Origin: a virus
Direction: 5' to 3' (one strand)
IMG/VR virus record: IMGVR_UViG_3300020122_000093
Location: 1 to 35,966 of that record
Length of the DNA stretch: 35,966 bases
This document shows, piece by piece, positions 1-35,966 of the stretch; positions within the stretch are counted from its first letter, which is position 1, and each line of letters opens with the position of its first letter. The position numbers and the translations under genes were made by a program. Below the pieces are notes generated by a model. It was not told the origin of the DNA. It was given only the letters and a program-made list of their open reading frames with translations, and searched no databases.

Positions 1-53
1 CCGCGCACCGCGTCGCGCACCGCGCCGCCCACCGCGCCGCCCACCGCGTCGCT
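1..53. repeat. 12-base tandem repeat, left part
   Basis: Units of 12 bases (minus-strand type GGCGACGCGGTG) are repeated about four and a half times here and continue at 35912-35966. Together they make nine in-frame four-residue units in the DUF6745-like protein. This low-complexity stretch is where the circular map was opened, so the copy number may be wrong in the assembly. Confidence 0.85.
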
Positions 54-317
54 TTTACCGATTCGCATTTTTTCCGGCAGAGTCTCGATGATCTTGGCCG
101 CCATAGGCGCCGCCAAAGCCATCACAATGGGGCTATCCACCCATACGATTGTCGAGGGTGGGCGCAGTCCGGCAAACGCATAGCACTTGCGCGCTGCGTC
201 CTCGAAGCGTTGCCGATCCGCCGGGCCAGTGCGCAAGCCAATTTCAATCCACTTGTCGGCCCACGGCCCCATCTGTGCTTTTTGCGCCTCGCTGAGAGAG
301 TCGATTCTCTTTACCAT
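1..317 (-). CDS. DUF6745-like protein, N-terminal part (continues at 35966)
   Basis: Minus-strand ATG at 317 opens a frame with no stop down to base 1. The last two bases (GG) join base 35966 (C) to complete a glycine codon, and the frame continues to the stop at 35129, giving one protein of 384 residues. The N-terminal ~88 residues look globular and helical (start MVKRIDSLSEAQ). Residues ~89-124 are nine four-residue units of the type G/R/S-D/G-A-V, with glycines spaced like a glycine zipper. No function is established for DUF6745 proteins as far as I know. Similar short valine-rich repeats are, from memory, common in this family. The gene lies in the leftward early unit, downstream of 349..756. 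Confidence 0.8.
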   Translation of the reverse strand, partial: MVKRIDSLSEAQKAQMGPWADKWIEIGLRTGPADRQRFEDAARKCYAFAGLRPPSTIVWVDSPIVMALAAPMAAKIIETLPEKMRIGKSDAVGGAVGGAVRDAVR

Positions 318-348
318 TTCGTGTTTCTCCTATTCGGTTGGGGGCGAT

Positions 349-756
349 CTAATCAGCGACGCGGCGCACTTTTTCCGCCGTGAATTCGACCTGGATCGGC
401 ACTTCATACAGGCCGGGTGCAAGGCCGTGCGGCGAGTGTTCCTCGTGCTTGAGTTCGACCGGAGCGGCGACTTCGAGGAAATGGTCTCCCTTGATTTCGA
501 CCAGCCGGCAAGTGGCCTTGGACGATTTCTGCGCGCGGGCAATTGCTGCTTCGGTCATTTCGTCGGCGACAGCACCGTTCGGACGTGCGCTGTCGATCAC
601 GTCGTAAATCGCGTGGGCGTGGCCAGTCACTTCGCCATGGGCTAGTACGACGCGGCCCGGCTCGCGGATTTCCTTGGCGTCGCCAGCGGGCAGAGCATTG
701 ATGGGTTGCAGATACACGTCGCCTTGGCGGATGGGTTGCGGGGTCAGTTTCTTCAT
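349..756 (-). CDS. conserved phage protein of unknown function (TGHAHA motif)
   Basis: 135 residues from ATG 756, preceded by a good AAGGAG ribosome site. The protein begins MKKLTPQPIRQGDVYL and contains VLAHGEVTGHAHAI (about residues 40-53) and LKHEEHSPHGL near the C-terminus, a pattern I recognise from many tailed phages without an assigned function. The regularly placed histidines could bind metal, but that is inference. The longer reading from 843 lacks a ribosome site and is not preferred. A gap of about 97 bases containing a perfect palindrome separates it from the upstream gene of the same leftward unit. Confidence 0.85.
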   Translation of the reverse strand: MKKLTPQPIRQGDVYLQPINALPAGDAKEIREPGRVVLAHGEVTGHAHAIYDVIDSARPNGAVADEMTEAAIARAQKSSKATCRLVEIKGDHFLEVAAPVELKHEEHSPHGLAPGLYEVPIQVEFTAEKVRRVAD

Positions 757-836
757 GAGAACTCCTTGGGTTGAATGCGCGAGTGGCCGACTCGGGGCGG
801 TGGTGCGATTATGCTGCGGATTTGATCTTGGCGAGA

Positions 837-854
837 ATGGCATTTAAATGCCAT
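837..854. promoter_or_regulatory. 18-base perfect palindrome
   Basis: ATGGCATTTAAATGCCAT is fully self-complementary and overlaps the first base of the TAA stop of the minus-strand gene 854..1090. It sits in the ~97-base gap before 349..756. There is no T run after it, so a simple terminator is unlikely. The AT-rich centre resembles a dimeric repressor site. A partial second copy of the half (AAATGC) follows. A weak minus-strand -10 (CATAAT) lies between it and the next gene. Confidence 0.4.
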
Positions 855-1090
855 TAAATGCGACCGTGAAATTGCCCCTCGCCGGTTCCCCAATCGTCGC
901 AATTGTCGCGGCCCGATTCGAGGCACGGCGTATCATCTGGATAGCCAAATTCCTCGCGGTCACGGGCAGCATCAGCGCGCCAATCGTCCAGAATTTCGAT
1001 GGCGGCTTCCGCGAGTTCTTCCGGCGTGGCGTCCGGGAATTGGCGCTTAGCTTCGCGGATCGCTTGCTTTTTCGCTTTATCGTTCGTCAT
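854..1090 (-). CDS. hypothetical early protein
   Basis: 78 residues starting MTNDKAKKQAIREAK. The first half is helical and charged. The C-terminal part has NCDDWGTGEGQFHGRI, a phrase I have seen in other phage hypotheticals but cannot name. ATG 1090 overlaps the TGA of the upstream gene (ATGA), so translation is probably coupled. Second gene of the leftward unit. Confidence 0.75.
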   Translation of the reverse strand: MTNDKAKKQAIREAKRQFPDATPEELAEAAIEILDDWRADAARDREEFGYPDDTPCLESGRDNCDDWGTGEGQFHGRI

Positions 1091-1290
1091 GCTGCACCTC
1101 TATCCGCAGGAATAGGCTCGACATGCAGCAGCTTATGCGACTTGAAAAGTGTGTGCATACCGAACGGTTGCACAATGAGTTCCTTGCGAGAATTGCTGAC
1201 GACTTCAAACGCCGTAGCGATTCCATGCTCCTTTGCGGTTTTGGCAACTTTGGCCGCGCCCGCTTTCGCCTCTTCCAGTGATTGATACAT
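1087..1290 (-). CDS. hypothetical protein, first gene of leftward unit
   Basis: 67 residues, start MYQSLEEAKAGAAKVAK, with a basic, helical N-terminus followed by a likely beta region (ELIVQPFGMHTLF). ATG 1290 has a GGGAG ribosome site. A longer reading from 1370 in a different frame is a shadow. Being first behind the divergent promoter it should be expressed earliest of the leftward genes. No family recognised. Confidence 0.75.
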   Translation of the reverse strand: MYQSLEEAKAGAAKVAKTAKEHGIATAFEVVSNSRKELIVQPFGMHTLFKSHKLLHVEPIPADRGAA

Positions 1291-1328
1291 GTTGATTCTC
1301 CCGTTGTTTGGCCGTTGGTACAGCGCTC

Positions 1329-1358
1329 ATTTAAGCAAAGAGTCAATAGGCTTGTCAA
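1329..1358 (-). promoter_or_regulatory. leftward promoter
   Basis: On the minus strand a perfect -35 TTGACA (1353-1358) is followed after 18 bases by TTAAAT (1329-1334, 4 of 6 to consensus). Predicted start near 1322 gives a leader of about 32 bases before ATG 1290. The -35 lies inside the inverted repeat 1352-1370, so a bound repressor would block it. Confidence 0.65.
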
Positions 1359-1370
1359 CCCCCTTGACAA
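1352..1370. promoter_or_regulatory. operator-like inverted repeat between divergent promoters
   Basis: TTGTCAA (1352-1358), CCCCC, TTGACAA (1364-1370) is a perfect 7+7 inverted repeat. Each arm contains the -35 hexamer of an outward-facing promoter, so one protein dimer here could control both directions. The obvious candidate regulator is the small helix-turn-helix protein at 1402, but that link is inference. Confidence 0.65.
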
Positions 1371-1393
1371 AATAAATATTTCCGTGCGTTAAT
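1364..1393 (+). promoter_or_regulatory. rightward promoter
   Basis: TTGACA (1364-1369) with an 18-base spacer and GTTAAT (1388-1393, 4 of 6). The predicted transcript start near 1400 falls almost on ATG 1402, and no ribosome site precedes that ATG, which suggests a leaderless mRNA as known for lambda cI from its maintenance promoter. Confidence 0.55.
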
Positions 1394-1401
1394 GCGTACC
1401 T

Positions 1402-1566
1402 ATGAACTCACACAATGCGCGCCTTCGCCAGAAACGGCTTGCCAGAGCAGCTAAGATTCGCTCCCTACAGGCGAAACATCCAGACCTGATATTCAAGGAA
1501 TTCAGCAAGCGCTTTCTTGGCGGGATTAGCAAACAGGCCGTATCACGAATATTGACCAAGCCATGA
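1402..1566 (+). CDS. small helix-turn-helix DNA-binding protein, possible regulator
   Basis: 54 residues, very basic (start MNSHNARLRQKRLAR). Residues ~31-53 (FKEFSKRFLGGISKQAVSRI) read as a helix-turn-helix with SKQAVSRIL as recognition helix. No Shine-Dalgarno is visible before ATG 1402, and the mapped promoter would start transcription at about 1400, so it is probably leaderless. It ends by ATGA overlap with the next gene. Position next to the divergent operator suggests a Cro- or Arc-like autoregulator of both units. Family not recognised. Confidence 0.7.
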   Translation: MNSHNARLRQKRLARAAKIRSLQAKHPDLIFKEFSKRFLGGISKQAVSRILTKP

Positions 1567-1766
1567 AAGGCCGCTCAATCGAAATGTTCGACAAGCCGCG
1601 CAAGCCGAGACAATGGCTAATGCACGTTGCCGATGCTTGCGAGTCCGAGGATAAGCCGCTTTGCATGATGGCGTGCGCTCGGTGCGGGACAGAATCGGAA
1701 TGGCTGGAGTTTGACACCGTGACCGAAGCAAAACGCGGCATACGTTGCCCGAAGTGCAACGCATGA
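1563..1766 (+). CDS. small zinc-ribbon-like protein
   Basis: 67 residues. Cysteine pairs CARCG (about residues 38-42) and CPKC (62-65) near the C-terminus form a four-cysteine ribbon of the kind that binds zinc. The N-terminus is basic and contains QWLMHVADACESED. ATG overlaps the stop of the helix-turn-helix gene (ATGA), and its own stop overlaps the nuclease start, so the three are translationally coupled. Function unknown; nucleic-acid binding is likely. Confidence 0.75.
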   Translation: MKGRSIEMFDKPRKPRQWLMHVADACESEDKPLCMMACARCGTESEWLEFDTVTEAKRGIRCPKCNA

Positions 1767-2173
1767 CCGCCAACTCCATAAAACGCGCAGGCGCAAGGAT
1801 CAATGCGCCTACGCCTGCCGCAGAATTGAAACGGCTACGGGCGAAGGCTACGCGGGAGAAGTTTGAACTGCTTTTCTTGCAACAGGTGCGCGCGGCGAAG
1901 TTGGCCGAACCGCTTCGGCAATATCAATTTGCCAAGCCGAGGAAATGGGCGTTTGACTTTGCTTTTTTTGACGGACACTTAAATCCATGCGCCATCGAAA
2001 TCGACGGCGCAATCTACACCAACGGGCGCCACACGCGCGGCAAAGGATTCGAGGCTGACTGCGAAAAATTGAATGAGGCTGCTCTATTAGGCTGGACCGT
2101 GCTTCGCTTCTCTACCGGCCAAGTCAAAAGCGGCTATGCGATTCAGACGGTCGAACGATGGTTCAAGGCATGA
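1763..2173 (+). CDS. PD-(D/E)XK-like endonuclease (DUF559/Vsr-like)
   Basis: 136 residues from ATG 1763. The core reads RKWAFDFAFF (D65), AIEIDG (E79, D81), GRHTRGKG, DCEKLNEAALLGW (K102) and VLRFS, the order seen in DUF559 and very-short-patch-repair-type nucleases of the restriction-endonuclease fold. It probably nicks or cleaves DNA, perhaps branched or mismatched DNA. Similar stand-alone proteins occur in many phage early regions. The stop overlaps the start of the C5-cytosine methyltransferase (ATGA), which fits a Vsr-Dcm or restriction-modification-like pairing, but a recombination nuclease is equally possible. Nuclease assignment is fairly sure, substrate is not. Confidence 0.8.
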   Translation: MTANSIKRAGARINAPTPAAELKRLRAKATREKFELLFLQQVRAAKLAEPLRQYQFAKPRKWAFDFAFFDGHLNPCAIEIDGAIYTNGRHTRGKGFEADCEKLNEAALLGWTVLRFSTGQVKSGYAIQTVERWFKA

Positions 2174-3141
2174 AGCCTCTCGCCATAGATTTGTTCTGCG
2201 GCCTAGGCGGATGGACAGAGGGATTATTGGCGGAAGGATTTAGAGTAATCGGCTTCGACATCGAAAAGCACGAATACGGCGATGCCAAGTATCCCGCGCA
2301 ACTCGTATTGCAAGACGTCCTGACAATCCACGGCTCGCAATTCAAGGATGCCGCGCTGATCGTCGCAAGCCCTCCGTGTCAGGAGTTTAGCTACATGGCG
2401 ATGCCCTGGTCGAAGGCGAAGGCCAAGCAGGCCGACATTCTTGCGAATCCGACCGAATGGCTGCGTCTCTGCGCGCTGTTCGACGCGTGCTTTCGGATTC
2501 AGCAGGAGGCGATTGAAGCTGCCGGCCACTTTATTCCGCTCGTGGTTGAGAATGTCCGCGGCGCGCAAAGGTGGGTTGGCCGCTCCCGCTGGAATTACGG
2601 ATCGTTTCATCTTTGGGGCGATGTGCCGGCGCTTATGCCGATGACGAAGACCGCAACGAAGCTCGGCGCAGGCGCGTCATGGTATCCACCTGATGACCCG
2701 CGCCACACACCCGGACTTGATTTCACTCGGCTTGCAGGCCAGAAAGTCCCCGGCTTCCGCTTCGACGGCAAAGGCGGCAGTTTTCAAACTGCCGCAGTCG
2801 AAAGTACAGGCGTCAAATCGCCCGGCATGAACTGGTCAGACCAATCGAAGCGCGGGCAAGATTTCACGAGGCCGGCAGCGCAACATTGCGGCATGAAAAA
2901 CGACGGCGGCTCATGGTTCAATATCCCCGGCACAGGCGGAGTAGTCGGAAACCGGAATCCAGTTCACGATCACATCAAGCAGGGCGGCGACTTGTACGGC
3001 CCTGGTGAAGACTGTTCCGCGCAACGCCGCGCCGGCAGCAAGAGCAAAGCCCGCAAAGCCGCATCGGCAGCCATCGCGAAGATTCCGTTTCCGCTCGCCC
3101 GGCACATCGCCCACTACTGGAAGCCAACGTGTTCCACCTGA
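2170..3141 (+). CDS. C5-cytosine-specific DNA methyltransferase
   Basis: 323 residues from ATG 2170 (an in-frame ATG lies at 2158). Motif I is DLFCGLGGW (residues ~7-15, S-adenosylmethionine binding), motif IV is SPPC with the catalytic cysteine at 70, and motif VI is ENVRG with glutamate 127. The C-terminal IPFPLARHIAHYW matches the motif IX-X region. The variable middle (about 170-290) is rich in Gly, Ser and aromatic residues and should hold the target-recognition domain; the target is not predictable. It transfers a methyl group to C5 of cytosine, presumably to protect phage DNA from host restriction. Coupled to the preceding nuclease gene by a 4-base overlap. Confidence 0.93.
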   Translation: MKPLAIDLFCGLGGWTEGLLAEGFRVIGFDIEKHEYGDAKYPAQLVLQDVLTIHGSQFKDAALIVASPPCQEFSYMAMPWSKAKAKQADILANPTEWLRLCALFDACFRIQQEAIEAAGHFIPLVVENVRGAQRWVGRSRWNYGSFHLWGDVPALMPMTKTATKLGAGASWYPPDDPRHTPGLDFTRLAGQKVPGFRFDGKGGSFQTAAVESTGVKSPGMNWSDQSKRGQDFTRPAAQHCGMKNDGGSWFNIPGTGGVVGNRNPVHDHIKQGGDLYGPGEDCSAQRRAGSKSKARKAASAAIAKIPFPLARHIAHYWKPTCST

Positions 3142-3142
3142 C

Positions 3143-3203
3143 CCCCACCCCTCCACACGATCCGGTTGCCACAGTGCATAAAGGGCACGCTGGGCGGGTG
3201 GGG
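3143..3203 (+). promoter_or_regulatory. stem-loop sequestering the ribosome site of the next gene
   Basis: CCCCACCC (3143-3150) can pair fully with GGGTGGGG (3196-3203), which contains most of the GGGGAG ribosome site for the TTG at 3212. A small GTGC/GCAC hairpin lies in the loop. This could limit translation of the truncated methyltransferase. Prediction by eye only. Confidence 0.35.
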
Positions 3204-3211
3204 AGTCAGCT

Positions 3212-3478
3212 TTGAACGTGCATTTTTCTAGCGCGACGGATCTGTGGTCAACGCCGCAAGAATTCTTCGATGCGCTCCATGCCGAATTCAATTTCGCGCT
3301 CGATGTTTGCGCCTCTGACGACAATGCAAAATGCGCCCACTATTTCACCGTTGCCGATGATGGGCTAGCGCAGGAGTGGTGCGTTTACCAATCCTGCTGG
3401 ATGAACCCGCCCTATGGTCGCCAGATCGGCTGCATTCACCACACACCGCTCGACACGCCGCCGGGATCTGGCTCGTGA
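3212..3478 (+). CDS. truncated phage-type DNA N6-adenine methyltransferase
   Basis: 88 residues. The sequence ATDLWSTPQEFFDALHAEF, LDVCASDDNAKC, YFTVADDGLAQEW and WMNPPYG match the phage Dam family (PF05869), with the catalytic NPPY motif present at ~64-67. Family members are about twice this length. Here similarity ends right after NPPYGRQIG, and an unrelated tail (HHTPLDTPPGSGS) runs to a stop, so the C-terminal half is missing. A deletion or frameshift before the next gene is likely. TTG start 3212 has GGGGAG upstream; GTG 3218 is the alternative. Probably non-functional. Confidence 0.75.
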   Translation: MNVHFSSATDLWSTPQEFFDALHAEFNFALDVCASDDNAKCAHYFTVADDGLAQEWCVYQSCWMNPPYGRQIGCIHHTPLDTPPGSGS

Positions 3479-3519
3479 TCGCCGATTCCTCTCTAGCCGC
3501 GTATATCGAGATCAAAAAT

Positions 3520-3798
3520 ATGCCCGGACTCGCTCCCCTGCAAAAGCGCATCCTAGAATTCCTCTGCGAATTCCCGGACCGAGATTTCACGCGAGCCGAG
3601 ATTGCGAATCACCTGGGCATGAAGGTGGCGACAGTGTGTGGGCGCATCAACGAACTACTCGACCTGGAACAGAATCGAGGCCGCGTGTGGATTGAATCGC
3701 TGCCGCTGCGAACCTGCACAATTGGCGGCAGGTCGGCTCACCCAGTACGGATTCACCGACCGGCGGGACAACTTTCACTTTTTAAGGAGGCGGCATGA
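3520..3798 (+). CDS. winged-helix protein with C-terminal clamp-binding-like motif
   Basis: 92 residues from ATG 3520; a GTG at 3475 overlapping the previous stop (GTGA) would add 15 residues and fits the coupling style of this genome. Residues ~4-50 (LQKRILEFLCEFPDRDFTR, EIANHLGMKVATVCGRINEL) form a winged helix-turn-helix. The C-terminus ends GQLSLFKEAA, and QLSLF matches the QL(S/D)LF pentapeptide by which bacterial replication proteins bind the beta sliding clamp. No replication gene is recognised in this genome, so a role in recruiting or hijacking host replication is an attractive inference. Confidence 0.7.
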   Translation: MPGLAPLQKRILEFLCEFPDRDFTRAEIANHLGMKVATVCGRINELLDLEQNRGRVWIESLPLRTCTIGGRSAHPVRIHRPAGQLSLFKEAA

Positions 3799-4007
3799 AC
3801 CGTCTCCATGATTCTGATTTTCGGGGCGCATCGCCTGGCCATCTCAAGCGGCTGAACGATCTTAATGAGACGGTTTGCAACAGGTTGCCCCTTAAAAGCT
3901 ACTGGCCTGTTGCATTCTCCCCACTGCTTGCCGGCGGCAGAATCGTTCTTGCCGGCACCCTTTCTTACGCGGGCGAACGCTTGACAATGGCAGGCGCCGC
4001 GCGGTAG
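3795..4007 (+). CDS. hypothetical protein
   Basis: 70 residues starting MNRLHDSDFRGASPGHL. Its start is strongly marked: AAGGAGG a few bases upstream and an ATGA overlap with the previous stop. The C-terminal half (AFSPLLAGGRIVLAGTLSYA) is less gene-like, and a promoter for a small RNA lies in its 3' end. It may be a short real protein or a decayed one. No family recognised. Confidence 0.5.
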   Translation: MNRLHDSDFRGASPGHLKRLNDLNETVCNRLPLKSYWPVAFSPLLAGGRIVLAGTLSYAGERLTMAGAAR

Positions 4008-4010
4008 GAT
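3981..4010 (+). promoter_or_regulatory. promoter for small structured RNA
   Basis: Perfect -35 TTGACA (3981-3986), 18-base spacer, TAGGAT (4005-4010, 4 of 6). Predicted start about 4017, directly before the three-way-junction structure. Confidence 0.55.
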
Positions 4011-4016
4011 TCGATT

Positions 4017-4116
4017 GTCGTTGGACGGAACGATTTACTAAGGCTGTTTTGTCGGTGAGTTTAGGGAGCAATCCCCCCAGGCCGTCCCCTGGGCTCACCG
4101 ACAAAGCGGCTTTTTC
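4017..4116 (+). ncRNA. candidate small RNA: three-way junction ending in a U-tract
   Basis: Bases 4040-4059 pair with 4094-4113 in an uninterrupted 20-pair stem (three G-U pairs). Inside it the sequence is used up by a TTTA linker, a hairpin GGGA-GCAA-TCCC (4064-4075, GNRA loop) and a hairpin CCCAGG-CCGTCC-CCTGGG (4076-4093). A T-rich stretch (4111-4120) follows, as in an intrinsic terminator. With the promoter at 3981-4010 this gives a roughly 100-base transcript. It could be a regulatory RNA or an elaborate terminator ending the early rightward block. No known family recognised. Confidence 0.65.
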
Positions 4117-4119
4117 CTT

Positions 4120-4345
4120 TTGTGCACCGCGGAACGTCAGGGCGCGTCAGCTAATCGGCTAAAGTCGGCCGGACCCAGGACAGACGACCCACAGGCACGC
4201 TTGCGAGCGCGTGACCCTGTGCAAATCCGTAATGGTGGGGGACTGGCTGTAGATCGAAGTCCGGGGACTTGGGAAACCAAGCATCGATCTCCCGCAAGGG
4301 GCTGAAACCTCTTCTTTCCGTGCGAGTCATGGGTAGGGGAGGCTG
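4120..4345 (+). other. structured non-coding region, unknown RNA element
   Basis: No convincing gene lies between 4118 and 4407. Several hairpins follow each other: CACAGG/CCTGTG with inner CACGC/GCGTG (4190-4221), AGATCGA/TCGATCT (4251-4290) enclosing AAGTC/GACTT or CTTGG-GAAA-CCAAG (the two compete), CCC-GCAA-GGG (4291-4300) and CCTC/GAGG (4308-4342). Two loops are GNRA tetraloops, typical of structured RNAs. TTGCTG/CAGCAA pairing follows near 4350. It may be part of a longer RNA with 4017-4116, or a leader of the GroES-like gene. Confidence 0.45.
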
Positions 4346-4406
4346 TTTGCTGAAAAATCAAAATGCCAGCAATACCTTCGCATACCATTACCTGTGGATA
4401 ACTACG

Positions 4407-4688
4407 ATGACCTTGAACAGCGCTGTGAATAACTCCATCCAACCCCTGCGAGACCTACTGCTGATCGAACCAATCGCGGAGCAAGCAGACAGCACGCTTG
4501 ACCTATCCATGCTCGACGACAAGTTCCCCAAGCGCGTCAGAGTCCTCGCCAAAGGCCCGAAGGTCGATGAATCGATCCACGTGAACGACCTTCTGCTGGT
4601 CAGCCCGTTCGCCGGCACCACGCACCGTGTGGACGGCCAGGACGTGACTTTCATCAAGGAGTCGGATATTCGGGCGGCGATCGAATGA
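4407..4688 (+). CDS. GroES-like co-chaperonin
   Basis: 93 residues from ATG 4407, close to the ~95 of bacterial GroES. The order IQPLRDLLLIEPI, RVRVLAKGPKVD, IHVNDLLLVSPFAG, VDGQDVTFIKESDIRAAI follows the chaperonin-10 fold strand by strand, ending in the typical ExDI-hydrophobic tail. Residues ~23-36 (STLDLSMLDDKFPK) take the place of the mobile loop. It probably caps the host GroEL chamber to help fold the coat protein, as T4 gp31 does. A longer reading from 4269 covers the structured region and is not preferred. The stop overlaps the next start. Confidence 0.85.
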   Translation: MTLNSAVNNSIQPLRDLLLIEPIAEQADSTLDLSMLDDKFPKRVRVLAKGPKVDESIHVNDLLLVSPFAGTTHRVDGQDVTFIKESDIRAAIE

Positions 4689-4900
4689 ACATTCTTGAGC
4701 ACCTCGAAATCGCCGCGGCTCTGGCTGGAATGCGACGCGGTAAATCGGTGGTTCAGGCCAAAATGATGGCCGAATATCTGAGGCGCAATCCGACGGCGAC
4801 TGTTGCTAGGTGGACGGGCCAAGGTTTCATCGTTGAAAAGCCAATCACTGGTGAGATTATTGATGATCCAAATCGGGCGGTGACCAAATCCACCTACTGA
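4685..4900 (+). CDS. hypothetical protein
   Basis: 71 residues, start MNILEHLEIAAALAGMRRGK, predominantly helical, with a basic central part (MMAEYLRRNPTATVARW). ATG overlaps the GroES-like stop (ATGA). It is followed by about 100 bases without a gene that contain a promoter. No family recognised. Confidence 0.7.
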   Translation: MNILEHLEIAAALAGMRRGKSVVQAKMMAEYLRRNPTATVARWTGQGFIVEKPITGEIIDDPNRAVTKSTY

Positions 4901-4947
4901 CGCAAAAGGTCAGACTGTTGCAAAAATGGTCACAATGACGTAACGAG

Positions 4948-4976
4948 TTGACAACTGCCGTAAATTGTCACATCCT
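4948..4976 (+). promoter_or_regulatory. promoter before packaging genes, with everted repeat
   Basis: TTGACA (4948-4953), 17-base spacer, CATCCT (4971-4976; 3 of 6 but with the key A2 and T6). TGACAA (4949-4954) and TTGTCA (4965-4970) form an inverted repeat using the same half-site as the operator at 1352-1370. A start near 4983 would give a short leader before ATG 5003. Likely start of the structural transcription unit. Confidence 0.4.
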
Positions 4977-5002
4977 ACGTGCAAATCCGCTCCGGAGCAC
5001 GT

Positions 5003-5206
5003 ATGGGCTTACTCACTACCAAGAGTCGTAACCACCTAGCCAGCGCGGTTTTCGGGTTGCCAGGGTCACGTAAGTTCCCGATGCCGGACCGTAGCCACGC
5101 CGCGAACGCCAAAGCTCGCGCCACGCAACAGGTCAAGGCCGGCAATCTCAGCCCGGCTGAAAAGGCCAAGATCGACGCCAAGGCGAATAAGGTGCTTGGG
5201 AAATGA
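5003..5206 (+). CDS. conserved small phage protein
   Basis: 67 residues from ATG 5003, with GGAG about six bases upstream; a GTG at 4979 would add eight residues. The sequence FGLPGSRKFPMPDRSHAANA followed by KARATQQVKAG and KAKIDAKANKVLGK is a pattern I recognise from many phages (small basic proteins often near the terminase genes) with no assigned function. The stop overlaps the next start. Confidence 0.8.
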   Translation: MGLLTTKSRNHLASAVFGLPGSRKFPMPDRSHAANAKARATQQVKAGNLSPAEKAKIDAKANKVLGK

Positions 5207-5400
5207 GCGATCTCAAAAATCTAGCAAAGGTTGGCGCCCTCCTCGATGCGCAACCGGTCCCAACTCGGGGTCGTTGCTTGGAGCCGCGCGAATGGCGTTC
5301 CATGATAAATAGCTGGACCGAAATGGACAAACGCTATGCGGCGGAAGAAGAAAAGCTCCGCGAACAGCTTAGCGGCGATGTTCCACGTGGATTCGATTAA
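5203..5400 (+). CDS. hypothetical protein
   Basis: 65 residues, start MSDLKNLAKVGALLDAQ, with a charged helical C-terminal half (MDKRYAAEEEKLREQL) likely to form a coiled coil. ATG overlaps the previous stop (ATGA). It lies just before the small terminase gene. No family recognised. Confidence 0.75.
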   Translation: MSDLKNLAKVGALLDAQPVPTRGRCLEPREWRSMINSWTEMDKRYAAEEEKLREQLSGDVPRGFD

Positions 5401-5426
5401 TAATCAATAACTTGGAATTTGTGACA

Positions 5427-5690
5427 ATGGCGGGCGCCCCAATCGGCAATCAAAACGCAGCAAAAGGCAAACTAATCACGGACCGGATTAGGAAAGCCTG
5501 CATTCAAGAGGACTTCAAGCGGGTCGATCAGGGCATCGACAAATTGTTGGATGCTTATGCTGCTGGCGAGCCTTGGGCTGTCGAGCAAATCCTGAACCGC
5601 TTTGAAGGCAAGCCTGCGCAATCGGTCGAGCTTGATGCTGAAATCCGCACACAATTGGTGCAAGCCACAACCGAGGACGAAAAGGCGTGA
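5427..5690 (+). CDS. putative terminase small subunit
   Basis: 87 residues from ATG 5427 (TTG 5412 would add five). The N-terminus APIGNQNAAKGK is the typical small-terminase or terminase-associated opening, followed by a helical stretch and GEPWAVEQILNRFEGKPAQS, the common ...eGKPxQ ending of the DNA-recognition domain. It should recognise the packaging site and recruit the large subunit encoded 300 bases downstream. It is short for a full small terminase, which lowers certainty. Confidence 0.75.
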   Translation: MAGAPIGNQNAAKGKLITDRIRKACIQEDFKRVDQGIDKLLDAYAAGEPWAVEQILNRFEGKPAQSVELDAEIRTQLVQATTEDEKA

Positions 5691-5992
5691 ATACCCTTGA
5701 GCACGTTGATCCTCGCGATCGCCCTATTGTTCCATCAGAGGTTGGCCGCACCGCTTTCCGTCGCTATTCCAACTGGCGCAGCACGTTCGGTTATACCCAC
5801 CCGCACATCGATAAAAACCTCATGTGCATCATGTGCAAAACCGAGGACAATGAGCCTATTCGTGATATTGCCGAACTGAAGCCGTGGACCGACTTCTTTG
5901 CGGGCAAGACCTTTGAAGGTAAGCCTGTCAAGTTTACTGCAACCCGGTGCCATGTCTGCGGTTACCCATTTTCGTTTTACTGGCCCGCATGA
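5687..5992 (+). CDS. zinc-finger-like hypothetical protein between terminase subunits
   Basis: 101 residues from GTG 5687, overlapping the previous stop (GTGA). Two cysteine pairs, CIMC (about 47-50) and CHVC (about 89-92), suggest one zinc site. The N-terminus has GRTAFRRYSNWRSTFGY. Its stop overlaps the large terminase start (ATGA). A role in packaging is suggested by position only. Confidence 0.75.
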   Translation: MNTLEHVDPRDRPIVPSEVGRTAFRRYSNWRSTFGYTHPHIDKNLMCIMCKTEDNEPIRDIAELKPWTDFFAGKTFEGKPVKFTATRCHVCGYPFSFYWPA

Positions 5993-7335
5993 GTTTCTCC
6001 TTTACCGCCAAGCAACAGGAGGCCATGACTCAGCTAATCGCCTCCGACGCTACTCATCAAATGCTGTTCGGAGGCTCGCGCTCCGGCAAGACATTCTTGT
6101 TCGTGCGCATCGTAGTCATGCGCGCCATGAAAGCGCCCAAGAGCCGGCATGTCATCCTGCGCTTTCGCTTCAACGCCTGCATGGCCGCTATCGGCATGGA
6201 CACCTTTCCCAAGGTGATGTTGACCTGCTTTCCCGGCATCAAGTACACGCTCGACAAGAAGAACTGGATATTCACCCTAGAAAACGGGTCAGAAGTCTGG
6301 CTTGGCGGCTTAGATGACAAGGAACGCACGGAAAAGATTCTCGGCCAAGAGTTCGCCACGATTTACCTGAACGAGTGTAGTCAAATCCCCTATAACAGCC
6401 GCAACATCGCCCTGACGCGCTTGGCCCAGGCTGTAATGCAGGAAATGGCCGGGCGCGAACCGACGCCGCTGAGAGTGCGGATGTACTACGACTGCAATCC
6501 ACCGTCGAAAGCACATTGGACCTACAAACTCTTTCACGACAAGCGCGACCCGGAAAGCGGCAAGTCTCTGCCGCAGCCGGCCGATTACGCCTGGTTTCAG
6601 ATCAATCCAGAAGACAACCTGCAAAACCTGACGGTGGGCTATCTCGACACGCTCAGGAACCTTTCGCCGCGGCTGCAAAAGCGATTCCTGAAGGGCGAGT
6701 TCGGGGATGCGACGCCGAATGCCTTGTTCGCCCAGGAAACGATTGACGCTTGGCGCTCCGAAAACGACAAACTACCAGACTTTGTGCGCGTGGTAGTTGC
6801 GGTCGATCCGAGCGGTTCAGGCGATTCCGATAATGCTGATAACGACGCTATCGGCATTCTGGTGGCTGCGCTTGGTACGGATGGCAATGCCTACGTGGTC
6901 GAAGACTGTACCGTCAAAGCTGGTCCTGGAACTTGGGGACGAGTCGCTGCTTCTGCCTATGAGCGCCACGCAGCCGATGTGATTGTCGGCGAAACGAACT
7001 ACGGCGGTGAAATGGTCAAGTTCACCGTTCAGACTGCCGATCCGCGCGCCAACTACAAAGCTGTCACGGCAACGCGTGGCAAAGTCGTTCGCGCCGAGCC
7101 GATCAGCGCCTTGTACGACAAAGGCAAAGTCCGCCATGTCGGCCAGTTTCACCAGCTGGAAGACGAGCTCTGTGCCTTCTCGACTTTTGGCTACACCGGC
7201 CAAGCCTCCCCGAACCGGGCCGACGCCTTGATTTGGGCGCTGACGGAGCTTTTCCCGGGCGTGGTCAAACAGCCGCGTGTGGAAGCTGAAAACGACGAGG
7301 AAGAATGGTTCGCTCATGCAGGATGGATGGCATGA
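5989..7335 (+). CDS. terminase large subunit
   Basis: 448 residues from ATG 5989. The N-terminal ATPase has Walker A GGSRSGKT (28-35) and Walker B ending TIYLNE (E129). The C-terminal RNase H-like nuclease has VVVAVDPSGSG (D273), VIVGETNYGG near 330, and NRADALIWA (D412). It pumps DNA into the prohead and cuts it. With a P22-type portal and circularly permuted contig ends, headful packaging is likely. The longer reading from 5947 is out of step with the ATGA overlap at 5989-5992. Stop overlaps the following acetyltransferase start. Confidence 0.95.
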   Translation: MSFSFTAKQQEAMTQLIASDATHQMLFGGSRSGKTFLFVRIVVMRAMKAPKSRHVILRFRFNACMAAIGMDTFPKVMLTCFPGIKYTLDKKNWIFTLENGSEVWLGGLDDKERTEKILGQEFATIYLNECSQIPYNSRNIALTRLAQAVMQEMAGREPTPLRVRMYYDCNPPSKAHWTYKLFHDKRDPESGKSLPQPADYAWFQINPEDNLQNLTVGYLDTLRNLSPRLQKRFLKGEFGDATPNALFAQETIDAWRSENDKLPDFVRVVVAVDPSGSGDSDNADNDAIGILVAALGTDGNAYVVEDCTVKAGPGTWGRVAASAYERHAADVIVGETNYGGEMVKFTVQTADPRANYKAVTATRGKVVRAEPISALYDKGKVRHVGQFHQLEDELCAFSTFGYTGQASPNRADALIWALTELFPGVVKQPRVEAENDEEEWFAHAGWMA

Positions 7336-7640
7336 AAGTCCTCAAATTCGCCCGAAAAATGGAACCCGGCTGGCGCACACTCGGCAATGCAGCTCTGTGC
7401 CTGCGCGTGCCCGACTTTCTCGGGGCCGACGAACAAAAGTACATCTTCTGGCTCACCGACCTACAGGTAAAGCCCGAAAGCCGTCGCAAAGGGCTGGCAA
7501 ACGCCCTGCTGCGTCAAGTTTGTTCCGAGGCTGACGAGCATGGCAAATCCCTGCTACTCATTCCGCATTCCGACGAAGGCGAGCCGACTGATGACCAGTT
7601 GAAGGCTTGGTATCACCATCACCGCTTCGCCGTGATCTAG
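7332..7640 (+). CDS. GNAT-type N-acetyltransferase-like protein
   Basis: 102 residues. LTDLQVKPESRRKGLANALL (about 41-60) is the beta4 strand plus acetyl-CoA pyrophosphate loop (RRKGLA) of the GNAT fold, followed by a helix and KSLLLIPHSDEG and a short C-terminal strand region. It is shorter than the usual 140-170 residues, so the N-terminal strands are reduced. It lies between large terminase and portal with an ATGA overlap. Similar proteins occur here in related phages; target unknown, possibly a virion or host protein. Confidence 0.75.
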   Translation: MKVLKFARKMEPGWRTLGNAALCLRVPDFLGADEQKYIFWLTDLQVKPESRRKGLANALLRQVCSEADEHGKSLLLIPHSDEGEPTDDQLKAWYHHHRFAVI

Positions 7641-7684
7641 AACACCAGTGGTCCTTTGCCCTGCCTGATGCTGCGAGGCCCGCA

Positions 7685-9931
7685 ATGAGCGAAGCCGTTC
7701 AAGCCGCGGTGGACGACGTTGATGACGATGCCAAACAGTCAGGCAGCGAAGCCGACGACGCAATCATCGCCGACGCCAAGAAGTTCTATGCCTTGGTCGA
7801 GGAGTACGAGTCAGAGAACCGCACGAATGCGCTCACAGACAAGGAGTTCATGCGCGGGGGGGCGTATCAATGGGACCAAGCCGCGTGGGATTTGCGCCAG
7901 GTCGAGCAGCGCCCGCGCCTCACGATCAATGTCTTGCCCTCGTTCATTCAGCAGGTCACGAACGATCAGCGCCAGAACAAGACCAACATCAAGACTCACC
8001 CGGTCGCGCATGCCGACGACAAGATTAACGAAGTCGTCCAGGGCGCGATCAAGCACATCGAATACGCTTCCAACGCCGATGTGGCCTATGACCGCGCGCT
8101 CCAGTCGGCTACAGAAATCGGTTTCGGCTACTGGCGCCTGATTACGGACTACCAATCAGAGGACTCGTTCGACCAAATCATCAAGTTTTCGTCGTTCCGC
8201 AACCCGTTCATGGTGTTTTTCGACCCGCGCTCGACGGAACCGGATGGCAGCGACCAGAAGCGATGTTTGATCGCCTTGGACGTGCCGAAAGAGGAATTCG
8301 AGGCCGAATATCCCGACGCGCAGACCACTACTGACTTGTTCCCAAGCGGAACAGGCCTGGACGCCGGCTGGATCAACAAGGATAGCGTTCGCGTCGCTGA
8401 GTTTTACCGGATCGAAGAGGAGCAAGAAGACCTGTACCTGATGCCCGATGGGAAAACCCTGTGGGGCAGCGAAATTGACCAGCTTTTCGCCTCTCCGATG
8501 GCGGTCCAACTGCCCTTCAAAAAGGCTGACTTGAAGTGCCGCAAGTCCTCGCATCGCAAGGTCATGTGGTACAAGCTCACCGCTGCCGAGATTCTGGACC
8601 GGGCTGAGATCAAGTCGTATTGGATTCCCGTATTTCCGGTCTGGGGCACGGAAATCGACGTGAATGGCAAAGTGGACCGCCGCGGCATGATTCGGGACGC
8701 AAAAGACCCGGCCAAAATGTACAACGTGACCATGAGCGCCGCGACCGAGGAAATCGCTTCCCGGTCGAAAGCGCCTTGGATCGGTGCGGTCGGGCAGTTT
8801 GAGGGCCAGGAAAAGAAGTGGCGCCAAGCCAATCGACGCAATTTCCCGTATTTGGAATACGTCCCGAAAACGGTCGACGGACAGCTTGCGCCGCCCCCTC
8901 AGAGACAAGCCGGTGCCGAAATCCCCGCAGGTTTCCTCACGATGGCCGGTCACGCCCGCGACGACATCAAAGCCACGACCGGCATATTCGACGCTTCCCT
9001 AGGGGCGCAGGGCAACGAAACCAGCGGCAAGGCGATCAACGCCCGCAAGAATCAGGGCGAAAAGGCCAACTTCCACTACTCTGACAACCTATTTCGTACT
9101 CAGCGACACTGTGCCCGCGTCATGCTGAAAATGTTCCCGAATTACTACGACGCGACCCGCACGATCAAGATGCTGAAAGAGGATGGCACGGTCAAATCAG
9201 CCGTCATCAATCAGCCTACCCCAGAAGGACAGGCTCCGATCGATCCCGAAACCGGCGCGGTCCAAACGGTGTTGAATGATGTAACGGTGGCTGAGTTCGA
9301 TGTAACCTGTGACTCCGGACCCTCTTACTCGACGCAGCGCCTAGAGGCTCAGGACGCGATGGTGCAACTCGCGCAAGGCAACCCGAAAATCATGGACGTA
9401 GCCGGCGACATTGTGCTGTCCGGCTTCGACTTCAAGGGTGCTGACAAACTCGGCGAGCGGTACAAATACGCCCTGATTCCGCCTGTCCAGCAGGCTCTTG
9501 CCAGCGATGTGCCGGACTCGCCTGAAGTGGCCTCAGTCAAACAGGCTGCCGGCGCGCAGATCAACACGCTCAATCAGCACCTGCAAGGGGCGGTCCAAGG
9601 CATTCAAGAGCGAGACAAGGCGCTTGCCGACCTTCAGCAAAAGCTGAACGAATCGAAACTCAGCACCGAAAAAGAACAGATTAAACAGCAGGCCGAGAAC
9701 CAGCGCGCTCAGCTTCAGCAGGAAATGGAAAACCAGCGCATTGCCTTCCAAGAGCAGTTGATCGAGCAGCGCCGGGCTTTCGAGGACACCACCAACCTAA
9801 AGCTCGCGGAAATCCGGGCAGATGCCCAGCGCGATGTCGCCCAAATCAATGGTTCCGTGCAGATGATTTTGAAGGCACTGGAACCGCCGCCCGCAGCGGC
9901 AGCAGAGTTAGATAAACCGAACCCGACCTGA
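7685..9931 (+). CDS. portal protein, P22 type
   Basis: 748 residues from ATG 7685 with GAGG upstream, close to P22 gp1 (725). The start is acidic (SEAVQAAVDDVDDDAK). The diagnostic N-terminal core reads YQWDQAAWDLRQVEQRPRL then INVLPSFIQQVTNDQRQNK. GAQGNETSGKAI (about 445-460) matches the later core. The last ~150 residues (QQKLNESKLSTEKEQIKQQA onward) are a long Gln/Glu-rich coiled coil, like the barrel helix of the P22 portal. It forms the dodecameric ring at one capsid vertex through which DNA enters and leaves, and binds terminase and the gp4-like protein. Confidence 0.93.
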   Translation: MSEAVQAAVDDVDDDAKQSGSEADDAIIADAKKFYALVEEYESENRTNALTDKEFMRGGAYQWDQAAWDLRQVEQRPRLTINVLPSFIQQVTNDQRQNKTNIKTHPVAHADDKINEVVQGAIKHIEYASNADVAYDRALQSATEIGFGYWRLITDYQSEDSFDQIIKFSSFRNPFMVFFDPRSTEPDGSDQKRCLIALDVPKEEFEAEYPDAQTTTDLFPSGTGLDAGWINKDSVRVAEFYRIEEEQEDLYLMPDGKTLWGSEIDQLFASPMAVQLPFKKADLKCRKSSHRKVMWYKLTAAEILDRAEIKSYWIPVFPVWGTEIDVNGKVDRRGMIRDAKDPAKMYNVTMSAATEEIASRSKAPWIGAVGQFEGQEKKWRQANRRNFPYLEYVPKTVDGQLAPPPQRQAGAEIPAGFLTMAGHARDDIKATTGIFDASLGAQGNETSGKAINARKNQGEKANFHYSDNLFRTQRHCARVMLKMFPNYYDATRTIKMLKEDGTVKSAVINQPTPEGQAPIDPETGAVQTVLNDVTVAEFDVTCDSGPSYSTQRLEAQDAMVQLAQGNPKIMDVAGDIVLSGFDFKGADKLGERYKYALIPPVQQALASDVPDSPEVASVKQAAGAQINTLNQHLQGAVQGIQERDKALADLQQKLNESKLSTEKEQIKQQAENQRAQLQQEMENQRIAFQEQLIEQRRAFEDTTNLKLAEIRADAQRDVAQINGSVQMILKALEPPPAAAAELDKPNPT

Positions 9932-9959
9932 CGGCTTCAGGGCTAGCAAAGGAACGACC

Positions 9960-10799
9960 ATGAGTGACGTACAAGCAGAAACCGTAATCGAAACGCCGGC
10001 ACCCGCGCCGAACGCGGAGCAAGCACCCCCGGAGACCGCTGCCGAGGAAACTGCTGCGCCCATTGAGGGCGAAACCGAAGGCGAGGAAAAACCGGAACGA
10101 ACCTTTACCCAAGCCGAGCTTGACAAGATCGTTCAACGGGAAAAAGCATCCGCACATCGCAGGGCTGAAAGACTTGCACGCGCCGAAGTTGAACGCGACC
10201 ACTACCGCAGTCAGGTCGAGCAACAGCGTGCGCCCCAAGTCCAAGCCCAGGGCGAGCCGCAACCGAAAGACTTCAAGACGTGGGAAGAATACAACGCCGC
10301 CGTAGTCGATTACAAAGTGAATCAGCGGTTTGATTCGCTTCAGCGCGAAACTTCTGCAAAGCAGCAGGAACGCGCAGCGACAGAATATGCGGATCGCGTT
10401 CGCACCAACCTACAGACCTTTGCACGCGAACACCCTGATTTCGAGGACGTAGCTTTGTCTCCTGACCTACCCATAACCCCGCCTATGGCAGCAGCTATTG
10501 CGGAGTCGGATAAGTCGGGACAGATTGCCTACTACCTGGGCCAAAACCCGGACGAAGCCGAGCGTATCTCTCGACTCCCTCCGACTCGTCAGGCCGCTGC
10601 AATCGTCAATCTGGAGTCCAAGTTTGAGGCCGCGCCGAATAAGCAAACCACCGCACCGGCACCGGCAAAACCCGTAGCAGCAGGCAGTACGTCCACGTCG
10701 CTAAAAAACCTATCCGCCGAGCAGATTGCAAAAATGCCGATGGACAAGTACATGGCGATGCGCGCCAAAGAGGGCGCAAAGTGGGCGAAACGGAGTTAA
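9960..10799 (+). CDS. scaffolding protein
   Basis: 279 residues, with AAAGGAACG before the ATG. The N-terminus is highly acidic and Pro/Ala-rich (disordered); then TFTQAELDKIVQREKASAHRR starts a charged helical region, a common opening in phage scaffold proteins (FTQAELDxIV). The C-terminus is basic (MAMRAKEGAKWAKRS), fitting the coat-binding helix-turn-helix of P22-type scaffolds. It lies directly between portal and coat genes. It should direct coat assembly and then leave the prohead. Confidence 0.85.
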   Translation: MSDVQAETVIETPAPAPNAEQAPPETAAEETAAPIEGETEGEEKPERTFTQAELDKIVQREKASAHRRAERLARAEVERDHYRSQVEQQRAPQVQAQGEPQPKDFKTWEEYNAAVVDYKVNQRFDSLQRETSAKQQERAATEYADRVRTNLQTFAREHPDFEDVALSPDLPITPPMAAAIAESDKSGQIAYYLGQNPDEAERISRLPPTRQAAAIVNLESKFEAAPNKQTTAPAPAKPVAAGSTSTSLKNLSAEQIAKMPMDKYMAMRAKEGAKWAKRS

Positions 10800-10834
10800 A
10801 CCTATGCCGGTGGTAACCCTCAAAGGACACCACC

Positions 10835-12040
10835 ATGGCAACGAATTCCCTTGCAGTATGTACCATCGTAGCAAAGGAAGCGCTGGCGATCATCAAGAAC
10901 ACCATCGCTTTTGCAAAAAATGTGAACCGAGATTATGAGTCGGAGTTCGAGAGCAATCAATCACGCGGTTACAGTCCCGGCAACACGGTCAACATCAAGT
11001 TGCCGCCGCGTTTCCAGTACCGTGCCGGCCGAGTAGCTTCGCCCCAGGCGGTAACCGAAACCACCATTCCCTTGGTCGTTTCGCAGGGCGGTTGCGACCT
11101 CGGCTTTACCGGGTTCGAGCAGACGCTGAGCCTGCAACAACGCGAAAAGAAGATCATGGCCGCAGTTGCGACTGTGGTAAACGAAATCGACCGCCAAGGG
11201 CTGGATATGGTGCGGAAAAGCGTTTACAACAGCGTCGGCACCGTGGGTTCGCTGCCGACTACGCAGGCGAACGCGCTCAATACCATCCTGACAGCACAGC
11301 AAAAACTGGATGAAAACGGCGCTCCGCGTGACATGAACCGGGCGTTCTGCGTTAACCCGGCCATGAATGCGGCACTGGTTCAAGGCTTGGCGGGCTTGTT
11401 CAACAACCAGAAGAACATCAGTGACCAGTACACCAAAGGCATGATGGTGGAAGGCATCGGTGCCAACTGGATGATGGACCAGAACGTCACGGCCCAGACC
11501 AACGGCACGGCGGCTGTCAGCAATATCAACGGCTCCAACCAAACCGGCGCGACCATCACGGTCAACGCCATCACCGGCACCTTGAAGCAAGGCCAACTCA
11601 TCACGCTTCCCGGCGTGAACTCGGTAAACCCGCAATCCCGCGCGGATACCGGCTCGCTTCAGGGGTTTGTGGTGACGGCGGATACGGTAACCGGCGCAAC
11701 GTCGATTCCGATTTCACCGGCTATCGTGACTTCGGGAGCGTTCCAGAACGTGACCGCTTCGCCGACCTCCGGTTCGCCATGGGTATTGATCGGTACTGCT
11801 TCCGCAGTGATCGATCAGAACGTGGTCTTCCACGAGGACGCTTTCACCTTGGCGATGGTCCCGATGGCCGAGCCTCCTCCCGGTGCGGGCGCAGTCTGCA
11901 AGCAAATGTCCGACGACGGCTTTACCGTCAAGGTCACGCAATACTACGACGGCACCAACGATCAGTTGAACATGCGTCTTGACGTGCTGTTCGGCTGGCT
12001 GGCGACGTATCCGCAGTTTGCTTGCAAAATCTTGAAGTAA
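10835..12040 (+). CDS. major capsid protein, P22 coat type
   Basis: 401 residues, ATG 10835 with GGACACCACC upstream. The early part VAKEALAIIKNTIAFAKNVN and the region SRGYSPGNTVNIKLPPRFQ match the P22 gp5-like coat family; P22 coat is 430 residues. Residues ~225-315 (GATITVNAITGTLKQGQLIT, LQGFVVTADTVTGATSIPIS) form a Gly/Thr/Val-rich beta insertion domain. The end (LRLDVLFG-like MRLDVLFGWLATYPQFACK) fits the family C-terminus. It should form the T=7 shell, probably folded with help of the GroES-like protein. Confidence 0.92.
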   Translation: MATNSLAVCTIVAKEALAIIKNTIAFAKNVNRDYESEFESNQSRGYSPGNTVNIKLPPRFQYRAGRVASPQAVTETTIPLVVSQGGCDLGFTGFEQTLSLQQREKKIMAAVATVVNEIDRQGLDMVRKSVYNSVGTVGSLPTTQANALNTILTAQQKLDENGAPRDMNRAFCVNPAMNAALVQGLAGLFNNQKNISDQYTKGMMVEGIGANWMMDQNVTAQTNGTAAVSNINGSNQTGATITVNAITGTLKQGQLITLPGVNSVNPQSRADTGSLQGFVVTADTVTGATSIPISPAIVTSGAFQNVTASPTSGSPWVLIGTASAVIDQNVVFHEDAFTLAMVPMAEPPPGAGAVCKQMSDDGFTVKVTQYYDGTNDQLNMRLDVLFGWLATYPQFACKILK

Positions 12041-12051
12041 AGGAGACGACA

Positions 12052-12756
12052 ATGTATGTAACTCTAACCCGCCCGTATCTGGGCAATCTGTCCGGTACTA
12101 CCATCGCCGTTCCCGACGATGTAGGTACTGCCATGACCACGCAGGGTCTCGCTACTGCGGCCACCGGCCAACCGGCTGGCACTTACACGGAAAGCCTTTA
12201 TGCACAACTCGCTCCCGCAACGCTGGGGGGCAATAGTGCATCCGTGAATGGCCAGTTTTTGGCGCCTCCGACCAATATCGAATGTCCCGCGATTTTGCCG
12301 AATGGCCCGATCCTCGCGTTCGCATCGTTGGGCACCAATACCACGTTGGTATCGGGTACGCTGTATCGCGCCGAAATTTGGGTGCCGACGACTTCCGTTT
12401 GGAAGGGAATCGGTGTTCTTAACGGCGCTACGGTAGGAACCAATAACGGATTGGTCGCGCTGTACGACACCACCGGGGCTTTGATTGGCAACTCCGCAGT
12501 AGCCGGCGCGGTGACGGTGGGCGCGAACTCGTTCCAAAACCGTGATTTCCTCGCCAAGACACTGTTGGTACGTGGGCGGTATTTCATTGCCTACCAAGCC
12601 AACGGCACTACGGACACTCTCCGCACCTGGGCGGCGGCGAACGGCGGCAACCAAATGACGGCCAGCTCGACCGGCACGTTTGGAACCCTGCCGAACTTCA
12701 CGCCTCCGACCACCTTCACGGCGGACGTGGGCCCTATCGGCTGGCTGTACCAGTAA
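12052..12756 (+). CDS. putative capsid decoration or head-fibre protein
   Basis: 234 residues from ATG 12052, with AAAGGAGACGAC upstream. After a short N-terminal segment (MYVTLTRPYLGNLSGTTIA) it is rich in Thr, Gly, Ala and Asn with repeated beta-strand patterns (SGTLYRAEIWVPTTSVWKGI, GRYFIAYQANGTTDTL). Position right behind the coat gene suggests a protein on the capsid surface. No family recognised; a tail role cannot be excluded. Confidence 0.7.
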   Translation: MYVTLTRPYLGNLSGTTIAVPDDVGTAMTTQGLATAATGQPAGTYTESLYAQLAPATLGGNSASVNGQFLAPPTNIECPAILPNGPILAFASLGTNTTLVSGTLYRAEIWVPTTSVWKGIGVLNGATVGTNNGLVALYDTTGALIGNSAVAGAVTVGANSFQNRDFLAKTLLVRGRYFIAYQANGTTDTLRTWAAANGGNQMTASSTGTFGTLPNFTPPTTFTADVGPIGWLYQ

Positions 12757-12762
12757 AAAATC

Positions 12763-13470
12763 ATGCCGACTCCTATCGTAGCCCAAGATCTCCTCAATTC
12801 CGCCGCGCAACTGTGCGGCTTTCTGGAAGACGGGGAGACTTTGACTCCGCAGGAGTCGGCTGACGGCTTACTGCGTTTGCAAGACTTGATTGAAGACTGG
12901 CTCAATCAGGATTTCATGATTTTCAGCCACGTCAATTACACGTTCAACATGAGCGCGAACGTTGGGGTGTATACGCTTGGTATCGGTGGCACTTTCAACA
13001 TCGCGGCTCGCCCGCTCGCTATTCGCAGCGGCTATACCAGTTTGAACGGCGTCGATTACCCTCTCTTGGCTATCGGCAATGCCGAGTACAACACCATCGC
13101 GATCAAAAGTCTTACAGGCTCATGGCCCCTCGTGGTCGGTTCGGATGACGGTTTCCCGCTAATCAGTCTCGAATTCTGGCCGTTGCCTGCGCAGAACATG
13201 ACGGTCACACTCAATTTTGATGTGCCGATCACGTCGCCGGTCAATTTGTCCGATTCGCTATCGTATCCCCCTGGATACGCCAAAGCACTTCGTTATGCCC
13301 TTGCGGTCGAACTCGGCGAAGAATTCAAGACGCCTGTATCTGATCGTGTGCAGAAAATCGCCAATGAAACGATGGGGAATATCAAGGTCGGAAACTTCCC
13401 CGACGACGTTCTCGAATTTGGTACGGAATGGTCCACTACGCCGCAGTGGCAGAACTGGCAAATCCTGTGA
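12763..13470 (+). CDS. tail accessory factor, P22 gp4-like head-completion protein
   Basis: 235 residues. LLNSAAQLCGFLEDGETLTP followed by QESADGLLRLQDLIEDWLNQ is the characteristic helical N-terminus of the P22 gp4 family (P22 gp4 is 166 residues), and YPPGYAKALRYALAVELGEE marks its C-terminal helices. It binds under the portal ring after packaging and forms the neck. The ribosome site before ATG 12763 is weak. The stop overlaps the next start (GTGA). Confidence 0.85.
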   Translation: MPTPIVAQDLLNSAAQLCGFLEDGETLTPQESADGLLRLQDLIEDWLNQDFMIFSHVNYTFNMSANVGVYTLGIGGTFNIAARPLAIRSGYTSLNGVDYPLLAIGNAEYNTIAIKSLTGSWPLVVGSDDGFPLISLEFWPLPAQNMTVTLNFDVPITSPVNLSDSLSYPPGYAKALRYALAVELGEEFKTPVSDRVQKIANETMGNIKVGNFPDDVLEFGTEWSTTPQWQNWQIL

Positions 13471-15605
13471 GACTGCCACTCGGTGTAACCCTCGAAAGCC
13501 GCGACGGCACACTCGCCAAGGATGCCTTGGTGCGCAATGCCTTTGTCGAGACACAGGGAAACCCGCCGACGAAAGTTTTTGCGCGTCTACGCCCCGGCCT
13601 TAGCAAAACCGGCCTGATCCGATCCGGAATCGCTCAAATGCTGGCCTATTGGGCTGGTCAACCGACGTCGGTAATCGGGGATGTTTTGAGTATTGGCCTC
13701 GTTTCATCGTACACCAATGTGACGACTTGGAATCCGTCTGATAAGTCAGCGAATGTCACGCTTTCTAACGGAAACTTGACGGCTCGGTGTGTCACGTCTG
13801 GAAACGTCCGCAGCATCGCGCAAGTGCAAACCGCGTGGCTTTGGCAGGGGAAAATCACCGCTGGCGTGACCTCCTTTGGCGCCTACCTATTGTGTTTCGG
13901 CCTGCAAGACGGTGCCGCAGCACTCACGTCGCCCATCGGCACCACAGCAAATTCGGTCGGCTATAACGCAAACGGCACGATCAGCAAAAACAACGTTGTG
14001 CAGACCAGCGGTGCTCCGGTGTTGGTCTTGAACGATGTCTTCAGCGTGTTGTGGAATCCCGCCGCGTCCACAGTCTCGTTCTATGTAAATGGCACTCTTG
14101 CCTACACCGTAACCGGCGTAACGATGCCAACAGGCGGCTGGTATGCGGCGGTCGGATCGCAAAACAACGTCAGCGCGGACACTACGGTTCTGTGCAACTT
14201 CGGCGCGACGGCGTTCACCTATACCCCTGGCGTAGTGACGACGAACCTATCTCCCACTACGGCGAGTCTTCCGTTTTCCGCGCAGGACAACGGAGCCAAT
14301 GCGCCCAATCCACAGTTGATGATCAAGAATGCCTCGCAGGCGTGGACTGTTTCTGCCGCTGGTGTGCCGACACTGATTACCGACGTAGACTATCCGGGGA
14401 CTTACACGGTCACGCTAACATCATTGACCCGTTCCGGCACGACTGCCACGGCTACTACTCCATCCAATACGAATTTCCAAGTCGGCAGCACCGTAACGAT
14501 TGCCGGTGCGACGCCAAGTGCTTACAACGGTGCGCAAGTCATTACCGCCGTGACGCCATCCACGAATCTTGTCGGCGCCGGCATTGCCATCGGCATCACC
14601 CGCAGCGGCACCACCGCGACTGCTACCACCTTGACGCAGCCACACGGCTTCATCAACGGCCAAGTGGTCCCGATCAGCGGTGCCACGCAGCCCGAATACA
14701 ACGGCAATTTCACGATCACATGGATTAGCGCGACCCAATTCAGCTTCACTGTGACCGTGACAGGGACCGATCAGACCACGGCCACGTATGCGCAGGTCAC
14801 GAGTCCAGCAACGGGCGCGCCGATTATCGCCGGCAACGTCATCACGCTTCCGCAGGTCAACAACAACGCAGGTACGGACCGGACAGCCTTTGTCGCGACG
14901 CTGGCGAACCCCGTAACCTACGCTCCTATCAACGGCCAGACCGTGACATTTTCCGGCATTGGCAACGGGTTTGACGGCTCCTATACGGTGGCAGGTGCGA
15001 CCGCGACAGGATTCACCTTCACCGTGGCCGGGTTTACCAGTTTCCTGTCGTTTAGCGGGCAAGCTTCGATTGTGGCGCCTACGATCACAAGCCTCACCGC
15101 GGTGGCGACTGTGGCAACGGCGACAACGGGCGCCGCGCACAATTTTCTCTCTGGGCGTTCCGTCACGATTTCCGGGGCAACTCAGCCGCAATACAACGGG
15201 ACATTCATTATCACCGTGATAGGTGCAACCACCTTCACCTATCCTGTGCCGTTGGTGGCGTCCTCGTTGACGACAGTTTCATCGCCCGCCACACCAGCCA
15301 CCGGAACGATCATCGCTGGCGTTCCCGGTACGGTTACAGGCGCCTCGTTCACCTTCACGATTGCCGGCAGTCCAGCTACACCCGCCACGGGCACGATTAC
15401 CGCAACTGGCGGCCGCAACACCGTCCCCGGTATAGCCTATCTTGACGGCTATTTCAACGTGATGGACGTGAACGGGGTTGTCTATTCCTCCGACCTCGAC
15501 AATCCCTCCTCGTGGGGCGCATTGAACTATCAGACCGCGCAGAACGAGCCTGGCGCCGGGGTTGCCATCGCCAAGAATGAGGCGTACGTGGTCGCGTTCA
15601 AGTAA
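13467..15605 (+). CDS. P22 gp10-like tail hub protein, N-terminal part (ends at in-frame TAA)
   Basis: 712 residues from GTG 13467, which overlaps the previous stop; ATG 13428 is an alternative. The start RLPLGVTLESRDGTLAKDA and a proline-rich AFVETQGNPPTKVFARLRPG match the gp10 (packaged-DNA stabilisation) family, where P22 gp10 has 472 residues. Two insertions enlarge it: a SPRY/concanavalin-like domain (about 75-260; WNPSDKSANVTLSNGNLTA, YNANGTISKNN, VLCNFGATAFTYTP) and then four beta modules with the phrase GAT-P-YNG. The family core resumes with TVPGIAYLDGYFNVMDVNG. Translation stops at TAA 15603-15605, but the same frame continues into the missing C-terminal part. Confidence 0.85.
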   Translation: MRLPLGVTLESRDGTLAKDALVRNAFVETQGNPPTKVFARLRPGLSKTGLIRSGIAQMLAYWAGQPTSVIGDVLSIGLVSSYTNVTTWNPSDKSANVTLSNGNLTARCVTSGNVRSIAQVQTAWLWQGKITAGVTSFGAYLLCFGLQDGAAALTSPIGTTANSVGYNANGTISKNNVVQTSGAPVLVLNDVFSVLWNPAASTVSFYVNGTLAYTVTGVTMPTGGWYAAVGSQNNVSADTTVLCNFGATAFTYTPGVVTTNLSPTTASLPFSAQDNGANAPNPQLMIKNASQAWTVSAAGVPTLITDVDYPGTYTVTLTSLTRSGTTATATTPSNTNFQVGSTVTIAGATPSAYNGAQVITAVTPSTNLVGAGIAIGITRSGTTATATTLTQPHGFINGQVVPISGATQPEYNGNFTITWISATQFSFTVTVTGTDQTTATYAQVTSPATGAPIIAGNVITLPQVNNNAGTDRTAFVATLANPVTYAPINGQTVTFSGIGNGFDGSYTVAGATATGFTFTVAGFTSFLSFSGQASIVAPTITSLTAVATVATATTGAAHNFLSGRSVTISGATQPQYNGTFIITVIGATTFTYPVPLVASSLTTVSSPATPATGTIIAGVPGTVTGASFTFTIAGSPATPATGTITATGGRNTVPGIAYLDGYFNVMDVNGVVYSSDLDNPSSWGALNYQTAQNEPGAGVAIAKNEAYVVAFK

Positions 15606-16634
15606 TGGTCCACCGAGTTTTTCTACGACGCGAAAAATCCTGTCGATTCGCCATTGTCTCCAGTTCCAAACGGCTTTACCAAAATTGGATGCGCCTCAGG
15701 CTTTTCGGTGGTGAGCGCAGTGTTAGAGACAGAAACGAGCGCGGTAGTGGACTGCCTGTACTGGATCGGTCAAACCAAGCAACGCGGCCGGGGTGTGTTC
15801 GTCCAGACTGGCTTGCAGCAACAGCGCGTCTCGACACCTGACGTGGACCGCATCCTAAACGCTGATTCTCTCGCTACAGTAAACGCCTACGGCATCAATC
15901 TCGACGGCCATCCGTGCTATGTCCTGACGCTGGAAAACACGGGCATTACGATGGTCTACGACACCGAAAGCCATACTTGGTGCCAGTGGACCAGTTTGAC
16001 ACTCGGGACGCCAGTAAACGTCTCCACCATCACGCGCGCCGGTCAAGTTGCGACTGTCACCACCGCAGCTCCGCATGGTTTGAACGATGGCGAGCCTGTC
16101 ACGATTGCCGGCGCGAATCAGAGCCAATACAACGGCATTTTCCAGATTTCAAATATCTCGACCACGCAATTTTCCTACGTGGTCACAGGCTCTCCCGCGA
16201 CTCCCGCGACAGGAACAATCACCAGTACAGGTTACACCGAAACCTATTTCAAATTCACCAAGTACGCCGACTGCGCTGGAGTGGCGAATCTGCTCCATGA
16301 GACGGACGGAAACCTGTACGCCATGAATAGCGCGCTTTACCAGGACGCCGGCATTCCTATCGACTGTTTCATCCGGACGAGTCGTATAGATACCGGCTCG
16401 ACAGAACGCAAATCGTGCCCCAATCTCATGCTAATTGGGACTAAAATTAGCGCAACTGCGGCGCTGCGTTGGTCGGATGATGACAGCACGACTTTCACGA
16501 AATATCGCTCTGTCGATTTAAGTCAACCACGTCCGATGCTGCGCCGTAACGGAGCTTTTCGCAGACGTTCTTTTGAAGTCAAATATGTGGCTAACGCGCC
16601 GCTGATTCTGGAAGCCTTGGAAATTGGAGAATGA
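15606..16634 (+). CDS. P22 gp10-like tail hub protein, C-terminal part (same frame after TAA)
   Basis: Directly after TAA the same frame reads WSTEFFYDAKNPVDSPLSPV and stays open to TGA 16632-16634 (342 codons before the stop). The first possible start codon is a TTG at 15654 without a convincing ribosome site. The content is gp10-like: GFTKIGCASGFSV, YWIGQTKQRGRGVFVQ, RWSDDDSTTFTKYRSVDL and GAFRRRSFEVKYV near the end, plus a fifth YNG module (VTIAGANQSQYNGIFQI). In relatives I would expect a glutamine where TAA stands (CAA to TAA is one change). Either a sequencing error, a mutation, or a readthrough product. Confidence 0.8.
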   Translation, partial: WSTEFFYDAKNPVDSPLSPVPNGFTKIGCASGFSVVSAVLETETSAVVDCLYWIGQTKQRGRGVFVQTGLQQQRVSTPDVDRILNADSLATVNAYGINLDGHPCYVLTLENTGITMVYDTESHTWCQWTSLTLGTPVNVSTITRAGQVATVTTAAPHGLNDGEPVTIAGANQSQYNGIFQISNISTTQFSYVVTGSPATPATGTITSTGYTETYFKFTKYADCAGVANLLHETDGNLYAMNSALYQDAGIPIDCFIRTSRIDTGSTERKSCPNLMLIGTKISATAALRWSDDDSTTFTKYRSVDLSQPRPMLRRNGAFRRRSFEVKYVANAPLILEALEIGE

Positions 16635-16635
16635 A

Positions 16636-17073
16636 ATGAACTGGAACCCTGTTAGCTTTGCTCCGCGTGGCAACACTACGCTTCCTGATGCCAGTGGCCC
16701 GCAGTCACTCAATAGCCTGCTGAACTTCTTTCGCGCGTCTGGTGCTGGAGGTCTAGGCGGAAGTGGCGACGCGCAGACCGGCCTGAATTGGGCGAGCAAT
16801 TTCCTCGGCCAGCAGAACCAAGAGGCTGACCGGCAGAAACTGCTGTCCATCATGGCGCAGCGCCAAAATCAGAATGGCTATTTCCCGGATCAGCCGATGA
16901 ACCTACCGCCCGCTGCAAGACCGCAGCCGCAGTCGTTTGCTCCGCTGCCTCAAAATGGCCCGCAAGGCGCAATGCCGCAATCGGCAATGATGCCCAGCAA
17001 CGCTCCGCAAACCGGATATGCGCCACAGGGCAATTCTCTGCTTGCCATGCTGCACCGTTCGACCACGCTATAG
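16636..17073 (+). CDS. virion-associated hypothetical protein
   Basis: 145 residues from ATG 16636, with GGAG upstream. Low complexity: rich in Gln, Pro, Asn and Gly (AARPQPQSFAPLPQNGPQGA), with an N-terminal part NWNPVSFAPRGNTTLPDASG and an amphipathic end NSLLAMLHRSTTL. It opens the block that in P22-type phages encodes ejection proteins. No homologue recognised; a small ejection or neck protein is likely by position. Confidence 0.7.
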   Translation: MNWNPVSFAPRGNTTLPDASGPQSLNSLLNFFRASGAGGLGGSGDAQTGLNWASNFLGQQNQEADRQKLLSIMAQRQNQNGYFPDQPMNLPPAARPQPQSFAPLPQNGPQGAMPQSAMMPSNAPQTGYAPQGNSLLAMLHRSTTL

Positions 17074-17082
17074 GGGAATGTG

Positions 17083-17766
17083 ATGCCCTACGATCCTACC
17101 GGCGCAACCAACGCGCTACGCGGCATGATCCAAACGCCAGGTTCCTATCAGGGATCGCCGGGATTTCAGTTCGCCTATGATCGCGGTCTTCAGGCCACGC
17201 AACGCGCCGATGCGACCTCTCGTGGCAGCGGGAACGCCTTGGCCGATTTGGTCAACACTGGAACTGGGCTGGCCGCGCAGGATTACAACCAAAACCTGCA
17301 AACCCTCGGCGGTATCTCTGCGCAGCAACAGGGAGCCAGCGTTGCGCAACAGGGAGCCGATACGCAGGCTCAGCAGGTCGCGGATCAGTACAAACTCGGC
17401 GCGGGTGGCTTGGCGAACCAGCGGTATCAGACCGACGTGAATTACGGGCTTGGCGTGGGTGGTCTTGCGAATCAGCGTTATCAAACGAATGTCAACTACG
17501 ACCTTGGCCTAGGTGGACTGGAAAATCAGCGCACGCAAATCGGCAACAACTTCCAAAACGACTGGTGGCAGGCGCAACTCGGCCAAGGTCGCAACGCCAA
17601 CGACGCAGCCAACATCGCCAACACTTACAATCTCGGCGCGGGGCGAAACGCCATCGACTGGTACAACGCCGGCACGAATCGCGGCAGTGCTGCGGCCAAT
17701 ATCGGCGCAAACAACACCCGCAACGATCAAAATTGGTGGAACACGCTTAACCCGGGGCATCCATAA
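17083..17766 (+). CDS. putative DNA-ejection protein with tandem repeats
   Basis: 227 residues from ATG 17083 (GTG 17080 also possible), AGGGGAA upstream. The N-terminal region PGSYQGSPGFQFAYDRGLQA then RADATSRGSGNALADLVNTG is one I recognise from many phage proteins encoded near ejection genes. Residues ~100-165 hold three tandem copies of a ~20-residue unit, Y-x-L-G-x-G-G-L-x-N-Q-R-x-Q-T-x-V-N-Y. The C-terminus is Asn-rich. It probably travels in the virion. Stop and next start overlap as TAATG. Confidence 0.75.
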   Translation: MPYDPTGATNALRGMIQTPGSYQGSPGFQFAYDRGLQATQRADATSRGSGNALADLVNTGTGLAAQDYNQNLQTLGGISAQQQGASVAQQGADTQAQQVADQYKLGAGGLANQRYQTDVNYGLGVGGLANQRYQTNVNYDLGLGGLENQRTQIGNNFQNDWWQAQLGQGRNANDAANIANTYNLGAGRNAIDWYNAGTNRGSAAANIGANNTRNDQNWWNTLNPGHP

Positions 17767-19268
17767 TGGCTAGATACTCCCCCAACGACGACAACGCGCT
17801 CCGCAGACTGCTTGCTCTGGCGGGCGGTCAAGACACGTCATCCGATGGCAATCTTGTCATGTCGGTGGGCGGTCCGCAGGAAATGGTTTCGCCGCAAGTG
17901 TTGGCGCAGATACAGCAAATTGCGAAAGAGCAGCCGGGGCAATCGAGAAATGCGCTCGCAGCCGCAATTCGTCCACCGCAACCTGCTCCGCAACCGCAGT
18001 ACGTTGCCCCGCAGGCGCCAACTGCGCAAGCTACGCCTGAATTTCTAGGTGACGTTGCCCGCGCAGCGCAAAGCGGCCCCTACTTGACCGACGATTGGCA
18101 CCGCCTAAACGAAGGGCTGAAACCCACCGGCTTCCGCGATCTTGGCCCTGCTGGCATGACGATGCAAGACCAAATCGAATTCGACCGCCTCAACGACTGG
18201 CATCGTTTGAATGAAGGGCTTGGTCATGCCGAATCTCGCGCCGACGCGATGAAGCGCATGGCAGAAGCGCAAGGCATCGGCCTCGGCAACGAAAAGACCG
18301 TCGCTGAAATTGCTGGCACCAAAGCGCGTACAGCTTCGGAAATTGCCAATATGGAAACTCCGGCGATGAAGTTGCAAAAAGAGCAGGATGCGCACGCAGT
18401 TGCGATGGAACATCTTCGCGCTTCGCAAATTCAAAATCCTGCGATGCCTACCGGCAGTCTGGGAGCTACCGGCCCGGATGTATTGACCTCCCTTGATCCC
18501 GGTACTGCCGGCCTGGTCAAAGCCTACGCAGAGGGCAGAATGGCCTTCCCGGGCGGTGCTGCGATGCGCTCGCCACGGATGATGCAATTGCTCAGTCTCG
18601 TCTCGCAATACGATCCCACTTTCGACGCGACCGACTTCAATGCCCGTAATAAAACCGTGGCGGATTTTAGTACGGGTGGCAAGTCGGGCCAGAAAGTGCA
18701 GGCCATCAATCAGGCATTGCACCACGCGGGACAACTTTCCGATGCTATCGACGCGCTCGACAATTCCAATGTTTTGCCGGGAATCGTCAACGCTCCCGTA
18801 AATTGGGCCGAACAAAAACTCTTGGGCGATACCCGCATGGGCGTGTACAAGGAAAAAGCCGATGCTCTGGCAGCGGAACTGCGAAAGGTCTACTCCGGCG
18901 CAGGGGGTGGTTCCTTGCAGGAGCTGAATGCGTGGCAAAGCAATTTCGATCCCAACGCGGGCAAGGATCAGCAGAAAGCCTACCTGCAAGGCGGAATGCA
19001 ACTGCTCCAAGGTGCGATCAATTCGCTTGCGGACAACTACGCTCGAGGTATGGGGCCGAAAGCTGACTTCTCGAAACTGATCAGCCCGCAAGCGCAGGCC
19101 GATTTGGCGAAAGTGATGGGAACGCCGGCAACTACTGCGGCACCAGCAGGGAGCAGCCCGATTCAACTGGATACACCGCCAGCCGCCTCCAAATATCCCG
19201 GCAAAGTCATGACTACGCCGGACGGAACGAAGTACAAGTCCGATGGTAAAAATTGGGTGAGGTTCTAA
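17766..19268 (+). CDS. putative ejection (internal virion) protein
   Basis: 500 residues. Ala/Gln-rich and largely helical. A near-repeat DWHRLNEGL occurs twice (about residues 111 and 140), flanking MTMQDQIEFDRLN. A middle domain reads FDATDFNARNKTVADFSTGG then GQKVQAINQALHHAGQLSDA. The C-terminus is a short separate unit (KYPGKVMTTPDGTKYKSDGK NWVRF region). Size, composition and position match the large pilot proteins that podoviruses inject with DNA. No catalytic motif seen. Coupled to both neighbours by TAATG. Confidence 0.75.
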   Translation: MARYSPNDDNALRRLLALAGGQDTSSDGNLVMSVGGPQEMVSPQVLAQIQQIAKEQPGQSRNALAAAIRPPQPAPQPQYVAPQAPTAQATPEFLGDVARAAQSGPYLTDDWHRLNEGLKPTGFRDLGPAGMTMQDQIEFDRLNDWHRLNEGLGHAESRADAMKRMAEAQGIGLGNEKTVAEIAGTKARTASEIANMETPAMKLQKEQDAHAVAMEHLRASQIQNPAMPTGSLGATGPDVLTSLDPGTAGLVKAYAEGRMAFPGGAAMRSPRMMQLLSLVSQYDPTFDATDFNARNKTVADFSTGGKSGQKVQAINQALHHAGQLSDAIDALDNSNVLPGIVNAPVNWAEQKLLGDTRMGVYKEKADALAAELRKVYSGAGGGSLQELNAWQSNFDPNAGKDQQKAYLQGGMQLLQGAINSLADNYARGMGPKADFSKLISPQAQADLAKVMGTPATTAAPAGSSPIQLDTPPAASKYPGKVMTTPDGTKYKSDGKNWVRF

Positions 19269-20917
19269 TGCCTTTCACGATCAGCGATGGCGATCCGGTG
19301 GCCTCTCAAGGCGATCTTGTTGCGCCCAAATCCAGCAAATTCACCATTTCGGACGATGTTCCTGCGCCGAAGAAAATCGACACCTCCGAACCGCCCACAT
19401 GGCTGGAGAACCAAATTGCCAAATTTGCGCCAAGTTCTGCGGTGCTTCCGAATGTACGCGGTTCTGCGATTGGGCGGCTCGCGATGGGCGCGGCTGATCC
19501 TGGTACTGCGATTGTTCAACTAGCTGCCAATGCCATCGGCCAAGGGGAGGCGGTCAATAAGGGCATTCAGGAACGGGAACAAGAGTACCAGCAAGCCCGT
19601 ACGGATGCGGGCAGTACCGGATTCGATCCCGCTCGCCTCGTGGGGAACGTTGGAATTAGCCTTCTGGCGCCCACGGGAGCCGCCGCCACGGGCCTCGGAG
19701 CGGTTGGCAAGGGGATTCTGCAAGGCGGAGCCTTTGCGGCGGCTGAGCCCGTTAATAACGGCGCCGAAAACTTCTGGAAAGACAAGGCCAAACAGGTGGC
19801 GACCGGTGCCGCAGTTGGCGGATTTGCCGCGCCTGTTGCCGGCGCGATTGCCCGCGTCATTTCCCCCAATGCCAGCATCAACCGGGAATTGCAGCTTTTG
19901 CGCGAGGAGGGCGTGAAACCGACCGCCGCGCAGGCTCTGGGCGGCTGGGCGAACAAACTCGAGGAAAAGGCGCAATCCCTTCCCTTGGCTGGCGATTTTA
20001 TAGCCAACGCTCGCCAACGTGCTGCCGACGAATTCCAGCAGGCCGCTGTAAACCGCGCTGCGGAACCTATTGGCGCAACGGTATCGACTTCCGGGCGTGA
20101 TGCGGTGAACGACCTACAGGGCGCGCTCAGTCAGTCCTACGACAAAGTCATCCCCAAACTGGCAACTGATATCACAGATCCCAATTTCGTGAGTAAATTG
20201 GCGAACATCCGGCAAATGGTGCAAGCCCTTCCGCAACGAGAAGCCGATACTTTCGACTCGGTGCTGTCGCGCGAAATCGACGGTCGCGTTGCGCCCAATG
20301 GTGTGCTATCTGGTCAAAACCTGAAAGACGCTTGGAATGCACTGAGAGATGCAGGGCAACAATTCTCGAAAAGTCCCGATGCGTACCAGCAAAATTTAGG
20401 GCAGGCGTTCAAACAAACATTTCAGGAATTGAAGGACCAAGTCGTACGCACCAATCCGGCCGATGTCGTAAACGACCTGAAAAACACGGACTTCGCGTAT
20501 GCCAATTTCAAGCGCATTCAGCGCGCGGCGGCGGCCCTTGGGGCTGAGGGAGGAGAGTTCACGCCTGCACAACTGCAAAACGCGGTGAAGGCTTTGGACC
20601 GCTCGAAAGACAAAGGCGCCTTTGCGCGCGGCGATGCGCTTATGCAAGACCTGTCCGAAGCGGGCAAAAATATCCTGTCGCCGAAATATCCTGACTCGGG
20701 AACTGCGGGCCGTGTGATGGCGTTGACTCCTACGGGGCTTGGCGTCGGCGCAGCCGCAGCAATTCCCGCCGCAGTCGGGTATACGCAGCCCATGCAAAAC
20801 CTGCTAGCTGCTATCGTGTCGAAACGGCCTGAGGCTGCCCCGCAAATTGCCAACGCCCTGCGCCGCATCATGCCGGCAATTACCGCAGGCAGTACCTACG
20901 GAGTTTTGCAGCGATGA
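19268..20917 (+). CDS. putative ejection (internal virion) protein
   Basis: 549 residues from ATG 19268 (TAATG overlap; the GTG at 19253 is not preferred). The N-terminus MPFTISDGDPVASQGD contains a repeated motif FTISD (residues ~3-7 and ~25-29). Two Gly/Ala-rich hydrophobic stretches, around 125-180 (NVGISLLAPTGAAATGLGAV; AAVGGFAAPVAGAIARVIS) and near the C-terminus (PTGLGVGAAAAIPAAVGYT), could insert into membrane, as expected for proteins forming a DNA channel. The middle is helical. No enzyme motif recognised. Confidence 0.75.
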   Translation: MPFTISDGDPVASQGDLVAPKSSKFTISDDVPAPKKIDTSEPPTWLENQIAKFAPSSAVLPNVRGSAIGRLAMGAADPGTAIVQLAANAIGQGEAVNKGIQEREQEYQQARTDAGSTGFDPARLVGNVGISLLAPTGAAATGLGAVGKGILQGGAFAAAEPVNNGAENFWKDKAKQVATGAAVGGFAAPVAGAIARVISPNASINRELQLLREEGVKPTAAQALGGWANKLEEKAQSLPLAGDFIANARQRAADEFQQAAVNRAAEPIGATVSTSGRDAVNDLQGALSQSYDKVIPKLATDITDPNFVSKLANIRQMVQALPQREADTFDSVLSREIDGRVAPNGVLSGQNLKDAWNALRDAGQQFSKSPDAYQQNLGQAFKQTFQELKDQVVRTNPADVVNDLKNTDFAYANFKRIQRAAAALGAEGGEFTPAQLQNAVKALDRSKDKGAFARGDALMQDLSEAGKNILSPKYPDSGTAGRVMALTPTGLGVGAAAAIPAAVGYTQPMQNLLAAIVSKRPEAAPQIANALRRIMPAITAGSTYGVLQR

Positions 20918-21030
20918 ATGACGAGCTTTGGCGCATTATCGGCGGTGTGATCATCCTCGCGTTGATTGAAGCCTTCAAACCGCAGATCATGAAATTCATG
21001 CACAAAATCGGCTACAGGGATTGGAAATGA
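20914..21030 (+). CDS. single-span membrane microprotein
   Basis: 38 residues: MNDELWRIIGGVIILALIEA then FKPQIMKFMHKIGYRDWK. One hydrophobic segment (about 6-20) followed by a basic tail. ATG overlaps the stop of the ejection protein gene and its stop overlaps the next start (both ATGA), which supports translation. Function unknown; assistance in ejection or membrane disturbance is possible. Confidence 0.65.
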   Translation: MNDELWRIIGGVIILALIEAFKPQIMKFMHKIGYRDWK

Positions 21031-21386
21031 GCCTCCAGCAACCCCCCAAATCCGGCGTGCCTCCCTTCGACCGATGGATAACGGTCCTATGGCAGTACGT
21101 CACCTCCCTGCCAACGACTACTACGGCCACCAGCACAGCCGATCACGCCCTGTTGCAAAACCTGAATAGTGCGAACTATACTCATGTCACGCTTTCGAAT
21201 GCTTCCACCTTGACCAAGGGCAGCGATGCGTCTGCGCTGCATTACCACTCCACCGACCGCAATCGCGCAAACCACACCGGCGCGCAATTGGCCTCTACCA
21301 TTTCCGACTTTGCTGCCGCAGTGCAGGCGGCTTCGTCCTCTACCTCTAACGGCGCAGTTTTGGCCTTCGCGGCGGCACAGGGATGA
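21027..21386 (+). CDS. tail-fibre-like protein
   Basis: 119 residues from ATG 21027. N-terminal PPKSGVPPFDRWITVLWQYV is followed by a Thr-rich linker and LHYHSTDRNRANHTGAQLAS, a H-x-H ... ANHTGxQ phrase frequent in phage tail fibre proteins, where histidines bind metal ions in trimers. Probably the capsid-proximal part of a fibre, with later parts encoded separately. Overlaps both neighbours by four bases. Confidence 0.7.
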   Translation: MSLQQPPKSGVPPFDRWITVLWQYVTSLPTTTTATSTADHALLQNLNSANYTHVTLSNASTLTKGSDASALHYHSTDRNRANHTGAQLASTISDFAAAVQAASSSTSNGAVLAFAAAQG

Positions 21387-22135
21387 TTCGCCTCGACGCC
21401 ATCACGCGCAAGATTGAAGTGGTTTTGGCGGGCGCCAAGACGACGAACGACTGCAATTGCCTTGTCAGCTATGCGGATGCAACCAGTACCTCCTATTCCG
21501 GTGCAGAGCAAACCGCCAATTCCAACGGTGCGACACCAGTCACGATTTGCTCCGCGCCTGCTGCCGGCCCGATCCGCACCATTGACGCAATCAACGTCTA
21601 CAACGCCGATACCGTCACCAGCACGGTGACGATTCGCTATAACGACAACGCGACTGTCTATCCGATCATCAAGGCGGCATTGCTCACCGGAGAGTCGCTG
21701 AGCTATACGCATGGTTCCGGCTGGTGTGCCTTGGACGCGAACGGCAATCGGAAAGAAGTCACGGCTTCAATCTTCTCCTCGATTACCGTCAATGGGGCCG
21801 CCACGGTAAAGACGCTGATCGACACCGCAGTGACCGTGGCCTACTCGGCTTCGATGACTTTCGACGCATCAACAGGCGATCTATTCGAGTTCACGGCGAC
21901 GGACGGCAACGCTTTTACCATCAATGCGCCGACGAATCCAACGAGCGGACAAGTTATTACCCTGACGGTTCGCAATACATCCGGTGGAGCTTTAGGTGCA
22001 GCGACTTTCAATGCTGTTTTCAAGCAAGCCACTTGGACAAGCCCGGCGACCGCCAATAGCCGCAGTATCACCTGGAAGTACAATGGCACCAACTGGATTG
22101 AGATTTCCCGCACTACGACCGACATCCCCAACTAG
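21383..22135 (+). CDS. beta-rich structural protein, probable tail or fibre component
   Basis: 250 residues. The first half (VTICSAPAAGPIRTIDAINV; GESLSYTHGSGWCALDANG) resembles a module found in phage head or tail proteins. The second half (AFTINAPTNPTSGQVITLTV; NTSGGALGAATFNAVFKQA; SITWKYNGTNWIEISR) is a pattern I recognise from trimeric fibre proteins. It likely forms part of the adsorption apparatus. ATG overlaps the previous stop. Confidence 0.75.
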   Translation: MIRLDAITRKIEVVLAGAKTTNDCNCLVSYADATSTSYSGAEQTANSNGATPVTICSAPAAGPIRTIDAINVYNADTVTSTVTIRYNDNATVYPIIKAALLTGESLSYTHGSGWCALDANGNRKEVTASIFSSITVNGAATVKTLIDTAVTVAYSASMTFDASTGDLFEFTATDGNAFTINAPTNPTSGQVITLTVRNTSGGALGAATFNAVFKQATWTSPATANSRSITWKYNGTNWIEISRTTTDIPN

Positions 22136-22143
22136 GAGTTACC

Positions 22144-22479
22144 ATGTCCTGCATCCCCCAATACGCACAAACCCTCACCATTAGCGCCACTACTGCGGCG
22201 GGTGGGGTTGTAACTCAATTTGCCGTAGCGTTGAAATGCGGCACGCAGTTAGAAGTCACTAACAACGGAACCGACATTGTTTACATGCAGTGCGGTATTT
22301 CGACTGTACAAGCATCGTCTTCAGCGACGGTAGGGGACTATCCGGTAGCGCCCGGTCAGTGCAAAATCTGGACGCCGATTAACGTTCAAACGCCCGCTAA
22401 TCAGCTTACACACATCGCCATCATAGCCTTGACCGGAACCCAACAAGTACTTGTCACGCCGCTGGCGCAAGGGGAATAG
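22144..22479 (+). CDS. hypothetical structural protein
   Basis: 111 residues from ATG 22144, TAGGAGTTACC upstream. Beta-rich (LTISATTAAGGVVTQFAVAL; GTQLEVTNNGTDIVYMQCGI). The fold may be a small beta sandwich; similar small proteins lie among fibre genes in other phages. Sits between two fibre-type genes with short spacers. No family named. Confidence 0.65.
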   Translation: MSCIPQYAQTLTISATTAAGGVVTQFAVALKCGTQLEVTNNGTDIVYMQCGISTVQASSSATVGDYPVAPGQCKIWTPINVQTPANQLTHIAIIALTGTQQVLVTPLAQGE

Positions 22480-22481
22480 TC

Positions 22482-23570
22482 ATGCTCAAAGCAACATCAG
22501 GGGCGCGAACCGGAGGAGGCTTTCCGGGCGCGTTTACCAGCCTTACGGCTACGGGCCTATTCACACAAAACGGAGAAGACAACCTAACCGCTCATGCGGG
22601 AGGAACGCAGGCCGCTGCACTGGCTCTATCCGCAACTGCCAACGCTCACCGCATTACCGTTTGTGCTACTGCGGGTGACTCGGTAAAACTCCCCGCAGCT
22701 TTAGTCTCGCAATGGCACTACATCCGAAACGACGGGGCTGCGGCTTGTCAGGTATTTGGACAGGCTACGGAAACGATCAATGGTGTAGCGAGTGCGACAG
22801 GTGTAACTCTTTTCCCGGGACAAGGTAAGTTTTTTATCTGCACCACAGCGGCGAAGTGGACAACGAATGAAACCAATGCACCGGTGCTGATTGGCAAATC
22901 AGCCATTCCGTTTATCAGCATTTCAACAGGCTCAATTGCGGCTAATGGTGCATTGACTGGAATCACTGCGCTGCCCCGTACGATAGCTGCCGCATGGATT
23001 GATCTGCCGGCCAATGCTGTAGCCACGGTTGCTACGGCTGGATTTCGATATTGCACATTTTCGGGAACCACTACGGGAACCGTTTTTCTCGATCAACCCA
23101 CGTCCCTAACCTCCCCTCCGCCAACAAGCCCTACTGCTGTAACGGATGGAAAGGGTGCGTATGTGGGGATCACATCGGAGGAATTCGTCCCAGGTCTTAC
23201 GGTGCCTGCAAATTCAATCGGCATTACAGGCGCTTTGCGCTATTACTCGTTATGGTCTTGCAATAACAATGCCAACGTAAAAACCGTCAGAACCCGCTTC
23301 AGTGGTAATGCTGGCACTATTTTTATGCAACAAGCTGTCACTAGCCAAATGTCATTTTCGTTTTTAAGTGAAATTAGAAACGTGTCTGCCACCAATTCAC
23401 AAGTGGGGCCAGCCCTGACTAATAACGGTGGATTTGGCGTTATAGGCGCAAACGTGGTGACGGCCGCAGTAGATACGACAGCCGTAACCACATTAGTTCA
23501 CACCCTGCAAAAAGCAACCGCAACCGATAACATCATTCTGGAAGCCGCAACAAACGAATTGCTGGTTTAG
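22482..23570 (+). CDS. probable tail fibre or receptor-binding protein
   Basis: 362 residues. N-terminal SLTATGLFTQNGEDNLTAHA and LFPGQGKFFICTTAAKWTT resemble shared fibre modules; the rest is Thr/Ala/Val-rich beta structure (TTTGTVFLDQPTSLTSPPPT; GITGALRYYSLWSCNNNANV). It is the last large structural gene before lysis, a usual place for the receptor-binding protein, and no tailspike of P22 type is present. Codon use looks slightly more AT-rich than upstream genes, which would fit exchange of host-range modules. Confidence 0.65.
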   Translation: MLKATSGARTGGGFPGAFTSLTATGLFTQNGEDNLTAHAGGTQAAALALSATANAHRITVCATAGDSVKLPAALVSQWHYIRNDGAAACQVFGQATETINGVASATGVTLFPGQGKFFICTTAAKWTTNETNAPVLIGKSAIPFISISTGSIAANGALTGITALPRTIAAAWIDLPANAVATVATAGFRYCTFSGTTTGTVFLDQPTSLTSPPPTSPTAVTDGKGAYVGITSEEFVPGLTVPANSIGITGALRYYSLWSCNNNANVKTVRTRFSGNAGTIFMQQAVTSQMSFSFLSEIRNVSATNSQVGPALTNNGGFGVIGANVVTAAVDTTAVTTLVHTLQKATATDNIILEAATNELLV

Positions 23571-23577
23571 AAGACAG

Positions 23578-23724
23578 ATGAAATACCTATTGATCCTTCT
23601 GCTTCTTTCCGGCTGCTCTAGCCTAGATGTTATTTTCAAAGGACCGAAAGCGAGAATGGCTGACGCAGTGGACGTTCTAACTTCACCCGCGATGGATGCC
23701 GCGATCAAAGCAGCCACTAAATAA
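23578..23724 (+). CDS. small lipoprotein
   Basis: 48 residues. MKYLLILLLLSGCSS is a classic lipoprotein signal with lipobox LSGC (Cys13), leaving a mature 36-residue peptide (SSLDVIFKGPKARMADAVDV). It lies at the start of the lysis region. It lacks the proline-rich body of Rz1 spanins, so a spanin role is doubtful. Confidence 0.7.
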   Translation: MKYLLILLLLSGCSSLDVIFKGPKARMADAVDVLTSPAMDAAIKAATK

Positions 23725-23734
23725 AGGAGCCACC

Positions 23735-23914
23735 ATGCTAGACCAACTCCGCGCCCTCGTGGCGCAAGCCCAGAAGCATCTTGATGAACTGAAGGCCCTG
23801 CTGGCTTTCATGGAGTCGCAGCAACCTTCGGTAACGCCAGAAACACAAAGTGGCGATCCTGTCGGCCAAGGGGGTGGCCCCGGAGGCGAACCCCCGCCCC
23901 CTCCCGACCCGTAA
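23735..23914 (+). CDS. hypothetical protein with coiled coil and Pro/Gly-rich tail
   Basis: 59 residues from ATG 23735 with AAAGGAGCCACC upstream. Residues 1-26 (MLDQLRALVAQAQKHLDELK) form an amphipathic coiled coil; the end is a flexible GGGPGGEPPPPPDP tail. No family recognised. It precedes the membrane proteins of the lysis region. Confidence 0.7.
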   Translation: MLDQLRALVAQAQKHLDELKALLAFMESQQPSVTPETQSGDPVGQGGGPGGEPPPPPDP

Positions 23915-23915
23915 C

Positions 23916-24302
23916 ATGCGCGCTATAGCCATTCTGCTGATGGTCGGTGTATTCCTGCGCCACTACAGCGGATGGCTATTCGCCGGATTTCTCGATATCA
24001 GCCGGTCTGTGTGGTTCTACATTTTCGGCGGCTTGTGGGAAGTGACGCTTTGCGCGTGCCTGCTGTCGATATTTTGGGGCTTGCCTCGTGGGCGCTGGCG
24101 CAATATTGGTATCGCAGCGATGCTGGTCGGTATCATCGAAGCCGCGCAAATGCCGACCTGTGCTTTGATCGTGCGGGATATGTCCCTGGTGCCGCGCGGT
24201 TCCAACCTGTGCGACTTTGCCGCAGGCTTTCCGGTCGGCCCTCCTATCCTCGCTTTTTGCATCGTGATTGCTCTCGGCGCTCTCTTGGGAAAACAAAAAT
24301 GA
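23916..24302 (+). CDS. membrane protein of lysis region
   Basis: 128 residues from ATG 23916. About four hydrophobic segments are visible: IAILLMVGVFLRHYSGWLF, VWFYIFGGLWEVTLCACLL, IGIAAMLVGIIEA and PPILAFCIVIALGALLG. Its stop overlaps the next start (ATGA). Position suggests a lysis-linked membrane protein, but it is not a recognised holin family. Confidence 0.7.
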   Translation: MRAIAILLMVGVFLRHYSGWLFAGFLDISRSVWFYIFGGLWEVTLCACLLSIFWGLPRGRWRNIGIAAMLVGIIEAAQMPTCALIVRDMSLVPRGSNLCDFAAGFPVGPPILAFCIVIALGALLGKQK

Positions 24303-24691
24303 CCGAACCGCCCGATATTGTCAGCGTCCTGCTCGCATTGTTTGCAGGCTTTTTTGCGACGCAGGACATGGCGCAGGCCATCGTGCCTTATATGGCGATC
24401 ATCCTTGCAGCTCTTGCCGGCGCCGGGATCTCGCTATCCCACGGCGGTGGCGAGAAAATGCCGATGCTGGCGGGGCTATGGTATGTCGGTGTCAGAGTCC
24501 TACTAGCCGTCACGATCACGATATGGCTGGCCGACTGGCTGAATAGCTTCGTCCCCACGATGCAACCCCGCAAAACGATGGTGCCGATTGCTCTCTTAAT
24601 CGGCTGCGTCCGAGATTGGGAAAGCGTTCGCCGATTCATTTTCCGATTACTCCGCAGAGAGGTAGAAAGCAAAGTGCCCCCAAATGAATGA
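24299..24691 (+). CDS. putative holin-like membrane protein
   Basis: 130 residues from ATG 24299. Hydrophobic segments: VSVLLALFAGFFATQ with AIVPYMAIILAALAGAGISL, then VRVLLAVTITIWLADWL and MVPIALLIGCV, ending in a strongly basic tail (RRFIFRLLRREVESK), the usual holin arrangement. It overlaps the next membrane gene by eight bases and lies upstream of the endolysin. A longer reading from 23972 is out of context. Holin role is inferred. Confidence 0.65.
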   Translation: MTEPPDIVSVLLALFAGFFATQDMAQAIVPYMAIILAALAGAGISLSHGGGEKMPMLAGLWYVGVRVLLAVTITIWLADWLNSFVPTMQPRKTMVPIALLIGCVRDWESVRRFIFRLLRREVESKVPPNE

Positions 24692-24977
24692 ACCACTGAT
24701 TTCCGCTATCAACTTCGCCGTCTGCATCGTCGCTTGGTATTCCTGCGTCTGCCGGCTACTGGAAATGCGCGGCGAGCGCGTCAAAAATATGGTACGGTAC
24801 CAATACATAACGTGGTTCGTCCTGCTGCCGGCGAGCGGGTTTAGCTGGTGCTATGGGGAGCCTGCCACGTTGGTGCAGTTGCTGCTGTCGATCGGCGGGG
24901 CTGGATACATTTTCATGGGATACGGCGCTTGGCGGCAAGGGGTGCCATCCTACGCGCTGAAACAGGAGAACAGTTGA
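24684..24977 (+). CDS. putative holin-like membrane protein
   Basis: 97 residues with three membrane segments: ISAINFAVCIVAWYSCVCRL, YITWFVLLPASGFSWCYG and VQLLLSIGGAGYIFMGYGAW, plus a basic loop after the first. Directly precedes the endolysin with a 4-base overlap (TTGA). Either this or the preceding protein is the holin, the other perhaps an antiholin. Confidence 0.65.
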   Translation: MNEPLISAINFAVCIVAWYSCVCRLLEMRGERVKNMVRYQYITWFVLLPASGFSWCYGEPATLVQLLLSIGGAGYIFMGYGAWRQGVPSYALKQENS

Positions 24978-25363
24978 TTACGGTCGATGAATATCTAACC
25001 CAGCACACGGCCCAAATTCCGCCAGAAATCCCTGCCGAAGTTCGCGCTAATGCGGAAATCCTGCTGCCGAAGGTCTTGGCACTCCTTGCCGATCCTGAGT
25101 GCCCGTTGCCTGATGGTGGGCTGCGCTCCGGCTATCGACCGGCTTGGTACAATAAAACGGTTCCAACCGCTGCCCCGAATTCCAAGCACATGACAGGCCA
25201 AGCCATCGACCTGAACGATGATGACGGCCTATTGGACAATTGGCTTACAGACGAAATTCTGCAACAATATGACTTGTGGCGAGAGCATCCGGCCTCGACG
25301 AAAAGCTGGTGCCATCTACAGTGCGTGCCGCCCAAGTCCGGCAATCGCACGTTTTACCCATAG
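24974..25363 (+). CDS. endolysin, M15-type zinc peptidase
   Basis: 129 residues from TTG 24974, which has a strong AGGAG site and overlaps the previous stop. GLRSGYRPAWYN (49-60), SKHMTGQAIDLND (70-82) and WCHLQ (112-116) are the M15 peptidase signatures, with zinc ligands H72, D79 and H114. Such enzymes cut peptide bonds in the peptidoglycan stem or cross-bridge. No signal peptide or wall-binding domain is present, so release depends on the holin. No Rz/Rz1 pair recognised nearby. Confidence 0.88.
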   Translation: MITVDEYLTQHTAQIPPEIPAEVRANAEILLPKVLALLADPECPLPDGGLRSGYRPAWYNKTVPTAAPNSKHMTGQAIDLNDDDGLLDNWLTDEILQQYDLWREHPASTKSWCHLQCVPPKSGNRTFYP

Positions 25364-25373
25364 GAGACGCACA

Positions 25374-25721
25374 ATGACCATCCAAACCAGCAACGGCAAC
25401 ATCGAAGCCAACCCACCCGGTGATAAAATCCATGTCATCAACGGTACACAGTTCGTCGTCAAGGTGCGCATCATCGGCGGCGATCCTTACTTGGTGGTTG
25501 GCTGGAATCACGGCTCCGGGTGGAGCGAAGGAGTATTTGCCATGAACGATCCGCTACCGCCTGCCGGCGATGCTCATGCAATCCTGGCAGGCGCTTTGCC
25601 CGCAATCAACAGTATCATCGCTGCAAATGCTGGTGGCGGTCCTGCACCGGCCGATCTGCCGCACCAGATGGACGCGCTGATTCAGACCCTGCATGTGGTT
25701 AACAATCAACTTTCACTGTGA
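25374..25721 (+). CDS. hypothetical protein
   Basis: 115 residues from ATG 25374 with TAGGAGACGC upstream. The first half is beta-rich (KIHVINGTQFVVKVRIIGGD; YLVVGWNHGSGWSEGVF), the second helical with an Ala/Gly/Pro hinge. No family recognised. Lies in the accessory block after the endolysin. Confidence 0.65.
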   Translation: MTIQTSNGNIEANPPGDKIHVINGTQFVVKVRIIGGDPYLVVGWNHGSGWSEGVFAMNDPLPPAGDAHAILAGALPAINSIIAANAGGGPAPADLPHQMDALIQTLHVVNNQLSL

Positions 25722-25728
25722 GGCAACT

Positions 25729-25881
25729 ATGCCAAGTCATTCTTTCGACTGGACCTGTCAAGATCGCAGCAAGCAATGGCGACTCGCTGAAAAGCAGGTA
25801 GCAGCCAAATTCCCGAACCTAATGCGCGGTTCAAGCGGCTGGCATCGCGCAGTTGAAAATCGCTATATCCGACTCCACTAA
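25729..25881 (+). CDS. small hypothetical protein
   Basis: 50 residues from ATG 25729: MPSHSFDWTCQDRSKQWRLA, then basic (EKQVAAKFPNLMRGSSGWHR). A short basic protein with aromatic residues. The readings upstream of 25729 in this frame overlap the previous gene and are not preferred. Confidence 0.55.
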   Translation: MPSHSFDWTCQDRSKQWRLAEKQVAAKFPNLMRGSSGWHRAVENRYIRLH

Positions 25882-25892
25882 GGACAATCAAA

Positions 25893-26183
25893 ATGATCAC
25901 ACCCACAATTGGCCGCGTAGTTTGGTTTTACCCCACTGGCGTGAGCCATGAAGCGCAACCGTTGCCCGCGTTGATTTGTCGTGTCTGGAACGATAGCATG
26001 ATCAACGTCGGCGGCTTTGATGGCGATGGCAAGCCCTTCGCAGCGACCAGCGTGTTTTTGAACCACGATGGTTATGGCAATCCGGGCGGCGGTCCGTGGG
26101 CCACGTGGATGCCGTACCAAAAAGGCCAAGCCGCGAAAACGGAAGCTGTCGAAGCCAAACTTGCTGAATCGGGTGCTGCATGA
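25893..26183 (+). CDS. conserved phage protein of unknown function
   Basis: 96 residues. The start MITPTIGRVVWFYPTG, the middle LPALICRVWNDSMINVGGFD and the end WATWMPYQKGQAAKTEAVE form a pattern I recognise from many phages (a small beta-barrel-like protein near lysis or fibre genes). No activity known. Stop overlaps the next start (ATGA). Confidence 0.8.
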   Translation: MITPTIGRVVWFYPTGVSHEAQPLPALICRVWNDSMINVGGFDGDGKPFAATSVFLNHDGYGNPGGGPWATWMPYQKGQAAKTEAVEAKLAESGAA

Positions 26184-26467
26184 AAACCATCCTGCTAGCC
26201 TGTATTGCCCTGTGCCTGACCGCCTGCGGCTCCCTAGTCACTACCGATCAACTCACCGCTGCCGCAGCCTCCAAGAACCGCATGGCGTCTCTGTGCGTGA
26301 AGGGGAACCCTTCTGTGTTGGGGGGTATCAGTGCTCTGGTCTATTCCAGCGTGGATGCTGATGTTGTCAAGGCTGGTACGGTGACGGTGAGCGAGAATTG
26401 CCAGATGAGTTTTAGCAATAGCGCGCCGGTTACTCCGGTTGCGCCTGTTGTGGTTCCTGCGAAGTAA
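26180..26467 (+). CDS. lipoprotein
   Basis: 95 residues. MKTILLACIALCLTACGS is a lipoprotein signal with lipobox LTAC (Cys16). The mature part has LASLCVKG-like MASLCVKGNPSVLGGISALV and a second cysteine in ENCQMSF, possibly a disulphide, and a Pro/Val-rich end. Could act in superinfection exclusion or as an outer-membrane lysis helper; neither shown. Confidence 0.75.
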   Translation: MKTILLACIALCLTACGSLVTTDQLTAAAASKNRMASLCVKGNPSVLGGISALVYSSVDADVVKAGTVTVSENCQMSFSNSAPVTPVAPVVVPAK

Positions 26468-26491
26468 ACCTTAGATGGAAGTGCCAAGCAT

Positions 26492-26842
26492 ATGCCGTCA
26501 CGGCCACCGGTTGATTTAACTCGGGAAATACGCGGACGACGAATCCTGAGCGTTTTTGAAGAACCGGCAGCGTTTCTGGTGGACGGGATTTGGTATCACC
26601 TTCCGCTCGGTGACTTCGGGTGGGCCGGTTACGAAGGCCATCCGTTTCAGGGGATGCTTTTTTCATGTCCCGGGTGTGGTGAGATTGGTTATTGCCCGCT
26701 TGAGGGGCCGGGCGATAAATGGGGATGGGACGGTAACGAGGATGCCCCTACGCTCACTCCGTCGATTCATAGCGCACCAGATAAGGGCGGCTGCGGCTGG
26801 CATGGATTTATGACTGCTGGTAATTTCCAGTTGAATCGCTAA
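26492..26842 (+). CDS. DUF6527-like protein
   Basis: 116 residues. LFSCPGCGEIGYCPL, WGWDGNEDAPTLTPSI and GCGWHGFMTAGNFQLN match the DUF6527 pattern, in which conserved Cys and His residues probably bind a metal. Role unknown. Last plus-strand gene: its TAA (26840-26842) abuts the stop of the opposing lipase gene with no gap. Confidence 0.75.
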   Translation: MPSRPPVDLTREIRGRRILSVFEEPAAFLVDGIWYHLPLGDFGWAGYEGHPFQGMLFSCPGCGEIGYCPLEGPGDKWGWDGNEDAPTLTPSIHSAPDKGGCGWHGFMTAGNFQLNR

Positions 26843-27610
26843 TTACAGGTTCTGCTGGCAGCGCTTCACGTACTCGCCAATCCGGTGATTTTCCACAGAA
26901 CCAAGCCGCCCAGAAAGAAAATCATCCGATGTCCCGCGTACATCCAGCAGGAATTGCTGCCACGCCGAATGATCAGGCGTAATTTTGCCATCCGGGCCGA
27001 AGTAAAACAAGGTGCCGACATGGCCGTATCCTTCCAGCCTCGTCGGGACTCTCGGGACAATATCGGTGTCGTTCACATAGCGGTACGTCGGCGACCCTTC
27101 CGCGATCTTGGTATAGGCCGCGCAAAAGTCCTGTTGGCCCACCCTCGGCGACCCAAAAGTACAAACCGCATGCACAAGCTGCTGTTCCCACCGCAACCGG
27201 ACGCAAGCAAGGGTCGCCAAGGCGGCGCCGAGACTGTGGCCCGTGATGTATAGCGGCTTGCCTTTGTGGGGCGCCAGGGCCTCTGTAACGTCTTTCCAGA
27301 CGTATTCCAAGGCTCGGGCGAAACCGGCGTGGACGTGTAGGCCGCTGGTCAGGAATTGGGTGGGGATGGCGTCGGCGTCGGTCATCCAGTCGCGCAAGGA
27401 CTCGGGTTCGGTGCCACGGAAGGCCAGCACCACGCAATCGTCGTTGGCGGCCACGAAGCCCTGCGTCTCGCGGCGATCAAAAAGGACAAGATAGGGAAAG
27501 TCACCAAGATCCGGCTCATGCACGACGTATGCAAAATTGTCGTAAGAAATCTGTGACAGTCTGGCCAGATTGAGCGCGTTCTGCGCCGACCACTCCTTAT
27601 CGAATTTCAT
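26843..27610 (-). CDS. class 3 lipase-type alpha/beta hydrolase
   Basis: 255 residues from ATG 27610 with AAGGAG upstream. The nucleophile elbow GHSLG (124-128, Ser126), then TFGSPRVG, NDTDIVPRVP (Asp183) and ENHRIGEY (His242) give a complete catalytic triad in the class 3 (fungal-type) lipase order; FRGTEPESLRDW provides the oxyanion region. It likely hydrolyses lipid esters, in the cytoplasm since no signal peptide is present. It is the last gene of the leftward unit. A lysis, membrane-remodelling or anti-host role is possible. Confidence 0.88.
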   Translation of the reverse strand: MKFDKEWSAQNALNLARLSQISYDNFAYVVHEPDLGDFPYLVLFDRRETQGFVAANDDCVVLAFRGTEPESLRDWMTDADAIPTQFLTSGLHVHAGFARALEYVWKDVTEALAPHKGKPLYITGHSLGAALATLACVRLRWEQQLVHAVCTFGSPRVGQQDFCAAYTKIAEGSPTYRYVNDTDIVPRVPTRLEGYGHVGTLFYFGPDGKITPDHSAWQQFLLDVRGTSDDFLSGRLGSVENHRIGEYVKRCQQNL

Positions 27611-27637
27611 GGGCTACTCCTTGATATAGTCGGCCAG

Positions 27638-27835
27638 TTAAATGTAAACGCCGTCAAGCGCGCGGCGAAGCATGGCGATAACCTCTGCCTGCCTATCTGC
27701 TGCAATTAGCGCCTGCGGGGTTTCACCATTGAGTAGCGGTTGGGGCGTGTCGAGCCAATCATTGGCAGCGTTCAAGTCGCCATCGTAAAGCTGCAATACG
27801 AGTTGCCAGATTTCGTCAAATGAAATGCAGATCAT
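27638..27835 (-). CDS. orphan MbcA/ParS-type antitoxin domain protein
   Basis: 65 residues from ATG 27835, which overlaps the previous stop (ATGA). LYDGDLNAANDWLDTPQPLL, NGETPQALI and VIAMLRRALDGVYI match the MbcA/ParS/Xre antitoxin toxin-binding domain (DUF2384, PF09722), whose ...GG-TP-x-x-L...ILxRLxxGxY core binds RES- or ParT-type toxins. The usual N-terminal Xre DNA-binding part is missing and no RES toxin lies next to it. It may neutralise a host toxin. The longer reading from 27964 lacks a ribosome site. Confidence 0.7.
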   Translation of the reverse strand: MICISFDEIWQLVLQLYDGDLNAANDWLDTPQPLLNGETPQALIAADRQAEVIAMLRRALDGVYI

Positions 27836-28119
27836 TTCGTCTCCACGGTTGGTTCGGCGATGCGTTTTTTGTACCAATCCGAGTGAATGTGGCAGGTTCG
27901 CCGGTAGCCAGCGTCGGAAGGCCAGCCACTTGAGGCCCAGTCCTTGCATCCCGGTTCGTCGCATTGATCTACAAATTTATCTGCGCTTCGGCACTTCGGG
28001 CAGATTTGCCAACCATCGCCCTCAACCTGCTGCATGGGGTCTGCAACGAAATCGAGTTGCGATGTCGGGCCGCGCCAATTGCACTCCTCGCAAATCCAAA
28101 TCGTGTTTGGGTTCATCAT
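27832..28119 (-). CDS. zinc-ribbon protein
   Basis: 95 residues from ATG 28119 (or 28116), with AAAGGAAG upstream. WICEECNWRGP and WQICPKCRSADKFVDQC form one zinc ribbon; CDEPGCKDW and CHIHSDW may form a second site. Coupled to the antitoxin-domain gene downstream by ATGA overlap. Nucleic-acid or protein binding is likely; not assigned to a family. Confidence 0.75.
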   Translation of the reverse strand: MMNPNTIWICEECNWRGPTSQLDFVADPMQQVEGDGWQICPKCRSADKFVDQCDEPGCKDWASSGWPSDAGYRRTCHIHSDWYKKRIAEPTVETK

Positions 28120-28150
28120 CTTCCTTTCAAGGGCTATTGGGGTGGGGCGT

Positions 28151-28648
28151 CTATTGCGGCCAATAAAAGCTATGGCGAGAGACATCCCAAATCCGTCGAT
28201 AGGCAGCATGGAGGGTTTCGTTGTATCCCTCGCGCTCAAACCATATTTCAAAGGCCGCGTGATCTTGGTCGATGTTTTTCGGGGGAACGGTTATTACGGA
28301 AAGATCAATGCAGCCGAGAGATGGAATCTTATGGTCTCCAAATTCCGGCCAGCAAATAGGAAAGGCGCAAGCTATTCTTCCGTTTGGCTTTTGCTCCCAC
28401 GAGTATTTTGTGCTACCAATGCCGCACGCAGCTTCCTGGATGTCGTAAGCAAGCTCATCTGGGGTTGCGAATTCTCCCGCCCAAGGAACAGCAATTAGAT
28501 CAAGGTCTCGACGCATCGAACCATGAGCAGCAATTGCGTAACAGCGTCGTTGCGCAGCCTCTACTATTCTCGGCAGAGCAGCCTTGTAAAATGCCTCTAG
28601 CTCATCGGCGTTGTGAACATGGTCCCACTTAAATGTTTTTTCGATCAT
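28151..28648 (-). CDS. nucleotidyltransferase-like phage protein
   Basis: 165 residues from ATG 28648 with GGAGAG upstream. AIAAHGSMRRDLDLIAVPW (about 46-64) resembles the GS...DxD hallmark of nucleotidyltransferase folds, and EQKPNGRIACAFPICWPEF fits the strand carrying the third acid. I recognise the HGSxxRDLDLIAxPW phrase from phage hypotheticals. Whether it is active is open; the third acidic residue is not obvious. The 172-residue reading from 28669 lacks a site. Confidence 0.65.
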   Translation of the reverse strand: MIEKTFKWDHVHNADELEAFYKAALPRIVEAAQRRCYAIAAHGSMRRDLDLIAVPWAGEFATPDELAYDIQEAACGIGSTKYSWEQKPNGRIACAFPICWPEFGDHKIPSLGCIDLSVITVPPKNIDQDHAAFEIWFEREGYNETLHAAYRRIWDVSRHSFYWPQ

Positions 28649-28698
28649 TGCAAACTCTCCAACGCGCACTCATGCACAAAGTCTCGGTCATTATTCAA

Positions 28699-28818
28699 CT
28701 AGTTCAACTCTACATCGGTAAGAGGTACGCCATTACGCTCGGCATAGCTTATGAAGGCATCACACAGATCGGGGTAGTCCCACTTATGGACACCATCCAT
28801 TTGGATTTTAGAAATCAT
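28699..28818 (-). CDS. small hypothetical protein
   Basis: 39 residues: MISKIQMDGVHKWDYPDLCD then AFISYAERNGVPLTDVELN. A GGTGAG ribosome site precedes ATG 28818 and it fills the gap between its neighbours on the same strand. The composition is that of a folded small protein. No family recognised. Confidence 0.6.
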   Translation of the reverse strand: MISKIQMDGVHKWDYPDLCDAFISYAERNGVPLTDVELN

Positions 28819-28853
28819 CTGCTCACCCTTTCACTCGATTAGCGGGGGATTGG

Positions 28854-29108
28854 TCACGACCGGCATTCGACTTTTACCTGCGATGTAAGCCTGTAGGAAA
28901 TGTGGTTAGCCGCGCTGTCGCATTCATCCACAACGGACGCCCATGAATCCCTAACGGTAGCTTGTGGGCCTTTGGGGACATTTGCCAAGCACTGATTAAA
29001 GATTTCTCGACGCAGACATTGATCGTGCGAATAAAGCGGCTCTGTCACAGAGGTGTCGCAGCCGGCAAGAATCAGCACAATCAGCGAATAAATTTTCACA
29101 TAGCCCAT
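28854..29108 (-). CDS. lipoprotein
   Basis: 84 residues from ATG 29108 with AGGAG upstream. MGYVKIYSLIVLILAGCDTS has a lipobox LAGC (Cys17). The mature part contains four more cysteines (DQCLRREIFNQCL, DECDS, VECRS), suggesting two disulphides in the periplasm. Early expression would suit superinfection exclusion, but this is inference. Confidence 0.75.
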   Translation of the reverse strand: MGYVKIYSLIVLILAGCDTSVTEPLYSHDQCLRREIFNQCLANVPKGPQATVRDSWASVVDECDSAANHISYRLTSQVKVECRS

Positions 29109-29117
29109 ACATCGCTC

Positions 29118-29558
29118 CTATTCAGTTATGGGTAGCGGGGGATTGGGGGAGGCGGCGATAGCAGCAAGCCAATCCCGTTTCATTGAGGCTTTCATTTCCT
29201 GATCGACATCTTCCCACTCTTCATCCTCCCAACCGCCCATGATTTTCAACATGGCATCAGTCGGTTCCACCGGCACCAGCTTGAACCCTGGCGGGATGGT
29301 TGGGGAGGTGTAGAGTGGTTCCTCGATAACGTCGTTGCGATTAAATGGACCGCCCTCATAAAATTGCCAAGGACCAAGAGCGCCATCCATTTTCACTCGA
29401 TAGCGGTATGCCACCGCCTCCCCCTGCGGTTGTGCTGCTCTTGCTTGCCAACCTACGCGAAAGCCGATCCGCACCAACTCTTTCGGATTGGCCGGATAGC
29501 CCTCGGCCTTGAGCGCGGCGTCGATGTCGAAATTGTCCATTTCTTCTCGCTCGTTCAT
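29118..29558 (-). CDS. hypothetical phage protein
   Basis: 146 residues; ATG 29558 overlaps the upstream stop (ATGA). FKLVPVEPTDAMLKIMGGW and the end WLAAIAASPNPPLP are typical of a modular group of phage early proteins. RVGWQARAAQPQGE marks the linker. The N-terminal part is helical and acidic (MDNFDIDAALKAEGYPA); an internal ATG gives that start. Function unknown. Confidence 0.75.
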   Translation of the reverse strand: MNEREEMDNFDIDAALKAEGYPANPKELVRIGFRVGWQARAAQPQGEAVAYRYRVKMDGALGPWQFYEGGPFNRNDVIEEPLYTSPTIPPGFKLVPVEPTDAMLKIMGGWEDEEWEDVDQEMKASMKRDWLAAIAASPNPPLPITE

Positions 29559-29896
29559 TGTTGCTCTCCCTCGGTTATGGCGGCGTCGATAGTGTGGTCA
29601 ACATCATCAGGGCCATAAGTAAAATTCACATCTAGAATTAAATCCCACAAAGATGACATTTTTAATCCAAGTAGCATCTTTTCGTGCGGAATTGCACGCA
29701 ACCACCGATACCGCTTCGCATCCCGCCCCAGCGCTACTCTTTCCTCTCGTAGCTTTAGGATTTCGGCTGCGAGTGCCGGATAAAAACTACGCATGGCCGA
29801 AAGAAATCTCTTTCCATCTGGATCAAAGTCCGCAGCATCTGTGCGGTATTGATTATTGTAGAGCGCATCCAGCGCAGACAAATCTACTGGGGTCAT
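29555..29896 (-). CDS. hypothetical phage protein
   Basis: 113 residues. ILKLREERVALGRDAKRYRW followed by LRAI is a common phage early-protein segment (coiled coil then RYRWLR), and VDHTIDAAITEGEQQ closes the protein. Both ends overlap neighbours by four bases. Function unknown. Confidence 0.75.
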   Translation of the reverse strand: MTPVDLSALDALYNNQYRTDAADFDPDGKRFLSAMRSFYPALAAEILKLREERVALGRDAKRYRWLRAIPHEKMLLGLKMSSLWDLILDVNFTYGPDDVDHTIDAAITEGEQQ

Positions 29897-30270
29897 GGCT
29901 GTTCCTTTTTCAAGCCTGCTGTAACCATGTCCGATGCACGCTGAATCGCTGCATCTACTGGCGACGCAATGCTCACGGGATTGTTCAATCGAGTAGGGCC
30001 GTATTTTACCTCTGCGTATTCGCGGCGAACGACTTTGTGTGCATTCCAGCCTTCGTCAATCTGTAGTTTTGTTACCGCTAACTCTTTCTCCAACTCCACC
30101 ACTCTATCTTGCAGGGCCTGTAGCTTGGTGGCGTCGGCTAGGGGAATAACCTCTCTACCGTGGCCCCTCCAAAAATTGGCATCTTCTTCATTATCTTCTA
30201 AATGAAGTATCTGTCCTGGCAACGATGTAGCTGGAATCATCCACGCCACTACCTCAATCTTCTCGTTCAT
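29893..30270 (-). CDS. hypothetical phage protein
   Basis: 125 residues. The N-terminus VVAWMIPATSLPGQILHLED is a phrase frequent in phage early hypotheticals; the middle (KLQALQDRVVELEKELAVTK) is a coiled coil. Overlaps both neighbours by four bases. Function unknown. Confidence 0.75.
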   Translation of the reverse strand: MNEKIEVVAWMIPATSLPGQILHLEDNEEDANFWRGHGREVIPLADATKLQALQDRVVELEKELAVTKLQIDEGWNAHKVVRREYAEVKYGPTRLNNPVSIASPVDAAIQRASDMVTAGLKKEQP

Positions 30271-30497
30271 GGCTTCCCTCGCAGTCTTTCTTGATCGTTT
30301 CGGCCCCAGTAGTTCCCGTATCTAAGGCCGCGCTTAATGCGTCCGTAAGCCTTGAACCACCGCGCGTCAGCAGTTTGTTCCTCGATACCAGCGCCGCACG
30401 CGGGACACTTTGGCTCTCGATCCGTGATTGCCACATCACAGCATGTCGTGAACATGGTCGAGTTCATTGGATTGCATAGATAGACACTAGCGCTCAC
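30267..30497 (-). CDS. small cysteine-rich phage protein
   Basis: 76 residues. YLCNPMNSTMFTTCCDVAI and CPACGAG provide cysteine pairs of a zinc ribbon; the C-terminus is basic (RIKRGLRYGNYWGRNDQERL). I recall similar small proteins in phages of Pseudomonadota. Overlaps both neighbours. Confidence 0.75.
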   Translation of the reverse strand: MSASVYLCNPMNSTMFTTCCDVAITDREPKCPACGAGIEEQTADARWFKAYGRIKRGLRYGNYWGRNDQERLRGKP

Positions 30498-31000
30498 GAT
30501 TCCACCCCCTGTTTGGACTTTAGTTGGCGGATTGCTTTATCACAATCCACTAATGCGTTCAAGTACCCTGCGCGCAAATCTTCATGAAAGAAATTGCACT
30601 CTGTGGAAATGCAAATCTTTGCAGCCCTCTCCAGCGCAGCATCTTCCACTTTCGCTTTCCATGCGGCGGTAGTGGCGGCGGTGTTGGTGATGGCAGCTTT
30701 CATTTTGTAGAAAATGAATTCTTCTGGGCTGCATCTACCGTCCCACCCATGTTCTTTGAGAAATTGGTCGGAACAATCTGGACCGTCTTTATCAAAATGT
30801 ATCTTCCATTTATAGTCAAGGGTGAGCGCGTCACGGAGCGCCGCAACCGTACTATCCCGTTCGGCCAGTTCCTTGCGGGCGGTGTCGAGTTGTTCGCGGA
30901 CCAGTCGAATAGGCGCCTCTTCGTCTAGGCAATGACCTTCGTTTACGCAACACTGGAAGTCTTCACAATTGGCGCATGGTGTGGCTTCTATCTGGCTCAT
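30494..31000 (-). CDS. hypothetical phage protein
   Basis: 168 residues from ATG 31000, which overlaps the upstream stop (ATGA); the longer reading from 31060 is not preferred. CANCEDFQCCVNEGHC at the N-terminus is cysteine-rich. LVREQLDTARKELAERDSTV is a coiled coil, and LERAAKICISTECNFFHEDL near the end is typical of phage early hypotheticals. Function unknown. Confidence 0.75.
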   Translation of the reverse strand: MSQIEATPCANCEDFQCCVNEGHCLDEEAPIRLVREQLDTARKELAERDSTVAALRDALTLDYKWKIHFDKDGPDCSDQFLKEHGWDGRCSPEEFIFYKMKAAITNTAATTAAWKAKVEDAALERAAKICISTECNFFHEDLRAGYLNALVDCDKAIRQLKSKQGVES

Positions 31001-31293
31001 TTCACTTCCCTCATGAGGACGGCGCGGCCTGGTCCGCTTCGACCTTGCTGGCGGTCGCAATTTTCACAGTCTGATTTGCTTAGCCACGTTTTCAGTCCTA
31101 CTGTGCCGTGGTCATATACCCATACCCAACATTCGGCCAGCTTGGGAGCGGGGCGGAACTCGTAGCTAGCAAAATTCCAACTCGGCGAATTATTCAGCAT
31201 CCAGGGCACCGATTCGCCTTCGCGCCGATACTCGATCTCTTCTCCGCGCTCAAACGCCTCAATGGCGGCTATCATGTCTTTAGGGGTTTGCAT
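30997..31293 (-). CDS. hypothetical phage protein
   Basis: 98 residues. MIAAIEAFERGEEIEYRREG and W-x-F-x-YEFRPAP (ASYEFRPAP) form a pattern common in phage early proteins. CENCD lies in the C-terminal part. Separated by two bases from the downstream gene and overlapping 30494..31000. Function unknown. Confidence 0.75.
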   Translation of the reverse strand: MQTPKDMIAAIEAFERGEEIEYRREGESVPWMLNNSPSWNFASYEFRPAPKLAECWVWVYDHGTVGLKTWLSKSDCENCDRQQGRSGPGRAVLMREVK

Positions 31294-31295
31294 GG

Positions 31296-31469
31296 CTAGT
31301 CCTTGAAATGTTCCAGGTCGCGATCAAAGTTTACCGCGTCATTGTCCATTAAGCTCCCGCGCCTTTTATCCAACTCGGGGTGCAGGACAATGCAATTGTT
31401 GGCCTCCCGTTTTGATTCACAGGCCAGCGCCATCCATTGACTGCAATACGGGCATCGTTGAATACTCAT
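31296..31469 (-). CDS. small zinc-binding-like protein
   Basis: 57 residues from ATG 31469 with CAGGAG upstream; the 79-residue reading from 31535 overlaps another gene and lacks a site. MSIQRCPYCSQWMALACESK has a CPYC knuckle, with a later cysteine and histidine (NNCIVLH). Function unknown. Confidence 0.65.
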   Translation of the reverse strand: MSIQRCPYCSQWMALACESKREANNCIVLHPELDKRRGSLMDNDAVNFDRDLEHFKD

Positions 31470-31470
31470 T

Positions 31471-31614
31471 TCACTTCTCCTGAAATCGCAATAGGGCCTC
31501 TCTGTATTCTTTGCACAAAGCCGACAACAGCGCACGCCAAGTCGTCGGGTCGATGTGAACCTTTTGGTCGGCTAGTTTTAGGACTTCTTCGGCGGCTTCT
31601 AAAGCTGTACTCAT
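31471..31614 (-). CDS. small helical protein
   Basis: 47 residues: MSTALEAAEEVLKLADQKVH, then WRALLSALCKEYREALLRFQ. Almost entirely helical. ATG 31614 overlaps the upstream stop (ATGA), and the end carries the AGGAG site of the next gene. Function unknown. Confidence 0.6.
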   Translation of the reverse strand: MSTALEAAEEVLKLADQKVHIDPTTWRALLSALCKEYREALLRFQEK

Positions 31615-31853
31615 TTGGTCGTTACCAGGGAAAGTGTAGATAATCCTCCGGCTTTCGCAGCAGAAGCCAAATCACCAGCACGGCGATTGCGATTCCCGTT
31701 ATCACGCCTAAGAAAAAACTCATGCTCTTCTCCTTTTAAATGCGCCTCGTATTCCGCTGCGGAAATTTTTCCAAGATATTTCGCCATGAAAAGGCCTGTA
31801 GCCGCAGCGGGGTCAAAATCTGGATCATTCGGATTGTATGGGTTGTGTTTCAT
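31611..31853 (-). CDS. hypothetical protein overlapping a membrane microprotein
   Basis: 80 residues from ATG 31853, overlapping the upstream stop (ATGA). The start MKHNPYNPNDPDFDPAAATG and KYLGKISAAEYEAHLKGEEH look like a genuine small phage protein; the tail RRDNGNRNRRAGD and beyond is less typical because it shares DNA with 31622..31723. Its stop overlaps the next start, which supports the full frame. Confidence 0.6.
   Translation of the reverse strand: MKHNPYNPNDPDFDPAAATGLFMAKYLGKISAAEYEAHLKGEEHEFFLRRDNGNRNRRAGDLASAAKAGGLSTLSLVTTK
31622..31723 (-). CDS. nested single-span membrane microprotein
   Basis: 33 residues: MSFFLGVITGIAIAVLVIWL then LLRKPEDYLHFPW. One clear membrane segment with a short basic-acidic tail. 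A strong AAAAGGAG site lies about six bases before ATG 31723. It is read in another frame within 31611..31853, so this is an overlapping gene pair. Confidence 0.6.
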   Translation of the reverse strand: MSFFLGVITGIAIAVLVIWLLLRKPEDYLHFPW

Positions 31854-31966
31854 TTCGACACCACTATCGCAGGCACAGTCGAAAGAATCCACAGCGCAAA
31901 CGCACCGCTGAAGAATAGCGCCCATGTCAGAGCGGTTTTCACTTTGTCGGTTAGGCGCCGGTTCAT
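31850..31966 (-). CDS. single-span membrane microprotein
   Basis: 38 residues: MNRRLTDKVKTALTWALFFS then GAFALWILSTVPAIVVSK. Basic N-terminus then one long hydrophobic segment (about 13-35). CAGGAGG eight bases upstream is the strongest ribosome site in this area. Overlaps both neighbours by ATGA. Confidence 0.7.
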   Translation of the reverse strand: MNRRLTDKVKTALTWALFFSGAFALWILSTVPAIVVSK

Positions 31967-32154
31967 CGCAATGCCTCCTGAATACTCGCCTGCGCTTCAT
32001 CAACGCCCAATTGCTGCAACCTCTCGTACAGCTCCCTATCCGATTTGAGCAGCCGCGTGCGCTCGTACCGATACTGGTCGTCCAGTTCGATGGCATGCCA
32101 GCGGTTACGGGTTAGGCACCATTTGTAATACCAGCGGAGGAGGGTGAATTTCAT
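31963..32154 (-). CDS. hypothetical protein
   Basis: 63 residues from ATG 32154. The N-terminus MKFTLLRWYYKWCLTRNRWH is aromatic and basic; the rest is a charged helix (RTRLLKSDRELYERLQQLGV). The longer reading from 32373 collides with the upstream gene. Stop overlaps the membrane microprotein start. Confidence 0.65.
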   Translation of the reverse strand: MKFTLLRWYYKWCLTRNRWHAIELDDQYRYERTRLLKSDRELYERLQQLGVDEAQASIQEALR

Positions 32155-32167
32155 CGTGTGCCAAAAT

Positions 32168-32386
32168 TCAATTCTTGGGTTTCTTCCATGATGCTGGCGA
32201 CCCCTCTCCGGCAAGAAATAGGACCGTATCAATCGACAAATCTTCCTCGACCATTTGCTTGAACGTGACAACGTTATCGCACTGGGCCATGTAGTGCAAC
32301 GCTTCGCGCGCAGCCTCTTTGGTGTTATCACAATCCACGCTAGCGAACAAATCGCCATCTTCGTAAATATCAATTCTCATGCTCAT
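32168..32386 (-). CDS. hypothetical protein
   Basis: 72 residues from ATG 32386 (or 32380). MRIDIYEDGDLFASVDCDNT is a beta-hairpin-like opening followed by a helix (KEAAREALHYMAQC). Ribosome site weak. Preceded by about 80 bases with hairpins. Function unknown. Confidence 0.65.
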   Translation of the reverse strand: MSMRIDIYEDGDLFASVDCDNTKEAAREALHYMAQCDNVVTFKQMVEEDLSIDTVLFLAGEGSPASWKKPKN

Positions 32387-32399
32387 CTTTCAGAGAGAA

Positions 32400-32460
32400 C
32401 CCCGGCTTTCAGCCACAATGCCGGCCGGGGATCGGCACTTCCGAGAGGGGAGAACTCTCC
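32400..32460 (-). promoter_or_regulatory. hairpins in leader of 32168..32386
   Basis: CCCCGGC (32400-32406) pairs with GCCGGGG (32424-32430), and GGAG-AACT-CTCC (32449-32460) forms a second hairpin, in the 79-base gap downstream of the DUF1364 gene. No T tract follows in either direction, so RNA processing or attenuation is as likely as termination. Confidence 0.4.
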
Positions 32461-32465
32461 GTGGC

Positions 32466-32795
32466 TTATTTCACAATAACTATATTTTGTTTGAACATTT
32501 CGTGGAGAGTTTTGATGTGCGCCTTATTCCACATATCGAATTTGTTGTACTCCGTAAAGTTACCGGACGGATCAAGCCCTTTTCCCTGGTCGCACCAAGC
32601 GTGACACTTGGCACAAAGGTAGGCAACAAAACAATCTGCCGCCTTTAGCCCTTTGCCTTTGCCATGAGCCATTTGATTCGAGTGAGCACAAACAATCGTC
32701 CCATCGTCAGCCCCGCAATTCTGGCAAATCTGTCCATTGGCGCTATCCAGCAATTTGCGCGAGCGGAAGGCGTTGAATTTTTGCAGGCTACCCAT
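32466..32795 (-). CDS. DUF1364-like phage nuclease (YbcO type)
   Basis: 109 residues from ATG 32795. CQNCGADDGTIVCAHSNQM, GKGKGLKAADCFVAYLC and AKCHAWCDQGKG match the DUF1364 family, an HNH-like four-cysteine fold with the conserved His (AHSN). Lambdoid members lie among nin-region recombination genes, as here next to NinB. It probably processes recombination intermediates. Overlaps the NinB gene by eight bases. Confidence 0.82.
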   Translation of the reverse strand: MGSLQKFNAFRSRKLLDSANGQICQNCGADDGTIVCAHSNQMAHGKGKGLKAADCFVAYLCAKCHAWCDQGKGLDPSGNFTEYNKFDMWNKAHIKTLHEMFKQNIVIVK

Positions 32796-33159
32796 GTCCG
32801 TTTTCCCGCCAGGCTTTGATAAATTCGATCAGGTCGCTACATTCTCGCTTTGTCAGGTCGCTGGTGCGCTGATACAGCACGTCTACGCCCACGCCATCAA
32901 GCGCAGGGACCAGCTCCACACCTTGGCCCGTAGCGCGGCACCACGCAGCCGTTAGGAGCCGTTTCCAAGCCTCTACGGACCAGCGTTTGCCAGCCCATTC
33001 CCGCGACTCGGCGATTTCCTGCAATTCCGCGTGCAGCAAAGCATTCTGTTCTAGGTTGCGCGTGGGCTCGTCAATCCGTACAACCCACCCGTCCGGGGCC
33101 ATATCAATCAGGCCCTTGGCGCGTTCGCGTACCTTCGGATTGACGAGCGTGAGGATCAT
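32788..33159 (-). CDS. ninB: NinB/Orf-type recombination mediator
   Basis: 123 residues. RIDEPTRNLEQNALLHAELQ, EWAGKRWSVEAWKRLLTAAW and DLTKRECSDLIEFIKAWREN match the NinB (lambda Orf) family, which binds single-stranded DNA and SSB and replaces RecFOR in phage recombination. Length fits (lambda NinB 146). Overlaps the exonuclease gene by four bases, so annealing protein, exonuclease and NinB are made together. Confidence 0.88.
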   Translation of the reverse strand: MILTLVNPKVRERAKGLIDMAPDGWVVRIDEPTRNLEQNALLHAELQEIAESREWAGKRWSVEAWKRLLTAAWCRATGQGVELVPALDGVGVDVLYQRTSDLTKRECSDLIEFIKAWRENGHG

Positions 33160-33767
33160 GCGCGATCCATGAGAGTTTTCGTTGTCGCAGCAACCTCGTC
33201 GAGAAAATGGCTGACTTCGGTAGCGAGCATGTCAATATATTCTGGGTCCCTAGCTACGCGCTCAACATACAGGCGAAGATGTGCGGGCATCCTTGGGTCA
33301 AAAGAAACAAAATCCCACCATTGCCGCCCGGTGACCCACATACACCCTTGAATTTGGGCGACGTGCTCAGCAGGCATTTTTGACATGATCGTTTCGACAT
33401 GGACGGCAGAATTATAAGGACACTTGATTTCAATGCCGCCTAGGTCGTCCACCAATCCATCAGGAGAGGCGCCAATCCATTCCAGTTCTGGATGCTTGAG
33501 AAAGCCCTTCTCGAAGACCATGCGCCCCGTGGCCGCCTCATATGCCATTCTAGCTTGCGGTTCCGTGGCCGTTCCCCATTCCATTGCGGAATTTTTGTAG
33601 GACTCCTGCGGCAAACCAGTCAAGCGCTCGGTCACAAGCTGAATTCGATAGGTGCGTCGTGTAGCCGCTTCTCCGGTTTTGATCTTGGCAAGCACGTCTT
33701 TCAATCGCGACGCGGTAACATGTCCGGCCCGAGCGGCGAGCCATTCTGCGGAGCCTTGTTCCATCAT
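33156..33767 (-). CDS. YqaJ/lambda-exonuclease-type recombinase
   Basis: 203 residues from ATG 33767, or 202 from 33764, which has the better distance to GGAGG. GSAEWLAARAGHVTAS opens the domain, WGTATEPQARMAYE holds Glu69, GASPDGLVDD Asp103, GGIEIKCP Glu113 and Lys115, and HVAQIQ the glutamine motif: a full YqaJ set. It digests one strand of duplex DNA 5' to 3' to give tails for the annealing protein upstream. Confidence 0.9.
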   Translation of the reverse strand: MMEQGSAEWLAARAGHVTASRLKDVLAKIKTGEAATRRTYRIQLVTERLTGLPQESYKNSAMEWGTATEPQARMAYEAATGRMVFEKGFLKHPELEWIGASPDGLVDDLGGIEIKCPYNSAVHVETIMSKMPAEHVAQIQGCMWVTGRQWWDFVSFDPRMPAHLRLYVERVARDPEYIDMLATEVSHFLDEVAATTKTLMDRA

Positions 33768-34360
33768 GCCTCCGCCACTTCGCTAGCAATCGTCTTGAAG
33801 TCGGTATGGCGACTAATGCCGATGGCTTTGCGCTCGTCTTCGGTGATAGTTTCCCAAAACCGTTTGTATTCCTTCACGCCTTTTTCAGCACATTTTTTGG
33901 CGACGGTCAGAAGGGCTTCGCTTGCCTGCGGTTGCTCGTCCTCGGCTTCGTTGTAGCGGGATTCGTCGCCTTCGCCAGTTTCGATTTGCAGCATTTTTAG
34001 GATAGCGGTTTTCGTGGCATAGCTAGCCCCCTTACCAGGGGCTTTGTCGCCGTAGTCAACAGCATGGGACGTGACCTCGATTGATACCTTGTCAGAGGGT
34101 TCATCGATATTGACGAAATCGACTCGCCACTTTGATTCAAAGCGCAACGCCTCCGTTCCTTTTGCGGATTTGTTCCCGGTCATTACGACCTGACATGAAA
34201 GCTCCGTAGGGAACACCAAGACGCCGTGCTTGATGAAGTGATCTCGCGTGAGGCCGGTAACTTGATCATGAGTAACAGCGCGATAGTTTTCGACCGCCTT
34301 ATCTTTTTTCGCGTAGGCGACGAGTTTTTTGATTTCATTGATACGCTGATAGATATTCAT
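33764..34360 (-). CDS. erf: Erf-type single-strand annealing protein
   Basis: 198 residues from ATG 34360 (P22 Erf 204). MNIYQRINEIKKLVAYAKKD, then a strand-rich core ending with VDYGDKAPGKGASYATKTAI and LLKMLQ-like ILKMLQIETGEGDES, matches the ERF family. An acidic linker leads to a C-terminal helical domain. Anneals complementary strands and can recircularise injected DNA. The longer reading from 34420 overlaps another gene. Both ends overlap neighbours by ATGA. Confidence 0.88.
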   Translation of the reverse strand: MNIYQRINEIKKLVAYAKKDKAVENYRAVTHDQVTGLTRDHFIKHGVLVFPTELSCQVVMTGNKSAKGTEALRFESKWRVDFVNIDEPSDKVSIEVTSHAVDYGDKAPGKGASYATKTAILKMLQIETGEGDESRYNEAEDEQPQASEALLTVAKKCAEKGVKEYKRFWETITEDERKAIGISRHTDFKTIASEVAEA

Positions 34361-34539
34361 TTCGCCATCACCACGATCACCCAAATCGCCGACGCAACAG
34401 CCGCACCGATTCCGCCCCATTTCACTTTCAGCGACCGCAGACGCTTCTCCGTCATTTTCGGACGCCGTATCTTGGCAACGGTAGTCTTGATCTTGCCGAT
34501 GACTGCCGGCGGTTTGCTTGTGTCTATTTGTGCGTTCAT
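34357..34539 (-). CDS. single-span membrane protein with basic N-terminus
   Basis: 60 residues from ATG 34539 with AAAGGAA upstream. Strongly basic first part (TTVAKIRRPKMTEKRLRSLK), then one membrane segment (IGAAVASAIWVIVVMAK) at the C-terminus. Coupled to the annealing protein gene. Function unknown. Confidence 0.7.
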   Translation of the reverse strand: MNAQIDTSKPPAVIGKIKTTVAKIRRPKMTEKRLRSLKVKWGGIGAAVASAIWVIVVMAK

Positions 34540-34549
34540 AGCGTTTCCT

Positions 34550-34744
34550 TTATAGATCAAAAACAGTATCCATCAACATGCCGACAAGAGCGAATGGAAC
34601 GCCTATCGCGGCGAACATTAGCGGCCACCAAGCGTAGTGCGGTAACAGCCCGTAAAATCCTATTTCAATAATCGCCGTAGGGATCGACAGACAAAGCCCG
34701 ACAACTAAAAGCACCATCCCAAACTTTACCAATGCTATGCCCAT
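34550..34744 (-). CDS. two-span membrane protein
   Basis: 64 residues from ATG 34744 with AAGGG upstream. Segments FGMVLLVVGLCLSIPTAI and LMFAAIGVPFALVGML, joined by a short aromatic loop (LLPHYAWWP). Early expression hints at membrane-level host takeover or exclusion; no family recognised. Confidence 0.7.
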   Translation of the reverse strand: MGIALVKFGMVLLVVGLCLSIPTAIIEIGFYGLLPHYAWWPLMFAAIGVPFALVGMLMDTVFDL

Positions 34745-34758
34745 GTGTCGCCCTTTCG

Positions 34759-34911
34759 TTATTTGAGGAAGCCGGTATAAATGACGCCAAACGGACCGGG
34801 CGTGGAGATAGGTTCATCATCCTCGTCATCCAACCCCATCCGCATAGCAATCCTGCGCTCGTCCGGGGATAGCGGGGTGCCGAGTTCGTCGGCGGGGGTG
34901 ACGGGGTTCAT
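34759..34911 (-). CDS. small acidic protein
   Basis: 50 residues from ATG 34911 with GGAGGACAA upstream; its start overlaps the upstream stop. MNPVTPADELGTPLSPDERR, then a strongly acidic run (GLDDEDDEP) and FGVIYTGFLK. Function unknown. Confidence 0.65.
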   Translation of the reverse strand: MNPVTPADELGTPLSPDERRIAMRMGLDDEDDEPISTPGPFGVIYTGFLK

Positions 34912-35132
34912 TTGTCCTCCAGCGCGCGAATATGTCTCATCAGCAATACCGAGACCGGAAAGTACGCCTCACCGCGCGCCGGCTTCTCGACCATCTGCCG
35001 CTCGAAGTTGTCGAGCTGATCGTCGGTCAGGACTCCGGCAACCGCAGCGTCCGCCACCATCTGCGCGCGGCGTTGTTCGGCTGCTGCGCGGAGTTCGGCG
35101 GTTACTTCGGATTGGTAGGGGCGCTCGGTCAT
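34908..35132 (-). CDS. small helical protein
   Basis: 74 residues. SEVTAELRAAAEQRRAQMVA followed by VLTDDQLDNFERQMVEKPA; helical throughout, ending LLMRHIRALEDK. ATG 35132 overlaps the DUF6745-like stop. Function unknown. Confidence 0.7.
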   Translation of the reverse strand: MTERPYQSEVTAELRAAAEQRRAQMVADAAVAGVLTDDQLDNFERQMVEKPARGEAYFPVSVLLMRHIRALEDK

Positions 35133-35966
35133 GATTCCGCCACTGGCGCGTAATCTTCCGGACGCTTAAAAAACAGCGTATCCGGCGAACTACGTTTGCG
35201 CCATGTCGAGGCCGACGCAGCCAAGCATTCGCGACCGGCGCGCCCGTTGTACGCATCCGGGTCAACGGGAATAACGTAGCGTTTCGTAGTGCCATCCGGC
35301 TCTGGAGTGGAGTTCAGGACATCGAGCAGACAGAGTTCGTCGCGCCGCCAGAGCTTCGCGTCGCGCAGGCCGATCATGGCGTGATCCGGCGGGCATGAGT
35401 CCACCAGTTGCAGTTTGGCTTCCCGGCAGTAGCGCTCGTAGCCGAAGCGCTCGATCATCACGCGTCGAATCTCGGCATTCTCCTCGGCCTCGATTTCGGC
35501 CAGGGTGATGGTTTCCGGTCGCATGACCACTTTCTCCGGAACCCGGATACCGTGAATGGCGTACACGGCCCAACCCTTCCAACCTACTGCTGGGCCTTTG
35601 TCGTTGTGCAGGCGGTGAGATCCCCAACCGCGAGTAACAGCAGGATTAGTCAGTTCCCGATTAACTTCGGCCGGCCGCTCACACACCATGATGAAATCGG
35701 TATGGGGCCACCACCAGCAGGCGGACTGAATCGTTTCCTCATAGGCAATCCCGCGATCCCACAAATTACCCTCCAGGGAAAGTTCGCCGACTTCTCGCAT
35801 AAATGAGGTATATGCACCACCCCACCAGTAACCGCCGCACCAGAATTGACCGCCGATGTAGTTGGCCCAATTTCTACGGGCGGTTGCACCCAAGACCCCA
35901 CGAACTCTTTTGACCGCGCCGCCCACCGCGCCGCCCACAGCGTCGCCCACCGCGTCGCCCACCGCG
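35129..35966 (-). CDS. DUF6745-like protein, C-terminal part (begins at 317)
   Basis: Residues ~106-384 of the protein that starts at 317. After the repeats (to ~124) comes a Trp/Gly-rich segment (IGGQFWCGGYWWGGAYTSFM), then HRLHNDKGPAVGWKGWAVYA, HGIRVPEKVVMRPETITLAE and EENAEIRRVMIERFGYERYC, the DUF6745 core, and a C-terminal region ending KRPEDYAPVAES. A GTG at 35962 only looks like a start because the contig is cut there. Function unknown. Confidence 0.85.
   Translation of the reverse strand, partial: AVGDAVGDAVGGAVGGAVKRVRGVLGATARRNWANYIGGQFWCGGYWWGGAYTSFMREVGELSLEGNLWDRGIAYEETIQSACWWWPHTDFIMVCERPAEVNRELTNPAVTRGWGSHRLHNDKGPAVGWKGWAVYAIHGIRVPEKVVMRPETITLAEIEAEENAEIRRVMIERFGYERYCREAKLQLVDSCPPDHAMIGLRDAKLWRRDELCLLDVLNSTPEPDGTTKRYVIPVDPDAYNGRAGRECLAASASTWRKRSSPDTLFFKRPEDYAPVAES
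35912..35966. repeat. 12-base tandem repeat, right part
   Basis: Continues the 12-base units of 1-53 across the contig junction. The units differ by single bases (GAC/GGC, one AGC-type change), so they are diverged repeats rather than an exact assembly duplication. Confidence 0.85.

What the first reader, a model, noticed from the sequence alone, without database searches (positions are those of the whole stretch)
3981..4116. Compact three-way-junction RNA behind its own promoter
A 20-pair closing stem encloses two hairpins, one with a GCAA loop, leaving almost no unpaired bases, and ends in a U-tract. A consensus -35 and fair -10 lie at the right distance upstream. Far more elaborate than a normal terminator.
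Basis: partly seen in the sequence, partly recalled or inferred. Interest (0 to 1): 0.7.

Follow-up and report, generated by a model that had tools for sequence, protein, structure and literature searches.

The report
Phage late-promoter leader with giant terminator
A phage genome carries a promoter that probably makes a roughly 100-base RNA ending in an unusually large stop hairpin just ahead of its virion genes, most likely an on/off gate for late gene expression like the one in phage lambda, rather than a new kind of RNA.

Summary
At 4040-4113 there is a 20-pair stem (27 uninterrupted pairs with G·U) followed by a U-tract. It is the most stable 74-nt stretch of the contig; shuffles reach at most 14 pairs. 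The TTGACA-18-TAGGAT site 29 nt upstream is the only site scoring at least 10/12 on either strand (chance about 0.0014). The three-way junction is not established: it is isoenergetic with one long hairpin (-46.4 against -46.7 kcal/mol), and no homologue of the RNA was found for a covariation test.

Context gives the best reading. The element lies exactly between the rightward early operon and the late operon (GroES-like, terminase, portal, capsid). In about a dozen related phages (60-72% identical TerL) the same slot holds a sigma-70 promoter, a 35-200 nt leader and an intrinsic terminator, often just behind a small gene. Two relatives' genes at this position weakly match Q-like antiterminators. 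This is the layout of lambda pR'-tR' (6S RNA), also used by AlpA of Pseudomonas. I read it as a late-promoter leader terminator, opened by an antiterminator that I could not identify in this phage: a new member of a known kind, of modest interest. A plain operon-end terminator or a free-standing small RNA remain possible.

The parts
3981..4010 (+). sigma-70-type promoter, TTGACA - 18 nt - TAGGAT; the TAG of the -10 is also the stop codon of ORF 3795-4007
   Evidence: 10/12 matches; only site scoring at least 10/12 on either strand, chance 0.0014 per 120 nt
4017..4034 (+). possible small 5' hairpin of the leader (GUCGUU-GGACGG-AACGAU, 6 pairs, one G·U), close to the inferred start site at about 4016-4018
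   Evidence: MFE of the leader; short, could be chance; a small hairpin lies at the same place in leaders of relatives L066, L074, L080, L110, L017
4040..4113 (+). large terminator hairpin: 20-pair closing stem (4040-4059/4094-4113), interior as two hairpins or as a 7-pair extension of the stem
4064..4075 (+). inner hairpin 1, GGGA-GCAA-UCCC (GNRA-type loop), only in the three-way-junction conformer
4076..4093 (+). inner hairpin 2, CCCAGG-CCGUCC-CCUGGG, only in the three-way-junction conformer
4111..4121 (+). U-tract TTTTTCCTTTT at the 3' side of the stem (first three T lie in the stem)
   Evidence: sequence
3475..3798 (+). winged-helix protein (MarR_2-like, below cut-off; phrog_1123), last well-supported early gene; weak candidate regulator
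   Evidence: homologues in phages of other hosts, so not specific to late control
3795..4007 (+). 70-aa ORF with good Shine-Dalgarno (AAGGAGG), ATGA overlap with the gene before; orphan; candidate antiterminator by position only
   Evidence: no relatives; not retained by a codon-usage gene caller
4347..4688 (+). first late gene, GroES-like co-chaperonin
   Evidence: PF00166, phrog_3188
5989..7335 (+). terminase large subunit of the late operon, used to find relatives

Best explanation
The element is the control gate at the head of the phage's late (virion) operon. Host RNA polymerase starts at the promoter 3981-4010, makes a leader of about 100 nt, and by default stops at the oversized hairpin plus U-tract at 4040-4121, releasing a short RNA like lambda's 6S RNA. 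When a phage antiterminator has accumulated, polymerase modified near the promoter reads through and transcribes GroES, terminase, portal and capsid genes. The hairpin also stops read-through from the early operon that ends 33 nt before it. Shown here: the hairpin, the promoter match, the early/late boundary position, and the same promoter-leader-terminator layout in the same slot of related phages. Inferred: that transcription starts and stops there, and that an antiterminator opens it; the antiterminator of this phage was not identified.
For: Position between the rightward genes 1402-4007 and the late block starting at 4347. No other promoter-like site of at least 8/12 between 4011 and the first late gene. 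Hairpin and promoter both far above chance and 29 nt apart. In TerL relatives the slot between the last small early gene and the late block holds a promoter, a leader and a terminator: L009 TTGACA-17-AATAAT, L018 TTGACA-17-TACAGT, L019 TTGACA-16-TAGCAT, L012 TTGACG-17-TATAAA, L110 TTGCAA-17-GATAAT, L066 TTGTAA-17-CATAAT, L074, L080, L079, L028; L078 TTGCAT-17-TACAAT has the promoter and leader, terminator not checked. After removal of near-duplicates, 12 of 70 loci have such a module in the 4.5 kb upstream of TerL and 3 of 70 downstream, Fisher p = 0.026. The gene at this position weakly matches Q-like antiterminators in L014 (phrog_79, E 2.6e-4) and L002 (phrog_127/6060, E 0.003-0.012). Established mechanism: lambda Q binds DNA in the late promoter and lets polymerase pass the terminator (PMC7171158; PMC6266700); AlpA does the same with a terminator just upstream of alpB (PMC7969949).
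Against: No Q homologue in the window: phrog_79, phrog_127, PF06530 and PF03589 gave nothing, and PF06323 was uninformative because its control rang nowhere. Most genes before the modules in relatives have no family match. The hairpin directly follows the end of the early operon, where an ordinary terminator is expected. The RNA sequence is not conserved in any relative. There are no transcript data. The enrichment statistic is modest and includes the window itself.
Confidence: 0.62

Rival explanations
1. It is only the intrinsic terminator of the early rightward operon (1402-4007), insulating it from the late genes; the promoter match is accidental or feeds something trivial, and late genes start from an unrecognised promoter in 4122-4346 or further on.
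For: The hairpin begins 33 nt after the stop codon of ORF 3795-4007 on the same strand. Strong intrinsic terminators at operon ends are common, and many relatives have terminators in the region upstream of TerL (122 against 52 downstream in a similar amount of DNA).
Against: A 10/12 promoter 29 nt before the hairpin is the only one in the contig, chance 0.0014, and relatives repeat the promoter-terminator pairing. No better promoter downstream of the hairpin.
Confidence: 0.2
2. It is a free-standing small RNA made from its own promoter that acts in trans, for example by base-pairing with host or phage mRNA or by binding a protein.
For: Own promoter, compact stable fold, terminator end; terminated phage leaders can persist as stable RNAs (own knowledge: lambda 6S RNA).
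Against: Almost all bases are locked in the stem, leaving little single strand for pairing; no conserved sequence in any relative; no Rfam match; the slot holds unrelated leader sequences in kin.
Confidence: 0.12
3. The branched RNA is itself a cis-acting antitermination or pausing element that modifies polymerase, like HK022 put RNA, so no protein antiterminator is needed.
For: No Q protein found in the window; the leader is structured from its start; relatives show short hairpins directly after the late promoter, two of them recurring types.
Against: Put suppresses terminators, while this element ends in a U-tract and looks like a terminator; no Rfam hit of any kind; both conformers keep the base of the stem next to the U-tract.
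Confidence: 0.05

Closest known systems
Phage lambda late promoter pR' with terminator tR' and its terminated leader (6S RNA), opened by Q
   Same: Constitutive-looking sigma-70 promoter at the early/late boundary, short leader, intrinsic terminator, then late genes; two relatives carry weakly Q-like genes just upstream
   Different: Leader about 100 nt instead of 194 nt (lambda figure from own knowledge); terminator hairpin is far larger (27 pairs); no recognisable Q in this phage; Q binding element and sigma-dependent pause untested
AlpA / alpB promoter and terminator tB of Pseudomonas aeruginosa (PMC7969949)
   Same: Promoter followed by an intrinsic terminator directly upstream of the first gene; regulator predicted to be a winged-helix protein without homology to Q; the window also has a winged-helix gene just upstream
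   Different: No protein sequence comparison made; the AlpA motif GGGACGN5GGTA is not present between -35 and -10 here; the window's winged-helix protein has relatives in unrelated phages, so its role is open
HK022 put RNA
   Same: Structured leader RNA close behind a phage promoter
   Different: Put prevents termination and works on early genes (PMC9378689 abstract); this element ends as a terminator and stands before late genes
Ordinary intrinsic terminator
   Same: G+C-containing stem followed by a U-tract
   Different: 27 pairs against a best of 14 in shuffled sequence; possible branched interior; own promoter 29 nt upstream

Membership tests
Lambda-type late promoter / leader terminator (pR'-tR') | Sigma-70 promoter at the head of the late operon | tested here: met
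   TTGACA-18-TAGGAT, unique in the contig, before the late block; activity not shown
Lambda-type late promoter / leader terminator (pR'-tR') | Intrinsic terminator in the leader, before the first late gene | tested here: met
   Hairpin 4040-4113 plus TTTTTCCTTTT; termination not measured
Lambda-type late promoter / leader terminator (pR'-tR') | Q-family antiterminator gene, usually directly upstream | tested here: not met
   No match to phrog_79, phrog_127, PF06530, PF03589 in the contig; PF06323 uninformative. Weak Q-like matches in relatives L014, L002
Lambda-type late promoter / leader terminator (pR'-tR') | Q binding element between -35 and -10 and a sigma-dependent promoter-proximal pause | not testable with these tools
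   Spacer ATGGCAGGCGCCGCGCGG; an AACGAT (-10-like) occurs at 4029-4034, too short to count
Lambda-type late promoter / leader terminator (pR'-tR') | Same layout in related phages | tested here: met
   12 of 70 dereplicated loci upstream of TerL, 3 of 70 downstream; curated cases
Structured non-coding RNA with a conserved three-way junction | Covariation across homologues | tested here: inconclusive
   No homologue by pattern, blastn or covariance model
Structured non-coding RNA with a conserved three-way junction | Junction clearly preferred over other folds | tested here: not met
   -46.4 against -46.7 kcal/mol for a single hairpin
Any Rfam family | Score above the gathering cut-off | tested here: not met

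The most novel reading that the evidence does not exclude
The late-operon leaders of this phage group, this one included, are structured RNAs that themselves take part in antitermination or pausing at the late promoter (RNA-assisted late control without a classical Q), with the branched hairpin as a switchable terminator.
Probability: 0.1. Interest if true: 0.6.

Novelty: new member of a known kind. Interest (0 to 1): 0.33.

Why it matters
If right, it gives the late-control point of a poorly studied group of phages, one relative of which is a prophage of Sphingomonas, and suggests that the promoter-leader-terminator gate of lambdoid phages recurs there while leader sequences and probably antiterminators are replaced freely. 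It also points to which small genes to test as new antiterminators.

Tried and rejected
Sequence relatives of the RNA: arm pattern in IMG/VR, 0 hits; 18-nt arm, one hit without the hairpin, about what chance gives; blastn against phages and plasmids, nothing useful; single-sequence covariance model over 82 sources, only the window itself. Rfam on the window and on 12 relatives: nothing. The non-coding stretch 4117-4406 as a larger structured RNA: not more stable than shuffles (z 0.24). Relatives of the GroES-like, winged-helix and 70-aa proteins: none in viral contigs for the first two, two weak GroES hits, distant winged-helix hits in other phages, none for the 70-aa ORF. phi29-type packaging RNA was considered and dropped: this phage has a P22-like portal and a large terminase. 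The minus strand also folds into a three-way junction but has no U-tract after it.

Full report
What the window is. The contig is a tailed-phage genome of 35,966 bases from IMG/VR, with a P22-like portal, TerL, scaffold and major capsid genes on the + strand and a leftward early block holding Erf-like, RecE-like and NinB-like recombination genes. TerL is 60-72% identical to that of many IMG/VR contigs and 62-64% to a prophage of Sphingomonas sp. SRS2. No close DNA relative exists in the phage collection.

The observation. The stem at 4040-4113 is real and far beyond chance: 20 pairs, extendable to 27 uninterrupted pairs with G·U, against 11-14 for the best stem with a T-tract in 30 shuffled copies of both strands. 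It is the most stable 74-nt tile in the contig, and the reported region folds with z = -4.26. The promoter is the only site scoring at least 10/12 in the contig, and a shuffled 120-nt stretch reaches that score with frequency 0.0014. The two inner hairpins can form, including the GCAA loop, but a single long hairpin has the same energy (-46.7 against -46.4 kcal/mol). Both conformers keep the stem base beside the U-tract, so both should terminate. On the predicted start site (about 4016-4018, inferred from the -10) the RNA is about 100 nt.

Surroundings. Rightward genes run from 1402 to 4007 (small HTH-like and zinc-ribbon-like ORFs, a nuclease-like protein, a cytosine methylase domain protein, an adenine-methylase fragment, a winged-helix protein, a 70-aa ORF). 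The promoter overlaps the end of the last ORF; its TAG stop is the start of the -10. The hairpin begins 33 nt after that stop. The first late gene, a GroES-like co-chaperonin, starts at about 4347, followed by small genes, TerL and portal. No other promoter-like site of at least 8/12 lies between 4011 and the first late gene.

Relatives. The RNA sequence has no homologue in anything searched. The slot, however, is conserved in layout. In L009, L012, L018, L019, L028, L066, L074, L079, L080 and L110 a promoter of the TTGACA/TATAAT type is followed by a leader and an intrinsic terminator before the late block. L078 has the promoter and a leader type shared with L009 and L018, but I did not check its terminator; L017 and L095 have the leader and terminator with a poor -10 match. 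In a uniform scan of 70 dereplicated loci, 12 had such a module in the 4.5 kb upstream of TerL and 3 in the 4.5 kb downstream (p = 0.026); the window is one of the 12. The gene at this position weakly matches Q-like antiterminator families in L014 and L002, while the others are small unclassified proteins with a weak common pattern (LL..RW near the N-terminus).

Mechanism. The best account is a late-promoter leader with a terminator that an antiterminator opens, as with lambda pR'-tR' and Q (PMC7171158, PMC6266700) or the alpB promoter and AlpA (PMC7969949). The lambda 6S RNA itself is cited from own knowledge. Shown: hairpin, promoter match, boundary position, shared layout. Inferred: transcription start, termination, and antitermination. 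Not found: the antiterminator. No Q family matches the window (one search is uninformative because its control rang nowhere). The winged-helix gene is attractive by analogy with AlpA, but its relatives occur in phages of quite different type (many of those look T7-like by name and size, from own knowledge), which makes it an unspecific candidate; the 70-aa ORF is an orphan.

Rivals. A plain operon-end terminator explains the hairpin and its place but not the promoter, or its repetition in kin. A trans-acting small RNA is possible but little single-stranded sequence is left and nothing is conserved. A put-like RNA antiterminator (PMC9378689) is not excluded but the element ends as a terminator.

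Verdict. A well-made observation of a real and striking element; most likely a new member of a known kind of phage control device, with an unusually large terminator. Membership in the strict lambda-Q family is not claimed, because a Q gene was looked for and not found; that it works like one is the claim.

Noticed in passing
window 1-317 (-) and 35129-35966 (-): The two contig ends read through as one open frame of 384 aa inside a short-period repeat (GGAVGGAV...), so the 'linear' contig is probably a complete circularly permuted genome broken in a repeat.
   Followed up: partly
L066:2413-2450, L074:3493-3530, L110:5213-5245, L019:5572-5605, L017:6694-6725, L095:2566-2595: A recurring late-leader type: a short G+C hairpin within about 10 nt of the inferred start, followed by (C/U)AAAAUUU or UAAAAAU and then the terminator; arms vary between loci. 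Covariation not formally counted.
   Followed up: partly
L009:7219-7290, L018:6497-6560, L078:1487-1550: A second conserved late-leader type, GACGCGGAGUCYGGCC...GCUAGCC....GGCUGGC...GCGUC, directly after the late promoter.
   Followed up: partly
L002:7391, L018:6594, L082:3769, L085:4514: Shared leader hairpin GACA-GCCG(G)-GAAAGA-(C)CGGC with an apparent compensatory change in L085 (GCUG...CAGC).
   Followed up: no
L012, L017, L019, late side of the terminator (e.g. L017:6950-7010): A conserved tiny basic ORF, MKKLRDLLPK..RDKY..KK, about 20 aa.
   Followed up: no
L082:3527-3600: Another very stable compact hairpin (-52 kcal/mol per 80 nt) in the same slot, without a U-tract.
   Followed up: no
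window 3218-3478: Truncated adenine-methylase-like gene (phrog_111, residues 59-127 of 345 only), next to a cytosine-methylase-domain gene at 2158-3141.
   Followed up: no

Follow-up and report, generated by a model that had tools for sequence, protein, structure and literature searches.

Genomic setting of the antitoxin-domain gene

The window, by which we mean the whole stretch of DNA analyzed (35,966 nt), is a viral record of 36 kb that looks near complete because the same 12-nt tandem repeat is common to both ends (positions 7-64 and 35901-35958, in frame in the ORF at 35129-35962). The map is probably circular, with assembly having probably broken it at this repeat. A late unit on the plus strand (5947..12040) encodes the terminase large subunit, portal, scaffold and major head protein, as assigned by PHROG and by tblastn to relatives; these genes are related to those of EBPR podovirus 1 and are of podovirus type. 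On the minus strand, a recombination block (32466..34420) encodes an ERF annealing protein, a YqaJ/RecE-like exonuclease, NinB and an HNH endonuclease (PHROG), an order shared with Bradyrhizobium phage ppBeUSDA76-2. A cytosine-methyltransferase-like protein is encoded at 2158-3141 on the plus strand, with a family match limited to its first ~80-115 residues.

The recombination genes are followed on the minus strand by small genes, a zinc-ribbon gene, a gene for a protein with an antitoxin domain and, as the last gene of the unit, a class-3 lipase. Since this unit continues downstream of ERF, YqaJ, NinB and HNH on the same strand, its gene order and content suggest an early unit, and we infer early expression of the antitoxin-domain gene within it. 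The gene itself (27638..27835, minus strand; ATG at 27835, TAA at 27638) has the 65 codons given for it in the first-pass annotation, and its identification is based on a PF09722 match, an independent profile and a structural model. It has a good ribosome site, a GGAG 7 nt 5' of the ATG (GTGGAGACGAAATG), and its start overlaps the stop codon of the preceding zinc-ribbon gene by 4 nt (ATGA). An alternative upstream ATG would give a 108-aa product, whose added N-terminal part overlaps the preceding gene and contained no domain in a Pfam search. PADLOC returned no defence-protein match for the antitoxin-domain gene or its immediate neighbours.

The preceding gene (27832..28116, minus strand) encodes a zinc-ribbon-like protein of 94 aa, assigned from its cysteine pattern (CxxC motifs) and with no Pfam match above cut-off. 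Relatives of this protein in three viral contigs have no PF09722 gene next to them. The coupling of the two genes proposed in the first-pass annotation thus holds in that the ATGA overlap is real, but it is positional alone, and the zinc-ribbon gene was rejected as a conserved partner because its relatives in other phages stand without an adjacent PF09722 gene. The relatives themselves (L054 3001-3243, L055 3001-3219 and L056 2428-2538) form a conserved small phage family with the motif CDEPGC...CGWPSDAGYR(H/R)(T/G)C.

The class-3 lipase gene (26843..27610, minus strand; PF01764 (Lipase_3), E=1.3e-26) lies 27 nt downstream of the antitoxin-domain gene and has its own Shine-Dalgarno sequence, AAGGAG. 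Its product could possibly act in lysis or on the host membrane, and its phage relatives are distant only (cyanophages, Cylindrospermopsis phages). The late unit ends with a DUF6527 gene (26492-26842, plus strand) that faces the lipase; a DUF6527 gene is also found near the antitoxin at locus L002 of a Citrobacter plasmid, next to TIR-domain genes.

The small genes near the antitoxin-domain gene are hardly shared with the phage's relatives, and PF09722 was absent from nine related records, several of them fragments, as well as from ppBeUSDA76-2. Because of this absence, the antitoxin-domain gene is considered an accessory gene, occupying a variable slot near the end of the putative early unit.

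Sequence and predicted fold of the 65-aa protein

Residues 15-58 of the 65-aa protein match PF09722, the C-terminal toxin-binding domain of Xre/MbcA/ParS proteins (E=4.3e-6). The proposal of an MbcA/ParS toxin-binding domain in the first-pass annotation hinged on such a match, which was present at 27.0 bits against a Pfam cut-off of 24.5, i.e., just 2.5 bits above it. We also scored the protein with an independent profile built from other family members alone, with the window protein left out. It reached 47.1 bits (E=2.9e-14), as against 4.5 bits for the next, unrelated ORF in the window and at most 10.4 bits among 20,000 shuffled versions of the protein. With the Pfam score and an independent-profile score far above those of the window ORFs and shuffles, membership in the PF09722 domain family is not in doubt.

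Matches to two models of full antitoxins were confined to their C-terminal halves. The protein aligned from residue 6 with positions 74-132 of 133 in TIGR02293 (E=1.8e-7; 30.9 bits versus a curated cut-off of 57) and with positions 53-111 of 112 in NF049845 (E=8.7e-7; 29.0 bits versus a curated cut-off of 90), and these scores fall under the cut-offs, as is to be expected when the 65-aa protein covers only half of a full-length antitoxin. In alignments with full antitoxins partnered by RES toxins, similarity starts shortly ahead of the toxin-binding domain's first helix and extends to the final residues, GVY/GVF tail included. The common C-terminal motif RLEHGV(F/Y) has diverged to RRALDGVY, so binding of a RES toxin is not to be assumed and affinity could have been lost.

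An AlphaFold2 model from a four-row alignment (pLDDT 86.9) predicts four helices, at residues 6-16, 21-28, 40-45 and 49-60. In a Foldseek search of the PDB with this model, the 12 best matches, which were the sole ones above a probability of 0.3, were all RES-type antitoxins: MbcA (6fkg), VPA0769 (8gug), ParS (6d0h), P. putida Xre (6gw6/9r35) and NatR (8qnq/8qnl). The TM-scores on the query were 0.56-0.78; the E-values were weak (0.1-3) because a domain of 65 residues is short, and it is the unanimity of the matches and the TM-scores that count. All of these solved structures come from toxin-antitoxin complexes. One of them, 6d0h_B, is a ParS chain of 72 residues in complex with ParT; its sequence group is named as an antitoxin fragment, and the chain was also matched by profile. 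The profile was needed to recover the PDB antitoxins, as phmmer with the single 65-aa sequence against the PDB gave only chance-level ankyrin/DARPin matches. The domain assignment made in the first-pass annotation is thus upheld by the Pfam model, the independent profile and the predicted fold.

The same annotation had described the protein as lacking both a DNA-binding part and a partner toxin, and each absence was confirmed by our searches. Neither the 65-aa nor the 108-aa reading contains an HTH (Pfam search), and no Xre-like HTH (PF20432) was found in the 36-kb record. A RES domain (PF08808) was likewise absent from the record at E<=10; the antitoxin-domain gene is therefore not part of a self-contained toxin-antitoxin module, and its product shares with the Dmd/AdfA/AdfB class the feature of being a small phage protein without a partner toxin.

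Compared with the antitoxins of RES-Xre, ParST, MbcTA and NatRT systems (Xre, ParS, MbcA and NatR), the 65-aa protein has in common the sequence and fold of the toxin-binding domain, the C-terminal helix and the GVF/GVY tail. It differs in lacking the HTH and a RES neighbour, in its location in a putative early block of a phage, in the diverged RLEHG motif and in a one-residue deletion before the last helix. As HTH, RES neighbour and a full-length score were each looked for and not found, the protein falls outside the full type II RES/Xre antitoxin families (NF049845, TIGR02293), though it may still work like a member of them.

PF09722 genes in bacteria, plasmids and viruses

The places of PF09722, RES and Lipase_3 genes were compared in 299 genomes of Pseudomonadota, leaving out a few of the weakest partial matches. 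RES neighbours were scored by Pfam search, since a narrower RES profile of our own missed the RES gene of one locus (L044). When PF09722 was encoded in frames of more than 106 codons, a RES gene lay within 1.5 kb in 88 of 112 cases (79%), whereas only 1 of the 13 shorter frames had a RES neighbour. The toxin-binding domain is thus strongly tied to RES, and its short solitary copies usually do not adjoin a RES gene. Stand-alone short PF09722 proteins without RES nearby occur on several bacterial chromosomes (e.g., L042, L043, L045, L049 and L050). In one genome (G098; L043 and L048), several short PF09722 proteins are encoded on two contigs, and no RES match was found genome-wide. No Lipase_3 gene was found within 3 kb of any of the 125 PF09722 genes in the 299 genomes.

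Locus L044 (3929-4873) encodes a 78-aa PF09722 protein without HTH (32.9 bits), whose stop codon is directly followed by the start of a RES gene (118.8 bits). This is a natural minimal RES module with a bare domain in the place of the antitoxin. Its stand-alone domain and similar length make it comparable to the window protein, from which it differs by the RES partner directly downstream. Because 79% of the full-length copies adjoin RES and because of the L044 pair, a bare domain can be the antitoxin.

Among plasmids in PLSDB, 1,417 records match PF09722, most of them from Klebsiella, and three of the plasmid loci that were inspected have an adjoining RES gene. Peptides of the 65-aa protein itself found no relatives in IMG/VR, the INPHARED phages or the GTDB species genomes, and a search of 50,697 phage records gave no clear match to the PF09722 family. 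With patterns derived from the profile, the sole viral match was one IMG/VR record carrying a complete antitoxin-RES pair (L006 = L033 = L053). These collection scans depend on exact short patterns, and the rarity of the domain in viruses holds just within such scans. A Dokdonella locus (L032) was considered as a relative and rejected as a chance match within a large unrelated protein.

A Foldseek search of BFVD recovered short proteins of like predicted fold from uncultured Caudovirales phages: A0A6J7XBF0 (73 aa), which is already named after the domain family, A0A6J5LGC4 (75 aa) and A0A6J5PX87 (57 aa). Probabilities were 0.93-1.0, with the weak E-values (0.03-0.2) of a short domain. These proteins resemble the 65-aa protein in size, predicted fold and phage origin and, because they share the predicted fold, the antitoxin-domain gene in the window may be one of several phage captures.

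Candidate roles of the phage protein

The best-supported reading of these data, though one that we hold only tentatively and at somewhat short of even chances, is that the gene encodes a captured minimal antitoxin which inhibits a RES NADase of the host by occupying its active site. The phage, a podovirus of the EBPR podovirus 1 type, would express from its putative early block an Xre/MbcA/ParS-type antitoxin reduced to its toxin-binding half, whose target would be a RES-family NAD+-degrading toxin encoded by the host itself or by a resident plasmid or prophage. The antitoxins of NatRT and GndRX have their C-terminal helix seated in the active-site groove of the toxin (PMC11535050; PMC12457610), and the C-terminal helix and GVYI tail of the 65-aa protein may be pushed into the active-site cleft of a RES toxin in a similar manner. 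When host shut-off removes the labile host antitoxin, the phage protein could then keep NAD+ available and, because it has no HTH, would neutralize the toxin without repressing the host operon.

A small phage protein acting in this way would have a precedent in AdfB (anti-DarT factor B) of Vibrio phage ICP1, a 77-aa protein proposed to mimic an antitoxin against a toxin of the ADP-ribosyltransferase superfamily (PMC11481870). AdfB has <15% similarity to DarG, is thought to be independent in origin and has been assayed (PMC11481870), whereas the 65-aa protein is a recognizable homolog of host antitoxins whose function is predicted from sequence. The analogy drawn in the first-pass annotation was to Dmd of phage T4, which acts against RnlA/LsoA. 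It is apt as far as the idea of an orphan phage antitoxin goes, but the likeness is functional alone, as Dmd counters another class of toxin and is unrelated to the PF09722 domain (PMC9503650); AdfB, a 77-aa antitoxin mimic against DarT, is the closer parallel (PMC11481870).

A host-defence context for the captured antitoxin is weakened by the fact that RES toxins do not count among the established defences against phages. Those known to deplete NAD are TIR or SIR2 enzymes, not RES, and no effect of NatT on phages was seen when >50 phages were tested (PMC11535050). Nor is the orphan status of the gene alone proof of an anti-defence role, because short solitary PF09722 proteins also occur on bacterial chromosomes, 12 of 13 without a RES neighbour. 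The interpretation offered by the first-pass annotation is thus supported in part: its domain assignment and the absence of both HTH and toxin stand, and binding of a host RES-type toxin is the best-supported reading, but the zinc-ribbon link is positional and orphan status by itself does not establish anti-defence.

As short solitary copies are usually without a RES neighbour, the domain may have other uses, and the main rival explanation is that the phage protein has kept the fold for another job, with a partner that is not a RES toxin, for example a regulator of phage or host origin, or an ART-like enzyme outside the RES family. The solitary chromosomal proteins (L042, L043, L045, L049 and L050) and the diverged C-terminal contact motif are consistent with such a role. 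The 79% of full-length family members that adjoin RES and the exclusive origin of the matched solved structures from toxin-antitoxin complexes argue against it, as does the fact that this analysis turned up no other class of partner for the domain, and we regard it as unlikely on balance, though a serious contender. A pairing with the class-3 lipase 27 nt downstream, for which the gene would be the antitoxin of a new type of pair in the usual antitoxin-first order, would fit the gene order, the spacing and the strong Lipase_3 match; given that Lipase_3 was absent from the 3 kb around each of the 125 PF09722 genes in the 299 Pseudomonadota genomes and that the lipase has its own ribosome site, we consider it very improbable.

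The absence of the HTH half, a PF09722 score that is weak for the family and the lack of a homolog in related phages could also be read as signs of a captured antitoxin decaying without function. Phage genomes usually shed dead genes fast, and in this gene the ORF is intact, the start falls cleanly at the domain boundary with a good Shine-Dalgarno sequence and a 4-nt overlap, and all helices and the C-terminal tail are present, making a functionless remnant quite improbable. The protein might instead serve against addiction and protect the phage or the host by neutralizing a RES toxin that belongs to a competing plasmid or prophage, not to a dedicated defence system. PF09722 is common on plasmids (the 1,417 PLSDB records, with RES adjoining in three of the inspected loci), and a RES module, SlvT-SlvA, has been linked with megaplasmid stability (PMC7301842). 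No match to a tyrosine integrase (Phage_integrase) was found in the record, which speaks against this role and leaves long-term co-residence hypothetical, and we rate it as improbable.

The more specific proposal, in which the phage took over the toxin-binding half of a RES-Xre antitoxin and uses it solely to inhibit RES NADases of its host, is possible but doubtful at present. We know of no earlier counter-defence protein against the RES toxin family, and a dedicated RES inhibitor would, if true, be the first. As a counter-defence protein it would also stand apart from Dmd and AdfB, both thought to be independent in origin, by its visible descent from a family of host antitoxins. A phage gene devoted to the inhibition of a RES toxin would suggest that RES-Xre modules act against phages and would be a reagent with which to test this, and a dedicated inhibitor, if true, would be indirect evidence for an anti-phage function of some of these modules.
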